Positions 1 through 64,000 of a stretch of 64,000 bases of DNA are shown in pieces. This DNA is from Sulfurimonas sp. HSL3-2 (GTDB taxonomy: Bacteria; Campylobacterota; Campylobacteria; Campylobacterales; Sulfurimonadaceae): NCBI RefSeq assembly GCF_039645965.1, contig NZ_CP147917.1, positions 1,736,001 to 1,800,000 of the forward strand. Reading direction: 5' to 3'. Under the pieces are notes generated by a model, which worked only from the letters and a program-made list of their open reading frames with translations, ran no database searches and had not been told where the DNA came from. Made by a program: the position numbers and the translations under genes. How positions within the stretch are numbered: the first letter of the stretch is position 1; each line of letters begins with the position of its first letter.

Positions 1-616
1 AACACTAGGGAACTATGAAGCATGTAAAGAGGTAGTAAGTGATCTTGTAGACACCATCTTAGTAGATAATTTCACGCTGAAGTCTTTACTTGTCATCGCT
101 TCACATGATTACTACACTCATACACACTCGATAAATGTTGCCATATATGCACTCAGCCTCGGTTCTTTTTTAGGTCTACAGCAGGAGACCCTGGCGGAAC
201 TAGGCGAAGCAGCACTCTTACATGATCTGGGCAAAAGCAAGATTGATCCCGCTATTATCAATAAAAACGGAAAACTCACTGACAAGGAATTTCAGGAAGT
301 ACAAAAGCATTCCGACCTGGGATATACGGTTGGGTTAAAGTTAGGTATAAAAAATAAAAACGTGTTACAAGGAATAAGACATCATCACGAAAAAATGGAT
401 GGTACAGGATATCCATTAAAATTAAAAGGAAAAGATATTCCTTTATTTGCCCGCATCATAGGGGCATGTGACATTTTTGATGCCTTAACGAGCAGAAGAA
501 CCTATAAAGAACCTATGACGACATTTGATGCATTAAAACTGATGAAAACGACTATGAAAGAACATTTAGACGTTAGATTATTAGACAAGATGATCACTAT
601 GTTCAAGGAACCATAA
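1..616 (+). CDS. HD-GYP domain protein, C-terminal part (5' end outside window)
   Basis: The reading frame is open from base 2, so the gene starts left of the window; about 204 C-terminal residues are visible. They hold the metal-binding HD motif (HDLGKSKIDP, bases ~221-250) and the family signature HHEKMDGTGYP (~383-415), followed by the usual DAL-S-RTYK-P segment. Family knowledge: HD-GYP proteins are cytoplasmic phosphodiesterases that hydrolyse cyclic di-GMP. All metal ligands that fall within the visible part look intact, so activity is likely. The missing N-terminus may carry a receiver or sensor domain. It is convergent with the GGDEF/EAL gene, also a c-di-GMP enzyme. Confidence 0.9.
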   Translation, partial: TLGNYEACKEVVSDLVDTILVDNFTLKSLLVIASHDYYTHTHSINVAIYALSLGSFLGLQQETLAELGEAALLHDLGKSKIDPAIINKNGKLTDKEFQEVQKHSDLGYTVGLKLGIKNKNVLQGIRHHHEKMDGTGYPLKLKGKDIPLFARIIGACDIFDALTSRRTYKEPMTTFDALKLMKTTMKEHLDVRLLDKMITMFKEP

Positions 617-630
617 GTATCTAGTTTGAC

Positions 631-2586
631 TTACAGTTCCGTAGGTTTGCCGAAGTAGTACCCTTGAGCATAGTCGACTTCAAGGTCTACGATCTTATCA
701 AAAACATTTTTAGAACAGACAAATTCTGCAATAGTCTGGATCTTCATCTTTTTAGCAAACTCGACTATTGTCTGTGTGATCATCTGAGAGTTTGTGTCCA
801 CATCTATATTTTTTATCATTGAACCGTCTATTTTAATATAATCGACTTTTAACTTCATCAAATACTCAAAATTCGAGTATCCTGTACCGAAATCATCTAT
901 AGAGATCTTTACACCATACTGCTTGACATCATTGATAAAGTCTATAACCTGAGTGAAATTTTCAATACCTTCTGATTCGATGATCTCAAATACAACTCTG
1001 TTACGGACAGGACTGTTTTTCAGTTTATCTATTATAAATGCATGTATCTCTTTATTTAATATATCTTCGACTGAAAGATTGATCGAAACAAAATACGGCA
1101 GATTCTCAAACTTCTTAAATGTTTTTTCTATCATGATCTTTGTCAGCTTATGATAGAGCTTATTTTTTTTAGAAAGCTCTAGAAAATGTATAGGAGCTAT
1201 ATATCCACCGTCATTATCTATTATTCTGATCAAGGATTCATATTTGACTATCTGCTGTGTTTTTGCATCGACGATAGGCTGAAACAGAGGAACTATCCTG
1301 TCTTCATCCATCGCCTTTTTAAGTTTCTTCGTCCAATCCAGGTTTTTCTCATACTCTTTGACCATCGCCATAGAATCTTCATAGACCAAGTAGTTCTTTC
1401 TGCTTTTTTTAGCAATTGACAAAGCAATATCCGCATTGGTTAAAAGCGCATCCGATCCATACGATATACCTATCGTAGCAGTCAGGCTCACCTCTCCTTT
1501 TGAATCGATCGTGAAACTTTTTTTAGATATATGATCACTTAAAAAAGCAGCAAAGTTTTTGAAATCCGTTAGATCAATAGCATCTTGACACATATATGCG
1601 AACTCATCCGAGTGCAATCTGTAAATTTGCCCTTTCTCCGGTATCATCTTTCTTAAAAAGAGAGCGAACTCTTTAAGAATTATGTCACCGACCTGATCAC
1701 CGTAGAGATCGTTTATCTCTTGAAAAGAATCTATATTGATGATCATTAAGAATGAGGTCTTACCCTGTTCCAGCTTTTCTGTCAGTTTTTTTCTATTTTC
1801 CAAACCTGTCAATGTGTCATGATAGAACTGATGTTCGATTGAGTTCAGCATCATATTAAACGTATTTTTTATAGAGTCTATCTCTTCGATATTATCAGTC
1901 ACTTCTACACGTTTTGTTATGTCATTCGACTTCGTTATATTGCTGATGACATTCGAAAAGTTTTTTATCGGTTTAATAAGATGCAGGTTTAACTCAAAAA
2001 AGATAGCCACAAAAATTACAATAGAGAATACGATGATAAATATTATAAAAAAGTTGATCATCTCATTGAGTGATATTTTCAGATTTTCAATAGGATACGA
2101 GACATCTATAACACCCAGTACCGTACCTACTTCTGCATTTACATGGCATTTCAGACACTCATTTTTAGCTATTACCGGGTAATCATATTTTATAAAGTCA
2201 TCATTGGAAATATCCAACAACTCTTGACCTGTCATCGCTTTCTTGATAGACGGCAATGTTTCTCTTACTTTTTTATCTTTCTCAATTTCACCAAAAAGTT
2301 CTGCGACTTTACTGCTTCTATAGATATCGATCTTCATATTTTTATCGACTCTGTTCAGCCTGGATATGATCTCGTAGATATCACTTTTGTTCCAACCTCT
2401 TTGCATTGCGGAATAAAGCGTTTCAAAGACAAGCATACTTGTCTTTTTCGCATCTACATATGCTAGACTTGAAATAGCTTCTTTTTTCATAAACTGCCCA
2501 TACATAAATGCGCTAATAAGTGTAAAAAACATTGTGACAAAAATAATTTTTGCAGTGATTTTGGCGTAAGTAGTCTTCTTTGTCAT
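631..2586 (-). CDS. Membrane-bound haem-c sensor protein with GGDEF and EAL domains
   Basis: 651 residues. A signal-anchor (about 9-30) and a second membrane helix (about 178-198) bracket a ~150-residue periplasmic domain with a c-type haem site CLKCH (144-148), resembling the DUF3365/Tll0287-type sensor fold. A HAMP-like linker, a GGDEF domain and an EAL domain follow. The cyclase signature is degenerate (HSDEF, 325-329, instead of GGDEF), so c-di-GMP synthesis is doubtful. The EAL part keeps E in YESLIR, N in SINLS, the E of FEIIES, DDFGTGYS, K in YIKID and AQGYYFGKP, so phosphodiesterase activity is plausible. Inference: haem redox state or a ligand such as NO or CO tunes c-di-GMP breakdown. 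Confidence 0.88.
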   Translation of the reverse strand: MTKKTTYAKITAKIIFVTMFFTLISAFMYGQFMKKEAISSLAYVDAKKTSMLVFETLYSAMQRGWNKSDIYEIISRLNRVDKNMKIDIYRSSKVAELFGEIEKDKKVRETLPSIKKAMTGQELLDISNDDFIKYDYPVIAKNECLKCHVNAEVGTVLGVIDVSYPIENLKISLNEMINFFIIFIIVFSIVIFVAIFFELNLHLIKPIKNFSNVISNITKSNDITKRVEVTDNIEEIDSIKNTFNMMLNSIEHQFYHDTLTGLENRKKLTEKLEQGKTSFLMIINIDSFQEINDLYGDQVGDIILKEFALFLRKMIPEKGQIYRLHSDEFAYMCQDAIDLTDFKNFAAFLSDHISKKSFTIDSKGEVSLTATIGISYGSDALLTNADIALSIAKKSRKNYLVYEDSMAMVKEYEKNLDWTKKLKKAMDEDRIVPLFQPIVDAKTQQIVKYESLIRIIDNDGGYIAPIHFLELSKKNKLYHKLTKIMIEKTFKKFENLPYFVSINLSVEDILNKEIHAFIIDKLKNSPVRNRVVFEIIESEGIENFTQVIDFINDVKQYGVKISIDDFGTGYSNFEYLMKLKVDYIKIDGSMIKNIDVDTNSQMITQTIVEFAKKMKIQTIAEFVCSKNVFDKIVDLEVDYAQGYYFGKPTEL

Positions 2587-2809
2587 CTCTGGGAAAACCT
2601 TCTATAAGTAAACTTTATAATAAAAAAAATATTTTGTTTTATATAACATTATAATACTATGAAATGAAATAAAAATCTAGTGCAATAATCGTATTGATCT
2701 CTACCTAATATAACTTATTACAAAAGTTGTACTTTTTATACACAAATAAAAAAATCTCTACTACGCTGCTTCGATTTTAATTTCCTGTTTTTGGTACTTT
2801 AATTGCTTA

Positions 2810-2852
2810 TATAATACAATACGCTTATTACATGTAAAGGTTTGAGATCGCT
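2810..2852 (+). promoter_or_regulatory. Probable promoter and leader of the TPR gene
   Basis: A TATAAT -10 element lies at 2810-2815 in a T-rich context, as in epsilonproteobacterial sigma-70 promoters that often lack a clear -35. The leader contains the palindrome TTACATGTAA at 2828-2837 and a weak AAAGG before the ATG at 2853. The rest of the 2587-2852 gap is A+T-rich with no gene seen. Confidence 0.45.
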
Positions 2853-5201
2853 ATGGCGCAAGAAGAAGAGATAATAATCATCCAAGATGAAGATGCTGCT
2901 GCCGGTACAAGCTTCGACCAGGGTGAGATCCTATCTGAAGCCGATAGTGAAGAGGAAACAGCAAAAAAAAGAAATAAGATCATTCTGATCGCAAGCGCAG
3001 CGACGATCACTCTTCTTATCATCATCATTATAATTCTTCTAATCGTCAAAAGCACTTCACACAAAGAGGAAGCTAAAGCTGTCGACTACATTGAAAACAA
3101 ACTCAAAGAAAAACCGAAAAAGATCATCGAACAAAGCCAGCTGGAAAAGATCATTGCTAAAGCGAACTATCTTTACGTAAACGGCAATAAACAAGAGGCT
3201 CTAAACCTTTATGAACAGATAGCACTCTACAGCGAAGCGATATCCCAGTACAACTTAGGTGTCGCTCAGTTAAAAGACAAGCAGTACCAAAAAGCACTTG
3301 CAACGTTTAAAAAAGCGATACAAAACAATGAAAAAGTCTGCGTCAGTGCCATCAATGCAGCAGTATGTGCACACCACCTAAATCAAAAAGAGAGCTTCAG
3401 ATACTACATAAACCTTGCACTTGCATATCTTCCTAAAGAGATAGATTCTCCTATGTACTCATACTACTATGCCCTTATTCAATACTATAAAGGCAACTAT
3501 ATCGAGTCTTTAAGCGGTCTTGAACATCCTACATCAAAAGAGTATGTAGGTCAAAAGCAGATATTAAAAGCAAAGGTGAATACTCTTCTTGGTAACTATT
3601 ATGAAGCTATCGATGCTCTTGAAAATCCTTTCGTAAAAGAAAATTCTCTACCGCTAGGTCTTTTATACTCCAATATAGGAGATCTTACTCTTGCAAAAAA
3701 ACACCTTGCGGGTTCTATCCCTCAAAATATCTATCCTATACGTGAACAGCTCTCTTTAGCGCTTATAAACATAAAAGCAGGAAAGTTGCAAGAAGCATCG
3801 AAACAATTAAATAATATAACTGATATGTACCCTGAAGAGGTCTATAAACCATATCCTATCAAAGTCAAGGTAAAGAGATCTGTTTTCAATACCGATGTCG
3901 CTCAGACCAGCTTTAGAAAAAATATGGATAACGAGAACTGGATAAAATATGAGAAGATCTTTTACTTTGCTCCGTATAAAGTATTTAATGCGGCAAATAC
4001 TATCAGTTATATCAGAAAAGGAAATGCAAATATATATATCGACGACATCTCATCTGCAAAAGATTATCTTGAAAAAAGCAGATCTTCCTCTACAGTCAAT
4101 TATGGGATAGCTCAAGCGATAAAAAAAGCATTGTCTTTTAGACTCAGAGATGCGAATAAACAGCTGCAGGCATTAGTAAAGATACAGCCAAAACACTCGA
4201 TTTTGCACTATAATCTTGCACTTACATATGCACAGATGGGTGATATACAAAAGGCATATGAGCATTTTAAAAGATCATACCATTTAGACTCCAACAACTA
4301 TCTTTCGGGAATATTTACTATTATGTGTGCGCAGATAATGCATCAAAACTATGATAAGTTCAACTCGATACTAAAAGACAATCTTGCAAATGAAGAGAAT
4401 TCAGAAGAAATAGAGCTTTACAAGACACTATTGAATATCGCTCACAATAATCTTATGGGAAGTGCGAAATGGCTTAACCACAATTATCAGGACAGACCGC
4501 TTTATCTTATAATGGATGTTATAATCGCAAACAGAATAGGTAAAAACGATATTGCAGAAAAGTCTGCCCAAAAACTGAGCTATCTTCTGCCGCATGACAT
4601 TCTTCCTCAGATCATCTATATAGATGCAAAGCTGAAAAACAGCGATAGTAAAGAGTATGCAAAAGAGACTCTGTTCTTTATGAAAAAACAGAACTTTAAT
4701 TATGAAGATCTCTATTTCGGACCATATATCACAAGATATCTCTATGTGCAGCAGGCACTTGTCACAGGAACGCTTTATCCTCTTAAGACGCAACTGCAAG
4801 AAAAGATCAATACGACAAAAGAATCACCGGAGGATATGCTCTATACGCTTGCATTGACAGATCTGTTTAGTAAAGATTATGAAGAAGCGTACACGATCTT
4901 CAATCAGCTGATAGACGACTATAAGATAAAAGATTCACAAACACTCTTCTTAGGCGCAGTCGCTTCCATCGCAGCAGGGCATCATGCAAATGCGATAGCA
5001 CTTCTTGAACTTGCAAAGTTGAAAAATCCTGAAAACTCAGAGAGCAGATTTGCTCTTGGATTATTGTACCTTGAACAGAAAAACAATAAGGGTGCAGTCA
5101 TCCAACTGGGTCATATCGCTGAAGTCGGATTTCAATCAAACTATTTTACATTCGATATAGACACTGATGCATTATTTTATGAAAAAGAGCACCATAACTA
5201 A
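2853..5201 (+). CDS. TPR-repeat membrane protein
   Basis: 782 residues. A very acidic cytoplasmic N-terminus (1-37, rich in E and D) is followed by a single strong membrane helix (about 42-66). The long remainder is helical with tetratricopeptide-like repeats, for example around 105-165 (YLYVNGNKQEALNLYEQIA, YNLGVAQLKDKQYQKALATF) and again near 440-490 and 660-760. No enzyme motif is visible. The topology (cytosolic tail, one helix, large exported TPR domain) suggests a scaffold for an envelope machine. Length is close to the flagellar TPR protein PflA of Campylobacter, but I cannot show homology and do not assign the name. It is convergent with pssA, 5 bp away. Confidence 0.75.
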   Translation: MAQEEEIIIIQDEDAAAGTSFDQGEILSEADSEEETAKKRNKIILIASAATITLLIIIIIILLIVKSTSHKEEAKAVDYIENKLKEKPKKIIEQSQLEKIIAKANYLYVNGNKQEALNLYEQIALYSEAISQYNLGVAQLKDKQYQKALATFKKAIQNNEKVCVSAINAAVCAHHLNQKESFRYYINLALAYLPKEIDSPMYSYYYALIQYYKGNYIESLSGLEHPTSKEYVGQKQILKAKVNTLLGNYYEAIDALENPFVKENSLPLGLLYSNIGDLTLAKKHLAGSIPQNIYPIREQLSLALINIKAGKLQEASKQLNNITDMYPEEVYKPYPIKVKVKRSVFNTDVAQTSFRKNMDNENWIKYEKIFYFAPYKVFNAANTISYIRKGNANIYIDDISSAKDYLEKSRSSSTVNYGIAQAIKKALSFRLRDANKQLQALVKIQPKHSILHYNLALTYAQMGDIQKAYEHFKRSYHLDSNNYLSGIFTIMCAQIMHQNYDKFNSILKDNLANEENSEEIELYKTLLNIAHNNLMGSAKWLNHNYQDRPLYLIMDVIIANRIGKNDIAEKSAQKLSYLLPHDILPQIIYIDAKLKNSDSKEYAKETLFFMKKQNFNYEDLYFGPYITRYLYVQQALVTGTLYPLKTQLQEKINTTKESPEDMLYTLALTDLFSKDYEEAYTIFNQLIDDYKIKDSQTLFLGAVASIAAGHHANAIALLELAKLKNPENSESRFALGLLYLEQKNNKGAVIQLGHIAEVGFQSNYFTFDIDTDALFYEKEHHN

Positions 5202-5206
5202 GCAGA

Positions 5207-5932
5207 TCAATCTTTTATATTGATAGATCTTTTATTCATATTTATCCCAGCTCTGACGAGTCCGTAGAGTATATAGACTATAAATATCAGAGCAAATCCC
5301 TCTATCGGGTATATAAATATTCCCAGGGCAAGACATAACAGCAATACAAATAATCTAAGAGCATACCGCTTAGAAAAATTAAACTTTTTAAAACTCGGAT
5401 ATCTTATGTTGCTTACCATCAAAAGTGATACGAGAGCAGAAAGCCCCAGAAGTATGTATGAAAAGTTGTGTAATACCTCATATTTTTCAAAAAGAAGGAT
5501 AAGGATCGAAACAAAGACAGCAGCAGTAGGTATGGGAACACCGATAAATACGGAAGGCTCGACTTGAGACGTCATAACATTAAAACGGGCTAGACGGATC
5601 GCCCCGAAAATGACGAACAGTGCAGCGATGACTATGCCGACTCTTCCGTAATCATGTCCCGCATACATATACAAAAGGAGAGCCGGAGCAACACCGAAAG
5701 CGACCAGATCGGCAAGTGAATCGAACTCTACGCCGAATCTGCTGCATGTGTTCGTAAGACGTGCTACTCTGCCGTCAAGACCGTCAAATATAAGGGCAAG
5801 CATTATGAGCCATGAAGCTGTAACAAAATCACCGTTGATCGAGTTGATTATACTTATGACACCGGCGAAGATACTAGAAGCGGTAAATATATTTGGAAGA
5901 ATATAGATGACGCCGGATTTTTTTTTGGACAT
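5207..5932 (-). CDS. pssA: CDP-diacylglycerol--serine O-phosphatidyltransferase
   Basis: 241 residues with several membrane helices. It makes phosphatidylserine from CDP-diacylglycerol and serine in the inner membrane, the step before phosphatidylethanolamine. The CDP-alcohol phosphotransferase signature DG-x2-AR-x8-G-x3-D-x3-D is complete (DGRVAR...G...DSLAD, about residues 52-74). It is the last gene of a minus-strand run cheY-prmA-ftsH-psd-like-pssA, starting 1 bp after the psd-like stop, so translational coupling is likely. The same order is known in Helicobacter and Campylobacter, which supports the assignment. Confidence 0.95.
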   Translation of the reverse strand: MSKKKSGVIYILPNIFTASSIFAGVISIINSINGDFVTASWLIMLALIFDGLDGRVARLTNTCSRFGVEFDSLADLVAFGVAPALLLYMYAGHDYGRVGIVIAALFVIFGAIRLARFNVMTSQVEPSVFIGVPIPTAAVFVSILILLFEKYEVLHNFSYILLGLSALVSLLMVSNIRYPSFKKFNFSKRYALRLFVLLLCLALGIFIYPIEGFALIFIVYILYGLVRAGINMNKRSINIKD

Positions 5933-5933
5933 C

Positions 5934-6560
5934 TTACGATACGTATCCTAAAAGAGTCTCACCGGCTCTTAATTGGTCACCTACATGTAAAGAGAGTCTA
6001 CATGTAATAGGAAGTCTGATAATAGTTTTTCCTCTTGTCATGACACCGTATCTTTTCCCTTGGTTTATCTCTTGATCAGAATGCAGATTTACAGTTATAT
6101 CATCTACGCTGTTATCTAAGATATGTTCTACATGTACAATATGTTTTTTATTATCTTCAAACTCGACTTCAAGCTTTTCATTAAGAAGCATAGACTTTCT
6201 GATATCCGTAGATAGTCTGGCACCTTTTCTGATATGAAATGATTTTACTTTTGCTAAAAATGGAGCTCTTAATATCGAAGTATCGAATAAAGAAGATTTT
6301 ACTACGACTTCATATCCGTTGTCCAGACTGTTGATCGCAGTGACTTTTCCATCAACCGGACTCACTAAAGAACCGTTTTGAAAATATGGGACTTCACGTT
6401 CAGGATTTCTATATATGAAGACAAAGAATGCAAGGGCAAGAAGGCTGAGGAGTTTAAAAAATCCCCATCCTAAAAGAGTAAAAAGAATGAAAAAGGCAGC
6501 AGCGACTGCTATGTGCTTGTGCCCGGCTTTTGAAACTACAAAAGTATCATTCATCATCAT
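5934..6560 (-). CDS. Phosphatidylserine decarboxylase-like protein lacking the pyruvoyl serine
   Basis: 208 residues. Two membrane segments near the N-terminus (about 16-50) are followed by the Psd-family landmarks YRNPERE (50-56), SPVDGKV (67-73), an LRAP element (97-100) and GDQLRAGETLLG (194-205). In active enzymes a Gly-Ser is self-cleaved to create the pyruvoyl cofactor; the matching stretch here reads YGVMTRGKTIIRLP (171-184), with no GS. The His usually preceding NRAP is also replaced (DTSILRAP). I infer a catalytically dead homologue with a structural or regulatory role in phospholipid synthesis. It overlaps the ftsH end by 14 bp and abuts pssA. A true psd would be needed elsewhere. 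Confidence 0.8.
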   Translation of the reverse strand: MMMNDTFVVSKAGHKHIAVAAAFFILFTLLGWGFFKLLSLLALAFFVFIYRNPEREVPYFQNGSLVSPVDGKVTAINSLDNGYEVVVKSSLFDTSILRAPFLAKVKSFHIRKGARLSTDIRKSMLLNEKLEVEFEDNKKHIVHVEHILDNSVDDITVNLHSDQEINQGKRYGVMTRGKTIIRLPITCRLSLHVGDQLRAGETLLGYVS

Positions 6561-8550
6561 CTTTTTTCTCTTCCTCTATTTTAGAACGCTTCTTAGTCAT
6601 CGTAGCGTCCTCTTTAAGTTCATCTTCGATCTCATCACTTACAGGAGCGACTTTACTTTCGATGTTGTTCTCTTTTTCAAACTCTACAATGATCGAACGG
6701 ACATCTTCACCCGTAATATTTTCTTTATCATACAGTAAAGAGACCATATTTTCAATAGCCCCTGCATACTCTTTAAGACTAGTTTTTACAAGTTCATAGT
6801 GCTCGTTTAGACTTGTTTTAATAAACTCATCCATACTCTCAGCCATCTTTTCGCTGAACTCTCTAGCAGCAGGTGCTCCGCCGCCTAAGAATGATTGACG
6901 CTGTTTTTCTAAGACCATAAGTCCTGCAACATCACTCATACCGTATACCTGAACCATAGATTTTATGATATCAGTCGCACGTTCAAGGTCATTACCTGCA
7001 CCTGTAGATATCTCGCCTAAGAACACCTCTTCAGCTGCACGTCCTCCAAGAAGAACATCGACTTCAGCCCATAGTTCATGCTTCTGTGCCATGAACTTGT
7101 TCTCTTCAGGAGTATTGAGCGTATAACCAAGAGCCGCAAGCCCGCGAGGAACGATAGATACTTTAGAGACTTTCTTCGCGCCTTTTGTGATCTCAGCCAT
7201 AAGTGCATGACCACTTTCGTGATAAGCAACGATCTTCTTCTCTTTTGGATTGATACGGCGAGATTTTTTTGCAAGACCTGCAATAGCACGTTCGACCGCT
7301 TCAAAAAGATCTTTCTGGCTCACACTTTTCTTATTGTTACGTCCCGCTAATAGTGCACCCTCGTTGATGACGTTTGCAAGGTCTGCACCTGCTAAACCTG
7401 CTGTGATACGTGCGATCTCTTCAAGATCGACGTCATCTGCAAGTTTAACGCCTCTGACATGGACTTTTAAGATCTCTATACGGCCTTGAAAATCCGGTTT
7501 GTCTACAAGTACCTGTCTGTCAAAACGACCCGGACGCATCAATGCACTGTCAAGTACCTCAGGACGGTTTGTCGCTGCCAGGATGATGATCGGAGTATCT
7601 GTACCGAATCCGTCCATCTCTGCAAGAAGTTGGTTCAATGTCTGTTCACGCTCATCGTTTCCACCCATCATACCGCTTGCTGCACGGCTTTTACCGATCG
7701 CATCGATCTCATCGATGAAGATGATAGAAGGAGCATCTTTTTTCGCCTGTTCAAAAAGGTCACGCACACGTGCGGCACCGACACCCACGAACATCTCTAT
7801 GAAGCTTGAACCGCTTACCGAGAAAAACGGGACTTCAGCTTCTCCTGCAACAGCTTTTGCAAGAAGCGTCTTACCCGTACCCGGACTACCGACTAAAAGA
7901 ACACCTTTAGGGATCTTTGCACCGAGCTCTACATATCTTTGAGGGTATTTTAAAAAGTCTACTATCTCTAAGACTTCCTCTTTTGCTTCTTGAGCACCTG
8001 CGACATCGTCAAACTTTGTCTTCGGTTTTTCAGAGTTTACAAGTTTTTTAGAGTTCCCCATTCCAAGGATACCGCTGCCCATGCTTTTTTGCATACGGCC
8101 TGCAAAGAACATCCATATACCGATGATGATCAAAAATGGAAGCAGCCATCCGAACATCTCTGTAAACCAGTTTGATTCGCTAAAACCCGAGTAGTCTATG
8201 TTCTCTTTATCAAGAAGCGGTACTAAAGTGTTATCATTACCGACGATACGCGTCGTATATGAGACTTTTCTTCCGTCTTCCATGCCGATAGCACGGATGT
8301 ATGTCTGTCCGATCTCAACTTTTTGAACTTTTTTCTCAGATACTAATGTCTTTAGTTCGGAGTAGCTGACCTGTTTATTTTTAACAGTTCCGCCGATCGA
8401 TGAGTTCATTGAACCTGTAGCTCCCTGGTCACCGATAAGTGCTTTAAAGATCAAGATTATAACTACTGAAAATATTGCAAAAGTTATAAGTGGATTGTTA
8501 TTGAAGAAGTTGTTATTTTTATTGTCGTTTTTATTGTCGGGAGACCCCAT
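6547..8550 (-). CDS. ftsH: ATP-dependent zinc metalloprotease FtsH
   Basis: 667 residues. Two membrane helices (about 21-38 and 134-150) flank a periplasmic domain; the cytosolic part has the AAA+ module with Walker A GSPGTGKT (221-228), Walker B IIFIDE (276-281), the second region of homology [20 protein letters not shown] (326-345) and the zinc protease motif HESGH (444-448). It degrades misfolded and short-lived membrane and cytosolic proteins as a hexamer. Walker A has Ser where Pro is usual, which should be tolerated. The gene sits between prmA (6 bp gap) and the psd-like gene. Confidence 0.98.
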
Positions 8551-8556
8551 AATACT

Positions 8557-9384
8557 TTATCCTCTTTTTAAAATTAATGTTACCCATTCATCTTGGGGTA
8601 TACGTTCTATTAACTCGCAGTCTTGATAAAATTTCAACACTTTGTTTTCATATTTGTCTAAGATCCCAGACAGAACCATAATTCCGCCGGATTTCGTGAT
8701 CTTCTTAAGGTCGTTTGCTATATATGTAAGTACGTCAGCTACGATATTTGCTATCGTAACATCATATACTTTGTCACTTATAGAAGCTGAACCTTCCCAT
8801 ATTTTTCTATATTCTACACTATTTTCCGTGGCATTAATCTTAGAGTTTTCAACTGATATCGGATCAGTGTCACAAGCATCAGCTACGGCTCCCAGTTTCA
8901 TAGAAGCGATGCTGAGTATTCCGCTTCCGCACCCCACGTCTATGATTTCATTGCCCTCTTTTACATACTTTGCAACTGCTTGAAGACATGTTGCCGTAGT
9001 AGGGTGATGTCCTGTTCCAAAAGCCAATGCAGGGTCTATGGCTATATTTACTTTCCCCTCTTTTGGCTCATCCCATGTCGGGTAGATATAAAAAGGTTCG
9101 ATTAAAACCGGAGTAATGCCCTCTTGGTACTCTTTGACCCAGTCACTGCTTTTCTCTTTAGTTAAGGTGAACTCTATCTCTATAGGTTGGTTCAATGCTT
9201 TTTGTAAAGCCTCGTTAAACTGTTCTAGTCCCCATTTTATAGTTTCTAATTCATCTTCGCTTCGGACAATAAAACCGTCATCTAATTCTTCAAAACCTAT
9301 AGGTAGAGTATCACTTAAAAAGTCACTAAAAAGATCGTGGTGAGATGAGACTCTCACCACAAGTTGATTGTAGAATTCCTGCAT
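8557..9384 (-). CDS. prmA: Ribosomal protein L11 methyltransferase
   Basis: 275 residues. Class I S-adenosylmethionine methyltransferase with the SAM-binding motif DVGCGSGILSIAS in the middle and the PrmA-typical FGTGHHPTT just before it. It trimethylates ribosomal protein L11. The N-terminal third is the expected substrate-binding extension. The stop-start junction with cheY overlaps by one base (9384) and ftsH follows after 6 bp, so cheY-prmA-ftsH form one transcription unit as in related genera. Confidence 0.95.
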   Translation of the reverse strand: MQEFYNQLVVRVSSHHDLFSDFLSDTLPIGFEELDDGFIVRSEDELETIKWGLEQFNEALQKALNQPIEIEFTLTKEKSSDWVKEYQEGITPVLIEPFYIYPTWDEPKEGKVNIAIDPALAFGTGHHPTTATCLQAVAKYVKEGNEIIDVGCGSGILSIASMKLGAVADACDTDPISVENSKINATENSVEYRKIWEGSASISDKVYDVTIANIVADVLTYIANDLKKITKSGGIMVLSGILDKYENKVLKFYQDCELIERIPQDEWVTLILKRG

Positions 9385-9758
9385 TAACCCTCAATGCCCA
9401 TAACTGCAGCGAGTTTCTCTTTTAATACTTGAGGAGTAAAAGGTTTGACAATATAGTTGTTCACACCTGCTTTTAAAGCTGTAATAACTTCCGCTTTACC
9501 GCCTTCTGTTGTAACCATGATGATCGGAAGATCTTTAAAGCGCGCGTCTGCACGAACTTTTTTTACAAGTTCCAAACCATTCATCTCAGGCATGTTCCAG
9601 TCGGTAATAAGCATACCTAGATCTGGATTTTCATTTAATACGTTCCACCCTTGTAATCCGTCTTCACCTTCTAAAACATCTTTGTAACCCAAACGAGCCA
9701 AAGTATTTTTAATGATACGACGCATTGTAGAACTATCATCAACGACTAATAATTTCAA
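9384..9758 (-). CDS. cheY: Chemotaxis response regulator CheY
   Basis: 124 residues, a single receiver domain. The acidic pair is in VVDDSSTMRR (7-8), the phospho-acceptor Asp in LITDWNMPEMNG (D53), the switch Thr in MVTTEG and the Lys in IVKPF. It carries the phosphoryl signal from CheA to the flagellar motor switch. Neighbour order (prmA, ftsH) matches cheY of Helicobacter and Campylobacter. It is first in its operon. Confidence 0.95.
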   Translation of the reverse strand: MKLLVVDDSSTMRRIIKNTLARLGYKDVLEGEDGLQGWNVLNENPDLGMLITDWNMPEMNGLELVKKVRADARFKDLPIIMVTTEGGKAEVITALKAGVNNYIVKPFTPQVLKEKLAAVMGIEG

Positions 9759-9800
9759 ATATAATCCTTTTTATAAATTATATGTTTTTTTTTATAGAAT

Positions 9801-9820
9801 TTAGGCTAATAATAGCCTAA
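9801..9820. repeat. 8-bp perfect palindrome between hisA and cheY
   Basis: TTAGGCTA-ATAA-TAGCCTAA lies just behind the hisA stop. There is no U-run on the minus-strand side, so it is not a textbook terminator for hisA; it could be a weak terminator or an operator for cheY. Confidence 0.4.
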
Positions 9821-9821
9821 T

Positions 9822-10535
9822 TTAGTTTGAAATAACTTTAAACATATGTTCTAAGTCCAAAGTACCCTCGTAATATGCCTTTCCGATAATGACGCCGTCA
9901 ACCTCGTTTGTTGCCATTAACGCTTCAATATCACTTGCATCTTTTACTCCACCGCTTGCAATCGTACTCACGCCGCTTGCTCTTGCGATATCAAGAGTAA
10001 AATCGACATTTACGCCACTTAATGTACCGTCTTTGCCGACATCCGTACAAATAATCGCTTCAACACCCGCATTTGCGAACTCACGAGCCAGATCAGTAGC
10101 TTTCATAGTGCTCACCTCTCCCCAGCCCTCGACCGCTACATAACCGTCGATCGCATCTATTCCGACAGCGATCGGATACTTTGCTGCCATCTCTTTAACA
10201 AAAGCCGGATCTTTTACTGCTATAGAGCCGAGGATAACTCTGTCTATACCGATCTCAAGCATTTTTTGTATCGTTTTTTCATCACGGATACCGCCGCCAA
10301 GTTCGAGTTTAACGTTACAGTTCTCTCTGATCTTGATGATCTGTTCAAGGTTTTTCGGCTCACCTGCAAAGGCACCGTTTAGATCAACCAGATGCACCCA
10401 GGTCGCACCCATACTTTCAAACTTTTTTACAAGTTCCCATGGTTCGTTTGAGTATATCTTTGCACTATCCATCAGGCCTTTTGTAAGGCGAACCGCTTTT
10501 CCGTCTTTTAAATCAATTGCAGGGTATAAAGTCAT
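9822..10535 (-). CDS. hisA: Phosphoribosylformimino-5-aminoimidazole carboxamide ribotide isomerase
   Basis: 237 residues, a (beta/alpha)8 barrel. Catalyses the fourth step of histidine synthesis (ProFAR to PRFAR). [13 protein letters not shown] near the N-terminus carries the first catalytic Asp and [11 protein letters not shown] the second; GGGIRD and ASGGV are the phosphate-binding Gly loops. Its product is the substrate of HisF with HisH, and hisH lies 128 bp upstream on the same strand, separated by a hairpin repeat. Confidence 0.96.
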
Positions 10536-10593
10536 ATATCGTCCATCTCTTAATTTTATTATATAAAATGAAGAAAAACTTCATCTTGATTTG

Positions 10594-10649
10594 TCCGATA
10601 AAGGAACAAAGTCCCTTTATCTTCGCTTGCGCCGCTGTGGCGACTAAAG
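10594..10649 (-). repeat. 56-bp two-hairpin intergenic repeat, copy 1
   Basis: On the minus strand this is identical over all 56 bp to 49552-49607 on the plus strand. It folds into a small G+C hairpin (CGCC-ACAGC-GGCG) followed by a long A+T stem capped by GGGACTTTGTTCC. It fills the hisH-hisA gap. Confidence 0.9.
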
Positions 10650-10663
10650 TTTAATTTCCAACT

Positions 10664-11275
10664 CTAAATATTAATAAAGTTTTCTAATATTTTAAGTCCG
10701 TTTGTGTGACTCTTTTCAGGGTGTGGCTGGATACCGAAAATATTGTCGTGTGCTATCGCACTCGTGAACTTATAACCGTACTCCGTCTCGCCTATGATAT
10801 CGGCTTCATTCTGGCATACTACGTGAAACGAGTGTACAAAATAAAGATAGTGAGACTCATCCATCCCGTTAAAAAGAGGATGCTCTTTTGTAAACATCCT
10901 GTTCCATCCCATATGCGGTACTTTTAATGGATGAGAGAACTTCGATGTGTCAAACTCCACTACTTTACCTTTTATCAGACCGAGTCCTTCGTTATTACCG
11001 AACTCTTCACTGCTATCAAAAAGAAGCTGCATCCCAAGACAGATACCGAACATATACTTTCCGCTTGCCGCAAACTCTTTTATGGCTGCATCCATTCCAC
11101 GCTCTTTTAAGTGATCCATTGCATCACCGTAAGCGCCTACACCGGGTAGTATAAGTTTATCGTAGTCTTTAAACTTATCAGGATCAGACACTATGACGGT
11201 ATCTTTTCCAAGTTTGGCAAATGCGTTTTTCACACTTGCCAAGTTACCCATATTGTAGTCAATAATTGCTATCAT
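10664..11275 (-). CDS. hisH: Imidazole glycerol phosphate synthase, glutaminase subunit
   Basis: 203 residues, class I glutamine amidotransferase. It releases ammonia from glutamine and channels it to HisF in histidine synthesis. The nucleophile Cys is in MFGICLGMQLLF, the catalytic His and Glu in IQPHPEKS, and the start GNLASVKNAF is typical. hisF is not in the window. Its start overlaps the stop of the PDC-sensor gene by 4 bp (ATGA). Confidence 0.96.
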   Translation of the reverse strand: MIAIIDYNMGNLASVKNAFAKLGKDTVIVSDPDKFKDYDKLILPGVGAYGDAMDHLKERGMDAAIKEFAASGKYMFGICLGMQLLFDSSEEFGNNEGLGLIKGKVVEFDTSKFSHPLKVPHMGWNRMFTKEHPLFNGMDESHYLYFVHSFHVVCQNEADIIGETEYGYKFTSAIAHDNIFGIQPHPEKSHTNGLKILENFINI

Positions 11276-12177
11276 TTTTGATGTTTCTCTTTCGTAAATT
11301 TTATATAGACTGCCAAACTGATAAGCAGTGTCGCAACACCGCCGACTATATACATGGCATATAAAAGCTTGTCAGGATCGGTTATCGCGAACTTAAACAC
11401 CAGCATCAAAGCCTCGATCGAAAGAGCGATGATAATAGAACCCAAAAACTTCACCATCGTCTTATGCGGTCCGGAGATATTATGTTCTTGGGTTTGGCCG
11501 GTTATCTCCTCTTCGATGATCGTCTTGGTAAGATCGAACATCGCTAAGGACAAGGTCAGAAGGATCGTCGCTTCAAAGACATTTTTGATCTCAAAGTTTT
11601 GAGGAGATATCTCATACACGAAAAAGCTCTGTACGCCTTTGGCAAAAAGCAGTATCGCAACGGCGATCAACGCAACGGCAAATATTGCGTATGAGTACTT
11701 GAAAAAGTTTTTAAAGAAGGTGTCCATCGTGTTTAGATGGGAGATCTTCAGTACCTCATCAAGCGGCATATCCAGACACGCTACATATTTTATATCACCC
11801 TTTTCATCAAAGATCGGCTTTGAAGCAGTGACCGTCAGTTCAGGACTGAGCAGAGACGGATAAGGATCGGTGATAGTACATCTTTTTTCTCTCACCGCAC
11901 GGTAATAGTAAGCTCTGTCGGCACGTATCTTGCCTACATCATCTTCTAAAATACTATCTTTCGTATACGTAGGTGAAACTTGTACACCTTTGTAATCCAG
12001 AAGATACACTGCATCACAGTTTTGCAGATCGGCTTTTATCTTTAAAAGCCTCGGCATTATCATTTCAGGCGAAAGTGACGGTAGTCTATCTGGGATGTTT
12101 TTAGAAAACAGATAACAAAAGTAAGCTCTTGCCTTGGTACGACCAAGCGAAAAATCTTGAATATCCGATGCGACCAT
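11272..12177 (-). CDS. PDC/Cache-sensor integral membrane protein of unknown function
   Basis: 301 residues. The N-terminal half (about 1-150) looks like a PDC/Cache sensor (LLDYKGVQVSPTYT, DRAYYYRAVREKRCTITDPY, VTASKPIFDEKGDIKYVACLD). At least four hydrophobic segments follow (about 158-178, 200-218, 242-262, 270-292). There is no signal peptide before the sensor-like part and no kinase, GGDEF or methyl-accepting domain, so its output is unknown. It is translationally coupled to hisH by a 4-bp overlap. Function not assigned. Confidence 0.7.
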   Translation of the reverse strand: MVASDIQDFSLGRTKARAYFCYLFSKNIPDRLPSLSPEMIMPRLLKIKADLQNCDAVYLLDYKGVQVSPTYTKDSILEDDVGKIRADRAYYYRAVREKRCTITDPYPSLLSPELTVTASKPIFDEKGDIKYVACLDMPLDEVLKISHLNTMDTFFKNFFKYSYAIFAVALIAVAILLFAKGVQSFFVYEISPQNFEIKNVFEATILLTLSLAMFDLTKTIIEEEITGQTQEHNISGPHKTMVKFLGSIIIALSIEALMLVFKFAITDPDKLLYAMYIVGGVATLLISLAVYIKFTKEKHQK

Positions 12178-12238
12178 GTTAGATACCTTTTTTAAAATAG
12201 TTTCGCGATTATAACATCATATTTTTAAATTAACCGCC

Positions 12239-13144
12239 CTATACTATAGCGTTCATCACATGACAGCGGTTATATTCACACTGAAATGTGGTGTGAGTTA
12301 TGTCAAAATCTTCTTTTAAAACTTGCTCCAAAGAGTCCAAGATAACACTGCATTCCCCAATGGAGATATTTTCATTAAAATTCAGATGAGCCTCTAAAAA
12401 GATGTGATGGTCATCTAACTGCCAAAGATGGATATGGTGCACGTTCTCTACCCCCTTTTGCGTCTCTTTTATCTTTTTTATGACATCTTGCACCTCTATG
12501 CCTGCAGGTGTAAACTGCATCAAAACAGAAAGCGAGATCTTCATAAGGCTCCATGACGCCCCTATCAGATACAGCGCGATAATCATCGAAACAAGAGGAT
12601 CGACCCAATATATCTCATAAAAGTACATCAACAATCCGCCCACTACGACGGCAACAGATGTCACCATGTCTGAAAGCAGGTGAAGATACGCCGCTTTGAT
12701 GTTCATATTGTGATGCGCATCATCTTTTACAAGCAGTACGCCTAGAGCATTTAAAAAGATACTGAGCACACCAAGCCATACGACTATCAGAGAGTCCACA
12801 CTTTCCGGATGCATCAGTTTTTGGTACGACTCATATATCAAAAAGAAAGCGACTGCCATCAAAACGGAAGTGTTAAAAAATGCCGCTATGATCTCGGCTC
12901 GTTTGTACCCGAAAGTCTTGCTTTCGGTATGTTCTTTGTGTGAAAGACGGTTTGCGACATAAGCGATGACGAGTGTCAATACATCGCTGAAGTTATGAAG
13001 AGCATCACTTAAAAGTGCAAGTGAACCTGAAAACAGACCGCCTATGATCTGTGAGACTGTAATAGTAAGATTTAATATAATCGCGACTAAAAGGTTTTTT
13101 CCGCTTACGTGGTGATGGTGATGGTGATGATGATGTTCTGACAT
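12239..13144 (-). CDS. Cation diffusion facilitator (divalent metal efflux)
   Basis: About 301 residues from the ATG at 13144; an upstream GTG (13192) is open but would overlap the divergent waaC start, and the ATG has GGAA before it. The N-terminus has nine consecutive His after MSE, a natural metal-binding tail. Six membrane helices follow with the paired metal ligands SLALLSDALHNFSDV (DxxHN..D) and LLSDMVTS preceded by YLHL, then a cytosolic C-terminal domain with HHIHLWQLDDHH. It exports Zn2+ or similar ions by proton exchange; exact metal not determined. Close to the CzcD/ZitB subgroup. Confidence 0.93.
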   Translation of the reverse strand: MSEHHHHHHHHHVSGKNLLVAIILNLTITVSQIIGGLFSGSLALLSDALHNFSDVLTLVIAYVANRLSHKEHTESKTFGYKRAEIIAAFFNTSVLMAVAFFLIYESYQKLMHPESVDSLIVVWLGVLSIFLNALGVLLVKDDAHHNMNIKAAYLHLLSDMVTSVAVVVGGLLMYFYEIYWVDPLVSMIIALYLIGASWSLMKISLSVLMQFTPAGIEVQDVIKKIKETQKGVENVHHIHLWQLDDHHIFLEAHLNFNENISIGECSVILDSLEQVLKEDFDITHTTFQCEYNRCHVMNAIV

Positions 13145-13177
13145 TTTTATTCCGCTACTTTTGATATAATACCGCCC

Positions 13178-14167
13178 ATGAAACTTAATCACATAGCCTT
13201 AGTCAGGCTTTCAGCTCTTGGGGATATTGTTAATGCTACAATTGTACTACAATTTATCCGTCAAAAATACCCAAATATAAAAATCGACTGGATCTGCGAA
13301 GAGGTTTTTGCACCGCTTTTAACTGAACATCCGTTCATCCATCAAGTCCATACTATAAACCTCAAAAAACTCAAAAAAGAGAAAAACTTTTCAGGAGTTG
13401 TGCAGACCGTAAAAAGACTGAGAGCGCTTCCAAAGTATGACCTTATCATCGATATGCAGGGACTTTTAAAGTCAGCTGTTGTCTCTAGGATCATCGGAAA
13501 GAACATACACGGCTATGATAAAGATTCTGCAAGAGAATCACTTGCATCTCTCTTTTATGCATCTACTTCAAACATCCCTTATGAGCTCAGTGTCATCAAA
13601 AGAAATGTCGCCCTTATAAACGATGCTCTTGACTTACAAATAAGCGATGAGATGATAGACACGAAAGAGCCTACTCTACCTGCATATGAACGACCGTTTT
13701 TTACACAAGAGAGATATGCGGTCTTTGTCATCGGTGCATCATGGGCCAGCAAGATCTACCCAAAAGAGAAAGTCGCAGAGGTGTGTAACTCCCTTACATG
13801 TAAGACCTATATCGTCTGGGGAAGCGAGCAGGAAAAAGCTGACGCAGAGTTTGTTGCACAGCATTCCGAGAATGCACAGCTCACGCCAAAACTTGATTTA
13901 AAAGAGTTATGTGCGCTTATCTCACACGCATCTTTAGTCATCGGAAACGACACGGGACCTACACATATGGCATGGGCGTACAATGTGCCTTCCATCACAC
14001 TTTTCGGTCCGACAAACGAGAGGATGATATATCCTACGACTACCAATGTAGCGATCCATTCGGATTCAAAAGTCGATATATCGCATATTGACAAAAACGA
14101 CTTTTCAATAAAAGATATAGACCCGATAGCGGTCGCAAACAAAGCCAAGGAGCTTTTAAAATGGTAG
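13178..14167 (+). CDS. waaC: Lipopolysaccharide heptosyltransferase I
   Basis: 329 residues, GT9 glycosyltransferase. It adds the first heptose to Kdo2-lipid A in the inner core. The N-terminal VRLSALGDIVNA, the central IIDMQGLLKSA and the nucleotide-sugar site IGNDTGPTHMAWA are characteristic of WaaC. Its last 7 bp overlap waaM, as in the waaC-htrB order known in Campylobacter jejuni. The divergent efflux gene is only 33 bp away, so promoters share this gap. A TTACATGTAA palindrome (13794-13803) lies inside the gene. Confidence 0.95.
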   Translation: MKLNHIALVRLSALGDIVNATIVLQFIRQKYPNIKIDWICEEVFAPLLTEHPFIHQVHTINLKKLKKEKNFSGVVQTVKRLRALPKYDLIIDMQGLLKSAVVSRIIGKNIHGYDKDSARESLASLFYASTSNIPYELSVIKRNVALINDALDLQISDEMIDTKEPTLPAYERPFFTQERYAVFVIGASWASKIYPKEKVAEVCNSLTCKTYIVWGSEQEKADAEFVAQHSENAQLTPKLDLKELCALISHASLVIGNDTGPTHMAWAYNVPSITLFGPTNERMIYPTTTNVAIHSDSKVDISHIDKNDFSIKDIDPIAVANKAKELLKW

Positions 14168-15051
14168 GTTTTTATCTATTTTTAGCGCTAGAAAAATTTT
14201 TGATGCTGCTTCCAAAAAAAGTCAGACGCTCTTTTTTTACAGGACTTGCATCTTTGGCTTACCTGCTGAGTAAAAGATACACGAAAGTAGTAAGACAGAA
14301 CCTGGAGTTCGTGTACGGCAACAACCTTGACGAAAAGTTCGTCGAAGAGGTGACAAAGTACTCATACAAATCTCTTCTTTTAAACTTTTTATACACGCTT
14401 GAAGGGCGTTACTATTCCATAGACGACATCGCCAAAAAAGTGAAGTTCGAAAACCTTGAGATCATCCAAAAAGTACAGGAAGAAAAACGCCCTATCATCT
14501 TTGTAACCTCACATTATGGAGCTTGGGAGTTAGGAGCTGAGATGCTTAGTGCCTGCGTCGAACCGATCATGGTCGTGTACAAAGGGATGAATAACAAATA
14601 TTTTGAAAACTATCTTCTCTCTTCACGTGCAAAATGGAAGATGAGTTATGCAGAAAAACACGGTGCGGCAAAAGAGCTTGTAAAAAGACTCCGCGCAAAA
14701 AAAGCGATAGCGATCTTAGTCGACACAAACGTAAGCAAACAAGACGGTCTGAAAGTAGACTTTTTAAACCACCCAACTCTGCAGATAAAATCTACGGCTT
14801 ACCTAGCTAGAAAGTTTGATGCGGCACTCATACCGATACTTATACATGCGGATGAAAAAGATGAGAACTACACCATAAAAGTGTATGATGAACTTATCCC
14901 TCCAAAAACAGAAGATGTGGAAAATGACATCCTTATCTCGACACAGATGCAGGCATCCTGGTTAAGTAAAGAGATACTAAAAAACCCGAAACCGTGGTTC
15001 TGGCTGCACCGCCGCTGGAAGAACGACTACCCGGCTATCTATAAAAAATAG
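14161..15051 (+). CDS. waaM: Lipid A biosynthesis lauroyl/myristoyl acyltransferase
   Basis: 296 residues of the LpxL/HtrB acyltransferase family. A single N-terminal membrane anchor precedes the catalytic HX4E motif in SHYGAWELG (H118, E123). It adds a secondary acyl chain to the Kdo2-lipid A precursor on the inner face of the membrane. It is coupled to waaC by overlap. The name waaM follows Campylobacter usage; htrB/lpxL would be equivalent. Confidence 0.92.
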   Translation: MVGFYLFLALEKFLMLLPKKVRRSFFTGLASLAYLLSKRYTKVVRQNLEFVYGNNLDEKFVEEVTKYSYKSLLLNFLYTLEGRYYSIDDIAKKVKFENLEIIQKVQEEKRPIIFVTSHYGAWELGAEMLSACVEPIMVVYKGMNNKYFENYLLSSRAKWKMSYAEKHGAAKELVKRLRAKKAIAILVDTNVSKQDGLKVDFLNHPTLQIKSTAYLARKFDAALIPILIHADEKDENYTIKVYDELIPPKTEDVENDILISTQMQASWLSKEILKNPKPWFWLHRRWKNDYPAIYKK

Positions 15052-15065
15052 CCTTACATGTAAGA

Positions 15066-16097
15066 TCACTCGGCGAAAGATTTCGCTTCGACGAGTTTTA
15101 AAAGTGCCAAGAAAAACGATGTGATCGCAGGGCCAAGTATCATCCCCCAAAACCCAAAAGTCGCAAGTCCCGCTATGATGGCAAAGAAGATCACCAGTTC
15201 ATTGAGTTTCACGCTTGACTTTATAAATCTGATATTTATTTCTTTGATGATCACCGGTTTTATGAACGTATCGGCGATAATAGAGATCATGATTATCGAA
15301 TACATCGCGATGAAAAAAGCTGCGCCTACGTTGCCCAGACTGTACTCATAAACTGCAAACGGAAGCCACATCAAAGCCCCGCCGACAACAGGGATCAATG
15401 AGGCAAATCCGTACATGATACCAAAGAGCAGTCCATTATAACCCATAAATGAAACTGCGACACCAAAGAGCGCACCCTCGAACATCGCCGTCGCAAGAAT
15501 GGAATAAAACACCGTACTCATAACAGAAGAGAGTTCATACGTCAGAAGCTTGTTGTCATCTTCAGGAAGCTTAACCACTTTTTTGATAAATCTGATGATC
15601 ACATCCCCGTTGTACTGCGCAAAGAAGTAAAAGACGATGATCAAAAGCGAGTTTTTGAGATACCCTGCACTGTATGAACCGATGGTGCCTGCGTATGAAA
15701 GAGCTTTTGTCGCAAAGTCACCAAGCTGCAAGTCTTTTAAAAGGTCTGCCAGATACGGTTTTGCAAATGCCAGATAGTGCGGAGGATTTGCTATCAAATT
15801 TCTTAGTGAATGATCGATCTTAGACAGAGTCTCGGGGTCTAGATGATTGAGTCTGATCGTAAAGTTCGCCAAGAAGTAACCAAGCGGGACAAAGAAAAGG
15901 ACTGCCAGCAGGAAAGTCGTAAGCAGACTTCCGACAAATCTGGACTTTGTCACACTCGTAAAATGACACTGTATATTTGCAGTCGATATCGCCAAAAGTG
16001 CAGCGATGAGCATCGTAAGCAGAAAAGGCTCATATAAACGGTACATCCAGTAAAGCGATGCACCAAAAAGTATGATAAGCAGATGTTGTGATTTCAT
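15066..16097 (-). CDS. AI-2E family transporter (PerM-like permease)
   Basis: 343 residues with about seven to eight hydrophobic helices and the typical C-terminal block of the family (FGIMYGFASLIPVVGGALMWLP; FWGMILGPAITSFFLAL). The family includes AI-2 exporter TqsA and Na+/H+ or unknown permeases, so the substrate cannot be given. It overlaps the ruvB stop by 1 bp and is probably cotranscribed with panB-ruvB. Confidence 0.85.
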   Translation of the reverse strand: MKSQHLLIILFGASLYWMYRLYEPFLLTMLIAALLAISTANIQCHFTSVTKSRFVGSLLTTFLLAVLFFVPLGYFLANFTIRLNHLDPETLSKIDHSLRNLIANPPHYLAFAKPYLADLLKDLQLGDFATKALSYAGTIGSYSAGYLKNSLLIIVFYFFAQYNGDVIIRFIKKVVKLPEDDNKLLTYELSSVMSTVFYSILATAMFEGALFGVAVSFMGYNGLLFGIMYGFASLIPVVGGALMWLPFAVYEYSLGNVGAAFFIAMYSIIMISIIADTFIKPVIIKEINIRFIKSSVKLNELVIFFAIIAGLATFGFWGMILGPAITSFFLALLKLVEAKSFAE

Positions 16098-17101
16098 TAA
16101 AGCAGGCTCTCTTTTGAATTTTTAAATCTTAGTACGTCTATGGTCTTATGTGTCGCCATTCTTCCTTTTGCCGTGCGCTCTAAGTAGCCGTTTGCTATCA
16201 GGTACGGTTCAAGGACGTCTTCAACTGTCCCCTCGTCTTCACTCAGCGCCGCCGCGATGGTGCTAAGACCGATAGGTCTGCCTTTTGAAGCCACCAACAG
16301 CTCAAGCAGACGGATATCCATCTCATCAAAACCGTGAGAGTTGATGCCAAGCTCGTTTAGCGCGTATTGTGTGCGTTTATGCTCGATATGCATCTCATTT
16401 GCCACTTCGGCAAAGTCTCTTACACGGCGAAGCAGACGAAGTGCTATACGCGGAGTCCCGCGGCTTCTTTTTGCTATCTCGTGAGCTGCGTCCGCTTTTA
16501 TCTCTTTATCGAGTTTTTTGGATGCCTGCATTACGATGCGGGCAAGCTCCTCATCCGAGTAGAAGTTCATCCTGAAGTTCATTCCGAAACGGTCACGAAG
16601 AGGATTTGAAAGCATCCCCGCGCGCGTCGTCGCACCTATGAGCGTAAATCTCGGAAGGTCTATCTTTACCGTCTGAGCTGCAGGTCCGCTGCCTATGATG
16701 ATGTCTATGCGGAAGTCTTCCATCGAAGAGTAGAGTATCTCCTCTACTGCGGGAGAGAGACGGTGGATCTCATCAATGAAGAGGATATCGCCCTCTTCCA
16801 GATTTGTGAGTATCGCCGCCAAGTCGCCGCTTTTTTCTATCATCGGTGCGGCCGTGACTTTGATGTTCGCGTTCATCTCGTTTGCGATGATAAGTGCAAG
16901 AGTAGTCTTTCCAAGCCCCGGAGGTCCGTAAAAAAGCGTATGGTCAAGCGCTTCGGCTCTTTTCTTACTCGCTTCTATGAACACCGAAAGATTTTTCTTG
17001 ATCTGCTCCTGACCGATGTATTCATTCCATGCATCGGGTCTTAATGTGACCTCGGTGCTCTCATCGGAAGTGAATTTTTCGATCTCTACTATGCGTTCCA
17101 T
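16097..17101 (-). CDS. ruvB: Holliday junction branch migration helicase RuvB
   Basis: 334 residues. AAA+ motor with Walker [13 protein letters not shown], Walker [10 protein letters not shown], sensor [17 protein letters not shown] and the C-terminal winged helix ([23 protein letters not shown]). With RuvA it drives branch migration of recombination intermediates. It lies 9 bp after panB; the panB-ruvB pair is also known in Helicobacter. Confidence 0.98.
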
Positions 17102-17110
17102 CTTACTCTC

Positions 17111-17902
17111 TTAATATATATATTTTTCACTAGGGAAATCTCTTTTTTTCACCTCTTCGGCGTATGTCGCGACAGCATCTTTTACCAGTGTCGCTCCGTC
17201 GAGGTATTTTTTAACGAACTTCGGCGTGAACTCTTCAAAAAGTCCGAGCATATCTGAAAACACAAGAACCTGCCCGTCTACTCCGTTACCCGCACCTATG
17301 CCGATAACAGGAATGGACACGCTTGCTGCCACGCGTGTAGCCACGTCAGCTTTTACACCCTCGATGACCATACAAAACGCACCTGCCGCTTCTATGGCTT
17401 TTGCATCTTCTATGAGTGAAAGCGCGCTTGCCTCATCCTTGCCTTTGACCTTGTAACCGCCTTCGCTTCTAACCGACTGAGGAAGAAGACCTATGTGACC
17501 GCAGACTGCGATGCCGTTAGATGTCAGATGTCTTACTATGTCGGCTTTATCCGCGCCGCCCTCTATCTTTACAGCGTCTGCAGGTGTCTGTTGAAACACC
17601 TTTACCGCATTGCTCAGTGCGTCCTCTTTTGACATGTATGTTCCAAAAGGCATATCGCAGATGACAAAACTTGACGGAGAACCGCTGCATACCGCGTTAG
17701 TGTGGTATAGCATTTGCTCTAGTGTAGCACTGAGTGTGTCACTTTTACCGGCGAAGCTCATGTTGAGACTATCGCCGACTAAAAGGATGTCCGCACTTTG
17801 TTCAAAAAGTTTTGCAAAAAGTGCATCATAAGCCGTGATCATCACTAAAGGTGTGTTACCTTTAGCATTTAATATTTTTGAAATTGTCATTTTTTTCATC
17901 AT
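17111..17902 (-). CDS. panB: 3-methyl-2-oxobutanoate hydroxymethyltransferase
   Basis: 263 residues. First committed step of pantothenate/CoA synthesis (ketopantoate from alpha-ketoisovalerate and methylene-THF). Family motifs are MITAYDALFAKL, DILLVGDSLNM (metal Asp), VKIEGG, GHIGLLPQSV and VIGIGAGNGVDGQVLV. Two Met codons in a row leave the exact first residue open by one codon. Confidence 0.97.
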   Translation of the reverse strand: MMKKMTISKILNAKGNTPLVMITAYDALFAKLFEQSADILLVGDSLNMSFAGKSDTLSATLEQMLYHTNAVCSGSPSSFVICDMPFGTYMSKEDALSNAVKVFQQTPADAVKIEGGADKADIVRHLTSNGIAVCGHIGLLPQSVRSEGGYKVKGKDEASALSLIEDAKAIEAAGAFCMVIEGVKADVATRVAASVSIPVIGIGAGNGVDGQVLVFSDMLGLFEEFTPKFVKKYLDGATLVKDAVATYAEEVKKRDFPSEKYIY

Positions 17903-17989
17903 TTTAGTAAATCTTTTTAGATAAATTTCTCTAAAGAGATTTTAACCAAAAAATGATATAATCCAAAGCAATATAGGAGAACTATACTT

Positions 17990-18394
17990 ATGGGCGTAAG
18001 ACGAGAACTTGAAGCAAACTTTGATTTTGAGATAGTCGATGAGTTTTTAGAACATTTTTCCATGATGGTAGATGTTATGGAACCGCTCATCGTCAACCTT
18101 TCAAAAGAGAGTCATTACAAAGATGACATAAACGAGCTTTTTCGTATATTTCACAACCTAAAATCAGCTTCATCTTTTTTAAGACTAGAGCCTATCATAA
18201 GACTCTCAACCTTTGTCGAAAGTGCTTTAGAGACACTAAGAGAAGAGGACGGTCCTGCGAATGAAGAGGTCATAACATGGCTGCTCAGCATAAGTGATAT
18301 GTTTGAAAAATGGTATGATGACCTCAAACTTGATAACGATCTTTCCAAGATCGAGTTCGCCCTATTGAAATTACCTGATATGGATAAAAATTGA
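17990..18394 (+). CDS. Hpt (histidine phosphotransfer) domain protein
   Basis: 134 residues, all helical. The Hpt signature with phospho-accepting His is FRIFHNLKSASSFLRL (H55), the expected HxLK-S pattern. No kinase or receiver domain is attached, so it would act as a free phosphorelay intermediate between a hybrid kinase and a receiver. Its stop codon overlaps the trpA start (TTGA), so the two are translationally coupled although functionally unrelated. A plausible promoter (TGATATAATCC, about 17953) and AGGAG lie upstream. Confidence 0.8.
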   Translation: MGVRRELEANFDFEIVDEFLEHFSMMVDVMEPLIVNLSKESHYKDDINELFRIFHNLKSASSFLRLEPIIRLSTFVESALETLREEDGPANEEVITWLLSISDMFEKWYDDLKLDNDLSKIEFALLKLPDMDKN

Positions 18395-19131
18395 AACAAC
18401 TTGTAGCGTATATAACTTCTTGTTACCCTGAAAAATCTTTTAGTATCGACCTTGCTCTGGCACTTGGAGAAAACGGTGTCGACAGCATCGAACTGGGCAT
18501 CCCGTTTTCCGATCCTGTGGCAGACGGTCCCGTGATCGAAAGAGCAAACCACATAGCCTTAGAAAGCGGATTTAAATTTCGTGATGTCTTAGAGATCTCA
18601 AAAGAGATCTCAGACAAAGTAGACACTCTGTGGATGGGATACTTCAACCCGTTTTATCAGTTCGGTATGGAAAAACTTCTTGAAACGGCAAAAGAGTTAC
18701 AGGTAAGCGGACTTATCATCCCTGACGTACCTCACGAAGAGGCGGTCGCATATAAACATATGTTTGACGCCAACTCTGTAGCAAACATCTCTTTTGTCGC
18801 TCCGACAGACTCTAAAGAGCGCATCAAGCAGATAGTGACCGATGCAAAAAAATTCATCTATATGGTCGCATATACGGGTATCACGGGTTCAGGAAAAGCT
18901 GAAGACCTTACTCCTTTCATCAGCTCTATAAAAGAGTTTACCGACACTCCTGCATATGTAGGTTTCGGTGTGAATGCAAATACTGCCAGAGACAAAGTAA
19001 AGGGTGCAGACGGCGTCATCGTCGGTTCTGCGTTTATCGACATCCTTTTAAGAGACGATCTAACATACGCACAAAAGATAGAAGACTGTTCTAGTCTGGC
19101 TTTCATCATCAAAAACGAGATCAACTCGTAA
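18391..19131 (+). CDS. trpA: Tryptophan synthase alpha chain
   Basis: 246 residues. Cleaves indole-3-glycerol phosphate to indole and glyceraldehyde 3-phosphate. The signature ELGIPFSDPVADGPVIERA carries catalytic residues, and GFGVNA and VIVGSAFI the phosphate loop. The start is TTG at 18391 inside the stop region of the Hpt gene; no better ATG is near. trpB and other trp genes are not adjacent, so the pathway genes are scattered or trpA has moved. Two CTTACATGTAAG palindromes follow the stop. Confidence 0.95.
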   Translation: MKQLVAYITSCYPEKSFSIDLALALGENGVDSIELGIPFSDPVADGPVIERANHIALESGFKFRDVLEISKEISDKVDTLWMGYFNPFYQFGMEKLLETAKELQVSGLIIPDVPHEEAVAYKHMFDANSVANISFVAPTDSKERIKQIVTDAKKFIYMVAYTGITGSGKAEDLTPFISSIKEFTDTPAYVGFGVNANTARDKVKGADGVIVGSAFIDILLRDDLTYAQKIEDCSSLAFIIKNEINS

Positions 19132-19140
19132 CTACGACTT

Positions 19141-19175
19141 CTTACATGTAAGCTTTAAACATCCTTACATGTAAG
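19141..19175. repeat. Pair of CTTACATGTAAG palindromes
   Basis: Two identical 12-bp palindromes at 19141-19152 and 19164-19175, spaced 23 bp (about two helical turns), in the gap after trpA. They belong to a set of at least 12 copies of the core TTACATGTAA in this window. Confidence 0.9.
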
Positions 19176-19248
19176 CACCATTTTCAATCCCCGTATTTGG
19201 CTTTAATCTTTATGACTTATACTTCCGAAAAATTATCAAGGACAATAT

Positions 19249-19455
19249 ATGTATAAAGTAATAGTAGAAAGACAATGCGGATGTTTCAAAAAAAGCGGTC
19301 ACGATGCAGAGGTAAGTTTTGACAACAAAGACGATGCTCTTCTTCACGCGAACGAGCGTAAAAACCACATGAATGACAAGTGGTGCGGCAAGCATAACTT
19401 CTTTGTAGAAGAAGAGGGAGAACACCTTGTCATCAAAATGAATATGGCAGGCTAA
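19249..19455 (+). CDS. Small conserved-type hypothetical protein with Cys residues
   Basis: 68 residues. CGCF near the N-terminus (C10, C12) and one Cys in DKWCGKHNFF; charged otherwise, with no signal peptide or membrane helix. A plausible AAGGA ribosome site precedes the ATG. The regular composition and spacing support a real gene. It could bind metal, but no family is recognised. It lies alone between trpA and ssrA. Confidence 0.65.
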   Translation: MYKVIVERQCGCFKKSGHDAEVSFDNKDDALLHANERKNHMNDKWCGKHNFFVEEEGEHLVIKMNMAG

Positions 19456-19476
19456 ATTTTTTCATTTAATAAGTAC

Positions 19477-19506
19477 ATCTAAACTTATTTATAAGTAAGT
19501 TTAGAT
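19477..19506. promoter_or_regulatory. 11-bp inverted repeat just upstream of ssrA
   Basis: ATCTAAACTTA and TAAGTTTAGAT are perfectly inverted around an 8-base centre. The right arm ends 14 bp before the tmRNA 5' end, so the repeat overlaps the expected promoter. It may be an operator; a T-run needed for a terminator is absent. Confidence 0.45.
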
Positions 19507-19519
19507 AGTATTTCACTAT

Positions 19520-19895
19520 GGGGCTGACCTGGTTTCGACGGGATTAGGTAGCTCATGATTGCATGTCGGACTGAGCACTTCCGTTACGCGGCTCAACTTG
19601 CTTAAACGCAAACAATACAAATTATCGCCCAGCTTTAGCAGTAGCTTAAGTTTTAACCCCTCCTAACGAGGCGGGCTGCTTCACCTGTTGACTCTAGATA
19701 GGCAGGATTCGAAGTATAACCCTTCATGTAGATATATTTTAGGTCTGTCTCAGCCTAAAACGAATCTTTGAGGCTCGTCTTGTGTAGCTTTGCAAGTTGT
19801 GTGAAGCAGGATTAAACCAAACAACTTCTCTAAGCATGTAGACGTCGTGGGTAGCTTGGTTTCGGACTGGAGTTCGATTCTCCACAGCTCCACCA
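19520..19895 (+). ncRNA. ssrA: Transfer-messenger RNA (tmRNA)
   Basis: 376 nt. The 5' end GGGGCTGACCTGGTTTCGAC and the 3' end GGTTCGATTCTCCACAGCTCCACCA give the tRNA-Ala-like domain with encoded CCA. The tag frame begins with the resume codon GCA at 19608 and ends with TAA at 19647-19649, reading ANNTNYRPALAVA, an epsilonproteobacterial-type degradation tag. With SmpB it rescues stalled ribosomes and tags their products for proteolysis. Confidence 0.98.
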
Positions 19896-19941
19896 ATACA
19901 ACCTCCTAAAACATCCTAAAATAATAAAAATTTGCTCTTTA

Positions 19942-21807
19942 CTATTCTTTTAAATCTTCTATTTGAGCTATCTTAAACATTCTATTTATTCTATATGTTA
20001 AGTCATTATTTTCTTCAGATAATTCTTTCAAAGCATAAATCAAATTTTTTCTAAAATTTTCAACTTCTGCAATATGAGATTTCTTTCTCAGATATTCAAA
20101 TGAAATTTCTGTAAAGTCTTTATTTTCATTTAAATACATTTTACAATCGTCTTTAGTTAAAAATTGCAATCGTGCTACATCACTACTAGTAGAATGGCTA
20201 GATATTAAATTCTCAAGAGCGTTATTAATATCTTTAATATCAAGTTGTGATCTTACTACTCTATTATAGGTATCTTCTGCATACTTTTTAAGTTCTTTAT
20301 TATAAGAAATCACTGTATTATATTCAGATTCTCTATAATACCTTATATGTTCATTTATTGTAAAAAAATCGTCTATATAATGTTTTCCAGCCTCGATTAA
20401 TAAACTATCATACTGCGGTTTATTTTGTTCATCAATTCGAGTTAACTCTTCTATATAAAATAAAAAATTATTGGGATGCACTAAACTTATTATTTTTGTA
20501 TCTTGTGCTAGCAATGCATATAATTTTTCACTATACTCTTTACTTGTTAATGAAAAATCATCTAAATATTGACGTCCTAAATTCATAATATCATCATAAA
20601 GTTGCGACCTTTTGAAATTGTTAGAATCTTCTTCTACTACACTATAAAGTTTTTCTTTATCTATAATACTTGTATTGATATATTTTGCTAATACTTCTGT
20701 GATAGGGGTGATGATATATTCTATATCATAGTATATGTAATGTAGTATCTTTTCCAACTTATCATCAATTGGAAAAGGTTTATCACTATTGAGATGATGA
20801 GTAGGTTTCTCAATAGTATATTTACGTAATTTTTCAAGTTCTATAAAATGAAAAAGAGCATAAATAGTTGATATTTCTAAAATATTTTCGGCTATTTGCC
20901 TTTTAGAATTTTTATGTAAAAAACCCCAATCTTTAATAAAGTCAAAATCATTTAAAGCAGTAACCATTCGTTTCATTACTCTTATATTTTTAATATCTTT
21001 ATCTTTTAAATATTTAATCATATACTCTTTGAAAGGTTCATATTTAATCTTGTTATTTACTATATTAAATAAACTGTCTATTGATGGTGAGTAGAATAGT
21101 TCTATATCAATTATTTTTTCTTTATATTCTGTATACTCACTATTCTCTGTTTTTGAAGTATTAAAATTTAAACTTACATTTTTTTCTCCATCTACATTAG
21201 TCGAGTTTATATCATAACTTGATATATTGTTATGCTTATTTCCAAGCTTCTCTTGATGCATAATCATTACAATCTTGCATTTCTTATCTTCTTTAAGTGA
21301 CGATATTAATCCCATAATATCTTTATGAGAAATATTGTCTGATAGACGTTCAAAATCATCAAAACATATAATTTTACCTTTGAAGTCTGTATCACTGAGT
21401 ATACTTAAAGCAGCACTCCCAAGAACACCTCCAATACCATATGTCATTTTATTAATTTCTTTCAAAGCCGGGTAATATTTTGCTTTTAATCCATCTATTC
21501 CTTTGGCAATTTTACTTTTCCTTGAGACTTTCAATAGTATTTCGGAATTAATAGACTCTATTGAATGTTTTCCAAACAAAGATACATATGCAATATCATG
21601 TTCTTGATATTGTCCATTTTTTATTAAATGTTCTTTTGTATATTCTTTCCAAAATACAGTTTTTCCAATACCCCACCTTCCATCTATTGATAAAACAAAT
21701 CCATCTTTATAATCTTCATTATCTAGAGCTAATAATTGATTTAATTTTTCTGTAATCTCTTCTTTGTTTAAGCCATCTGTTCTTATCAAATCACTTTCTA
21801 TTTCCAT
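19942..21807 (-). CDS. KAP-family P-loop NTPase
   Basis: 621 residues from the ATG at 21807, which has AGGA 8 bases before it; a TTG ten codons upstream is open but has no ribosome site. The Walker A is GRWGIGKT (43-50) and the Walker B IICFDDFERL (about 146-155), the Asp-Asp pair and spacing of KAP NTPases; a short hydrophobic stretch (about 123-137) lies between them. The remaining 450 residues are helical and unassigned. Family members are patchily distributed and several act in phage defence. The gene is visibly more A+T-rich than its neighbours and begins its 3' end 46 bp from the tmRNA, a classic integration site. Function inferred only. Confidence 0.8.
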   Translation of the reverse strand: MEIESDLIRTDGLNKEEITEKLNQLLALDNEDYKDGFVLSIDGRWGIGKTVFWKEYTKEHLIKNGQYQEHDIAYVSLFGKHSIESINSEILLKVSRKSKIAKGIDGLKAKYYPALKEINKMTYGIGGVLGSAALSILSDTDFKGKIICFDDFERLSDNISHKDIMGLISSLKEDKKCKIVMIMHQEKLGNKHNNISSYDINSTNVDGEKNVSLNFNTSKTENSEYTEYKEKIIDIELFYSPSIDSLFNIVNNKIKYEPFKEYMIKYLKDKDIKNIRVMKRMVTALNDFDFIKDWGFLHKNSKRQIAENILEISTIYALFHFIELEKLRKYTIEKPTHHLNSDKPFPIDDKLEKILHYIYYDIEYIITPITEVLAKYINTSIIDKEKLYSVVEEDSNNFKRSQLYDDIMNLGRQYLDDFSLTSKEYSEKLYALLAQDTKIISLVHPNNFLFYIEELTRIDEQNKPQYDSLLIEAGKHYIDDFFTINEHIRYYRESEYNTVISYNKELKKYAEDTYNRVVRSQLDIKDINNALENLISSHSTSSDVARLQFLTKDDCKMYLNENKDFTEISFEYLRKKSHIAEVENFRKNLIYALKELSEENNDLTYRINRMFKIAQIEDLKE

Positions 21808-21889
21808 AATTTTATTCCTAACAATAAATTTCAACAACGATTATACATAAATCTATTGTTTTAGTTTCACCTTAGTAAGTTCTACAAAT

Positions 21890-21994
21890 CTACACATTAC
21901 TAAACACAGAAGCTACGGCAGAACCTGCGACGGCTAGTAAAGAGAGTTTTAGCATTGCTAGACCTAGAAGTATTTGTGATGTTGTCTTATTCAT
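21890..21994 (-). CDS. 34-residue hydrophobic peptide
   Basis: ATG at 21994 preceded by AAAAGGATACAAG, a good ribosome site. After MNKTTSQ the peptide is almost entirely hydrophobic or small (ILLGLAMLKLSLLAVAGSAV), ending ASVFSNV, so it is a single membrane span or a signal-like peptide. It lies 82 bp upstream of the KAP gene on the same strand. It may be a small membrane partner, a toxin-like peptide or a remnant; no family recognised. Confidence 0.5.
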   Translation of the reverse strand: MNKTTSQILLGLAMLKLSLLAVAGSAVASVFSNV

Positions 21995-22110
21995 CTTGTA
22001 TCCTTTTATTTTTTGATACTAGAAGTATATAAGGACTCTGTCAAGACGGCATCTACAACTGCTTTACACTTTCTTTACATGTAAGCATTTCTAGACAGGT
22101 TTAACATCGC

Positions 22111-22128
22111 ATTATTGATCTTTATAAA
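22111..22128. repeat. 18-bp direct repeat, left copy (flanks cupin gene)
   Basis: ATTATTGATCTTTATAAA is repeated exactly at 22774-22791. The right copy is the 3' end and stop of the MASE1 kinase gene; the left copy covers the cupin stop. The pair brackets the cupin gene. Confidence 0.8.
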
Positions 22129-22739
22129 TGACCTGTTTTAACAAAGATTATAGTTTCTTCATCCACAAATGGATAGTGTTCACTTAAATGGGGACTTCTG
22201 ATCCAACAGCCTTGTGGATACGCTCCATGTTCATCCATGAAAGTTCCTTGTAGTACAAGGATCTCTTCTCCTCCCCAATGTCTATGAGGGATAAACCTTT
22301 CATTCTGAGGCCATTTTACCAAGGCTGTTTGTGTATGCAAAGGGAGTACTTCTAAGTTTCCCTGTCCGGGTAACCATTCAGAAGTAGATGTATTTATGAT
22401 GACTTGTTCTTCATCTTTAGACTGATCTACTTTTCTAAAAACCGTGCATCCGCTTGTTGTTCTGACATAAGCTTCATTTTCTTTTGGTAGATAAAGATAA
22501 GTCCCTTTGTGAAACTCTCCAAATTCATTCATATACGTTCCGTCTAAAACAAATATCTCTACACTGTTTATCTGTTGTGAATCTCGATTTAAACTTGTAT
22601 TCTCTTCCATTTTTACCAAAGCTGTTTCTTCTTGGTTCTTTAAAGAGAGTGTTTTTTTGAAAACACCTGTTTGTTCAGTTTTTTCCCACTCTAAAGTTTC
22701 TGTATTTATCAAAGCTCGTTTATCATAGTCACTATTCAT
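22122..22739 (-). CDS. ChrR-like double-cupin protein
   Basis: 205 residues with two cupin units. The second keeps metal ligands in FIPHRHWGGEEILVLQGTF (H, H, E) and a later H in SPHLSEHYPF; the first (about 60-100) retains EIFVLDGTY but lacks the HxH pair. It resembles the cupin domain of the anti-sigma factor ChrR but has no N-terminal anti-sigma domain, so it is more likely a stand-alone metal cupin or sensor. It is 35 bp behind the MASE1 kinase gene and flanked by an 18-bp direct repeat. Confidence 0.8.
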   Translation of the reverse strand: MNSDYDKRALINTETLEWEKTEQTGVFKKTLSLKNQEETALVKMEENTSLNRDSQQINSVEIFVLDGTYMNEFGEFHKGTYLYLPKENEAYVRTTSGCTVFRKVDQSKDEEQVIINTSTSEWLPGQGNLEVLPLHTQTALVKWPQNERFIPHRHWGGEEILVLQGTFMDEHGAYPQGCWIRSPHLSEHYPFVDEETIIFVKTGHL

Positions 22740-22774
22740 CAGCTATAACCTTATAGGAAGGAGTTCAAATCCAA

Positions 22775-24472
22775 TTATTGATCTTTATAAAAGATGATCT
22801 CAAAGCAGACACCATTTTTTTCATTTCTTACATTCAGTAAACCGGAGCTATGATTTTCTATGACTATTTTAGAGATGTACAGCCCTAGTCCTGTACCGTT
22901 TTTTTCACTTTTTGTTGAAAAGTACGGGTCAAATATCTTCGGTAAAATGGACTCGTCAATACCGCCTCCGTTATCACAGATCTGTATTGTAAATTTATGT
23001 GCATCTTCACGCGCACGGATCGCTATTGATGGATTTTCTATATTTTTTTCCATAAAGTTATCTATACTGTTTTTAATGATATTTAGTACCACCTGCATCA
23101 CTTCATAGGTATAGATCTTGATGTGATTTCTAATACTGATATCGACAGTAATTTGTATATTCTCTTTGAGGATAAGAGAGTGAAGAATCTTTAAAGCCTT
23201 TTCTATAGGTATGTTCAAGCTTGTCAACTCTTTTTCTTTATCGGGTTTAAAGAAGTTTGTAAAATCATCAATAGTACCGGTCAGATAGCGCGTATACCTA
23301 TGTATATCTGCCATCTCATCCTCTACAAGCTGTAAAAACTTTTCTCGTGATGCTTTATCATCAAAATTAAATTTTTCTAATTTTATTTTACTTTGAATAT
23401 TAAAAGCACTCATCCCGATGACGCTTAACGGCTGCCTCCACTGATGAGCTATGACACTTATCATCTCCCCCATTTGAGCAAGTCTGCTTTGTTGCAGCAT
23501 AAGTACTTGCTGAACTTGATTTTTATTTATCTCATCTTGTACGGTTACATGTAAGATCTCTTTTTGTCTTTTCTGTTCATCAAATAAAATGCCGACTACG
23601 AGGACTACCGCCATATGAGCAAGAATAAAAATGTTGTAATTGATGATGTTGTCTGTACTTGCACGCAGATAAAATGCACCAATACCAAAATAGACAGAGT
23701 AAGACGCGATCATTGCGACGATAGCACTCATAAATGTTCCATATAAGATCCCTTTTTTCGAAACTATAAAAGTTATTACCGGCATCGTTAAACACATAAG
23801 TAAAAAAGGATTTTCTATAGCAATAATGATGGTTAAAAAGTAGATATAAACTCCAAAGAGAGCGCCAATGAGTAAAAAATCTTTAAAATCTATTTTTTTA
23901 AAGTGAATAAAAAAAAGCAATAAAAACGGGGTTAGTAAGAACTGTCCCATAACATTGCCGAACCACCATGAAAATACAGCATACAAAAACTCACTGGCTG
24001 TTAAATGAAATCCGTCAAGTAAAAGTACAGCATTGGAGAATATGGCACTAAAAGGCTGTAATATCAGGGCAATGATAAAAACCAATCCAAAAGCATCTCT
24101 AAAAGTTTTCAACTCTTTGCTAAGTTCAAACTTATTAAAAACATATATCCCGATCAACGCTTCTATGGAGTTAATGACAGCCACTGCAAAAGAGGGCAGA
24201 AAGTTAATGTTGTTCGTATAGGCCAACACAAACTGGCCTATGAAAATACCGGGTACGACTCTTTTACCAAAGTAAAGTGCAAAGGCAAGAGCTATCCCCT
24301 CCGGAGCAAAAAGACCGATACAGTTTATGCCTTCGTTATTGTTCAACAGATCAAAACTAAGCTTTCCCGTGACAATATATAAAAAAGCGATGGCTATACC
24401 GGGGAGTAGAGATGTAACTTTAAATGTAGTGTATTTTTGTTTGATGCCTATTGCGAGTTCTTTATAATTCAT
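22775..24472 (-). CDS. MASE1-type sensor histidine kinase
   Basis: 565 residues. About eight membrane helices in the first 300 residues match a MASE1 sensor (FAPEGIALAFALYFGKRVVPGIFIGQ). Then comes the kinase core: H-box IAHQWRQPLSVIGM, N-box LNIIKNSIDN, G1 CDNGGGID and G2 GTGLGLYISKIVIEN. The last ~245 residues are nearly the same as in the kinase at 29497-30780, so the two arose by duplication with different sensors. The gene follows leader copy U1; its ATG lies within a 7-codon reading frame that starts at the leader's own ATG (24485). No receiver is encoded next to it. Confidence 0.9.
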   Translation of the reverse strand: MNYKELAIGIKQKYTTFKVTSLLPGIAIAFLYIVTGKLSFDLLNNNEGINCIGLFAPEGIALAFALYFGKRVVPGIFIGQFVLAYTNNINFLPSFAVAVINSIEALIGIYVFNKFELSKELKTFRDAFGLVFIIALILQPFSAIFSNAVLLLDGFHLTASEFLYAVFSWWFGNVMGQFLLTPFLLLFFIHFKKIDFKDFLLIGALFGVYIYFLTIIIAIENPFLLMCLTMPVITFIVSKKGILYGTFMSAIVAMIASYSVYFGIGAFYLRASTDNIINYNIFILAHMAVVLVVGILFDEQKRQKEILHVTVQDEINKNQVQQVLMLQQSRLAQMGEMISVIAHQWRQPLSVIGMSAFNIQSKIKLEKFNFDDKASREKFLQLVEDEMADIHRYTRYLTGTIDDFTNFFKPDKEKELTSLNIPIEKALKILHSLILKENIQITVDISIRNHIKIYTYEVMQVVLNIIKNSIDNFMEKNIENPSIAIRAREDAHKFTIQICDNGGGIDESILPKIFDPYFSTKSEKNGTGLGLYISKIVIENHSSGLLNVRNEKNGVCFEIIFYKDQ

Positions 24473-24482
24473 AATTACTCTT

Positions 24483-24550
24483 CATCTTAACTGCTCCCCC
24501 TGTTCTTACTTGGGGAAAACTATACTTTATGATTGTACCTTAATTGCTCG
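24483..24550 (-). promoter_or_regulatory. Shared promoter/leader element, copy U1
   Basis: About 68 bp closely matching U2 and U3; the core AAAACTATACTTTATGATTG (plus-strand reading) is invariant. On the minus strand it gives a TATAGT -10 and GCAAT/ACAAT boxes 11 bp apart. It includes an ATG at 24485 opening MKSNYEL-stop, which mirrors the first codons of tpsA (MKTNHEY). Confidence 0.8.
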
Positions 24551-24582
24551 CTAAGAGAAAGCCTTCTATTTTCAAATAGTCA

Positions 24583-24607
24583 CCGGATAAGTTTTTATCC
24601 GGTTTTT
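24583..24607 (+). terminator. Hairpin with T-run behind the tail-collar gene
   Basis: CCGGATAA-GTTT-TTATCCGG followed by TTTTT. The T-run favours termination in the plus direction, but the neighbouring genes are on the minus strand; it may work weakly both ways or protect an mRNA end. It lies upstream of the MASE1 kinase leader. Confidence 0.5.
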
Positions 24608-24612
24608 AAACT

Positions 24613-25209
24613 TTATGCACGATCAGGAAATATACCGACTACACAGATAATATAATGAAGTCCCATACTTGGCTGATAATTATAAAAAGCTTCGCCCTTT
24701 CCTGTACTTTCCGTGGCAGGGGGAAGTGTTGCCGTAATACCCGTTACAACATTGTTAAGTAGCGCATTTGGTGTCGATGTGGATAGCATAGGGATAGGAG
24801 TCACACCATGTCCATTGTCATAACTACCCGCACTGGCTAAAGCTTGTGCTCCAGCTGTTTTGCTTGTATTCGCAGTTCCATCATGAACTTTTAAATTTGC
24901 TGTAGCATTTGATGGAGCAGAATTATTGATCCCATGGTTATGTGCAGGTAAATTATTTTGAGTTAAAGTTACCGTTTTATCACCAAATTGTTCACCCAGA
25001 TGAGGAAAACTTGATACGCCGACAGGAACTCTTCCCGTAAGATCAGGAAGCTTAAAAGTGATTCTTCCGTCTCCACCGTAAGTTGTTCCTATCAAAGAAA
25101 ATAAAGCCTGATTTTCCGTTATGTGCATCGTTTGCCCTGCACAGAATGCCCAATTTTTTGGAGCCCAAACTACTGGCCACAATCTAATCTCTCCTAAATA
25201 ACCTTCCAT
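24613..25209 (-). CDS. Phage tail-collar domain protein (microcystin-dependent-like)
   Basis: 198 residues. The N-terminus MEGYLGEIRLWPVVWAPKNW, then FCAGQTMHITENQALFSLIGTTYGGDGRITFKLPDLTGRVPVG and AHNH, is the tail-collar family pattern found in phage short tail fibres and in the bacterial microcystin-dependent (MdpB) proteins. The C-terminus ends with IICVVGIFP, also typical. No other phage gene is near, so it is not a prophage remnant. It lies 145 bp behind tpsA on the same strand, with AAAGGAAA before its ATG, and may be a secreted or surface accessory protein. Role unknown. Confidence 0.85.
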   Translation of the reverse strand: MEGYLGEIRLWPVVWAPKNWAFCAGQTMHITENQALFSLIGTTYGGDGRITFKLPDLTGRVPVGVSSFPHLGEQFGDKTVTLTQNNLPAHNHGINNSAPSNATANLKVHDGTANTSKTAGAQALASAGSYDNGHGVTPIPMLSTSTPNALLNNVVTGITATLPPATESTGKGEAFYNYQPSMGLHYIICVVGIFPDRA

Positions 25210-25354
25210 AACATATTTCCTTTTTAAATTACTATTTCAATAAGGTCAAGCCTTACTATCATAATGACTATAAGCAACATAGCTTATGTCAAACAGATTG
25301 CTGCAAATACATAACTTTAGTCTTTGTTTCAAATTATCTCTAGGTTATTTTTAT

Positions 25355-28300
25355 TCATAAACTTGCTCCTTTAATTGAAAATTGATTATCTTTTTCTTCT
25401 AATCTCAAATTGTTAATGATGTCCGGCATCCTATTTATTACCAGGATGTCACCGATATAAAAAATCTTCTCCAAGCCAGATGAGAGATATTGATAATTAT
25501 TTAGCCAATAGATATTTTCATTTTGCTTGTTCATGTCATCTGGTTCTTTTATATTGTCTATACTTGCTAATAAATTCTGCATTGATAGATTAGCCGTTGG
25601 AGTCGTCACTGGAGTAGTCACTGGACTAGCAGCTGCTGTAATATCAGCAGTAGTGGTCGTACTTGAACTTGCAAGAGTGTAATTTGAAGCGACTCCGCCA
25701 TTGGTACCGTCGGCTAAAGAGTAACCGATTCCTGTGACTGTTTTAGCAGTTCCGACATTTTGATCGCTAAAACTTGCAGTGCCATGATTGAGTGTGAGCG
25801 TCTCTGTCCCTACCCCTGTACTTACACTTCCCCAGTTTGAAATATTTACATTTGTTGTACCGTCATATACTTTATTATCCGCAGTAAATCCATTGATCGT
25901 TAATACCTTAGCCGTAATATCAGCAGTTGTTGTCGCACTTGAACTTGAGAGAGTGTAATTTGAAGCAACGCCTCCGTTTGTACCGTCGGCTAGAGAGTAA
26001 CCCGTGGCCGTAACTGTTTTTGAAGTTCCGACATTTTTATCGTTAAAGCTTGCCGTACCATGATTTAGCGTAAGTGTCTCAGTTCCTACGCCTGTACTCA
26101 CACTCCCCCAGTTTGAAACGCTTACGGCAGTTGTACCGTCATATGTTTTATTTGCGCCACTCAGACCTGAGACACTTAATGCTTTTGGATCTATAGTCAT
26201 CGTTCCATTTCCAAAAGAAATAGCATACCCGCCGACCTGTTGTGTGGAGTAATAACCAAAAGGGGTAATGGAAACACTTCCCGCATTAGTATGATCTCCT
26301 GCTGTGCCTGTAACACTGTTTGTCCCGAAGGTATATCCAGCTGAGCCTAAAAGTAAAGCACTTGGTGAAGATATGGAGTAGCTTACTCCACTTGCATTTT
26401 GTGCAGTTCCATTATAGGTTGTGGTGACATCATTTGCCGTTACTGTTAAAGGCACCATAAAAGCACGAAGTAAAGGAGCGGTATACCCATCATAACCGAT
26501 CCAAGTACTAGTAAAATCAAATCCGGTAAAATTCGCCTGTTGTTGCATCTGGGTATTACTTAAACCTGAAACACCGGGGTTATTATCCGTCAATCCGGTA
26601 GCGGTATTAAAATAACAGTTTGAAAAGTTCGCTTTAAGATCCGAATTTTCATCAAATCCTCCGGTATGCGTACTGTTTGTTATAGTTACATTTGCATAGC
26701 TATTGATTATAGAACCTGTTGAAGTCTGACTCTCATTACTGTTCCAGCCAACAAATCCCCCTGTATAATCAGCATTATTTATACTCCCTAGAGCATAACT
26801 ATTTTTGATTACACCTCCATTCTCTCCTACAAATCCTCCTACATTGGTTATTTGATTTGTATTTGATATTGCAACATTGGCAAAGCTCTCTGAGATACTA
26901 CTTGCTGCATCAAAAATCTCTCCTACAAATCCTCCTTCACCGTTATTGGCATTTGCATTGCTTATCGTTCCCCCGTTTACATAACTCTTTTTTATCGTTG
27001 AAGCATTATCCATAAACCCGACAAATCCACCAACAGAATAATTATTTGTTGATGTTATATTGATATTGGTAAGACCAAGATTTTGGATTGTTGCACCGCT
27101 TATATCACCGAACAATCCAACATCCGTTGTAATATCAGATGAATTTATAGTCAGGTTATTAATAGTATGCCCGAGTCCGTCAAATTTACCGGTAAACGGT
27201 GTTGCTATATTCCCAAGCGGCACAAAGTTGGCAATACTTGATGCATCGACATTGCTCCCCAGTGCAAAATTACCAAAAAGAGTGCCATTGATATTTTGTA
27301 ATGCGTTTGCTGTCGTGATTACCGTATAGTTTATGGCACTGTTAGCTCCAAGCTGTGTCGTAAAGTTTTGTCCGGCTTGCAGGTTGATAGGTGCATGAGT
27401 ATAGTAGTCTGCATTAGCGTTACCTCCAGTACCATAATCTAGTACTACTTTTCCGCCGCTGCCCCCGGAAGCATCGAGGGTTGAGTTTATATAAATATTG
27501 TTATATGCCGAAAGTGTAAGAGTATTGCCGCTTGTCCATGTAACGGCATCATTGACATTGATATCTCCCCCGGTACCTGATGTACCGCTGCTGCTTTGGA
27601 TCGTAATGCTGCTTGAAGCAAGGTTAGTTGACAGTGTAGCTCCTGTCATATCTCCACCGCTTGCGGCGATAGTAAAGTCGACAGGGTCTATCAGCCATAT
27701 TCCGTTATCGCCGTTGGTGGCTTTAGTGGTGACTTTTGTGTTTTCTGCTATCTTTACATGAGAACCGCTTGTCTCGATGAAACCGCCGTTACCCGTATTT
27801 GGTGCTGAAGCATCTAAAGTACCTGATATCTCAGTCGTCCCTCCATGAGCGAAGAGGACTATCTTTCCGTTTTGTGTATCTATGGAGTTGGCTTCTATGA
27901 TGCCTGTATTGTTTACCATACCGTCTAGGACTGTACTGAGGGCTTGTGTTGTCAGGTAGACTTGTCCGCCGTCTGCTTGGATGATCCCTTTGTTCTCTAT
28001 AAGTGAGTCTAGGACTCCTTTATCTATAGTAAGTTTGATTAAAGAGTTACCATTGAGATTCAGGGTCACTTTACTTGCGCCTGCGAGTTGGACATTTCCA
28101 AGTGTTGCACTTATAAGACCTTCATTGGAAACTGTTTTTCCTGCTAAGACTACATAGCCTCCGGAGTTTGCCGTGATAGTTCCTAGATTAAGGATTGAGT
28201 TTGTACTGCTACCGCTTAGGGTGTAGTTTCCTTTTTGGAAATCGTCATCACTCATGTTCAGTGTTGAAGCTACCAAGCCTCCTACATTTACTTGTGAGTC

Positions 28301-28675
28301 TTTAGAAAAAATGATACCGTTTGGGTTAAGAAGAAAGACCTGACCGTTTGCGTTTATGGTTCCTTCTATAAGTGAGCTTGTTACTCCTACTACACGGTTA
28401 AGAGTTATTGAAGAGCTTGAGGGTTGTACGAAATTTACTGTCTCATTTGGAGCTACACTGAAGCTTTGCCAGTTTATACTGGCTTTTTGGGTGGTTTGGG
28501 TTATAGTCGTGGTATCTGCACTTTGGGAGATAGTCGCTGTCCCGGTTGTCACTACTCCGGTACTCGGAGCTGCGCTTAAGACAGTCATACTCCCAAGAAG
28601 TGCAGTTATGACTAAGGCTATCTTCCCGCCTTTTAGTATTCTAAACCTTGAGCTATATTCATGATTAGTTTTCAT
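25355..28675 (-). CDS. TpsA-type secreted exoprotein (haemagglutinin-like) with GLUG and YDG repeats
   Basis: 1106 residues. A long signal peptide (about 1-35) precedes a two-partner secretion domain: NWQSFSVAPNETVNFVQP, NPNGIIFS and GGLVAST are its hallmarks. A beta-helix region follows, then GLUG-type repeats (about 470-720: GGFVGFMDN, GGFVGEIFD, GGFVGENGG, GGFVGWNSN), then MBG/YDG-type units, two of which (about 832-923 and 924-1015, KTYDGTT/KVYDGTT) are almost identical. The last ~90 residues are hydrophilic. Family: exported by a TpsB pore; the partner is at 30818-32491. Likely an adhesin or biofilm protein. It starts right after leader copy U2. Confidence 0.93.
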   Translation of the reverse strand: MKTNHEYSSRFRILKGGKIALVITALLGSMTVLSAAPSTGVVTTGTATISQSADTTTITQTTQKASINWQSFSVAPNETVNFVQPSSSSITLNRVVGVTSSLIEGTINANGQVFLLNPNGIIFSKDSQVNVGGLVASTLNMSDDDFQKGNYTLSGSSTNSILNLGTITANSGGYVVLAGKTVSNEGLISATLGNVQLAGASKVTLNLNGNSLIKLTIDKGVLDSLIENKGIIQADGGQVYLTTQALSTVLDGMVNNTGIIEANSIDTQNGKIVLFAHGGTTEISGTLDASAPNTGNGGFIETSGSHVKIAENTKVTTKATNGDNGIWLIDPVDFTIAASGGDMTGATLSTNLASSSITIQSSSGTSGTGGDINVNDAVTWTSGNTLTLSAYNNIYINSTLDASGGSGGKVVLDYGTGGNANADYYTHAPINLQAGQNFTTQLGANSAINYTVITTANALQNINGTLFGNFALGSNVDASSIANFVPLGNIATPFTGKFDGLGHTINNLTINSSDITTDVGLFGDISGATIQNLGLTNINITSTNNYSVGGFVGFMDNASTIKKSYVNGGTISNANANNGEGGFVGEIFDAASSISESFANVAISNTNQITNVGGFVGENGGVIKNSYALGSINNADYTGGFVGWNSNESQTSTGSIINSYANVTITNSTHTGGFDENSDLKANFSNCYFNTATGLTDNNPGVSGLSNTQMQQQANFTGFDFTSTWIGYDGYTAPLLRAFMVPLTVTANDVTTTYNGTAQNASGVSYSISSPSALLLGSAGYTFGTNSVTGTAGDHTNAGSVSITPFGYYSTQQVGGYAISFGNGTMTIDPKALSVSGLSGANKTYDGTTAVSVSNWGSVSTGVGTETLTLNHGTASFNDKNVGTSKTVTATGYSLADGTNGGVASNYTLSSSSATTTADITAKVLTINGFTADNKVYDGTTNVNISNWGSVSTGVGTETLTLNHGTASFSDQNVGTAKTVTGIGYSLADGTNGGVASNYTLASSSTTTTADITAAASPVTTPVTTPTANLSMQNLLASIDNIKEPDDMNKQNENIYWLNNYQYLSSGLEKIFYIGDILVINRMPDIINNLRLEEKDNQFSIKGASL
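25631..25906 (-). repeat. YDG repeat unit 2 in tpsA (~276 bp)
   Basis: Encodes residues 924-1015. Protein identity with unit 1 is very high, including an unbroken stretch from ISNWG/VSNWG to LNHGTASF and again SLADGTNGG. Tandem homology allows copy-number change by recombination. Confidence 0.85.
25907..26182 (-). repeat. YDG repeat unit 1 in tpsA (~276 bp)
   Basis: Encodes residues about 832-923, directly preceding unit 2 in the protein. Differences from unit 2 are mostly in the first 25 residues. Confidence 0.85.
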
Positions 28676-28740
28676 CTTAACAGTTCCCCCAGTTTTTACT
28701 TAGGAAAACTATACTTTATGATTGCACTACAATTGCTCGT
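28673..28740 (-). promoter_or_regulatory. Shared promoter/leader element, copy U2 (tpsA)
   Basis: Matches U1 and U3. On the minus strand: GCAAT-N6-GCAAT, 7 bases, TATAGT, then a GGGGGAAC ribosome site and the tpsA ATG. Confidence 0.85.
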
Positions 28741-28783
28741 TTCATGAGAGCTGATAGTGGTTTTTAGAATTTATCATTTATAA

Positions 28784-29497
28784 TCAAGTGTCAACATTCA
28801 ATTTATAACCGATTGCATACATACTCGTAATCGTTATTTCTGGGATTTTCTTTCGTAGGCGAACAACCATATTTCGTATGTTCTCCTGTTTAATATCTTC
28901 ATTATAGATATAAAAATGGTTTAATATTCTTTCAATAGTGCAGATGAATCCAAAATCCTCTAAAAGTACTTCCAATAGCAATAAATCATATTTTGCTAAA
29001 TTCAATAATTCATCCTTATAAAAAAGAGATTTTTTGGTTTTATTCCATACGAGAGAGCTGTTTATATGAAGCAATTCATCACTAAGAACTGCAATATCAC
29101 TTACTTTTTCTAAAACTTCCAGCATATTCTCCGGACCGATGGGTTTTGGGATGAAATGTAAGATACCAAGGTTTATAAACTCTATAAGATATTCAGGATT
29201 TTGATGCGCAGATATGACGATAAAGACTTGATCTTTATTTTGTTCTTTTATCGTTCGGATAAGTTCAATGCCATTTACTTTAGGCATCTCATAATCCGTC
29301 ATCACAATATCAAAAAATTTTCCATTTTTTTCTTGAAACTCTTTATATCTTTCTAAACCCTCTTCTCCGTTTGAAGCTGTTTGAACATAATCAAAATAAT
29401 CACCAAGAACAGACGATATTTTCTTTTGTAACGGAAGATAATCTTCAACAAAAAGAATACTCAGGTTTTTACATTTTTCGTACAACGATTGTCCCAT
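28784..29497 (-). CDS. OmpR-family response regulator
   Basis: 237 residues. Receiver domain with acidic residues in LFVEDYLPL, phospho-acceptor Asp in IVMTDYEMPKVNG, a Ser switch (VISAHQ) and Lys in FIPKPIG; then a winged-helix DNA-binding domain (IRNMVVRLRKKIPEITITSMYAIGYKL). Its ATG overlaps the stop of the upstream kinase gene by one base, so the two form a cognate pair. It is the best candidate to bind the GCAAT boxes in the three shared leaders, an inference. Confidence 0.9.
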   Translation of the reverse strand: MGQSLYEKCKNLSILFVEDYLPLQKKISSVLGDYFDYVQTASNGEEGLERYKEFQEKNGKFFDIVMTDYEMPKVNGIELIRTIKEQNKDQVFIVISAHQNPEYLIEFINLGILHFIPKPIGPENMLEVLEKVSDIAVLSDELLHINSSLVWNKTKKSLFYKDELLNLAKYDLLLLEVLLEDFGFICTIERILNHFYIYNEDIKQENIRNMVVRLRKKIPEITITSMYAIGYKLNVDT

Positions 29498-30780
29498 TAT
29501 CTTTCTCCATACAAGATGATCTCGAAGCAGACACCATTATCTATATTTTTAACATTAAGTAAACCTGAACTATGATTTTCGATCACTATCTTAGAGATAT
29601 ACAGTCCAAGTCCAGTACCGTTTTTTTCGTCTTTTGTGGAAAAATACGGATCAAATATCTTCTCTAAAATAGCATCGTCAATACCACCGCCGTTATCACA
29701 GATATTCAGAGTAAACTTGTTATTGTCCTCTTCAATACGAATATTTATCTTAGGGTCAGGTATACTCTTTTCCGTAAAATTATCAATACTGTTTTTAATA
29801 ATATTTAAAATGACCTGCATCACTTCATTGGTATAAATATTTATGCTTTTATTGGTTTTTATATCGACAGTTACTTCAATACCCTCTTTTATTATCATTG
29901 TATTAAGAATATTTAAGGCCTTTTCAACGGGTATACTCAAGAGTGTAGATTCTTTCTCTTTATTTGGTTTAAAGAAATTTGTAAAATCTTCTATAGTACC
30001 GGTTAGATATTGCGTATAACTATGAATATCCTTTATCTCATTTTGCAAAAAATGCAAAAACTTTTCTTGTGATGCTTTCTCGTCAAGATTAAATTTTCCC
30101 AAATCTATTTTATTTTGAATACTAAAGGCACTCATATCTATAACACTTAAAGGCTGTCTCCATTGATGTGCAATGATACTCAGCATCTCTCCCATTTGGA
30201 CAAGTCTTGCCTGTTCAAGAAGAATCTGCTCTTTTTTATATATATCTTTAATACTTTTTTCGACTCTATCTTGAAGAAAGCCGTTAACTTCTTGTAATTT
30301 ATGCTGCGCATCTAAGAGGTTCTTTTCCGCCTCTTTTTGAGCTCTCATATCTATGCCTATATAGATTATTTCATTGTCTGAAAGATTTACATTTACCCAT
30401 CTGCTGGGGATAAGTTCTCCATTTTTAGTCATAGGAGTCATCTCTATATATTGTGTTTCTTTTCTTGCAGCAAAAGCTTCTCGCATAATCTCCTGCTGCA
30501 GAGGATCAGGGTGAAAAAGTGCAAATACATTCTCATGTGCATTGAGCTCTTCAATGCTCCATCCAAAGACTCTTTCACACTCCTTATTCCATAAATGGCA
30601 ATGTCCACTTGTGTCAAAAGAGTCAATAAATATCGGAGCGATATCAAAAAGTGTTTTAAAATGCTCTTCTCTATATTTACAGTTTTGTTCTATCTCTCTA
30701 CTTCTCTTTATTTCGTTTTGCAGTCGTAATATCCACACTGCAAGTACTATAATAATAAAAAATAAGATCGATATGAACAT
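29497..30780 (-). CDS. PAS-domain sensor histidine kinase
   Basis: 427 residues. One N-terminal membrane helix (about 3-20), a PAS domain (about 40-150: FKTLFDIAPIFIDSFDTSGHCHLWNKECERVFG), a coiled linker, then H-box IAHQWRQPLSVIDM and the ATPase with CDNGGGID and GTGLGLYISKIVIEN. The kinase core is closely similar to that of the MASE1 kinase at 22775-24472. It starts 37 bp behind tpsB and is coupled to the response regulator, so the tpsB-kinase-regulator unit puts the sensor and the secretion pore under the same promoter. Confidence 0.92.
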   Translation of the reverse strand: MFISILFFIIIVLAVWILRLQNEIKRSREIEQNCKYREEHFKTLFDIAPIFIDSFDTSGHCHLWNKECERVFGWSIEELNAHENVFALFHPDPLQQEIMREAFAARKETQYIEMTPMTKNGELIPSRWVNVNLSDNEIIYIGIDMRAQKEAEKNLLDAQHKLQEVNGFLQDRVEKSIKDIYKKEQILLEQARLVQMGEMLSIIAHQWRQPLSVIDMSAFSIQNKIDLGKFNLDEKASQEKFLHFLQNEIKDIHSYTQYLTGTIEDFTNFFKPNKEKESTLLSIPVEKALNILNTMIIKEGIEVTVDIKTNKSINIYTNEVMQVILNIIKNSIDNFTEKSIPDPKINIRIEEDNNKFTLNICDNGGGIDDAILEKIFDPYFSTKDEKNGTGLGLYISKIVIENHSSGLLNVKNIDNGVCFEIILYGER

Positions 30781-30817
30781 TATTACTTTTCCCCATAAGA
30801 ATTGACTATATTCTATC

Positions 30818-32491
30818 TTAAAATACTAAAAACAGTTGAGCGAATAACTTATTACTCGATTTTCCCGATACAGATGCTGCATCTGAACCGAATCCGCATG
30901 CATAGGAAGCTTTGAAGTTTATATACTTATATGAAGCGCTATAACTCACCCCCACATCACTTAATCTTCTGACATTATCTGTCAATCCTGTCCAAGCTTT
31001 TGCATTCTTCCATATTTTAGCCGTATCGTAAAACAGACCGGCTTGATGAGTGAGATTTATGACTGTCGGTAGATTGCGTAACAGTTCCGCTGAAAAAATA
31101 AAACCTTGATCGCCTGAAAGTTCATTATTGCTGTAAGCTCTTACTCCGTAAGGACCGCATACTGATAACTCTTGACTTGAATCTAGATTTTTATCAAAAC
31201 TTTTTTGTGCATTAAACACTGTTTTAAATATTGTTTTCTCATTTAACTGCTGATTATACGTTAACTCTAGATTTGCCTTGGAAAACCTACCTTCTGATTT
31301 TAAAATCAAATCATTTATCTGTGCAGTTTGAGTTTTTAAACTTTTATACCCTTGAGTAAAGGAGACAGTCCCTTCAATAGAACCGTTTCTTGCGAACATG
31401 TTCATACTTTTATAAGCATTGAGAGATACTGTAAAATCATCAACGATTTTTTTATCATCTTCATGATTCATCCAGTCTGACATGATTCTATGTTCATACT
31501 GCCCTTGTATATCTAAACTGCTTGTCATTGTTTTTATGATCGGGAAAACAACTCCTGCTTCTAAAACAGTAGCGTCACCATAAGCATCAAGATCTTTATA
31601 AATATCACCCAAAGTGTATTTTAGTCTGCTGGCACCGATATTGGTCTTCATACCAAAATTACCTATTGGAAGGTCATAAGACAGATGTCCATATTTCAAT
31701 CCATCTGAAAAAGAGTTCAGAACATAAACACTTAAAGCATCACCGTATCCGGATGGAGAGTTAATAGTTCCGCTGGCACTGCCTCTATACTCACCTGTAT
31801 ATTTATTTCCATAATTATCAACAACAGCATATCCTTCGAACCGCTTATGCTCTTTAGCGGTGATTGTAAAGTCGCTGCTCCCGACTTTTTTCCCTGGAAA
31901 AATTTCTGCATTGACTATCTGTACCCCTGAGAGAGAGTTGATAAGCAATATCTGTCTTTCTAACTTATCCATAGATATTACATTCTGACTGTCCAGTTTA
32001 GAAAGATATCTCTTTATCGTAGCATCATTTACATTTGAAGAATTATTTATATTAAATGTACCGTAGACACCTTCGATGATAAATATTTTCACAATATTGT
32101 CATGTAAGTCCTGTACGGGGATATAAGCACGTGCTACAAAATAACCGTGAGAGCGATAATACTTAGTAATAATCTCCGCAACTTTTTTGATTTCCAAGAG
32201 TGTTAGTTCTTTACCTTCATACTCTTTAATAAGTTCATGTAGGACTTCTGTAGAAAATACTGTGTTGTTTTGGATTTCAAACTTTTTAACCAGAACTTTT
32301 ACGGTATCGTCCCCCGTAATAGGCGCTGCATACTCTTGTGAAGGCATTACCGGCAATGCTTTTTTCTCCACCGGTTTTAAAGCGGGTTTTATCTCATTTA
32401 AGATGGTTCCTGAGTTTGGTATATCCGCTGCAAACATCACATTTACTAGTAACAGTAAAGTTATAAAACTTTGTTTTAGTATTTTTCTCAT
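30818..32491 (-). CDS. TpsB outer-membrane pore (ShlB/FhaC family)
   Basis: 557 residues. A signal peptide (1-21, ends VMFAA), then POTRA domains (VKVLVKKFEIQNNTVFSTEVL; about 70-215) and a 16-strand barrel ending in the C-terminal Phe (LFAQLFLVF). The L6 loop motif appears as GVRAYSNNELSGDQGF. It recognises the TPS domain of TpsA in the periplasm and threads it across the outer membrane. Unusually, tpsB and tpsA are separated by a two-component pair rather than adjacent. Its start follows leader U3. Confidence 0.94.
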   Translation of the reverse strand: MRKILKQSFITLLLLVNVMFAADIPNSGTILNEIKPALKPVEKKALPVMPSQEYAAPITGDDTVKVLVKKFEIQNNTVFSTEVLHELIKEYEGKELTLLEIKKVAEIITKYYRSHGYFVARAYIPVQDLHDNIVKIFIIEGVYGTFNINNSSNVNDATIKRYLSKLDSQNVISMDKLERQILLINSLSGVQIVNAEIFPGKKVGSSDFTITAKEHKRFEGYAVVDNYGNKYTGEYRGSASGTINSPSGYGDALSVYVLNSFSDGLKYGHLSYDLPIGNFGMKTNIGASRLKYTLGDIYKDLDAYGDATVLEAGVVFPIIKTMTSSLDIQGQYEHRIMSDWMNHEDDKKIVDDFTVSLNAYKSMNMFARNGSIEGTVSFTQGYKSLKTQTAQINDLILKSEGRFSKANLELTYNQQLNEKTIFKTVFNAQKSFDKNLDSSQELSVCGPYGVRAYSNNELSGDQGFIFSAELLRNLPTVINLTHQAGLFYDTAKIWKNAKAWTGLTDNVRRLSDVGVSYSASYKYINFKASYACGFGSDAASVSGKSSNKLFAQLFLVF

Positions 32492-32557
32492 CTTAATAAT
32501 TCTCCCACTTTTTACTTTGGGAAAACTATACTTTATGATTGCACTTCAATTGCTCGT
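32489..32557 (-). promoter_or_regulatory. Shared promoter/leader element, copy U3 (tpsB)
   Basis: Matches U1 and U2. Minus strand: GCAAT-N6-GCAAT, CATAAAG, TATAGT, then a GTGGGAG ribosome site and the tpsB ATG at 32491. Confidence 0.85.
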
Positions 32558-32574
32558 TCATAGTAGAGTTAGTG

Positions 32575-35500
32575 CTATTTCTTTACATGTAAGCTTAGAC
32601 TCTCGATGTTTTTTTTGTATCTGCCGAGCATCTTGCTTATCTCTTCTATCTCGAACATCTCTATCTTCTCTAGAAGTGTTTCGCTGTACTCCATCATATG
32701 CTGTATGTTGTGTTTGGTCGCCAGTTCTTTTAAAGCGGTCGCGAACGTGGATATCTGCTCTAAGTCGTTGTTGTTGGCAGCTTGTACATATAGCTCTTCG
32801 ATCTCAGGAGAGAGAGCATCTAAGAAGATCTGCAGCTCTTCTAAGTTCTCGACTTTTATCTCCTCTTTTACTTTTGGCTGTACCTCTTTTTTTATGTACT
32901 TTAAAAACTTCGAGACTTCATGGTAGAGTTCGTTTTTAGACACGGGCTTTCTCAGGTAGCCGTCAAACCTCTGCACTTTTATCTTCTCAAGCTCCTGCTG
33001 CATGATCGAAGCCGTCAATGCGATGATAGGCACATCAAGACTCTCTTTTATGATCCTTGTCGCGCTGTATCCGTCAAGGACCGGCATCCTTATATCCATG
33101 AGTATCAGATCTATCTTATTGCTTGCAGCTTTTTGCACAGCATCCTGCCCGTCCACGGCTTCTATCACCTTTATGTTCGTACCGTAAAAACTCTCTGTCA
33201 CAAGTCTTCTGTTCTGTTCTATATCATCGGCTACCAAGATAACAGCGTCTTGGAACTCGATCTCCGTGTAGTCTGCAAGGACCTCATCTTGTGCCTCTTT
33301 ATCATGCAGAGAAGCGATATCCAGGTTTTTAAGATTCAGTATGAATGTTGAGCCCTTGCCTACTTCACTTTCTACATTTAGTGAACCGCCCATAAGAAGT
33401 GCCAGTTTTCGGCTGATGGCAAGCCCCAGACCTGTGCCTCCGTACTTTCTGACATCCTGATTTTCCTGCTGTTCAAATATATTGAATATCTTGTCTTGAG
33501 CATTTTGCGGTATCCCTATCCCGCTGTCTTGTACCTTGATCTTTATGTCTACCTTGCTAAGATGTTCATGAACACTCTTCACTTCGACTATGACCTTGAT
33601 GTATCCCTCATCCGTAAATTTCAGCGCATTGCCTATGAGGTTTATAAGGATCTGTTTGAGCCTGACTTGGTCTGTAAAGACGGCTTCGGGCATCTTTTCA
33701 TCAATATCCAGCTCAAGACTCAACCCTTTTTGTTCTGCCTGAAGCGTAAAAAGATTGATGCTCTCTTGAAGTATCTTCTTTACGTTTGTCCTGCTTTTTA
33801 TGACCTCTAGTTTTCCCGACTCGATCTTAGAAAGGTCTAGAATGTCGTTTATCAAGATAAGTAGGGTCTCTCCCGAGGAGCGGATAGTATGGATAAAAGA
33901 CTTCAGCTTTTTATCCTCCACTTTTTCATCTAGAAGCTCCGCAAAGCCTAAGATGGAGTTCATCGGTGTTCTTATCTCATGGCTCATGTTCGATAGAAAG
34001 TTGGATTTTGCTTTGTTTGCACTCTCTGCCGCATTTGTCGCTTCGAGCAGCTCTTGGTTTAACTCGTTTAGTTTTCTCTCGACGACCTTTCTTTTTTCTA
34101 TCTCAATGGAGAGTTTTCTGTTCCAAAAAAGTGATCCCGCGATAATGAGCAAGAACACTCCAACGATCTCAAACAGCATCGTATAGTCGATCTCTCTGTC
34201 ATACTTGACTTGTACCCATCTGTTATATATCCTGTTTCTTTCATCCTCGCTTATGGAATCTATGACCTTGTCTATGACTTTTATCCCCTCATCTCCCCAG
34301 TCATTACGCAAAGCCATTCGAAAGTTTGATCTATAGTTACTTATACCCGATATCTTTAGATTTGAAAGTCCCGATTTTTGGATGTAACTGCTCGCTACGG
34401 GCAGAAGGTCTATGTAGGCATACGCATCGCCTTTGACAACGGCTTTAAACGCTTCCATGATGTTTGGAACCATGATATACTTGATATCTGGATGTTCTCT
34501 TTTTATTGTCTCGCTGATCGCATAGCCTTTGACCAAAGCGACTTTCTTGCCATACAACTCATTTATATCCGTTATAAATCCTGCATCTTTTCTTGTTATA
34601 AAGACTTGCGGCATGGTTATGTAGGGTTTTGAAAAGTTCACATATTTTTTTCTAGAAGCGGTCTTGGTCAGACATGAGTACATGTCGGCTTCTCTTGTAT
34701 TGATCTTCTCGACACTCTGCGACCATACTTTCGTCGGGACTCTTACAAAAGTTATGCCCGTCTTTTTACTCAGAAGCTCCATATAACTGCTTGCAATCCC
34801 TGAATACGTCGCACCGTTTCCTTTAGAAAGGTACTCGAGCGGTTCAAAATCATTGTCGATCACAAACCTGATGGTCTTATGTTTATCTATCCATACCTGT
34901 TCCTCTTCACTGAACTTTAGAAGTTCGTTGGAGAGACTCAGGTTATCGCTCCATCTGCTTTTTATCTCTTGGGTCTCTTGTGCGGAAATACTTTTCACAC
35001 TCTTTTGGATAATACTAAATAATAGAGGTTTATCTTTGTCTATCGCTACACTCACGTCAGTCTGAAACTGATCCAGTTTTGCAGCTATATGAAGATTGTT
35101 TAAAAGATATTTGTTGATGATATAGGTGCTTACCGCCAGATTGCCCACATAGGCATCGACCTTGCCAAGAGAGAGCATCTCAAGCGATTCTTCGTTAGAA
35201 CTTGAAAGTTTTAGTTTGATATCTGGGTACTTTGTCTCTAGCCACTCATGGATATATGAGCCTCTGTTGACAGAGACAGTTTTTCCGTTTAGATCGTCCA
35301 AACTTTGAATGCCGTTACTGCCCGTCTGTGTCACGATGACCATAGGCACGGACAGATATGGATCCGTAAAATCCAGATATTTGTCTCTTTCCTCTGTTTT
35401 GACGGCACAGGTAAGCCCGTCATATTTTTTCTCTTTCATGTTGTTGAGGACATCGGACCAGACACCTGCCTTGACCTCGAACTTTAGACCCGTTTTTTTG

Positions 35501-35712
35501 GAGATGAGTTTTATATAGTCGCTTGAAAGCCCGGAGTGGTTACCGTTTTTATCTACAAAATCAAAAGGGGGCCATTTATAATCTGCACCCAGTGTCACGA
35601 CAGGATGTTTTTTTATGTACGCCTGCTCCTCTTTTGTAAGCACTAAAGGAGAAGCGCTTAAAACCGAGAGGTTTAAAAAAAGGAGGATGAAGTATCGCAG
35701 AAAAATCTTCAC
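32575..35712 (-). CDS. Hybrid histidine kinase with two periplasmic solute-binding domains (BvgS-like)
   Basis: 1045 residues. Signal peptide, two tandem SBP family 3 domains (about 25-260 and 270-505; each begins with the KHPVVTLG.. or KHKTIRFV.. type strand), one membrane helix (about 512-532), coiled coil, H-box NMSHEIRTPMNS, ATPase GTGLGLAISRK, receiver with LMDIRMPVLDG and a C-terminal helical domain that resembles Hpt but has no His at the expected site (FATALKELATKHN). It should sense a small molecule in the periplasm. The start is GTG, overlapping the stop of the HD-GYP regulator (TAGTG). The gene ends within a TTACATGTAA palindrome (32583). Confidence 0.92.
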   Translation of the reverse strand: MKIFLRYFILLFLNLSVLSASPLVLTKEEQAYIKKHPVVTLGADYKWPPFDFVDKNGNHSGLSSDYIKLISKKTGLKFEVKAGVWSDVLNNMKEKKYDGLTCAVKTEERDKYLDFTDPYLSVPMVIVTQTGSNGIQSLDDLNGKTVSVNRGSYIHEWLETKYPDIKLKLSSSNEESLEMLSLGKVDAYVGNLAVSTYIINKYLLNNLHIAAKLDQFQTDVSVAIDKDKPLLFSIIQKSVKSISAQETQEIKSRWSDNLSLSNELLKFSEEEQVWIDKHKTIRFVIDNDFEPLEYLSKGNGATYSGIASSYMELLSKKTGITFVRVPTKVWSQSVEKINTREADMYSCLTKTASRKKYVNFSKPYITMPQVFITRKDAGFITDINELYGKKVALVKGYAISETIKREHPDIKYIMVPNIMEAFKAVVKGDAYAYIDLLPVASSYIQKSGLSNLKISGISNYRSNFRMALRNDWGDEGIKVIDKVIDSISEDERNRIYNRWVQVKYDREIDYTMLFEIVGVFLLIIAGSLFWNRKLSIEIEKRKVVERKLNELNQELLEATNAAESANKAKSNFLSNMSHEIRTPMNSILGFAELLDEKVEDKKLKSFIHTIRSSGETLLILINDILDLSKIESGKLEVIKSRTNVKKILQESINLFTLQAEQKGLSLELDIDEKMPEAVFTDQVRLKQILINLIGNALKFTDEGYIKVIVEVKSVHEHLSKVDIKIKVQDSGIGIPQNAQDKIFNIFEQQENQDVRKYGGTGLGLAISRKLALLMGGSLNVESEVGKGSTFILNLKNLDIASLHDKEAQDEVLADYTEIEFQDAVILVADDIEQNRRLVTESFYGTNIKVIEAVDGQDAVQKAASNKIDLILMDIRMPVLDGYSATRIIKESLDVPIIALTASIMQQELEKIKVQRFDGYLRKPVSKNELYHEVSKFLKYIKKEVQPKVKEEIKVENLEELQIFLDALSPEIEELYVQAANNNDLEQISTFATALKELATKHNIQHMMEYSETLLEKIEMFEIEEISKMLGRYKKNIESLSLHVKK

Positions 35713-36761
35713 TATTCTTCTTCTAATATTTGTCTAAAACTTTCCAAATTATTTTCAAAAAGCTCTACTAGATAGGGATCGAACTGCTTGTTTCTTCTGT
35801 CTGAAATATATTGCGCTGCTTCATCAAAAGCCCAAGGCTCTTTGTAGATTCTTTTATGTGTCAGTGCATCCAGGACATCAGCCAGTGCGACTATCCTTCC
35901 GTAGATATGTATCTCTTCGCCTCTTAAGCCTTGCGGATACCCCGTACCGTCCCACTTCTCATGATGCTGATGGGCAATGATATCCCCTGCTTTTATGAGT
36001 CTTCTAGTCGATTGTCTTAAAAATTTATGAGCATTGGTCGTATGGTCTTTCATGATCCTAAACTCATCTTCGGTATATCTGCCCGGCTTGTTCAAGATAT
36101 GATGGGGGATAGTGATCTTTCCTATGTCATGCAGAGGAGCAGCGTAAAAAACTTCCGATATCTCGTTATCATCAAGGCTACCGTGCAGTGTAGCTAAAAG
36201 TCTTGATATCTCCGCGACTCTTTTAATGTGTTTTCCCGTCTCATCGGATGTAGATTCCATCAGCTCCGTCAGCAGGTAGATGATCTCTTTTTGATTTTGT
36301 TCGAGTTCTGTAAGAAGTCTTCGTTCTGTTTCTATGATCTTTACGTTTAGATCGATATTGTTCTGCTGTAAGACGCATTTTGCACGGTAAAGTTCCAGAT
36401 GCGTTGCGACTCTTGAAATGAGTTCATCAGCATAAAAGGGCTTGGTTATGTAATCCACCGCACCGAGTTTAAACCCTTCGGTAATGGAGTCTATATCTGC
36501 TTTTGCGGTTAAGAAAATAATAGGAATGTCTTTTGTAGCAGGATCACTTTTTAAGACTTTACAAACCTCAAAACCGTTCATCTCAGGCATCATGATGTCT
36601 AGAAGGATCAGATCAAAACTCTTAGTCTTGACTATGTCTAGGGCTTGTTTGCCGTTTAAAGCAAATGAGAAGTTATAGTTATTCTCTTTTAAGATGTTCA
36701 TAGCAACTTTTATATTATCGCTGATATCATCTACAATAAGAACATTATAAGAAAGTTCCAT
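35712..36761 (-). CDS. Response regulator with HD-GYP c-di-GMP phosphodiesterase domain
   Basis: 349 residues, RpfG-like. Receiver with LILLDIMMPEMNG as phosphorylation site and FLTAKA, ITKPF; a short coiled coil; then the HD-GYP domain with PLHDIGKITIPHHIL and HHEKWDGTGYPQGL. All signature residues are present. It is cotranscribed with and overlaps the hybrid kinase by one base, so that kinase likely controls its phosphodiesterase activity through phosphotransfer and links the TPS island to c-di-GMP. Confidence 0.93.
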   Translation of the reverse strand: MELSYNVLIVDDISDNIKVAMNILKENNYNFSFALNGKQALDIVKTKSFDLILLDIMMPEMNGFEVCKVLKSDPATKDIPIIFLTAKADIDSITEGFKLGAVDYITKPFYADELISRVATHLELYRAKCVLQQNNIDLNVKIIETERRLLTELEQNQKEIIYLLTELMESTSDETGKHIKRVAEISRLLATLHGSLDDNEISEVFYAAPLHDIGKITIPHHILNKPGRYTEDEFRIMKDHTTNAHKFLRQSTRRLIKAGDIIAHQHHEKWDGTGYPQGLRGEEIHIYGRIVALADVLDALTHKRIYKEPWAFDEAAQYISDRRNKQFDPYLVELFENNLESFRQILEEE

Positions 36762-36869
36762 GTCATAACCCCCTTCAGGACGTTTGGCTTAATTATATCA
36801 AAAAAATAAATCTATCAAGATTATTAATGATGACTAATGTTATAATATACAAAATCAAGGACATTATGA

Positions 36870-38084
36870 ATGAATAGTATTACTATTTCAAAACAAAAAA
36901 TATTTAATAATAAAAATGAAGTTTTCGCACATGAGCTTGTATTTAAAGACAGTTCGGACAATACGACAGGCTTTTCAGATACCGTTAAAGAGACTTCACA
37001 GCTGATAATCAGTTCGGTGACAAGCTCGGAACTGGACAAACTTCTCGGCAGAAATTCACTCGCTTTTGTAAATGTAGATGACAAGACTTTGACAAAAGGG
37101 ATCTTGGATGTCTTAGATAAAGAGAGATTTATCTTAAATATTTTAGAAGACATCAACCTGACAGAAGAGGTGATCAATAAGATCATCCAGTACAGAAAAA
37201 GAGGATTTAGATTGTCTTTGGAGCACTTTGATTCAAGTGCCGACATGATAAAAAAATTCAGCAGACTCTTTAACTATATAGACATCATCAAAATGGATAC
37301 GGTACTTTCTCTGCCTCAAAATCTGGAAAAGGTGATGAGGAAGTTTAAAGGGACAAGGATAAAACTCCTTGCTCAGCATATCGAGACAAGAGAAGACTAT
37401 AAAAAATACTTGGATATGGGGTTTGACCTCTTTCAAGGGTACTATCTTGATAAGCCGGAGACCATTGAGATCATAGGAGGAAAAGAGGCTGCACAGTTCA
37501 TTATCCTGCAACTCCTGAGAATCATTAAAGAGGACAATACAAACAATGAGAAACTGGAGTTTTTTATAAAAAAACAGCCTGATCTCTCTTACAAACTAAT
37601 CCAGTTTTTTAACAACTCTATAAAGCTCAATGTTAAAGTAGAGTCTTTACCGCAGGTACTTACACTGATGGGAAGAGACAAGCTTTTAAGATGGCTATTG
37701 GTGTATCTGTACGCGGAAGTCTCTAAAAATCCTGCTTCAAAGACGATGTTGGAACTGGCTATCAAAAGAGCTGAAAGAATGGAAGCCGAAGCTGATCCGA
37801 AAAACAAGGACAAAGCTTATCTGGCTGGGATGTTCTCTATGCTGAGTTCTATCTTTGAAACGGATATAAAAGAGCTTATGCATGAGGTAAATATGGATAA
37901 TGACATCACCTCTTTAGTACTAGAGAAAAAAGGTATCTTTGCATCGAGTCTGATGAGAGCCGAACAAGCTGAAAAAGACTATCTGAAAAAAGTGATGCTT
38001 GCAAACTTTGATAAACTCTATACTCCGGACCTTGTCTCGACGTTGGAGTACAGCGGTGTCGAGATAGATAAAGATAAGATCTGA
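36870..38084 (+). CDS. EAL-HDOD signalling protein (YuxH-like)
   Basis: 404 residues. An N-terminal EAL-like domain (to about 200) has lost the catalytic pattern: HELVFKD at the EAL site and SLEHFDSS where active enzymes have DDFGTG, though FQGYYLDKP remains. An HDOD domain follows (about 205-400, QPDLSYKLIQFFNN, LTLMGRDKLLRWLLVYL). Such proteins are regulators, not phosphodiesterases. Divergent from the HD-GYP regulator, with 108 bp between them. Confidence 0.85.
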   Translation: MNSITISKQKIFNNKNEVFAHELVFKDSSDNTTGFSDTVKETSQLIISSVTSSELDKLLGRNSLAFVNVDDKTLTKGILDVLDKERFILNILEDINLTEEVINKIIQYRKRGFRLSLEHFDSSADMIKKFSRLFNYIDIIKMDTVLSLPQNLEKVMRKFKGTRIKLLAQHIETREDYKKYLDMGFDLFQGYYLDKPETIEIIGGKEAAQFIILQLLRIIKEDNTNNEKLEFFIKKQPDLSYKLIQFFNNSIKLNVKVESLPQVLTLMGRDKLLRWLLVYLYAEVSKNPASKTMLELAIKRAERMEAEADPKNKDKAYLAGMFSMLSSIFETDIKELMHEVNMDNDITSLVLEKKGIFASSLMRAEQAEKDYLKKVMLANFDKLYTPDLVSTLEYSGVEIDKDKI

Positions 38085-38085
38085 T

Positions 38086-39138
38086 CTATCCTTCATTCCC
38101 CTGTTTTTGAGTCTTTCTTTTTATCCGCATCTGGATCTTTGCAAGCTCTCTCATATCGTCGTTGAGATCGCTTTCATCGACGATCTCTAAACCTAAGATA
38201 GTCTCTATACAATCCTCTAAAGTGACGATCCCGTCTGTCTGATCGTACTCGTCTTTTACCAAGAACATATGTTCTTTTTTTGATATGAAAAGATCAAGTG
38301 CTATGGAAACAGGAAGATTTCTGTTAATTGTAAATATATCTTTTTTTATAGCACCGACAGTCACACTGTCATCTTCAAGCAGCTGCTTAAAGATGTTTTT
38401 TGTCAATACGATACCCGTTACCTCTTCCATACTTCCTTTATATATCGGGATCCTTGAAAACTGAAATATCTCTTTTTGCGTTGCAGCGACCTCTTTTACC
38501 GTCATATCTTCATCAAGTGCGAAGACGACACTTCTTGGAGTCAGGATCTCTTTGACTTTTATATCGCCTAGTCTCAAGATATTCTCGATCGCATCTGACT
38601 CCTGTTCATCAAGTATCCCCTGTGTTTCGCTCAGAAGCGTACTTTGAAGCAGCTCCTCTTTACTAAATCTGTTCAAGGTCTTTCTATGTCTTGATATCCT
38701 ATTTGTGACAAAGAGTGTCATTAAGATGATCGGATATGTAAAAAATATAAAGAATTTGATCACATGTGCCGAGACAGGTGCCAGCTGTTTGTAATAGACT
38801 GCACCGATAGTCTTTGGAATGATCTCGGACAAGAATAAAATAGCAAAAGTCAAGATGATAGAGATGACCACAACTGCATCGTCACCAAATACTTTGGAAG
38901 CCTGTGCTCCGACTGCTGCTGCACCCAATGTGTTTGCGATCGTGTTTATTATCAGGATCGCAGCTATTGATTTGTTGATATGTTCCTTATGTGTCCGCAA
39001 AAGATTTCCGGTACGCGGTCTATGACTTTCCAACACTGCTATATACGACATATTGATAGATAATAAAACTGACTCTAACACCGAGCATACAAACGATACG
39101 GCTATCGATAAAACAAAAAATAGTACTAATAATTCCAC
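38086..39138 (-). CDS. CNNM/TlyC-type membrane protein with CBS domains
   Basis: 350 residues. A DUF21 membrane domain with about four helices (1-150) is followed by a CBS pair (LTPRSVVFALDEDMTVKEVA; DGIVTLEDCIETILG). The C-terminal CorC/HlyC domain seen in many relatives is missing; the protein ends soon after the second CBS. The family includes Mg2+ transport regulators and exporters; the substrate here is unknown. Confidence 0.85.
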   Translation of the reverse strand: MELLVLFFVLSIAVSFVCSVLESVLLSINMSYIAVLESHRPRTGNLLRTHKEHINKSIAAILIINTIANTLGAAAVGAQASKVFGDDAVVVISIILTFAILFLSEIIPKTIGAVYYKQLAPVSAHVIKFFIFFTYPIILMTLFVTNRISRHRKTLNRFSKEELLQSTLLSETQGILDEQESDAIENILRLGDIKVKEILTPRSVVFALDEDMTVKEVAATQKEIFQFSRIPIYKGSMEEVTGIVLTKNIFKQLLEDDSVTVGAIKKDIFTINRNLPVSIALDLFISKKEHMFLVKDEYDQTDGIVTLEDCIETILGLEIVDESDLNDDMRELAKIQMRIKRKTQKQGNEG

Positions 39139-39251
39139 TTATTTCCTTTGTAAGATTATAACCAAAAGACAATTTATTATATCCTATATGCTTTAATAGT
39201 TTCAAAGAACCAATTTGATATAATTCCATAATTATATTTTCAAGGAATGAA

Positions 39252-40178
39252 ATGCGCGGTTATAAGATATTTGCTGGTACGTCTAGCGTTGAATTTGCAA
39301 AAGAGGTATGTCAGACTCTTGATGTCCCACTGGCAAAGGCGGAAGTCAAACGTTTTAGTGATGGAGAGATATCTGTTCAGATCTCTGAGAGTGTTCGTGG
39401 ACGTGATGTATTTATCGTCCAATCAACAGGAGCTCCTTCAAACGACAACTTGATGGAACTTTTGATCATGACGGATGCCCTTCGTCGTTCAAGTGCAAGC
39501 AGTATCACTGCCGTTGTTCCATACTTCGGATACGCTCGTCAAGACAGAAAAGCAGCTCCTCGTGTTCCTATCACGGCTCGTCTAGTTGCAAATATGTATG
39601 AGACTGCAGGGATCGACAGAGTCGTGACTATCGACCTTCACGCGGGACAGATCCAAGGTTTCTTTGATATCCCTGTTGACAACCTTTACGGTTCTATCAT
39701 CTTCAAAGAGTACATCAAATCTAAAAACCTGAAAAATCCTGTAATCGCTTCACCGGATATCGGCGGCGTTGCACGTGCTAGATATTTTGCACAAAAAATG
39801 GGTCTAGAGATGGTTATCGTCGACAAACGCCGTGAAAAAGCGAACGTCGCAGAAGTCATGAACATCATCGGTGACGTAAAAGGCAAAGATGTGATCATGA
39901 TCGACGATATGGTCGATACTGCGGGGACTATGGTAAAAGCTGCATCTGCACTAAAGAAAAACGGGGCTACGTCTGTTATGGCTTGTGCGACTCACGCAGT
40001 TCTAAGCGGTAAAGCGTATGAAAATCTAGACAACGGTGAACTAGATGAATTGATCGTTTCAAACACACTCGTTTCACAACCGAACAAAAAGATAAAAGTA
40101 CTTACGGTCGCTCCTTTATTTGCTGAAGTGATCCGCCGTGTTTATCACAATGAAAGTGTAAATTCACTGTTTATATAA
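39252..40178 (+). CDS. prs: Ribose-phosphate pyrophosphokinase
   Basis: 308 residues. Makes PRPP from ribose 5-phosphate and ATP, feeding nucleotide, histidine and tryptophan synthesis. Signatures: FSDGEISVQI, YFGYARQDRK, VVTIDLHAGQIQGFF, SPDIGGVARAR and the PRPP loop MIDDMVDTAGTM. A TATAAT (about 39222) and AAGGA precede the ATG at 39252. Confidence 0.98.
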   Translation: MRGYKIFAGTSSVEFAKEVCQTLDVPLAKAEVKRFSDGEISVQISESVRGRDVFIVQSTGAPSNDNLMELLIMTDALRRSSASSITAVVPYFGYARQDRKAAPRVPITARLVANMYETAGIDRVVTIDLHAGQIQGFFDIPVDNLYGSIIFKEYIKSKNLKNPVIASPDIGGVARARYFAQKMGLEMVIVDKRREKANVAEVMNIIGDVKGKDVIMIDDMVDTAGTMVKAASALKKNGATSVMACATHAVLSGKAYENLDNGELDELIVSNTLVSQPNKKIKVLTVAPLFAEVIRRVYHNESVNSLFI

Positions 40179-40214
40179 AAATATAGACCATCTTAAACTA
40201 AAGAACACATATAT

Positions 40215-42005
40215 ATGAAAAACATTAGAAATTTTTCTATTATCGCGCATATCGATCACGGTAAAAGTACGCTTGCAGACCGCATCATCCAAGAATGCGG
40301 GGCTGTAAGCCAACGTGAGATGACAAAACAGATGATGGATACCATGGATATCGAACAAGAACGCGGTATCACCATCAAAGCGCAGTCGGTAAGACTTGAC
40401 TATGTCAAAGACGGTCAGCACTATGTCTTAAACCTCATCGACACTCCGGGCCACGTCGACTTCTCTTACGAAGTCAGCAAGTCTCTGGCTTCTAGTGACG
40501 GTGCTTTACTTATCGTCGATGCTGCACAGGGCGTCGAGGCACAGACTATTGCAAACGTGTATATGGCACTGGACAACGATCTTGAGATCATCCCGGTCAT
40601 AAACAAGATCGATCTTCCCGCTGCTGAACCTGAACGTGTTGCAGAAGAGATAGAAGCGACTATCGGTATCGATGCGACTGACGCACTGCAGGTATCTGCA
40701 AAAAGCGGGATCGGTATACGCGAACTTCTAGACGCCATAGTAGAGCGTGTTCCTGAACCGCAAGGCGATCCTGATGCTACGACAAAAGCGATCATATATG
40801 ACTCTTGGTTTGATGCTTATCTTGGAGCACTTGCACTTGTACGTGTGTTCGACGGTTCTATCAAAAAAGGTCAAGTCGTCAAGCTTATGAGCAACAACGA
40901 AGAACACGCCGTTCTTGATCTCATGTACCCGCACCCTCTAAAACGCCAAAAGACAAATGCTATTGAGAGCGGAGAGATAGGCATCGTCGTTCTTGGACTT
41001 AAAGATGTAAGCGTCATCAACGTCGGTGATACCATCACTGATGCAAAAAACCCGACAAAAGAACCTGCACTCAAATATGAACCTGCAAAACCGTTCGTAT
41101 TTGCAGGACTTTATCCGATAGACACGGATAAGTTTGAAGACCTTCGTGAGGCGCTAGATAAACTTCGTCTAAACGACAGTTCACTCTCTTATGAGCCTGA
41201 GACATCTGTGGCTCTTGGGTTTGGTTTCCGTGTCGGTTTCTTGGGAATGCTTCATATGGAGGTCGTCAAAGAGAGATTAGAGCGCGAGTTTGATATCGAA
41301 CTTATCGCTACGGCTCCTTCGGTTATCTACAATGTCTATATGACAAACGGTGAGATGATATCGGTTCAAAACCCTTCGGAACTTCCTGAGCCTAACTATA
41401 TAGATCATATAGAAGAGCCATATGTCAAAGCGACGGTCATCACGCCTGCCGAGTACCTAGGAAACATCATCACGCTTTTAGTATCAAAGCGCGGTATCCA
41501 AGAAAAGATGAGCTACATCAACGAAGACCGTGTCCTTTTAGAGTACTCTATCCCAATGAACGAGATCGTCGTAGATTTTTACGACAAACTCAAGTCTATT
41601 TCTAAAGGGTATGCGAGTTTCGACTACGATCCGAGTGACTTTAAAGAGGGTGACCTTGTCAAACTTGACGTCAGAGTCGCAGGCGACGTCGTCGATGCAC
41701 TCTCTGTTATCGTTCCAAGAAGCTCGGCTGAATCTCGCGGACGCGTACTGGTCAAAAATATGAAAGAGCTCATCCCTCGTCAGCTTTTTGAAGTCGCTGT
41801 TCAAGCTTCTATCGGTAACCGTGTTATCGCCCGTGAAACTGTTAAAAGTATGGGTAAAAACGTTACCGCTAAATGTTACGGCGGGGATATTACCCGTAAA
41901 CGTAAACTTTTAGAGAAACAAAAAGCGGGTAAAAAACGTATGAAGTCCATAGGTAAAGTACAGCTTCCGCAAGAAGCATTTATGTCTATCCTGAAAATGG
42001 ATTAG
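40215..42005 (+). CDS. lepA: Elongation factor 4 (LepA)
   Basis: 596 residues. Translational GTPase with G1 [16 protein letters not shown]3 [13 protein letters not shown]4 NKIDLP and the LepA-specific C-terminal domain ([22 protein letters not shown]). It acts on stalled or mis-set ribosomes. It follows prs by 36 bp. Its last eight codons (FMSILKMD-stop) are repeated 132 bp downstream, see the repeat at 42111. Confidence 0.98.
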
Positions 42006-42012
42006 ATGATGG

Positions 42013-42089
42013 TTCTCATAAATGCTTCTTTTTGCACCAGCAAAAGCTTTAGTGAGATGAATTGTAGTCGGGACTTGTTCCGATTACAA
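42013..42089 (+). repeat. Hairpin-rich inserted segment after lepA
   Basis: Two hairpins: an imperfect one around TTTTGC-ACCA-GCAAAA (about 42013-42056), and a 12-bp stem 42062-42073/42078-42089 with two G-U pairs closing a CTTG tetraloop. The apex GGGACTTGTTCC matches the 56-bp repeats except for one T. It is bracketed by a 23-bp direct repeat of the lepA end. Confidence 0.8.
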
Positions 42090-42110
42090 GAAGACAATCA
42101 AATAATGACT

Positions 42111-42133
42111 TTTATGTCTATCCTGAAAATGGA
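42111..42133. repeat. Duplicate of the lepA 3' end (23-bp direct repeat)
   Basis: Exact copy of 41979-42001 (TTTATGTCTATCCTGAAAAT plus GGA). It still reads FMSILKMD-stop. The two copies flank a 109-bp hairpin segment, as if an insertion duplicated or restored the gene end. Confidence 0.9.
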
Positions 42134-42138
42134 CTAAC

Positions 42139-42711
42139 ATGCGCTGTATGATGTGTGAGAGGTTTTCGCTCACACATCTCTGCTCATCCTGTCAAGAAAA
42201 ACTTTTAACTCCGTCCATCCACAAACGCAAGATCCTCAACAACATCGAAGTCATCTCCTTTTACAAATACAACGATATAAAAGACCTCATCCATACCAAA
42301 CATACCGATCTTGGGTACTACATCTACTCCGCCCTGGCCGACCTTACTTTTAAAAAGTTCGCTTCCGAGTTTCTTTTTGATGAAAAGATAGCGAGCATCG
42401 GCATCGATGACAGAGTCAAGAATGGCTACTCGCATACGGCCATCTTGAACAAAGCGCTAAAAAGCAGATACATCACTCCAAAATATGCAAGACTACGATC
42501 AAGAAACGATATAACCTACTCCGGTAAGACAAAAGAGTACAGGATGAACAATCCAAGAGATTTTGAACTAAAAGAGTTTAAAGAGAATAATGTGATCCTC
42601 GTCGATGATATCATAACGACAGGACTGACACTGTCGCAAGCTTGTAACACCCTTACTTGTAAAGGCAAAGAGGTCCTTTTTTGCTTGACTTTAGTAGATG
42701 CAAGCGAGTAA
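42139..42711 (+). CDS. ComF-family phosphoribosyltransferase-like protein
   Basis: 190 residues. The N-terminus has a four-Cys zinc ribbon (CMMCERFSLTHLCSSC, using C3, C6, C14, C17) and the C-terminus a type I PRTase loop VILVDDIITTGLTLSQA. ComF proteins support DNA uptake in competent bacteria, though many relatives have other or unknown roles. Directly follows the duplicated lepA end. Confidence 0.88.
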   Translation: MRCMMCERFSLTHLCSSCQEKLLTPSIHKRKILNNIEVISFYKYNDIKDLIHTKHTDLGYYIYSALADLTFKKFASEFLFDEKIASIGIDDRVKNGYSHTAILNKALKSRYITPKYARLRSRNDITYSGKTKEYRMNNPRDFELKEFKENNVILVDDIITTGLTLSQACNTLTCKGKEVLFCLTLVDASE

Positions 42712-42744
42712 AATGCAGCTTACATGTAAACAAGTGAGAAACAG

Positions 42745-44079
42745 ATGGCATTAAAACTCAATCACCCTTTTATACATAGAAGACGCGGCAAAAACTTAGG
42801 TGTATTTGAGCTCGTCGCCATTGCCCTTGGCGGAATGGTCGGCGGCGGTATCTTTACGGTACTGGGTGTTTCGGTCTCGCTCATCGGAGCATACACGCCC
42901 ATAGCCATCGCCATAGGCGGTATCATCGCGACATTTGCCGCGTACTCATACATCAAACTCGGTGTCTACTACAAAGATGAGGGAGCGACCTACTCATTTT
43001 ACAAAAAGACTTTTGCCGACTCGCATTTTGCTGCATCGCTCATAGGCTGGTGGGTCATCTTCGGATATATCAGTACCTTAGCGCTTTACGCTTATACATT
43101 TGCGTCATATGCCATCAGCGACTTTAGCTTTGCAAACAATGAATGGGTTAGAAAGGCGGTCGCTGGCGCGATCATCTTACTGTTCACTCTTGTAAACGTA
43201 TGGAGCGTCAAAGGGATGGGAAGGATCGAGGACTTGATGGTCTATACTAAACTTGTTCTGCTTTCTATCATCTCCTTTGTCCTTATCAACCATACCGACA
43301 CGACACTGCCTCATCTGCTGCGTGAGACAAAAGACATCTCTATTTTATCTATCTTTATCGTCGCATCGCTGACCTTTGTAGCATATGAGGGATTCCAACT
43401 TGTCATAAACGCAGTCAACGAAATGGAAAAACCTGAGATAAATATACCGAAAGCGATATATTGGGCCATCTTTTTAGCCATCACCATCTATGTCGTCATC
43501 TCCATCGGGGCAATACTTGCCATCCCGTTTGCAGATATTATCAGAGATAAAGAGTATGCCTTGGCATCCGGGACAAGTCATCTGCTTGGTCACTGGGGAG
43601 AGGACTTGGTGATAGCAGGTGCCCTTCTGGCTACAAGCAGTGCCATCAGTTCGACACTTTTTGGAGCATCCAGACAGATGGCAGTCATCTCCAAAGACGG
43701 TTATTTCCCGTCATTCTTATCAAAAAGAGATACGACGATCCCTACAAACGCGATCATAACTATGTCAACTTTAGCATTTTTACTGATACTAGCAGGGAAT
43801 CTGGAGTTGATACTGGAGTTTGGAAGCGTTACCTTCTTGATCGTATCTTTTTTAATGGCATACGCAAATTTTAAAATACGCAGAAAGACCAACTCCTCTA
43901 CCTTTATCACGCTCTTTGCGATGTTTGCTCTTTTGGTGGGGAGTGTATTTATTATCTATTTTGAAGCCACGACTCAGATAGAGCAGCTCTATTTCATCAT
44001 AGGTCTGTATCTGCTGCTTACACTCAGTGCATATCTCTACTCTTTGTTTCGTGCAAGAAGGTTACAAAAGCCCTTTTAA
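42745..44079 (+). CDS. APC-family amino acid permease
   Basis: 444 residues, about 12 membrane helices. The first helix has the substrate-binding break GGMVGGGIFTVLG typical of the amino acid-polyamine-organocation family, and helix 6 has FVAYEGFQLVINAVNE. Substrate unknown. It follows comF by 33 bp with a TTACATGTAA (42720-42729) before the ATG. Confidence 0.9.
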   Translation: MALKLNHPFIHRRRGKNLGVFELVAIALGGMVGGGIFTVLGVSVSLIGAYTPIAIAIGGIIATFAAYSYIKLGVYYKDEGATYSFYKKTFADSHFAASLIGWWVIFGYISTLALYAYTFASYAISDFSFANNEWVRKAVAGAIILLFTLVNVWSVKGMGRIEDLMVYTKLVLLSIISFVLINHTDTTLPHLLRETKDISILSIFIVASLTFVAYEGFQLVINAVNEMEKPEINIPKAIYWAIFLAITIYVVISIGAILAIPFADIIRDKEYALASGTSHLLGHWGEDLVIAGALLATSSAISSTLFGASRQMAVISKDGYFPSFLSKRDTTIPTNAIITMSTLAFLLILAGNLELILEFGSVTFLIVSFLMAYANFKIRRKTNSSTFITLFAMFALLVGSVFIIYFEATTQIEQLYFIIGLYLLLTLSAYLYSLFRARRLQKPF

Positions 44080-44155
44080 AAACTTTTCTTGTCTCCATGG
44101 TGACAATTGATGAAAAAACATTCAATTTTGTAATAACCAAGTAATAAATAAAAGT

Positions 44156-44170
44156 TATAATACATTCATG
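44156..44170 (+). promoter_or_regulatory. TATAAT box directly before the start codon
   Basis: TATAAT at 44156-44161 is only 6 bp from the ATG at 44168, so transcription would start at or next to the ATG and the mRNA may be leaderless. No ribosome-binding site is visible. Confidence 0.45.
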
Positions 44171-44632
44171 TATAAACTATTTATTTTCACCTTACTTCTC
44201 GGCAGTTTTGTTTTAGCAGATGACTTAAAGACACTCCCTTATGAGACCAGTATAAAATCGGTTCAATCTATACAGCAAGATGCTATTATATATGGTTCTG
44301 GCGATAGAGATGTATATGTTTTTATCGATCCATGGTGTCGATATTCGCGTAAATTCATCTCGATGGTTTCCACCAATCCTGCAATGCTTGTAAAGTACCG
44401 CTACCATCTTTATCTTTACGGGATTCCCCGCTTACATTCACAAAATGCTATCGCGGCAGTCTATAGAGCAGAAAAACCGTTAAAGACACTTCTTAATATT
44501 ATGCTCAACGATGATAATATCACGGCACCATTAACACCTCTGGTAGAGGCAAAGATATCCGCTATAAAAGATATAGCCCAAAAATTAAACGTTAATAAAC
44601 GACCTTTTTTAATCATAGAAAATAGGAAATAG
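44168..44632 (+). CDS. Periplasmic thioredoxin-fold protein with CxxS motif
   Basis: 154 residues. Signal peptide (1-17, ends SFVLA). A thioredoxin-like strand VYVFIDPWCRYSRKFI carries CRYS, so only one of the two usual redox Cys is present; a conserved cis-Pro equivalent may be KRPFLII. It could be a monothiol isomerase-like or non-redox protein. Five bases separate it from the RND-type exporter gene, so they are cotranscribed. Exact role unknown. Confidence 0.7.
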   Translation: MYKLFIFTLLLGSFVLADDLKTLPYETSIKSVQSIQQDAIIYGSGDRDVYVFIDPWCRYSRKFISMVSTNPAMLVKYRYHLYLYGIPRLHSQNAIAAVYRAEKPLKTLLNIMLNDDNITAPLTPLVEAKISAIKDIAQKLNVNKRPFLIIENRK

Positions 44633-44637
44633 CCTGT

Positions 44638-46728
44638 ATGTATTACAACACACCAAATATCAATAGATACCTTGATTTCATACTTATATATCGAAAACAG
44701 ATTATTATTTTTTTCACATTAATAGCTATAGTGTTTATGAACACCTTAGAACCGAAATTCCTCTCTTCTGATGAACTGTTTTGGCAAGAAAGTTTAAAAG
44801 AGGCAAAAAAAACGGACCTCCAGCATTTCGAGCGTTATAAGCAATCTAAACTAGTCGTCCATACAACTAAGTTCGATGATGCGACAATGGCAGAGCTTCA
44901 AAAACTCCAGCAAGAGCTTTCTGCCCTCGCGCATGTCAAAAAAGTCTCTTCGATCTTTAGTAACGATTTCATAGAAAATGAGTCTGACTCCAATAACTCC
45001 AGAATGCTGGTAGTTCTCGACTCTACACAGATCAACAGTCTGAAACTAAAACAGCTTGTAAAAAAGTCCCATAACAATTACTGCAACATAGTAGATAAAG
45101 AGTTTAGAACTTTTTACTTTTTTATTAGTGCTACAGACACTGTCGATATTACAAAACTGCATATTCCCGGAGAGTACCAATACATCCATTTTGATTATAA
45201 AGTCCACTGGAATGTACTCTTTCTCTATTTACTGATCTTTACCGCGATTCTTGTGCTCACCTTTAGAGTACTCTTTAGAAACTATATTGCAGCATTTTCG
45301 GCACTCTTTGTTTTGACACTCTCGACTGTACTCACCTTTGGTACTATCATTTTGATCACCGGTATCAATACTATTCACATTACGATGCCTTTTATTACCA
45401 TCAGTATATCTCTCGTTGAGTTTTTATATTTTTACTACCGCTGGCATGTTTCTCAGTACAAGACAAATGAGATACACGCTCTGCGTAAAATGCTCAATAG
45501 GAATATGACCCCTGCGATGTGGACATCGGTTCTGACGCTTCTTGGACTTGGAAGTCTGGTGTTTATCGATTCTGACATCATCAAGCTGCTGAGCCTTAGC
45601 GTCATCGTCTCCTCTATTGTAAGCTATATTCTCAACTTAACGGTTCTGCCTTCGATACTCAGTCATTTTACGCTGAAGCACACGCATGTCCCATATGTCA
45701 AACTTGGCTACCTGTTAGCATCCAATGAACTGCATTACAATAAAAAGTTTCTTTTGGGATTTTTATCGATCACCTATCTATTTTTGATCATCGGAGCGGT
45801 CACGATCTATTCAAAAAGCCACCATCTTTTTCATCTTCATGTAAAAAATGAGCAGCTTGAACTAAAAGTCCCCTATAAACAGATAGATATAAAGCTCATT
45901 CACTCTTTAGAACAGTTCACACAAGATCTGCAAAACAGATTTGAAGATGAACTAGGAGATGTCGTCTCAATAGTATCTCTTGTACATAATCTTAATGAAG
46001 CAAATACACAAACCGACAAGTTAGATGACGAAGCATTGCTCCAAGCACTTTTCTACATCGATCTGTATCGGCTTAATGACAAATATTTTGATGACAATAC
46101 GGTGAATGTAGTCATAAATCTGTTTGATATCAATAAACTCGAGTTACTAGAGTGGTTGCAAGCGTACCCCAATATCGATCTCTATTTTCTTGACGATGCC
46201 ACACTCTTCAGCCTTGCAAAATACAATAAGACGCTACTGCTGGCAAGCTCACTCTTTGTTGCTCTTATTCTCATAGGTACCATCACGGGTTGGATCTTTC
46301 GATCATGGCCAATGATATTTGTAGGCTTCACCGTCAACCTCATCCCTATTCTTTGGTTTGGGATGCTCATTACTCTTTTTGATATTCCGCTGAGTATCGA
46401 GATGCTTATCGCCATGACTATCTCTTTAGGGCTCGCTTCTGATGCGACTATACACTTTGCGTATAAATATTTCCGCTTAAGATATTTTGGAAGAAGTCAA
46501 AAACATACACTTGAAAAAGTTTTCTTTTATGCAGGTATTCCCATAATCATAGGATCTCTTGTGCTCATCTCTGTTTTTGGATCACTCTATTTTTCACAAG
46601 TAGAGTCCCTGCAGCTCATCGGAGTATACAGCGCCCTGCTTATTTTCATTTCACTACTGAGTGATCTCTTTGTACTGCCGGTCATGCTTTTATTTGTAGA
46701 CAAGTTTCAAAGGAAACAGAGCTTTTAG
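44638..46728 (+). CDS. RND/MMPL-type membrane exporter
   Basis: 696 residues. An N-terminal helix, a periplasmic domain (about 40-190), five or six helices (about 195-400), a second periplasmic domain and another helix set (about 540-690), the two-fold RND plan at MMPL size. IAMTISLGLASDATIHFAYKYF is the typical helix-4-like motif. The substrate may be a lipid or hydrophobic molecule. It overlaps the convergent AsmA-like gene by 4 bp. Confidence 0.82.
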   Translation: MYYNTPNINRYLDFILIYRKQIIIFFTLIAIVFMNTLEPKFLSSDELFWQESLKEAKKTDLQHFERYKQSKLVVHTTKFDDATMAELQKLQQELSALAHVKKVSSIFSNDFIENESDSNNSRMLVVLDSTQINSLKLKQLVKKSHNNYCNIVDKEFRTFYFFISATDTVDITKLHIPGEYQYIHFDYKVHWNVLFLYLLIFTAILVLTFRVLFRNYIAAFSALFVLTLSTVLTFGTIILITGINTIHITMPFITISISLVEFLYFYYRWHVSQYKTNEIHALRKMLNRNMTPAMWTSVLTLLGLGSLVFIDSDIIKLLSLSVIVSSIVSYILNLTVLPSILSHFTLKHTHVPYVKLGYLLASNELHYNKKFLLGFLSITYLFLIIGAVTIYSKSHHLFHLHVKNEQLELKVPYKQIDIKLIHSLEQFTQDLQNRFEDELGDVVSIVSLVHNLNEANTQTDKLDDEALLQALFYIDLYRLNDKYFDDNTVNVVINLFDINKLELLEWLQAYPNIDLYFLDDATLFSLAKYNKTLLLASSLFVALILIGTITGWIFRSWPMIFVGFTVNLIPILWFGMLITLFDIPLSIEMLIAMTISLGLASDATIHFAYKYFRLRYFGRSQKHTLEKVFFYAGIPIIIGSLVLISVFGSLYFSQVESLQLIGVYSALLIFISLLSDLFVLPVMLLFVDKFQRKQSF

Positions 46729-48713
46729 AACAGTCCTTTTAAGAACTTGTTCACCTCTTTTTCTATCGCTTTGCCGGCCTCTTTTTTGATGAGTTCCGTC
46801 GCATCGATACCGATGCGCGGTTTTTCTACATTACCTTTGAGTGTGACGGTCAAAGGATTTTTATTTGCTTCGACTCTGATCTTAGCATCGATGATCTTTG
46901 TCTTTGAGTTTAACTTCAGGTCTTTCGTGTCTATCTGTGCATTGTTGGAGTTTAGATGAAGCGATGCGATGATCTGCTCCTTTTTGATGCCAGCATGCAG
47001 ATCACCTAAGAACTTCTCTTTATAAAGGTCTGTCTTTGCATACTGTCGCACTAAGTTTATCATCTGGTTGTTCGTAAAATGACCGTCACGCAGTTTTGCA
47101 TCGAACCTGCCTGATTTTTTCGCAAGGTTATAGTCCAGTTTTCCGTCTAGTGACGAAGCGAATATCTGCGGGTAGACCAGCATATCCAAAAGAGGAAGTG
47201 TTTGCAGATTATCTAAGTCAGCAGTAAAGTCATCGTTGTGTAAGACTGCATCCACTTTACCGTCAAAGATGTTTGAATGAGCCGTAAGGTGCAGATCTTT
47301 ATCTTTTTTCAGCCTTCCGTCTACTAAGACAGAACCTTTTAGATCTCTGTTTGTCACAAAGTAGAGCTTGCTCAGATCAAGGAGTTTGACTTTGTAGTCC
47401 GTGTTTAGTGTTTTACTGTTTATGTCATAACTTGCTTTTTTGATATCAAAAGTCGCAAGGTTGGAGTTAAAGTCTACAGAGGTGTCTATACTGTTTGTAT
47501 TGAGTCTAGAGTTTGTCTTCGCATCAAAAGTTATGCCAGGCATATTTTTAAACTCATAGGTCTTTGAGATATATTTTGTATCCAGCACACCGTTTTTTAT
47601 TTTTGTCAGAACTGTACCGTCTAATGAATGCAGATCTTTTATGTTGATATCTGCATCGATCAAAGCATCTGCGTAATGAGGCTGTTCTACCATATACAGA
47701 AGTTTTGTGAGGTTCAGGTTTTTGATCTGCGCATCCACTACTTTTGGTTTAAAATCTGCCAATGTAACATCAAAAAACGTATCACTCTGAGCGACATCGC
47801 TTTTCCCGCTTACATGCAGGTTCTCTTTTGTACCTTTGACTTTACCGTTTATATCTATTTTCCCTCGTAAAGGTGCTTTAAGTACTGGACGTAAAAGGGA
47901 GAGCTCTTTTATGTTCACATCGTATGTAAGATTTAATGCCAACGGTTCCGGTGTGACTATTCCGTTTGATTTGATCTTTGCCAAGTTTGAATTGAACTCG
48001 TACAAGTAAACAGCTTCATCACCTTTAAGTCTTGCTTTTGCATCCATCGTAAACTCTGTCTTTGGCAGATCTACTCCAAACTCTTTTGTTAAGAGCGCGT
48101 AGTCGATCTTAGAATTGCTTACATGTAAGTTCAAGTCACCGTCTAGCTGATGCGGTTTTATATCTTTGAAATTCACGTCAAGTGCAATATCTGCTTTTGC
48201 ATATATCTTCTCACCGATAAGGGCTAAGATGTTTTCAAGCTTTGCACCTTTTACCTTGGCGATGATCGATGTAGGATCGAACTTTGTCAGTTCTATATGG
48301 TAGTAAGTATCACTTTTTGCGACATCACTGATACCGTCTATCTTTAGAAAATCAAGATCGCCTTTGACCTCCCCGCTTGTATGCAGTGTCCCAAAAAGCT
48401 GTTTTTTTGTCAAAGAGGCAAGTGTTTGCAGTTCATTAAATTTACAGCTGTAATATATGTCAAATGATTGAGAAAAAAGTGAGTAGTTTCCATCTACATG
48501 TAAACTGTTTTTTTCATTTAATGATAAAGATAGTTTAATATAATTGGTTGTAAGTTTAAATACATCGACCTTGAGGGGAAGATCTGTATTCTCCTTTAAC
48601 TTTGATTCGATGACAGGCTTGATCAAGTTGTTGCCAAATGTCGTGAATGCAACTATATAGATAATAACAATAAGCGATAGAAGCAGTCCGAGAAGCCATC
48701 CGATGTATTTCAA
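46725..48713 (-). CDS. AsmA/DUF748-like envelope protein
   Basis: 662 residues. One N-terminal membrane helix (5-27) and a long beta-rich periplasmic region with repeated units (VSGKSDVAQSDTFFDVTLADF; IDGISDVAKSDTYYHIELTKF), as in AsmA-like/TamB-related proteins that bridge the envelope and move phospholipids. Ends VEKPRIGIDATELIKKEAGKAIEKEVNKFLKGLF, a typical C-terminus of this group. Assignment at superfamily level only. Confidence 0.72.
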   Translation of the reverse strand: MKYIGWLLGLLLSLIVIIYIVAFTTFGNNLIKPVIESKLKENTDLPLKVDVFKLTTNYIKLSLSLNEKNSLHVDGNYSLFSQSFDIYYSCKFNELQTLASLTKKQLFGTLHTSGEVKGDLDFLKIDGISDVAKSDTYYHIELTKFDPTSIIAKVKGAKLENILALIGEKIYAKADIALDVNFKDIKPHQLDGDLNLHVSNSKIDYALLTKEFGVDLPKTEFTMDAKARLKGDEAVYLYEFNSNLAKIKSNGIVTPEPLALNLTYDVNIKELSLLRPVLKAPLRGKIDINGKVKGTKENLHVSGKSDVAQSDTFFDVTLADFKPKVVDAQIKNLNLTKLLYMVEQPHYADALIDADINIKDLHSLDGTVLTKIKNGVLDTKYISKTYEFKNMPGITFDAKTNSRLNTNSIDTSVDFNSNLATFDIKKASYDINSKTLNTDYKVKLLDLSKLYFVTNRDLKGSVLVDGRLKKDKDLHLTAHSNIFDGKVDAVLHNDDFTADLDNLQTLPLLDMLVYPQIFASSLDGKLDYNLAKKSGRFDAKLRDGHFTNNQMINLVRQYAKTDLYKEKFLGDLHAGIKKEQIIASLHLNSNNAQIDTKDLKLNSKTKIIDAKIRVEANKNPLTVTLKGNVEKPRIGIDATELIKKEAGKAIEKEVNKFLKGLF

Positions 48714-48822
48714 TGTAGAACCTTTTTTTCAAAAATTTTATCATAAAAGTGATAAATAGAAAGGGTTTTCATAGTTGATACAAATAGACTCAACTATTCT
48801 AAGTAAATTTTATAAGATTATA

Positions 48823-48853
48823 CTTGACATAGATTGACTCAATTTGTTATAAT
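48823..48853 (+). promoter_or_regulatory. grpE promoter with HAIR-like (HspR-type) operator
   Basis: TTGACA (48824-48829), 18 bp, TATAAT (48848-48853). Overlapping the -35 is CTTGACA-TAGATTG-ACTCAAT (48823-48843), which matches the HspR consensus CTTGAGT-N7-ACTCAAG at 11 of 14 positions. A further GACTCAA lies at about 48787. Confidence 0.5.
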
Positions 48854-48888
48854 ACTCATGGATTTCAAAAAAGGAGTCAATTTTTAAT

Positions 48889-49428
48889 ATGTCTAATGAA
48901 AATACAAATGAAGAAACTATCCCGGAAAATGAGGGGATTGAGGTTTCAGAAGAAGTCGTAGAAGAGCTTAGTGAGATTGAGCAGCTTCGTAAAGAAAATG
49001 CTGAATTAAAAGATAAGTACGCGAGAGTACATGCAGATTTTGATAATATAAAAAAACGTTTAGAGCGCGAAAAATATCAAGCTCTTGAATACGCAAATGA
49101 AAAGTTTGCAAGGGATCTTATCCCGGTAATAGATGCTTTGGATATGGCGATATCGGCAACTAAAAATGCCGACCTTGCTACCGAAGATCTCTTAGAAAAG
49201 CTCAAAGAAGGGATCGAACTGACAATGAAGCAGTTCCTTACCACTTTAGAGAAACACGGTGTTACAGCAGTGAGCCACGAAGAGGAGTTCGATCCGAATA
49301 TCCATAACGCGGTTCAAAAAGTAGACAGTGATGAGCATGAAAGCGGAGCAATCGTTCAAACGTTCCAAACGGGATACAGATACAAAGACCGCCCGCTTCG
49401 TGATGCGATGGTAGTCGTGGCCAACTAG
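48889..49428 (+). CDS. grpE: Nucleotide exchange factor GrpE
   Basis: 179 residues. Acidic N-terminus, a long coiled coil (about 25-75, LRKENAELKDKYARVHADFDNIKKR) and the beta domain with TGYRYKDRPLRDAMVVVAN. It releases ADP from DnaK. hrcA, often upstream, is absent; the neighbour is an AsmA-like gene on the other strand. AAGGAG lies 12 bp before the ATG. Confidence 0.97.
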   Translation: MSNENTNEETIPENEGIEVSEEVVEELSEIEQLRKENAELKDKYARVHADFDNIKKRLEREKYQALEYANEKFARDLIPVIDALDMAISATKNADLATEDLLEKLKEGIELTMKQFLTTLEKHGVTAVSHEEEFDPNIHNAVQKVDSDEHESGAIVQTFQTGYRYKDRPLRDAMVVVAN

Positions 49429-49437
49429 TTAATGAAC

Positions 49438-49461
49438 GACACTTGAACAAGTCCAAGTGTC
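49438..49461 (-). repeat. Hairpin with GGACTTGTTC apex in the grpE-dnaK spacer
   Basis: On the minus strand GACACTTGGA-CTTG-TTCAAGTGTC, a 10-bp stem with one G-U pair and a CUUG loop. It shares its apex with the repeats at 10594, 42062 and 49580. Confidence 0.7.
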
Positions 49462-49489
49462 TACGCTAGGCGCTATGCCGCTAAAGTAC

Positions 49490-49510
49490 AAAAATGCTTC
49501 CGGCATTTTT
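49490..49510 (+). terminator. Hairpin ending in T-run after grpE
   Basis: AAAAATGC-TTCCG-GCATTTTT. The stem ends in five T and could terminate or attenuate between grpE and dnaK. Confidence 0.5.
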
Positions 49511-49551
49511 ACTTGAAGCATAGCAGATAAATCTGACACGATAGTGTCAAG

Positions 49552-49607
49552 CTTTAGTCGCCACAGCGGCGCAAGCGAAGATAAAGGGACTTTGTTCCTT
49601 TATCGGA
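49552..49607 (+). repeat. 56-bp two-hairpin intergenic repeat, copy 2
   Basis: Identical to the minus strand of 10594-10649. Contains hairpins CGCC-ACAGC-GGCG (49559-49571) and GATAAAGG...CCTTTATC (49580-49604) with apex GGGACTTTGTTCC. It ends about 60 bp before dnaK. Confidence 0.9.
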
Positions 49608-49668
49608 ATAATAAAGTGAAGGATTATCTTCATTTAAATTTTGAAAAAATTAAAATTAAGGAAATAGT

Positions 49669-51549
49669 ATGAGTAAAGTAATTGGTATAGATTTAGGAAC
49701 AACAAACTCATGTGTTGCAGTTTATGAAGGTGGTGAGGCTAAGATCATCCCTAATAAAGAGGGTAAAAACACTACTCCTTCTGTTGTAGCATTCACAGAT
49801 AAAGGTGATGTACTTGTAGGTGATCCTGCAAAACGTCAAGCGATCACAAATCCTGACAAGACGATCTCTTCTGTTAAGAGAATCATGGGTCTTATGATGG
49901 ACGAGGACAAAGCAAAAGAAGCTCACGATAAAGTAACATACAAGATCGTAAGTAAAGACGGTATGGCTGCTGTTGATGTTGCAGGTAAGATATATACGCC
50001 TCAAGAGATCTCTGCAAAGATCCTTTCTAAACTAAAAGAGGATGCGGAAAGCTACCTTGGTTCGACTGTAACTGACGCGGTTATCACGGTTCCTGCATAT
50101 TTCAATGATGCACAACGTAAAGCGACTAAAGATGCCGGTACAATCGCAGGACTTAACGTTCTTCGTATCATCAATGAGCCTACTGCTTCTGCACTGGCAT
50201 ACGGTCTAGAAAGCAAAGCTGATGAGAATGTACTTGTTTATGACCTTGGAGGCGGGACTTTCGACGTTACGACTCTTGAGATCAGCGACGGGACTTTCGA
50301 AGTTCTTTCAACTGACGGGAATGCATTCCTAGGTGGAGACGACTTCGATAACAAGATCGTTGATTTCTTAGCTGCTGAGTTCAAAAACGACAACGGGATC
50401 GATCTTAAAAACGACAAGATGGCTCTTCAACGTCTAAAAGACGCTGCTGAAAACGCTAAAAAAGAGCTTTCATCTGCACAAGAGACTGAGATCAACCTTC
50501 CGTTCATCACAGCTGATGCGACAGGTCCAAAACACTTAGTTGTAAAACTGACTCGTGCGAAGTTCGAAGGTATGATCGAGCAACTTGTAAAAGAGACTAT
50601 CAGCCACATCGAAACAGCTATGAAAGATGCTGACCTTGCAAAAGGTGATGTTAAAGAGATCATTATGGTCGGTGGTTCAACTCGTGTACCACTTGCTCAA
50701 AAAATGGTTTCTGAGTACTTCGGCGGTAAAGAACTTAACAAAGGTGTGAACCCGGATGAAGTTGTTGCTGCAGGTGCTGCGATCCAAGGTGGTGTTTTAA
50801 GAGGAGATGTTAAAGACGTTCTTCTTCTTGACGTTACTCCACTTTCACTTGGTATCGAGACTCTTGGCGGTGTTGCTACGAAGATCATCGAAAAAGGTAC
50901 GACTATCCCTGTTAAGAAATCTCAAGTTTTCTCAACAGCAGAAGACAACCAACCGGCTGTTACTATCAGCGTTGTTCAAGGTGAGCGTGAGTTCGCAAAA
51001 GACAACAAATCTTTAGGTCTGTTCGAACTTTCAAACATCCCTGCGGCACCACGCGGTGTGCCTCAGATCGAAGTTACTTTTGACATCGATGCAAACGGTA
51101 TCTTAACTGTTAGCGCAAAAGACAAAGGTACAGGTACTGAGCAAAAGATCACTATCTCTGGAAGCACTGGTCTAAGTGAAGAAGAGATCAACCAAATGGT
51201 TCAAGATGCTGAAAACCATAAAGCTGAAGATGAAAAACGTAAAGCTCTAGTAGAGTTACGTAACCAAGCGGATGCACTTATCGCACAAACTGAAAAAGCT
51301 ATGGGCGAGATGGGTGAGAAACTTGACGCTGAAGAAAAAGTAAAAATCGAAAAAGCTATCGAAGAACTAAAAGCAACTCTTAAAGATGAAAACTCTACAA
51401 AAGAGCAGATCGAAGAAAAAGTAAAAGCTTTAACAGAAGTAAGTCACAAAATGGCTGAGCAGATGTATAAGCAAGAAAATCAAGGCGGAGAAGCGGCGCA
51501 AGGTGCTAAAAAAGCAGACGACGACGTTATCGATGCAGAGATAGAGTAA
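49669..51549 (+). CDS. dnaK: Chaperone DnaK (Hsp70)
   Basis: 626 residues. ATPase domain with [24 protein letters not shown] and [11 protein letters not shown]; substrate domain with [17 protein letters not shown]; the end has the [10 protein letters not shown] tail. Main ATP-driven folding chaperone working with GrpE and DnaJ (dnaJ not here). The 240-bp spacer from grpE suggests its own promoter or processing. AAGGAAA precedes the ATG. Confidence 0.99.
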
Positions 51550-51560
51550 TCTATCTCCTA

Positions 51561-51580
51561 AAGAGCCTTCCGGCTCTTCT
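51561..51580 (+). terminator. dnaK terminator
   Basis: AAGAGCC-TTCC-GGCTCTT hairpin 12 bp after the dnaK stop, followed by a weak T-rich stretch; it separates dnaK from the convergent MerR gene. Confidence 0.65.
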
Positions 51581-51597
51581 AAATATCTCATTTCCCC

Positions 51598-52275
51598 CTA
51601 TTCGAACTTATCCTCTTTCAAAGCTTTTAAAAATGTCTTATAAGTATAACGGTTAAAGATATACTCTTTTGCTTTAAAAAGCGTGTCAAACATGATCTCC
51701 CACAGCATTGTAAAATTTTTATCCGTACGGACAGCACAAAGCTGCTGCTGCATCTTACGCTCTAACTCGCTGATCGCTCTCGCGTGAATAGCATACTCTT
51801 TGATTATCTCATACTCCACACCAACCTTTTGAAATGAATCGACAAGTCGGATCATGGTACTGTCTTTGTCTGTAAACTCATTTTCACTCAGAGGGATCAC
51901 GACCCCGTCTTTTAAAAGTTTATCCAAAAGCTCTCTATCTACTTTAAAGTGAGTTATAAACTCCTCTTTTGAATAATAGTTTTCATCTTTTGAAACAAGA
52001 CTCAGCGTGTTCATAAGCGGTTCTATCATCGTAAAAGATGTAGCAAGAGACCTATTTTTATTTTTGAGTGCTATCTTGATATCATCATTTGTACTGCCGA
52101 TGCTGTTTTTCATGTATTTTATATATTTTATAAGCTCAAGATGTTCATCATTATAGACATGCACATTGGACTTTATCTTCTTCGCTTCAGGCAGCATTCC
52201 TTCCCGTATATAGTAAAGTATAGTCGATTTGGGGACACCTGTAAGTGAAACAAGCTGTGATATTTTATATTCCAT
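51598..52275 (-). CDS. MerR-family transcriptional regulator
   Basis: 225 residues. N-terminal winged helix of MerR type (YKISQLVSLTGVPKSTILYYIREGMLPEAKK, then YNDEHLELIKYIKYMK). The remaining ~150 residues are helical and lack the Cys pattern of metal-sensing MerR proteins, so the effector is unknown. It is divergent from the AhpD-like gene, 95 bp apart, and may regulate it. Confidence 0.88.
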   Translation of the reverse strand: MEYKISQLVSLTGVPKSTILYYIREGMLPEAKKIKSNVHVYNDEHLELIKYIKYMKNSIGSTNDDIKIALKNKNRSLATSFTMIEPLMNTLSLVSKDENYYSKEEFITHFKVDRELLDKLLKDGVVIPLSENEFTDKDSTMIRLVDSFQKVGVEYEIIKEYAIHARAISELERKMQQQLCAVRTDKNFTMLWEIMFDTLFKAKEYIFNRYTYKTFLKALKEDKFE

Positions 52276-52370
52276 AATTTCTCTTTTTAAAACTCTAATT
52301 AAGAATTATACATTATAATTTTAACGTAAAGTAGAACTTAACGTTTTTAACACTAAAAAAGGAAGATGAA

Positions 52371-52901
52371 ATGGCACACATAAAACTACCGGAATTTGAA
52401 GAGATGAGTCCAAGCATACAGGAAAAAGCAAGACCCATTTTAGAAAAGACAGGACAGCTGGGAGAGATATTCAAACTGATAGCATTAGATGAAAAGATAT
52501 ATTTTGCGACTGATATGATGGTTCAAAAATATCTTTTAGACCAAACAACACTTTCATATGACATCAAAGAGGCTATCGCTCTGCTTATCTCTAAAGAAAA
52601 CGGATGTAAGATGTGTGTCGATGTGCATAAAAGTATAGCAAAGATGCTCGGACTCACAGAAGAGAGAATCGAAGAGATCTTACAGGGAGTCGAAAGTATC
52701 AAGACGACAGAAGCTGAAAAAGCACTTCTGAATTTTTGTATCAAAGCTTCTAAAAAAGATAACTACAAGATACAAAAACATGAGATAGATGCACTAAAAG
52801 AATTTGGATATAATGATGTTCAAATTCTTGAAGCCGTTGCTATAACGGGCTACTTTAACTATATTAATACTCTATCTAACGTATTTGCACTTGGTGAGTA
52901 A
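52371..52901 (+). CDS. AhpD-like carboxymuconolactone decarboxylase-family protein
   Basis: 176 residues, helical. The redox motif CKMCVDVHKSIAKMLG (CxxC plus His) is that of AhpD-like alkylhydroperoxidases, which reduce peroxides or support peroxiredoxins. Upstream GGAAGATGAAATGG gives a ribosome site. The divergent MerR regulator suggests stress-inducible control. Confidence 0.9.
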   Translation: MAHIKLPEFEEMSPSIQEKARPILEKTGQLGEIFKLIALDEKIYFATDMMVQKYLLDQTTLSYDIKEAIALLISKENGCKMCVDVHKSIAKMLGLTEERIEEILQGVESIKTTEAEKALLNFCIKASKKDNYKIQKHEIDALKEFGYNDVQILEAVAITGYFNYINTLSNVFALGE

Positions 52902-52931
52902 ACTATAAAATACTAAAAAACAGGGATAAAA

Positions 52932-53741
52932 ATGGTAAGAGAAATTGTTACATATCCGACGACTCCAAGTCTTGAGTATGGTGCGAATGTCAGACATTTT
53001 AATGATGAACTATTTGGTGTCATAGAAGATCTAAAAGACACGATGGAAGCAAATCATCTAGATGCTCTTTCAGCGTTTCAGATAGCTTCACCGCTATCTA
53101 TAATCGTAATCAAACAAGATAACGGAGAATTTTTAGAGATCATTAATCCAAGGATCATAAAAAGAGAGGGAAAAATAAATCCGACTGAAACAACAGCATA
53201 TTTCCCTGGACTCAGTGCCACTACAACACGCTATGAGAAGATCAAAGTTATGTATGAGGACAGAGATCAAAATCAAAAGTTCCTTGATGCCGAAGGTGAC
53301 TTAGCTGTCACGCTTCAAAGAAAACTAGACTATCTGTTTGGTGCGAACTTTAGAGTTAGAATGGATGACGCAGAGAAAAAACTTTTTGACTCAAAACTGG
53401 AGTTCGGAACAGATGCCATAATGAAAAACGATTGTCCGACTGTCTTTAAAAGAGACAGGATCCTGCTTGCATTTAGAATACTGTTCGCTATCGGATTTGT
53501 AGCCCTTGGTGCGAAGTTCTTTATAGACGAAGCAAGTATTGCAACTCTTATAACTGTAGAAAACAGTATTATGCTTGCAATGACTGCGTTGCTGATATTC
53601 TACTTCTTTTACGCTCAGTACGAGGGTAAACAGTACAAACACTGTACATCTTGCCAGATAGGAAATATCATAGGCTCTACAGCGATCGCTTTTATTAGAA
53701 TCGTTATCCTATTTGCCGCTAACTATTTTCTTCTTTGGTAA
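52932..53741 (+). CDS. Membrane-anchored peptide deformylase-like pseudoenzyme
   Basis: 269 residues. Residues 1-140 follow the peptide deformylase plan: VTYPTTPSLEYGANV, a motif-1 equivalent DALSAFQI (44-51; active enzymes GxGLAAxQ), FLEIINPRI, a motif-2 equivalent YFPGLSA (90-96; EGCLS), RYEKIKVMYED, and a motif-3 equivalent QRKLDYLFG (129-137; HExDHLxG). The metal Cys, both His and the catalytic Glu are all missing. Three membrane helices (about 177-197, 208-228, 245-267) with a CTSC pair (C238, C241) follow. A deformylase role is therefore very unlikely; function unknown. Its end overlaps convergent lgt by 33 bp. Confidence 0.82.
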   Translation: MVREIVTYPTTPSLEYGANVRHFNDELFGVIEDLKDTMEANHLDALSAFQIASPLSIIVIKQDNGEFLEIINPRIIKREGKINPTETTAYFPGLSATTTRYEKIKVMYEDRDQNQKFLDAEGDLAVTLQRKLDYLFGANFRVRMDDAEKKLFDSKLEFGTDAIMKNDCPTVFKRDRILLAFRILFAIGFVALGAKFFIDEASIATLITVENSIMLAMTALLIFYFFYAQYEGKQYKHCTSCQIGNIIGSTAIAFIRIVILFAANYFLLW

Positions 53742-54536
53742 AAAATAAAACCACAGTACCACTGCAAGCAGCGCCATGGATAGACTTAGTGTCTGTCCAA
53801 GCGTAATCGTATCACAGCAGATGTATCCTATCTGAACATCAGGTGCTCTAAATATCTCCGCAACCGCTCGAAGTATCCCGTAAGAAAATGCATATAAGAG
53901 TATCAGTTCGCCGTCAAATCTTTTATATCTTCTGTACATGTAGATGATGATAAATACAACAACACCCTCTAAAAACGCTTCATAAAGCTGAGAGGGATGA
54001 CGCAGGACTCCATTTACATAGATACCCCAGCTGACATCAGTGACACGCCCTACAAGTTCCTGGTTTAAAAAGTTACCTATGCGCCCGAAGACATACCCAA
54101 GAGGGACTGCAAGAGCTACAATATCCATAAGCTTGCCAAACCCGACTTTGTTCTTTTTACTAAAGAGGTAGGCACCTATCAAAAATCCAAAAAGTGCACC
54201 ATGATAACTCATACCCCGGATCCCGACGAACTCGCCCTCTTTAAAAGGATTGAATATCTGCCACGGATGTCCGATGTAATAAAGCGTATCGGGATCATAA
54301 AAGAGGATATATCCCAGACGTGCTCCGAGTATCACACCTATCTCTACATAGATAAAAAAACTGTCAAGATGCTCTTTAGTGATATCGATATTGTCTTTTT
54401 CCACTATCCACTTTGCCATATATAAGGCTGTGACAAGAGCTAAGACATACATCAGTCCATACCAGTGAACCGGTATAGAAAAAAGATGAAAAGCTATCGG
54501 GTTAAAATGCTCATAGATATCGTTCCAAAACTGCAT
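53709..54536 (-). CDS. lgt: Prolipoprotein diacylglyceryl transferase
   Basis: 275 residues, about seven membrane helices. Transfers diacylglycerol to the lipobox Cys of prolipoproteins, the first step of lipoprotein maturation. Signatures: GIRGMSYHGALFGFLIGAY and the Lgt box GRIGNFLNQELVGRVTD. It overlaps the Fe-S gene upstream by one base (TAATG). Confidence 0.97.
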   Translation of the reverse strand: MQFWNDIYEHFNPIAFHLFSIPVHWYGLMYVLALVTALYMAKWIVEKDNIDITKEHLDSFFIYVEIGVILGARLGYILFYDPDTLYYIGHPWQIFNPFKEGEFVGIRGMSYHGALFGFLIGAYLFSKKNKVGFGKLMDIVALAVPLGYVFGRIGNFLNQELVGRVTDVSWGIYVNGVLRHPSQLYEAFLEGVVVFIIIYMYRRYKRFDGELILLYAFSYGILRAVAEIFRAPDVQIGYICCDTITLGQTLSLSMALLAVVLWFYFLPKKKIVSGK

Positions 54537-55813
54537 TATTTCTCTAGAGCCTCGGCGATAAGTTCGATAGGGTTTTTAAACACTACATCTACATCTGCTT
54601 GATACATGGAGTTGTTTATCTGCATACGGCAGGCGCTACACTCCGCACTTACTACCTGCGCCCCGCTTTGTTTTATCATCGCAGCTTTAGGTACTCCGGC
54701 AGCTTTTGCAAAATGGTACTTCTCAGTCTGCATAGTCACACCGCCGAATCCGCAACATGCATTCGGATCGCTCATCTCTTTAATCGTGTAGTTTTGAGAG
54801 ATCAGTTTACGCGGTTCTTGGTAGACTCCCTGCATCTTTCTTGCATGACACGGGTCATGGTATGTCACATCCACGCTTTGTTTTCCTTTGGAAGCCAAAA
54901 GGTGAGAAAGGTGTGTATGTGTCTCTAACCATTCAGTCGCCATAAAGATCTTTTTAGAGACCTTTTTTGCACGTTCCTGCCACTCAGGCTGATCGTGAAA
55001 GTAATGGTCGTAATCGATCTTCATCATAGCACTACATGTAGCCTCAGGAATGATGACCGCTTCGACATCGTCGATAAACTTCTCAAAGTACTCGATGTTA
55101 TACTTAGCCAGGTAATCCACCGTATCGAAATCACCCGTAAAGTATGCAGGTGCCGAACAACACTTCTGCGCCTTCGCCAAAAATGCGTCTATCTCCAGAT
55201 GTTCTAAGATCTTTAGCAGCGAGTCACCGACCTGACGATAGTTATAGTTCCCCAGACAACCGATGAACACGGCTACTTTTCTCTTACCGCCGTTAGATAT
55301 GTTTTCAGGATGAGAGTTTAGAAAAGACTTTTTCCCCATACTCGGCAGAAGTCTGTCTTTCTTGATAATAGGCATAGAAAATCTAGGTTCCATAGACTCG
55401 ATCTCTTTACGGATCTTAAACCCGCAGGTCTGAAAGACGTACCCGAGTTTAAACAGAATATCCATAGTCGTTCTATGGCGTAAAAGATAGAAAAATGCTC
55501 TTTTAAACCAAGCGATCCCGTACTTTTTACGGATATCGTTACGTACCTGCTCGATGACCATATCTGTCGGAAGAGACTTCGGACATACATCCGTACAGTT
55601 CGTACATAAAAAACAGCTCTCAAATATCTCTTTGGCGTTCTTGTCAAGATCCAGTTTACCATCTTGATACGCACCTAAAAGATCGATAAATCCACGAGGT
55701 GACGTTACCTCATCGGGATTGACGTTATGGATGGTACAGACCGGGATACACTTCCCGCACTTAACACACGCATCCGAAGTCGCTTTAAAATCAAATATCT
55801 CGTTTGTCTGCAT
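54536..55813 (-). CDS. Fe-S oxidoreductase with CCG domains (GlcF/HdrB-like)
   Basis: About 425 residues from the ATG at 55813 (a GTG two codons upstream overlaps the hemN stop). Two [4Fe-4S] ferredoxin motifs (CVKCGKCIPVC; CFLCTNCTDVCPK) precede two CCG cysteine-rich domains (KCCSAPAYF; ACCGFGGVTM). Such proteins pass electrons in glycolate/lactate oxidation or heterodisulfide-type complexes. Pairing with hemN is also known in Campylobacter, hinting at a role in electron supply to or from the haem pathway; this is inference. Confidence 0.9.
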   Translation of the reverse strand: MQTNEIFDFKATSDACVKCGKCIPVCTIHNVNPDEVTSPRGFIDLLGAYQDGKLDLDKNAKEIFESCFLCTNCTDVCPKSLPTDMVIEQVRNDIRKKYGIAWFKRAFFYLLRHRTTMDILFKLGYVFQTCGFKIRKEIESMEPRFSMPIIKKDRLLPSMGKKSFLNSHPENISNGGKRKVAVFIGCLGNYNYRQVGDSLLKILEHLEIDAFLAKAQKCCSAPAYFTGDFDTVDYLAKYNIEYFEKFIDDVEAVIIPEATCSAMMKIDYDHYFHDQPEWQERAKKVSKKIFMATEWLETHTHLSHLLASKGKQSVDVTYHDPCHARKMQGVYQEPRKLISQNYTIKEMSDPNACCGFGGVTMQTEKYHFAKAAGVPKAAMIKQSGAQVVSAECSACRMQINNSMYQADVDVVFKNPIELIAEALEK

Positions 55814-55815
55814 AA

Positions 55816-57195
55816 TCACACCGTTTTAGAGAAAGTTTTTTGGCTTGCCGCATGCTTTTTCATATACGCATCAAACGGCATAGATATATTTCTGATAAGT
55901 AGAGTCCCGGTCTCAGAACAAACGATATGCTCATCATCCATAGTCAGTAACCCTTCTTGGGCAAAAGGTTTCAATGCTTCGATAGCATCTGCAAAATATG
56001 TTTTAAACTCGACGTTAAACTCTTTTTCAAAACGCTTGATATCAAGCTTGAAGTTACTCATAAGTTCCATGATCACATACTGACGGATCATATCGTCCTC
56101 ATTTAAAAGGACTCCGCGTTCAAAAGGAAGGCGCCCTTCATCGATGGCTGCTTCATACTCATGCATATCTTTAAAGTTTTGAGCATAGTAATCCACACCC
56201 TCACCTATCGAAGTCAGTCCCACGCCTATCAGGTCAGCTCCGCCTTTTGTCGTATAGCCTTGGAAGTTTCTATGCAGTTCGCCTGTCTTTATCGCTTTAA
56301 AGAGTTCATCTTCCGGTTTAGCAAAGTGGTCCATTCCGATCATCTTGTATCCGTGAGATGTAAAGAAATCTATCGTGTACTGCATGATATGAAGCTTCTC
56401 TTCGGGTGTCGGAAGAGTCGTCTCATCGATCTTTCTCATCGTCTTTTTCAGCCAAGGGACATGCGCGTAGTTAAAGACCGCAAATCTGTCAGGATCAAGT
56501 GTCAAAGAAAGCTCAAGCGTCTCTTTAAAAGTCTCAAGATTTTGATACGGAAGTCCGTAGATCAGATCGACGTTAACAGAGACCATATTGTACTTTCTTG
56601 CAAGGTCCATAGCATTTTTAGTGATGTCGTACGGCTGAACACGATGAACGGCTACTTGAACTTTTTCATTAAAGTCCTGAATACCGAAACTCACACGGTT
56701 AAATCCGGCATCGCTCATCACTTTCATCTGCGCTTCATCGATATGACGCGGATCTATCTCACAGCTTACCTCAGCACCCTTTGCAAAGTTTGGAAAATGA
56801 CTTTTTATCATCGTGATGATCTCATTTAACTGCTCAGCTGAGAAAAACGTAGGTGTTCCGCCGCCAAAATGCATCTGGATCACCTCTCTTGAAGTGTCAA
56901 GATGTTTGCTAAGGATCTCTAGTTCGCGGCGCATATAGTCTATATAACGTACCTTCTTTTCCTCTTTTGACGTAAACACGACATTACATCCGCAGAAGTA
57001 ACAGGCATTTCTACAGAATGGAAGGTGAAAATAGAGTGATAAAGGACGCGTCTTATCTTGTGATTCAAGCTTATTTATATATTCGTCATATCTAAAATTA
57101 TCGTTGAACTCCAAAGCCGTAGGATAGCTGGTATATCGCGGTCCAGGCTTCGAGTATTTCGTAAATTTTGCAAAATCTAACATAAAGAGATCCAT
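55816..57195 (-). CDS. hemN: Oxygen-independent coproporphyrinogen III oxidase
   Basis: 459 residues. Radical SAM enzyme converting coproporphyrinogen III to protoporphyrinogen IX without oxygen. GPRYTSYPTALEF, the cluster motif CRNACYFCGC and FGGGTPTFF are diagnostic. Two starts are possible: ATG 57195 (MDLFMLDF) or ATG 57183 (MLDF); the second fits the usual family N-terminus and has GGA seven bases before it. Confidence 0.97.
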   Translation of the reverse strand: MDLFMLDFAKFTKYSKPGPRYTSYPTALEFNDNFRYDEYINKLESQDKTRPLSLYFHLPFCRNACYFCGCNVVFTSKEEKKVRYIDYMRRELEILSKHLDTSREVIQMHFGGGTPTFFSAEQLNEIITMIKSHFPNFAKGAEVSCEIDPRHIDEAQMKVMSDAGFNRVSFGIQDFNEKVQVAVHRVQPYDITKNAMDLARKYNMVSVNVDLIYGLPYQNLETFKETLELSLTLDPDRFAVFNYAHVPWLKKTMRKIDETTLPTPEEKLHIMQYTIDFFTSHGYKMIGMDHFAKPEDELFKAIKTGELHRNFQGYTTKGGADLIGVGLTSIGEGVDYYAQNFKDMHEYEAAIDEGRLPFERGVLLNEDDMIRQYVIMELMSNFKLDIKRFEKEFNVEFKTYFADAIEALKPFAQEGLLTMDDEHIVCSETGTLLIRNISMPFDAYMKKHAASQKTFSKTV

Positions 57196-57231
57196 TTTTA
57201 ATAATATTAACGCGATTATGGCAAATATGTG

Positions 57232-57260
57232 TTGAATATGTAATAAAACGAATTGAATAT
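57232..57260. promoter_or_regulatory. Direct repeats TTGAATAT in the hemN upstream region
   Basis: TTGAATAT at 57232-57239 and 57253-57260, 21 bp apart (two helical turns), in the 230-bp divergent gap. Possible regulator sites; no family assigned. Confidence 0.3.
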
Positions 57261-57354
57261 ATATACATGTAAGAAGTTACTAAGATGAATATTATGTTTT
57301 TATGTTTACATTCAACACACAATGTGATAACTTTGTAATAAACCCTTTAAATAA

Positions 57355-57401
57355 TATCACTTTTTCAGTATACTAACAGATATGAAATTATCACTTTTTC
57401 A
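57355..57401 (+). promoter_or_regulatory. Direct repeats TATCACTTTTTCA before the response regulator
   Basis: 13-bp exact repeats at 57355-57367 and 57389-57401, 34 bp apart, ending 25 bp before the regulator gene. Candidate autoregulatory sites. Confidence 0.4.
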
Positions 57402-57425
57402 AATAATAGAATTTTAGGACAAGTT

Positions 57426-58175
57426 ATGAAAAACAAGAGGGTGTTAATTGTAGAGGACGATGAAGTAACTGCAATGAACCTAAAGATGTCTCTGGAAAAA
57501 CAGGGATATTCTGTCGCGTCGATAGCAGACGATGCTACAAGTGCAAAAAGCAAGATCAAAGTATATGATCCGGATATAATTATTATTGATATATCGCTCC
57601 AAGAGAGCAATGACGGGATCATGTTAGCAAACTATATACGTGAAAAACAGCTTATGCCGTTTATATTTTTAACAGCTCATACAGATGATCATATCATTGA
57701 AGACGCAAGTAAGACAGAACCATACGGGTATATTATAAAACCATTTGATCCGGCGAATCTTCATGCGACAATACAGATGGCTCTTTATAAATATGATCAG
57801 GAAAAGAAAAGAAATGAGAGTCTTGATTCGCTAAAAGTCGATAAACTGAACTTGGAAAAACTTCTTTACAGTAAAAAGATGGTGGACAAGCCTATCGTTC
57901 CTTTCGGTGACGGATATCATCTTGATATTAGTGTCTGTGAGACTTTTTATAACGGGAAAAAGATCAAACTGACTAAAAAAGAGAACTCTTTTATCCGTCT
58001 CTTAGTAGCACAGCTTGGTCTAGTCGTCAGTTTTGAACAGGCGATCAGTTATGTCTGGGAAGATGACGGAGCTACTGAAAACAGCGTTCGTACACTTGTA
58101 TGGAGACTAAGAAATAAACTTCCCACGGATATCATCAAAAATGCATCCGGTATGGGTTACTATATAGAAGATTAA
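57426..58175 (+). CDS. Response regulator, receiver plus winged-helix domain
   Basis: 249 residues. Receiver with VEDDEVTAM, phospho-acceptor Asp in IIIIDISLQESNDG, FLTAHT and IIKPFD; a linker; then an OmpR-like winged helix (LTKKENSFIRLLVAQLG, ENSVRTLVWRLRNKLP, GMGYYIED). Convergent with the hybrid kinase, overlapping by 4 bp; the two are probably partners. Confidence 0.9.
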   Translation: MKNKRVLIVEDDEVTAMNLKMSLEKQGYSVASIADDATSAKSKIKVYDPDIIIIDISLQESNDGIMLANYIREKQLMPFIFLTAHTDDHIIEDASKTEPYGYIIKPFDPANLHATIQMALYKYDQEKKRNESLDSLKVDKLNLEKLLYSKKMVDKPIVPFGDGYHLDISVCETFYNGKKIKLTKKENSFIRLLVAQLGLVVSFEQAISYVWEDDGATENSVRTLVWRLRNKLPTDIIKNASGMGYYIED

Positions 58176-60802
58176 AAGTTTTTAATCTTCATATACTCCT
58201 TTTCTATTTGTTCGATACACTCTTCGTAGTCATAAGTATCATTTTCCTCTTTTGAGCTTATCTCCATCTCATGTGCATATTTCTGAATCTTTTCCAGCCT
58301 AAAATTTGCACTCGAACCTTTGATGGAGTGGGCCAATCTTGATATATTATAGTAATTTCTCTGCGCTATCTCATCTTTGAGTTTAGGAAGAGTATCATCC
58401 ATTTTTTTGATGTAAATCCCTAACAATACTTGTAACTGTTCCGAATCAAGCTGAAGTTCATCTTTTAATGTCTCAAGATCAAAGTGTGCTCCGCTTTCCT
58501 CTTCATCGCCCCTCTCTAAAGAGTCCTCAAAGACCATCTCCAACTCTTTTAAAATAATCGGTTTTCCAAGGAAATAATCACATCCGCTCTCCAGGCTTTT
58601 CTCTTTTGAACCTTTGATGACATTTGCTGTCAATGTCGATATAGGCGTATGCTTTAGATTCTCTGCTTCCTCATAGTACCTTATATCATCTATCGCTTCA
58701 AAACCATTTTTAATAGGCATCTGATCATCCATCAGGACAAGATCATATCTGTTCTCACGGAACATCGCTACTGCTTCGACCCCGTTTGCTGCAATATCGT
58801 AGGTAACTCCATACTTATCCAAAATAATCTTTATAAGCTCCTGATTCGCTTCATTATCCTCAGCGACCAAAATATGTCCGTTAAACCTTTTAATATTTTT
58901 TGAACTGCTTTTTTGCTGGTTATACGCTTCGCTCAGACCTAAAGCATCTAACGTCCTGTCTCTGAGTTTTGTCAGATAAATAGGAAAGCAGAGGTTGGAT
59001 ATATTATTTATAAGATCATAACTATCATCCATATACTCCATTATGGCTATGGAAGGTTTATTTTTCTGAATGACCTGATATCTCAGGGCGTCATCAAGAT
59101 CGCTGTCCATAAAGTAGAGCAGATCGTAATGATTCTGCTTAATATCTTCTATAAGATTGAGTTCGACACCGATCTGCATATAATACTTTTTAAATATATC
59201 AAGTTTTCTTTTATCTGTCTTCTCATTTACATAAAAAGCGATCTGCTTATCTTGAAGCATCTTGCAGTCTAGACTCAGCATCTCGCTATTGACTACGACA
59301 ATAGGAAGATTCAAAGTAAACTTACTGCCTTTTCCTACCGTTGATTCTACATCAATATATCCGCCCATTATTTCAGCCAGCTGTTTACATATCGAAAGTC
59401 CCAGACCCGTTCCGCCGCTTCGTTTTATAATGCTGTTTTGTGCCTGTGTAAATGCATCAAATATCTTGCTCATATCGCTTTGTGCTATTCCGACACCGGA
59501 ATCCTCGACAGATATTTTAATATACCCATCTTCATATATAGCATCGACTTCAATTATCCCGTTAATAGGAGTGAATTTTATGGCATTACTTAAAAAATTT
59601 GAAACGATCTGACCGAGTCTTAACTGATCGGCTAATATCTCTGAAGGGATTGTCGGGTCTAAAAAACTGATGATCGTTATCTGTTTTTGATGTGCTGAAG
59701 CGACAAACAATTCCATGGTATGGGACAAGACCTCTTCCAAATTAAAGATCTTCGGTTCGATCGTAAATTCACCGCTTCTCAGTTTTGAAAAGTCCAGGAT
59801 ATCGTTGATGATATTTAAAAGGTTCTCTCCGCTGTTATGGATAATATCAAGATAATTTTTGTGTTTTAGCGAAATATTTTCATCTTTTAAAAGTGATACG
59901 AATCCAAGTATAGCATTCAAAGGAGTTCTAATCTCATGAGACATATTGGAAAGGAAATAGTCTTTTGCTTTGTCTGCTTCTATCGCTTTTTGTCTGGCAT
60001 CTATCAGTTTTGTTACTTCATAACCTATGGCCATATACTCTTTTTTGCCCGTAAAAGGGTCTTCTATAGGTATTATCGATGTATCGATATAAAAGTAACC
60101 GCCATCCTTGCTTTTGTTTTTAATAGTCCCGGTAAAGATCTGGTTAGACTGTATGGTGTCCCAAAGCTTTTTAAAAAATGCTTTAGACATATCTTCATGG
60201 CGCATTACGCTGTGAGCTCTGCCTATAAGTTCATGCTCTTCATACCCGCACAGTGTCATAAACTTTGAGTTCACATGTGTAATAAATCCGTTTTGATCGG
60301 TTTTTGATACAAGAGCACTCTCATTTAATGCATAGATATACTGTTCTAAAAGCTCGACATTCTTCCCTATCTCAATATCTTTTTCATAGATCGTATCAGA
60401 ATATATTTCCAAGACTTTTGAAAAGTTTTTATCAAATACATAACTGATCTCACTAAAAAGCTGTTTTGTATTAATATCTTTTTCGTATGAATACTCCACC
60501 ATAGAGAGTTTAAAATGACTGCAGATCATAAAAAGCTCTTTTGAACTTATATTTCTATCTTTTAAATATTTTAAAAACTCTTCGACTACAGGACAATCTC
60601 CTATCTGAACGACACCTTTTATTACCCCCATAAAATAGTCAAATACATTATCGGCATAGTTTTTTATAAAGACCTCTCTGTCTATATTGTGATGCAGAAG
60701 TATAGATTGCGGAATAGAATACTCTACCCAATTTGAGATGATAGATGATTTTCCATTTTCTAAAGTCGATATATTTGATTTCAAATTTAAAAGTTCATTC
60801 AT
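58172..60802 (-). CDS. Cytoplasmic hybrid histidine kinase (PAS-HK-REC-Hpt)
   Basis: 876 residues with no membrane helix. A helical N-terminal region (1-150) of unknown kind that may be a globin-like or signal-input domain; PAS (about 155-270, ALVSKTDQNGFITHVNSKFM); H-box NMSHEIRTPLNA; ATPase GTGLGLSICKQ; a receiver-like segment without a clear Asp (about 525-640); a true receiver with LVLMDDQMPIKNG; a C-terminal Hpt with ISRLAHSIKGSSANF. A complete phosphorelay in one chain. Likely partner: the convergent response regulator. Confidence 0.92.
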   Translation of the reverse strand: MNELLNLKSNISTLENGKSSIISNWVEYSIPQSILLHHNIDREVFIKNYADNVFDYFMGVIKGVVQIGDCPVVEEFLKYLKDRNISSKELFMICSHFKLSMVEYSYEKDINTKQLFSEISYVFDKNFSKVLEIYSDTIYEKDIEIGKNVELLEQYIYALNESALVSKTDQNGFITHVNSKFMTLCGYEEHELIGRAHSVMRHEDMSKAFFKKLWDTIQSNQIFTGTIKNKSKDGGYFYIDTSIIPIEDPFTGKKEYMAIGYEVTKLIDARQKAIEADKAKDYFLSNMSHEIRTPLNAILGFVSLLKDENISLKHKNYLDIIHNSGENLLNIINDILDFSKLRSGEFTIEPKIFNLEEVLSHTMELFVASAHQKQITIISFLDPTIPSEILADQLRLGQIVSNFLSNAIKFTPINGIIEVDAIYEDGYIKISVEDSGVGIAQSDMSKIFDAFTQAQNSIIKRSGGTGLGLSICKQLAEIMGGYIDVESTVGKGSKFTLNLPIVVVNSEMLSLDCKMLQDKQIAFYVNEKTDKRKLDIFKKYYMQIGVELNLIEDIKQNHYDLLYFMDSDLDDALRYQVIQKNKPSIAIMEYMDDSYDLINNISNLCFPIYLTKLRDRTLDALGLSEAYNQQKSSSKNIKRFNGHILVAEDNEANQELIKIILDKYGVTYDIAANGVEAVAMFRENRYDLVLMDDQMPIKNGFEAIDDIRYYEEAENLKHTPISTLTANVIKGSKEKSLESGCDYFLGKPIILKELEMVFEDSLERGDEEESGAHFDLETLKDELQLDSEQLQVLLGIYIKKMDDTLPKLKDEIAQRNYYNISRLAHSIKGSSANFRLEKIQKYAHEMEISSKEENDTYDYEECIEQIEKEYMKIKNF

Positions 60803-60876
60803 GATTGTTACCTAGTCGATTAATAATTATATATTATACAGAAGTTGAGACTTAATAAAGTAAAAAGTAAGAGATT

Positions 60877-60909
60877 AAAAAAGATTTTGAATCGGGAAAA
60901 ACCCGATTC
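60877..60909 (-). terminator. Terminator of the sqr operon
   Basis: Perfect 8-bp stem GAATCGGG/CCCGATTC around a 5-base loop, followed on the minus strand by AAAATCTTTTTT. Lies 9 bp after the stop of the 55-residue gene. Confidence 0.88.
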
Positions 60910-60917
60910 GTGAAGAC

Positions 60918-61085
60918 TTAGTGGTGGCTTTTGCCAACAACTATGATCATCTTGATGTTTATAGCTATAAAACGTAAAAACTGCCAAATAACACAAGTTC
61001 TCATCCATTTTGCGAATGGACCAGGTGTCATTGTAGTAAAGTTATTTCCGTAAGCTTTGATATTTTTTTCACCATATTTTGACAT
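60918..61085 (-). CDS. 55-residue protein encoded behind sqr
   Basis: ATG at 61085 preceded by AAGGAAAGAAT, a strong ribosome site; stop at 60918 just before the terminator. Basic and amphipathic: MSKYGEKNIKAYG, then a PGPFAKWMRTCVIWQFLRF segment and a hydrophobic stretch FIAINIKMIIVVG ending KSHH. It is 24 bp after sqr, so cotranscribed. It may sit at or in the membrane next to SQR. No known family recognised. Confidence 0.75.
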   Translation of the reverse strand: MSKYGEKNIKAYGNNFTTMTPGPFAKWMRTCVIWQFLRFIAINIKMIIVVGKSHH

Positions 61086-61109
61086 ATTCTTTCCTTTTCT
61101 TTATTTTGT

Positions 61110-62579
61110 TTATTCTGGAATTAGAGTCCAGCCCGGATTTAGTTTAGCTTTGTAGATAAACAGGTGGTGTAGGATATGTTTAATCCAGTGACCTGCAAGA
61201 CCGATCTCACCAAATGTATAATCTGTATCACGACCAGTTCCTGGATATTTTTCAAAATCCGGTACAACTGGGTAGATAGTCATAGCTGCAGCAGTACCGT
61301 TAAACAGACCTTTACCAGCTGATGCAACACATGCAGCACCCATCTCAGCCATTGAAGCTTCATGTAAATGTGCGCCCTCACCTTTAGTGATCAAGTCACA
61401 AACACTGCCCGCAACCGCTTTACCGATAATACCTGAAGGCATACCTGTACGTGGTGGAGTAGGATTGATCGGTGTTCCGTTTGGTGAAGTCATCGGTTTA
61501 GATATACCGTGTGGAGGAGCGAATGCAATACCACAAGCAAACATATTTTTGTATGTAGGATTTTGGTATGTACGAGGCCAGTCACTAGCTTTCCAGTTTT
61601 CATAAGCACCTGCAGCATAGTTTGCATCAACTTTCATAAATCCGTTTGGAGCAAATACTGTAGCAGTGATATCTGAACCGTCTTTAGCGAAAGCTTTTAA
61701 ACCGACACCTGCAAACGGAGGAATAAGCATTGCGAAATCGAACTCTTTCTCACCCATTGAACCATCTAGTAGTTCATATGTAACTTTGCCTTTTTCAACT
61801 TTGTTAACGTGTGCACCGATAGTCCAGTCAACATTACGCTCAGCAAATAGTGACTCAGCAAAGATTCTAGAACTAACTGCAAATCCCATAGCTTTCATGT
61901 GAAGTCCACCAACACCGAAATCGCCTAGGAAAGACTCGTTAGAGATCCATTGTAGATCAGCTAAATCACGAACACCCGCTTTTTTCAGTTCATGTTCAAT
62001 GTTGAAGATGTACTCAAACGCCGCACCTTGACATGTACACATACCGTGACCTGTACCGATCAGGAATGTTTGACGCTCACCTTTTTTCATCTTCTCTATA
62101 CATTTTTGGAACTCTTCATTTGCATGAACAGCATGATCCGCAGTACAAACAGAAACCGTAAATTCGCCTAAACCGTTAGCATCACCAAGACCTGGGGTAG
62201 CAGCAAAATTTAGTTTTGGACCAGTTGCGTTGATCAAATAGTCATATTCGACTTCTTCACTCTCACCAACTTTGTTTTGTCCAGTATATTCAACAGTAAC
62301 GAAAGGTTTGTCAGAACCCTCTTTACCTTCAGGATTAATAGAAACTGCTTTTGCTTGTTTATAATTTATACCTGCTTTTTGGTATACAGGTGCTAAGTCA
62401 AAAGTAACATCCTCTTTACTCATCTCTCCAACACCAACCCAGATGTTTGAAGGAATCCAGTTCCACTTTGCATTAGGTGTTACAACAACAACCTCATGCT
62501 CAGAACCTAACCATTTCGCTGCAAATGTAGCGGCTGTATGACCGGAAACCCCTCCACCAAGAACAACTAATCTTGCCAT
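61110..62579 (-). CDS. sqr: Sulfide:quinone oxidoreductase
   Basis: 489 residues from the ATG at 62579, which has GAGGAG eight bases before it; an upstream TTG (62597) is less likely. FAD-dependent disulfide oxidoreductase: dinucleotide fold VVLGGGVSGHTAA (5-17), and Cys at 145, 160, 181, 183 and 349 that can form the catalytic redox centre (CTADHA, GMCTCQGAA, FACGIAFAPPHG). It oxidises sulfide to sulfur or polysulfide at the membrane and reduces quinone. The His-rich C-terminus (HWIKHILHHLF) may bind membrane. Subtype not assigned. Confidence 0.92.
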   Translation of the reverse strand: MARLVVLGGGVSGHTAATFAAKWLGSEHEVVVVTPNAKWNWIPSNIWVGVGEMSKEDVTFDLAPVYQKAGINYKQAKAVSINPEGKEGSDKPFVTVEYTGQNKVGESEEVEYDYLINATGPKLNFAATPGLGDANGLGEFTVSVCTADHAVHANEEFQKCIEKMKKGERQTFLIGTGHGMCTCQGAAFEYIFNIEHELKKAGVRDLADLQWISNESFLGDFGVGGLHMKAMGFAVSSRIFAESLFAERNVDWTIGAHVNKVEKGKVTYELLDGSMGEKEFDFAMLIPPFAGVGLKAFAKDGSDITATVFAPNGFMKVDANYAAGAYENWKASDWPRTYQNPTYKNMFACGIAFAPPHGISKPMTSPNGTPINPTPPRTGMPSGIIGKAVAGSVCDLITKGEGAHLHEASMAEMGAACVASAGKGLFNGTAAAMTIYPVVPDFEKYPGTGRDTDYTFGEIGLAGHWIKHILHHLFIYKAKLNPGWTLIPE

Positions 62580-62649
62580 GCCTACTCCTCGTATCAAATA
62601 ATATAACTAAAAATCACAACACTACTCAACAAGAATATTTCATGATAGT

Positions 62650-62655
62650 ATTATA
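62650..62655 (-). promoter_or_regulatory. Probable -10 box of sqr
   Basis: TATAAT on the minus strand about 70 bp before the sqr ATG, in an A+T-rich gap with no other gene; no clear -35. Confidence 0.4.
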
Positions 62656-62733
62656 ATGTCTTATCATTGTAGTGCTAGTTTTCAAAAATAAAGCTTAATT
62701 TTTTAAAAAATTATCCTATTTATTGGTTGTGTT

Positions 62734-64000
62734 TCATTTCTTATCTAAAATTTTGGAAACTATCTCAAAAGTGTTGTCTGATAGATTATTTGTTTCAATT
62801 ATACGTTCTAATTGTTCTTTCATCACATTTTTGTGATAAACGTCGAGTTTCCCGTATATCTTAAAAGCACCTGCCAAGCCCGATGCTATCTGTGCATTTA
62901 TCCTGTCTATCTCAATTATTTTATCCGCTATAAACTTGTATCCACTACCGTCTTTCGCATGAAAATAACTGTAGTTTCTCGTAAATGTATATACTAAAGA
63001 GCGGACAAGATTCGGTACTTTTTCATCATAGACCTCATCTCTTTGTGAATCGATAACACGAGAGAGAACATCATCTCTTTTTGCCGAAGATATAATCGCA
63101 AAATACTTGTTCATGACCAATGTATCATTTTTATACTTGTCATAAAAATCTTTTAAAGCTTTTTCAGCCGTTTTGCTATAAAAGTTTTCAAGAAGTGAAA
63201 GTGCGATCACTTTATCATTCATAGTCTTAGATAAGTAGTACTGTTCACTACAGATCTCTCCGATATCATCACTTCTTAGTGAACAGAGAAACTGCAATGC
63301 TCTATTTTTAAGAGCTCTTGCTGCCATCGCCTTGCTTGAGATAGATTCATCTTCGTTATCATGGTTTTTCTTGTAAAGATCTAAGAAACTATCCTTATAT
63401 GTTAGTGCGATATGTTTTGTAAGCTCCTCTCGGACATCACACAATCTTTGAAAATCGACCACTTCTCTTGTCTGCATAAGGTTGGATATGCTCGGGAGTT
63501 CTAAAAGCTGTGCTTTATACATCAGATCCACATCAGCATCAAGCAGCTCATTATATGCATTGACATACGACTCGTCGATCTTCTCACCATCTATCATCGC
63601 ATTAAGAGTCTGAAGTGCAAACTCCTGTGCCGCTTCATACCTGTTGAAACTATCATTGTCATATTTCATCAAGAAGGGATAATCCTGCTGTGCATATACT
63701 GTTTTTATCGGCGCGCTGAAACCTCTGTTTAAAGAGAGTTTCGGTTTACATGTAAGACCGTTGAACTCAAAGACCTCTACTTCATCTTTGATTATCAATG
63801 TTTTTTCTTCTATGAATCTTCCGTCTTCACAAAATAAAGCTATTTTAAAAGGATACATGAACGGCAGCTGTTCTTTGCCTTCGACCGTCACTGGTATGAT
63901 CTGCTTACATGTAAGCTTCAACGTACCATCGGCATAGTTTTCGCTGACATGCAGAGTCGGTGTACCGGATTGGTGGTACCATCTCTTAAACTGCGTCAAG
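62734..64000 (-). CDS. pepN: Aminopeptidase N, C-terminal part (5' end outside window)
   Basis: About 421 residues are visible and the frame is open to the right edge. LTQFKRWYHQSGTPTL, then an Ig-like domain and an all-helical C-terminal domain (MKYDNDSFNRYEAAQEFALQ), match the gammaproteobacterial-type PepN of the M1 family. The zinc motif HExxH lies in the missing part. It removes N-terminal residues from peptides in the cytosol. Two TTACATGTAA copies (63746, 63905) fall inside; on the coding strand both read LTCK (GLTCKP, KLTCKQ). Confidence 0.9.
   Translation of the reverse strand, partial: LTQFKRWYHQSGTPTLHVSENYADGTLKLTCKQIIPVTVEGKEQLPFMYPFKIALFCEDGRFIEEKTLIIKDEVEVFEFNGLTCKPKLSLNRGFSAPIKTVYAQQDYPFLMKYDNDSFNRYEAAQEFALQTLNAMIDGEKIDESYVNAYNELLDADVDLMYKAQLLELPSISNLMQTREVVDFQRLCDVREELTKHIALTYKDSFLDLYKKNHDNEDESISSKAMAARALKNRALQFLCSLRSDDIGEICSEQYYLSKTMNDKVIALSLLENFYSKTAEKALKDFYDKYKNDTLVMNKYFAIISSAKRDDVLSRVIDSQRDEVYDEKVPNLVRSLVYTFTRNYSYFHAKDGSGYKFIADKIIEIDRINAQIASGLAGAFKIYGKLDVYHKNVMKEQLERIIETNNLSDNTFEIVSKILDKK

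Follow-up and report, generated by a model that had tools for sequence, protein, structure and literature searches.

A membrane-tailed pseudo-deformylase and its gene association with sulfide:quinone oxidoreductase in Sulfurimonas and its relatives

The deformylase-like gene of the window

The window, by which we mean the whole stretch of 64,000 nucleotides from Sulfurimonas sp. HSL3-2 that was analysed, carries a gene for a deformylase-like protein fused to a membrane tail, referred to here as the pseudo-deformylase. An AhpD-like gene and a MerR-family regulator lie on its upstream side, and a gene for sulfide:quinone oxidoreductase (SQR), accompanied by a small gene, is found further along the window (Table 1). 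The 3' end of the pseudo-deformylase gene, 53709-53741, overlaps by 33 bp a convergent ORF (53709-54536, reverse strand) that, judged by eye, resembles prolipoprotein diacylglyceryl transferase (lgt).

Table 1. Features of the pseudo-deformylase gene and of associated genes in the window
Feature	Position	Strand	Basis or remark
MerR-family regulator, divergent from the AhpD-like and pseudo-deformylase genes	51598..52275	-	53% identical homologue beside the L091 pseudo-deformylase
AhpD-like (CMD family) gene, 30 bp upstream of pseudo-deformylase	52371..52901	+	Place kept in relatives of the window's clade
CDS of membrane pseudo-deformylase	52932..53741	+	ATG start, 269 aa; ORF, Pfam, AlphaFold2 model
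Deformylase-fold domain, residues 1-160	52932..53411	+	PF01327 at 2-149; Z 24.5 over 1-159 against 2ew5
Degenerate motif 1, LDALSAFQ, residues 43-50	53058..53081	+	Gln50 retained, glycines gone; family alignment
Degenerate motif 2, ETTAY, residues 86-90	53187..53201	+	Metal-ligand Cys replaced by Thr88, Glu86 retained; alignment
Degenerate motif 3, QRKLDY, residues 129-134	53316..53333	+	HExxDH replaced by R130, K131, Y134; alignment
Linker and membrane tail, residues 161-269	53412..53738	+	Helices 174-194, 200-233, 236-268; model and hydropathy
Cys168 of conserved C-P pair, before first membrane helix	53433..53435	+	97% conserved
C238-T-S-C241, turn between helices 2 and 3	53643..53654	+	Both Cys invariant
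Gene for a small membrane-associated protein (55 aa); in relatives it separates SQR from pseudo-deformylase	60918..61085	-	Conserved, unannotated
SQR, 489 aa, usual operon partner of the family	61110..62579	-	Homology

The Pfam profile PF01327 (Pep_deformylase) is covered end to end by the N-terminal domain, with an E-value of 7.8e-28, and a sequence search of the PDB finds the H. pylori deformylase 2ew5 (E 6.2e-16); the deformylase models of NCBIfam match below their cut-offs, TIGR00079 for example at 60 bits against 103.95. An AlphaFold2 model, built on 87 family members, has a mean pLDDT of 89.6 and a pTM of 0.61, and when it is compared with known structures by Foldseek and VIA-align the top matches are deformylases, 2ew5 superposing over 159 residues with an rmsd of 1.5 Å and about 30% sequence identity. 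The deformylase fold claimed in the original prediction is borne out by the profile match, the confidence of the model and the structural match, and the comparison with Def that it proposed gave a deformylase-like rather than an unlike structure. A chance resemblance is ruled out by the same profile and structural matches.

Catalytic residues and membrane tail

Within this fold the metal site has been lost. The consensus motifs GxGLAAxQ, EGCLS and QHExDH of deformylases are represented here by L43-DALSAF-Q50, E86-TTA-Y90 and Q129-RKLD-Y134. In the numbering of the E. coli enzyme the substitutions are Cys90 to T88, His132 to R130, Glu133 to K131 and His136 to Y134, so that every metal ligand and the catalytic glutamate are gone, as had been claimed from the sequence. 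That all catalytic motifs are erased, as was also claimed, is too strong, because Gln50, Glu86, Arg100, Gln129 and Asp133 remain, conserved in the family alignment at 93%, 100%, 100%, 99% and 100%, respectively; moreover, the segment YFPGLSA that had been quoted as motif 2 lies just downstream of the true motif, ETTAY. The losses are common to the 102 aligned homologues, none of which regains the full ligand set, and the position of the catalytic glutamate is occupied by lysine, glutamine or methionine across the family.

Compared with peptide deformylase (Def/PDF; PF01327), the pseudo-deformylase thus retains Gln50, the motif-2 glutamate, Arg100 and Asp133 but lacks the three metal ligands and the catalytic glutamate, carries three additional membrane helices, is linked to SQR, and exists beside the ordinary enzyme rather than in its stead. 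An ordinary deformylase with EGCLS and QHExDHL is encoded elsewhere in the window's own genome (G000:C1:2147003-2147479), and each of 41 genomes sampled from the phylum gave a strong deformylase match; replacement of the ordinary enzyme is ruled out on both counts. In a tree of the deformylase domain, 102 pseudo-deformylases separate from 38 ordinary deformylases of the phylum with a support of 100 (a quick method, with SH-aLRT as the only support measure). A scan of contigs, reaching close relatives only, gave matches that are all Campylobacterota-type records.

Of 398 genomes sampled from the order, 118, spread over 24 of 85 genera, carry the gene, and the copies are almost all full length, tail included. 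Eight positions of an 87-member alignment (P9, R21, N72, E86, R100, D133, C238 and C241) show no variation. For close pairs with computable dS, dN/dS ranges from 0.026 to 0.149 for the deformylase domain and from 0.047 to 0.127 for the tail; the ratios for the window's own nearest pairs are rough, since dS is saturated. Judged by these comparisons, the family is under purifying selection, with the deformylase domain no less constrained than the tail. That the gene is a functionless remnant of a duplicated deformylase, decaying or confined to a lineage, would agree with the missing catalytic residues, but we regard it as extremely unlikely given its retention at full length in 118 of 398 genomes, the invariant residues, the low dN/dS (0.03-0.15) and a kept gene order; decay itself is ruled out by dN/dS and the invariant residues. 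By alignment and model the protein fits the description of a pseudoenzyme, its fold under purifying selection and its catalytic residues gone, as in pseudoenzymes generally (review PMC5106787).

Could the altered site have acquired a different chemistry? A new, metal-free active site might be formed by R130, K131 and Y134 together with Q50 and E86, and act for example on sulfane sulfur. The replacement residues are conserved rather than random (R130 86%, K131 83%, Y134 77%) and purifying selection on this domain is strong, but the replacements at the former metal site do vary among homologues (QQ, QM, F, M) whereas purely structural residues are invariant. To our knowledge no such activity is known for the deformylase fold, and we consider a new activity of this kind very unlikely.

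The retained features might instead serve binding. Along the lines of the original prediction, the protein would be a membrane-tethered reader of nascent or formylated N-termini that leaves them uncut and perhaps escorts particular proteins to the membrane. In its favour, the fold is preserved and so, in the model, is the location of the substrate cleft, as are Gln50 and the set Glu86/Arg100/Asp133. The glycines of motif 1, which in active deformylases form part of the edge that binds formyl-Met, are replaced, however, and the gene shows no linkage to translation genes, its neighbours being genes for SQR, a small membrane protein, and AhpD-like and DsrE-like proteins. Such a reader seems quite improbable.

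The three fused membrane helices are confirmed by the helices of the model and by hydropathy, and the CTSC pair stands at residues 238-241, both cysteines being invariant in 102 homologues. Analysis of hydropathy and charge gives a net positive charge for the segment before helix 1 and for the loop before helix 3. On the strength of this loop charge, the deformylase domain and the three cysteines C168, C238 and C241 would lie on the cytoplasmic side.

Gene neighbourhoods and SQR

At 67 loci with enough flanking sequence, the same-strand upstream neighbour of the pseudo-deformylase is mostly a flavoprotein related to SQR. PDB matches of this partner are SQRs only, among them the A. aeolicus enzyme 3hyv (E 2.2e-39), and it keeps the three functional cysteines, which align with C124, C156 and C347 of 3hyv. 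Its best NCBIfam match, to type III, reaches 39 bits, so far under the cut-off of 525 that we assign it to none of the types I-VI. All sequenced Sulfurimonas are reported to carry a type IV SQR (review PMC4584964), which may be the SQR of the window; the SQR section of that review does not mention the small partner protein or the pseudo-deformylase.

The association with SQR is close. Both genes are present in 117 of the 398 genomes and neither in 205, with SQR alone in 75 and the pseudo-deformylase alone in a single genome (G351, counted as lacking SQR at the threshold used). Fisher's test gives p 1.5e-47 for the 398 genomes with relatedness ignored, a value that overstates independence because the genomes are related. 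The two genes share a strand, the pseudo-deformylase lying 203-571 bp downstream (median 274), in 95 of the 118 genomes, and are apart in about 20. Apparent opposite-strand genes between them overlap SQR itself, and we regard them as spurious. SQR does not depend on the pseudo-deformylase everywhere, since the 75 genomes with SQR have no detected pseudo-deformylase. That the conserved C-terminal GWTLIPE of SQR is a grip for the pseudo-deformylase found no support, as most SQRs from genomes with no detected pseudo-deformylase retain it as well.

Between the two genes in these relatives lies a small gene, whose products, of about 48-67 aa, share invariant R29, C31, Q35 and N43 and a KSH end. The small protein has no match in Pfam or NCBIfam, and its model, of moderate confidence (pLDDT 71), has two helices, 23-30 and 32-53. 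The small gene precedes the pseudo-deformylase by a median of 72 bp, and a terminator scan found a hairpin that might end transcription in 17 of 72 such gaps; after the window's own small gene the scan found none, yet a hairpin of CGAATCGGG and CCCGATTC is visible in the sequence. Because the small gene usually follows SQR even in genomes without a detected pseudo-deformylase, SQR and the small protein would form the core, to which the pseudo-deformylase is often added as a third part. One locus, L091, carries a second pseudo-deformylase preceded at 11 bp by a small gene of its own, with no SQR in the stretch, implying that small gene and pseudo-deformylase travel together; this second pair and the MerR homologue alongside it occupy L091:5300-6278 on the reverse strand and 6444-7130 on the forward strand. 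Behind the second SQR of one genome lies a diverged small ORF without the KSH end (L150, G010:C1:1383500-1388500).

In the window itself the arrangement differs. SQR and the small gene lie 7.4 kb from the pseudo-deformylase, which does not follow them; after them comes instead a histidine kinase, the same kinase that is the gene after the pseudo-deformylase in several relatives. The region 57426-60802 holds a response regulator on the forward strand and a large hybrid histidine kinase on the reverse strand. As many relatives have homologues of this two-component pair after the SQR cluster, it may belong to the sulfide locus.

The window's pseudo-deformylase falls in a clade nested among SQR-linked copies in the domain tree, and the MerR and AhpD-like neighbours recur in its relatives. 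A DsrE-family gene, absent in the window, stands between AhpD and the pseudo-deformylase in L020, L034 and L036. The DsrE-like genes at L034:2310-2753 (reverse strand) and L036:1026-1475 (forward strand) are tightly packed, lying 8-25 bp upstream of the pseudo-deformylase (8 bp in L034), with a 4 bp overlap between AhpD and DsrE genes in L036. In six genomes (G023, G083, G121, G173, G331 and G373) a copy of the window's clade coexists with an SQR-linked one. At L097, upstream of 5069, genes for a DUF4395 membrane protein and an ArsR-family regulator precede a divergent pseudo-deformylase copy. To judge from their gene content, the AhpD-like, DsrE-like and DUF4395/ArsR neighbourhoods hint at sulfur.

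This variety of neighbours might mean that the work is done by the tail, where C168, C238 and C241 would make a membrane thiol or metal site for sensing or relaying the redox or sulfur state on behalf of several partner systems, SQR being one case, and that the deformylase domain only holds the tail. The invariance of C238 and C241 in all aligned members, the 97% conservation of C168 and the occurrence of the gene with AhpD-like, DsrE-like and DUF4395 genes would all fit. Against it stand the nearly complete co-occurrence with SQR (117 of 118) and the constraint on the deformylase domain, at least as great as on the tail, which suits a passive holder poorly; we think it rather unlikely that the tail acts in this way.

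A candidate role in sulfur metabolism

The interpretation that we put forward, and to which we give about an even chance on this sequence evidence, is that the membrane-anchored pseudo-deformylase is an accessory protein in the metabolism of sulfide or sulfane sulfur. An accessory role in sulfide oxidation is suggested because the gene usually clusters with that of SQR. The dead deformylase domain would be a binding platform on the cytoplasmic side, held to the membrane by the tail, and platform and small protein together could dock the peripheral (monotopic) SQR. The pair C238/C241, with C168, might either receive sulfane sulfur from SQR or hold a structural metal. The window's genus would have lost the SQR-linked copy and retained the paralogue beside the MerR and AhpD-like genes; this type of paralogue, accompanied in relatives by a DsrE-like sulfur-transfer gene, is likely to be a variant of the same module under stress control.

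A more specific form of this accessory role, in which SQR, the 55-aa protein and the dead deformylase make up a three-part membrane module and the cytoplasmic cysteines of the dead deformylase accept sulfane sulfur from SQR and pass it on, has in our estimate perhaps one chance in a handful. The conserved gene order can also mean common regulation rather than contact.

Searches among open-licence papers gave no description of a membrane-tailed deformylase pseudoenzyme or of one tied to sulfide oxidation, and nothing relevant on deformylase with SQR or with hydrosulfide. We appear to be dealing with a pseudoenzyme of the deformylase family whose membrane tail and partner are both new, possibly noticed earlier elsewhere. 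Annotation of such proteins, where there is any, as peptide deformylase misleads both on function and in surveys of drug targets.

If the accessory role is correct, bacteria that dominate vents and sulfidic sediments have recruited the fold of a translation enzyme to partner sulfide oxidation at the membrane, and two partner proteins of this group's SQR would have gone unrecognised. How SQR is attached to the membrane without an export signal, and what becomes of its sulfur, would then be directly testable. Should the three-part relay also hold, an abandoned translation enzyme would have become a subunit of a respiratory sulfur system.
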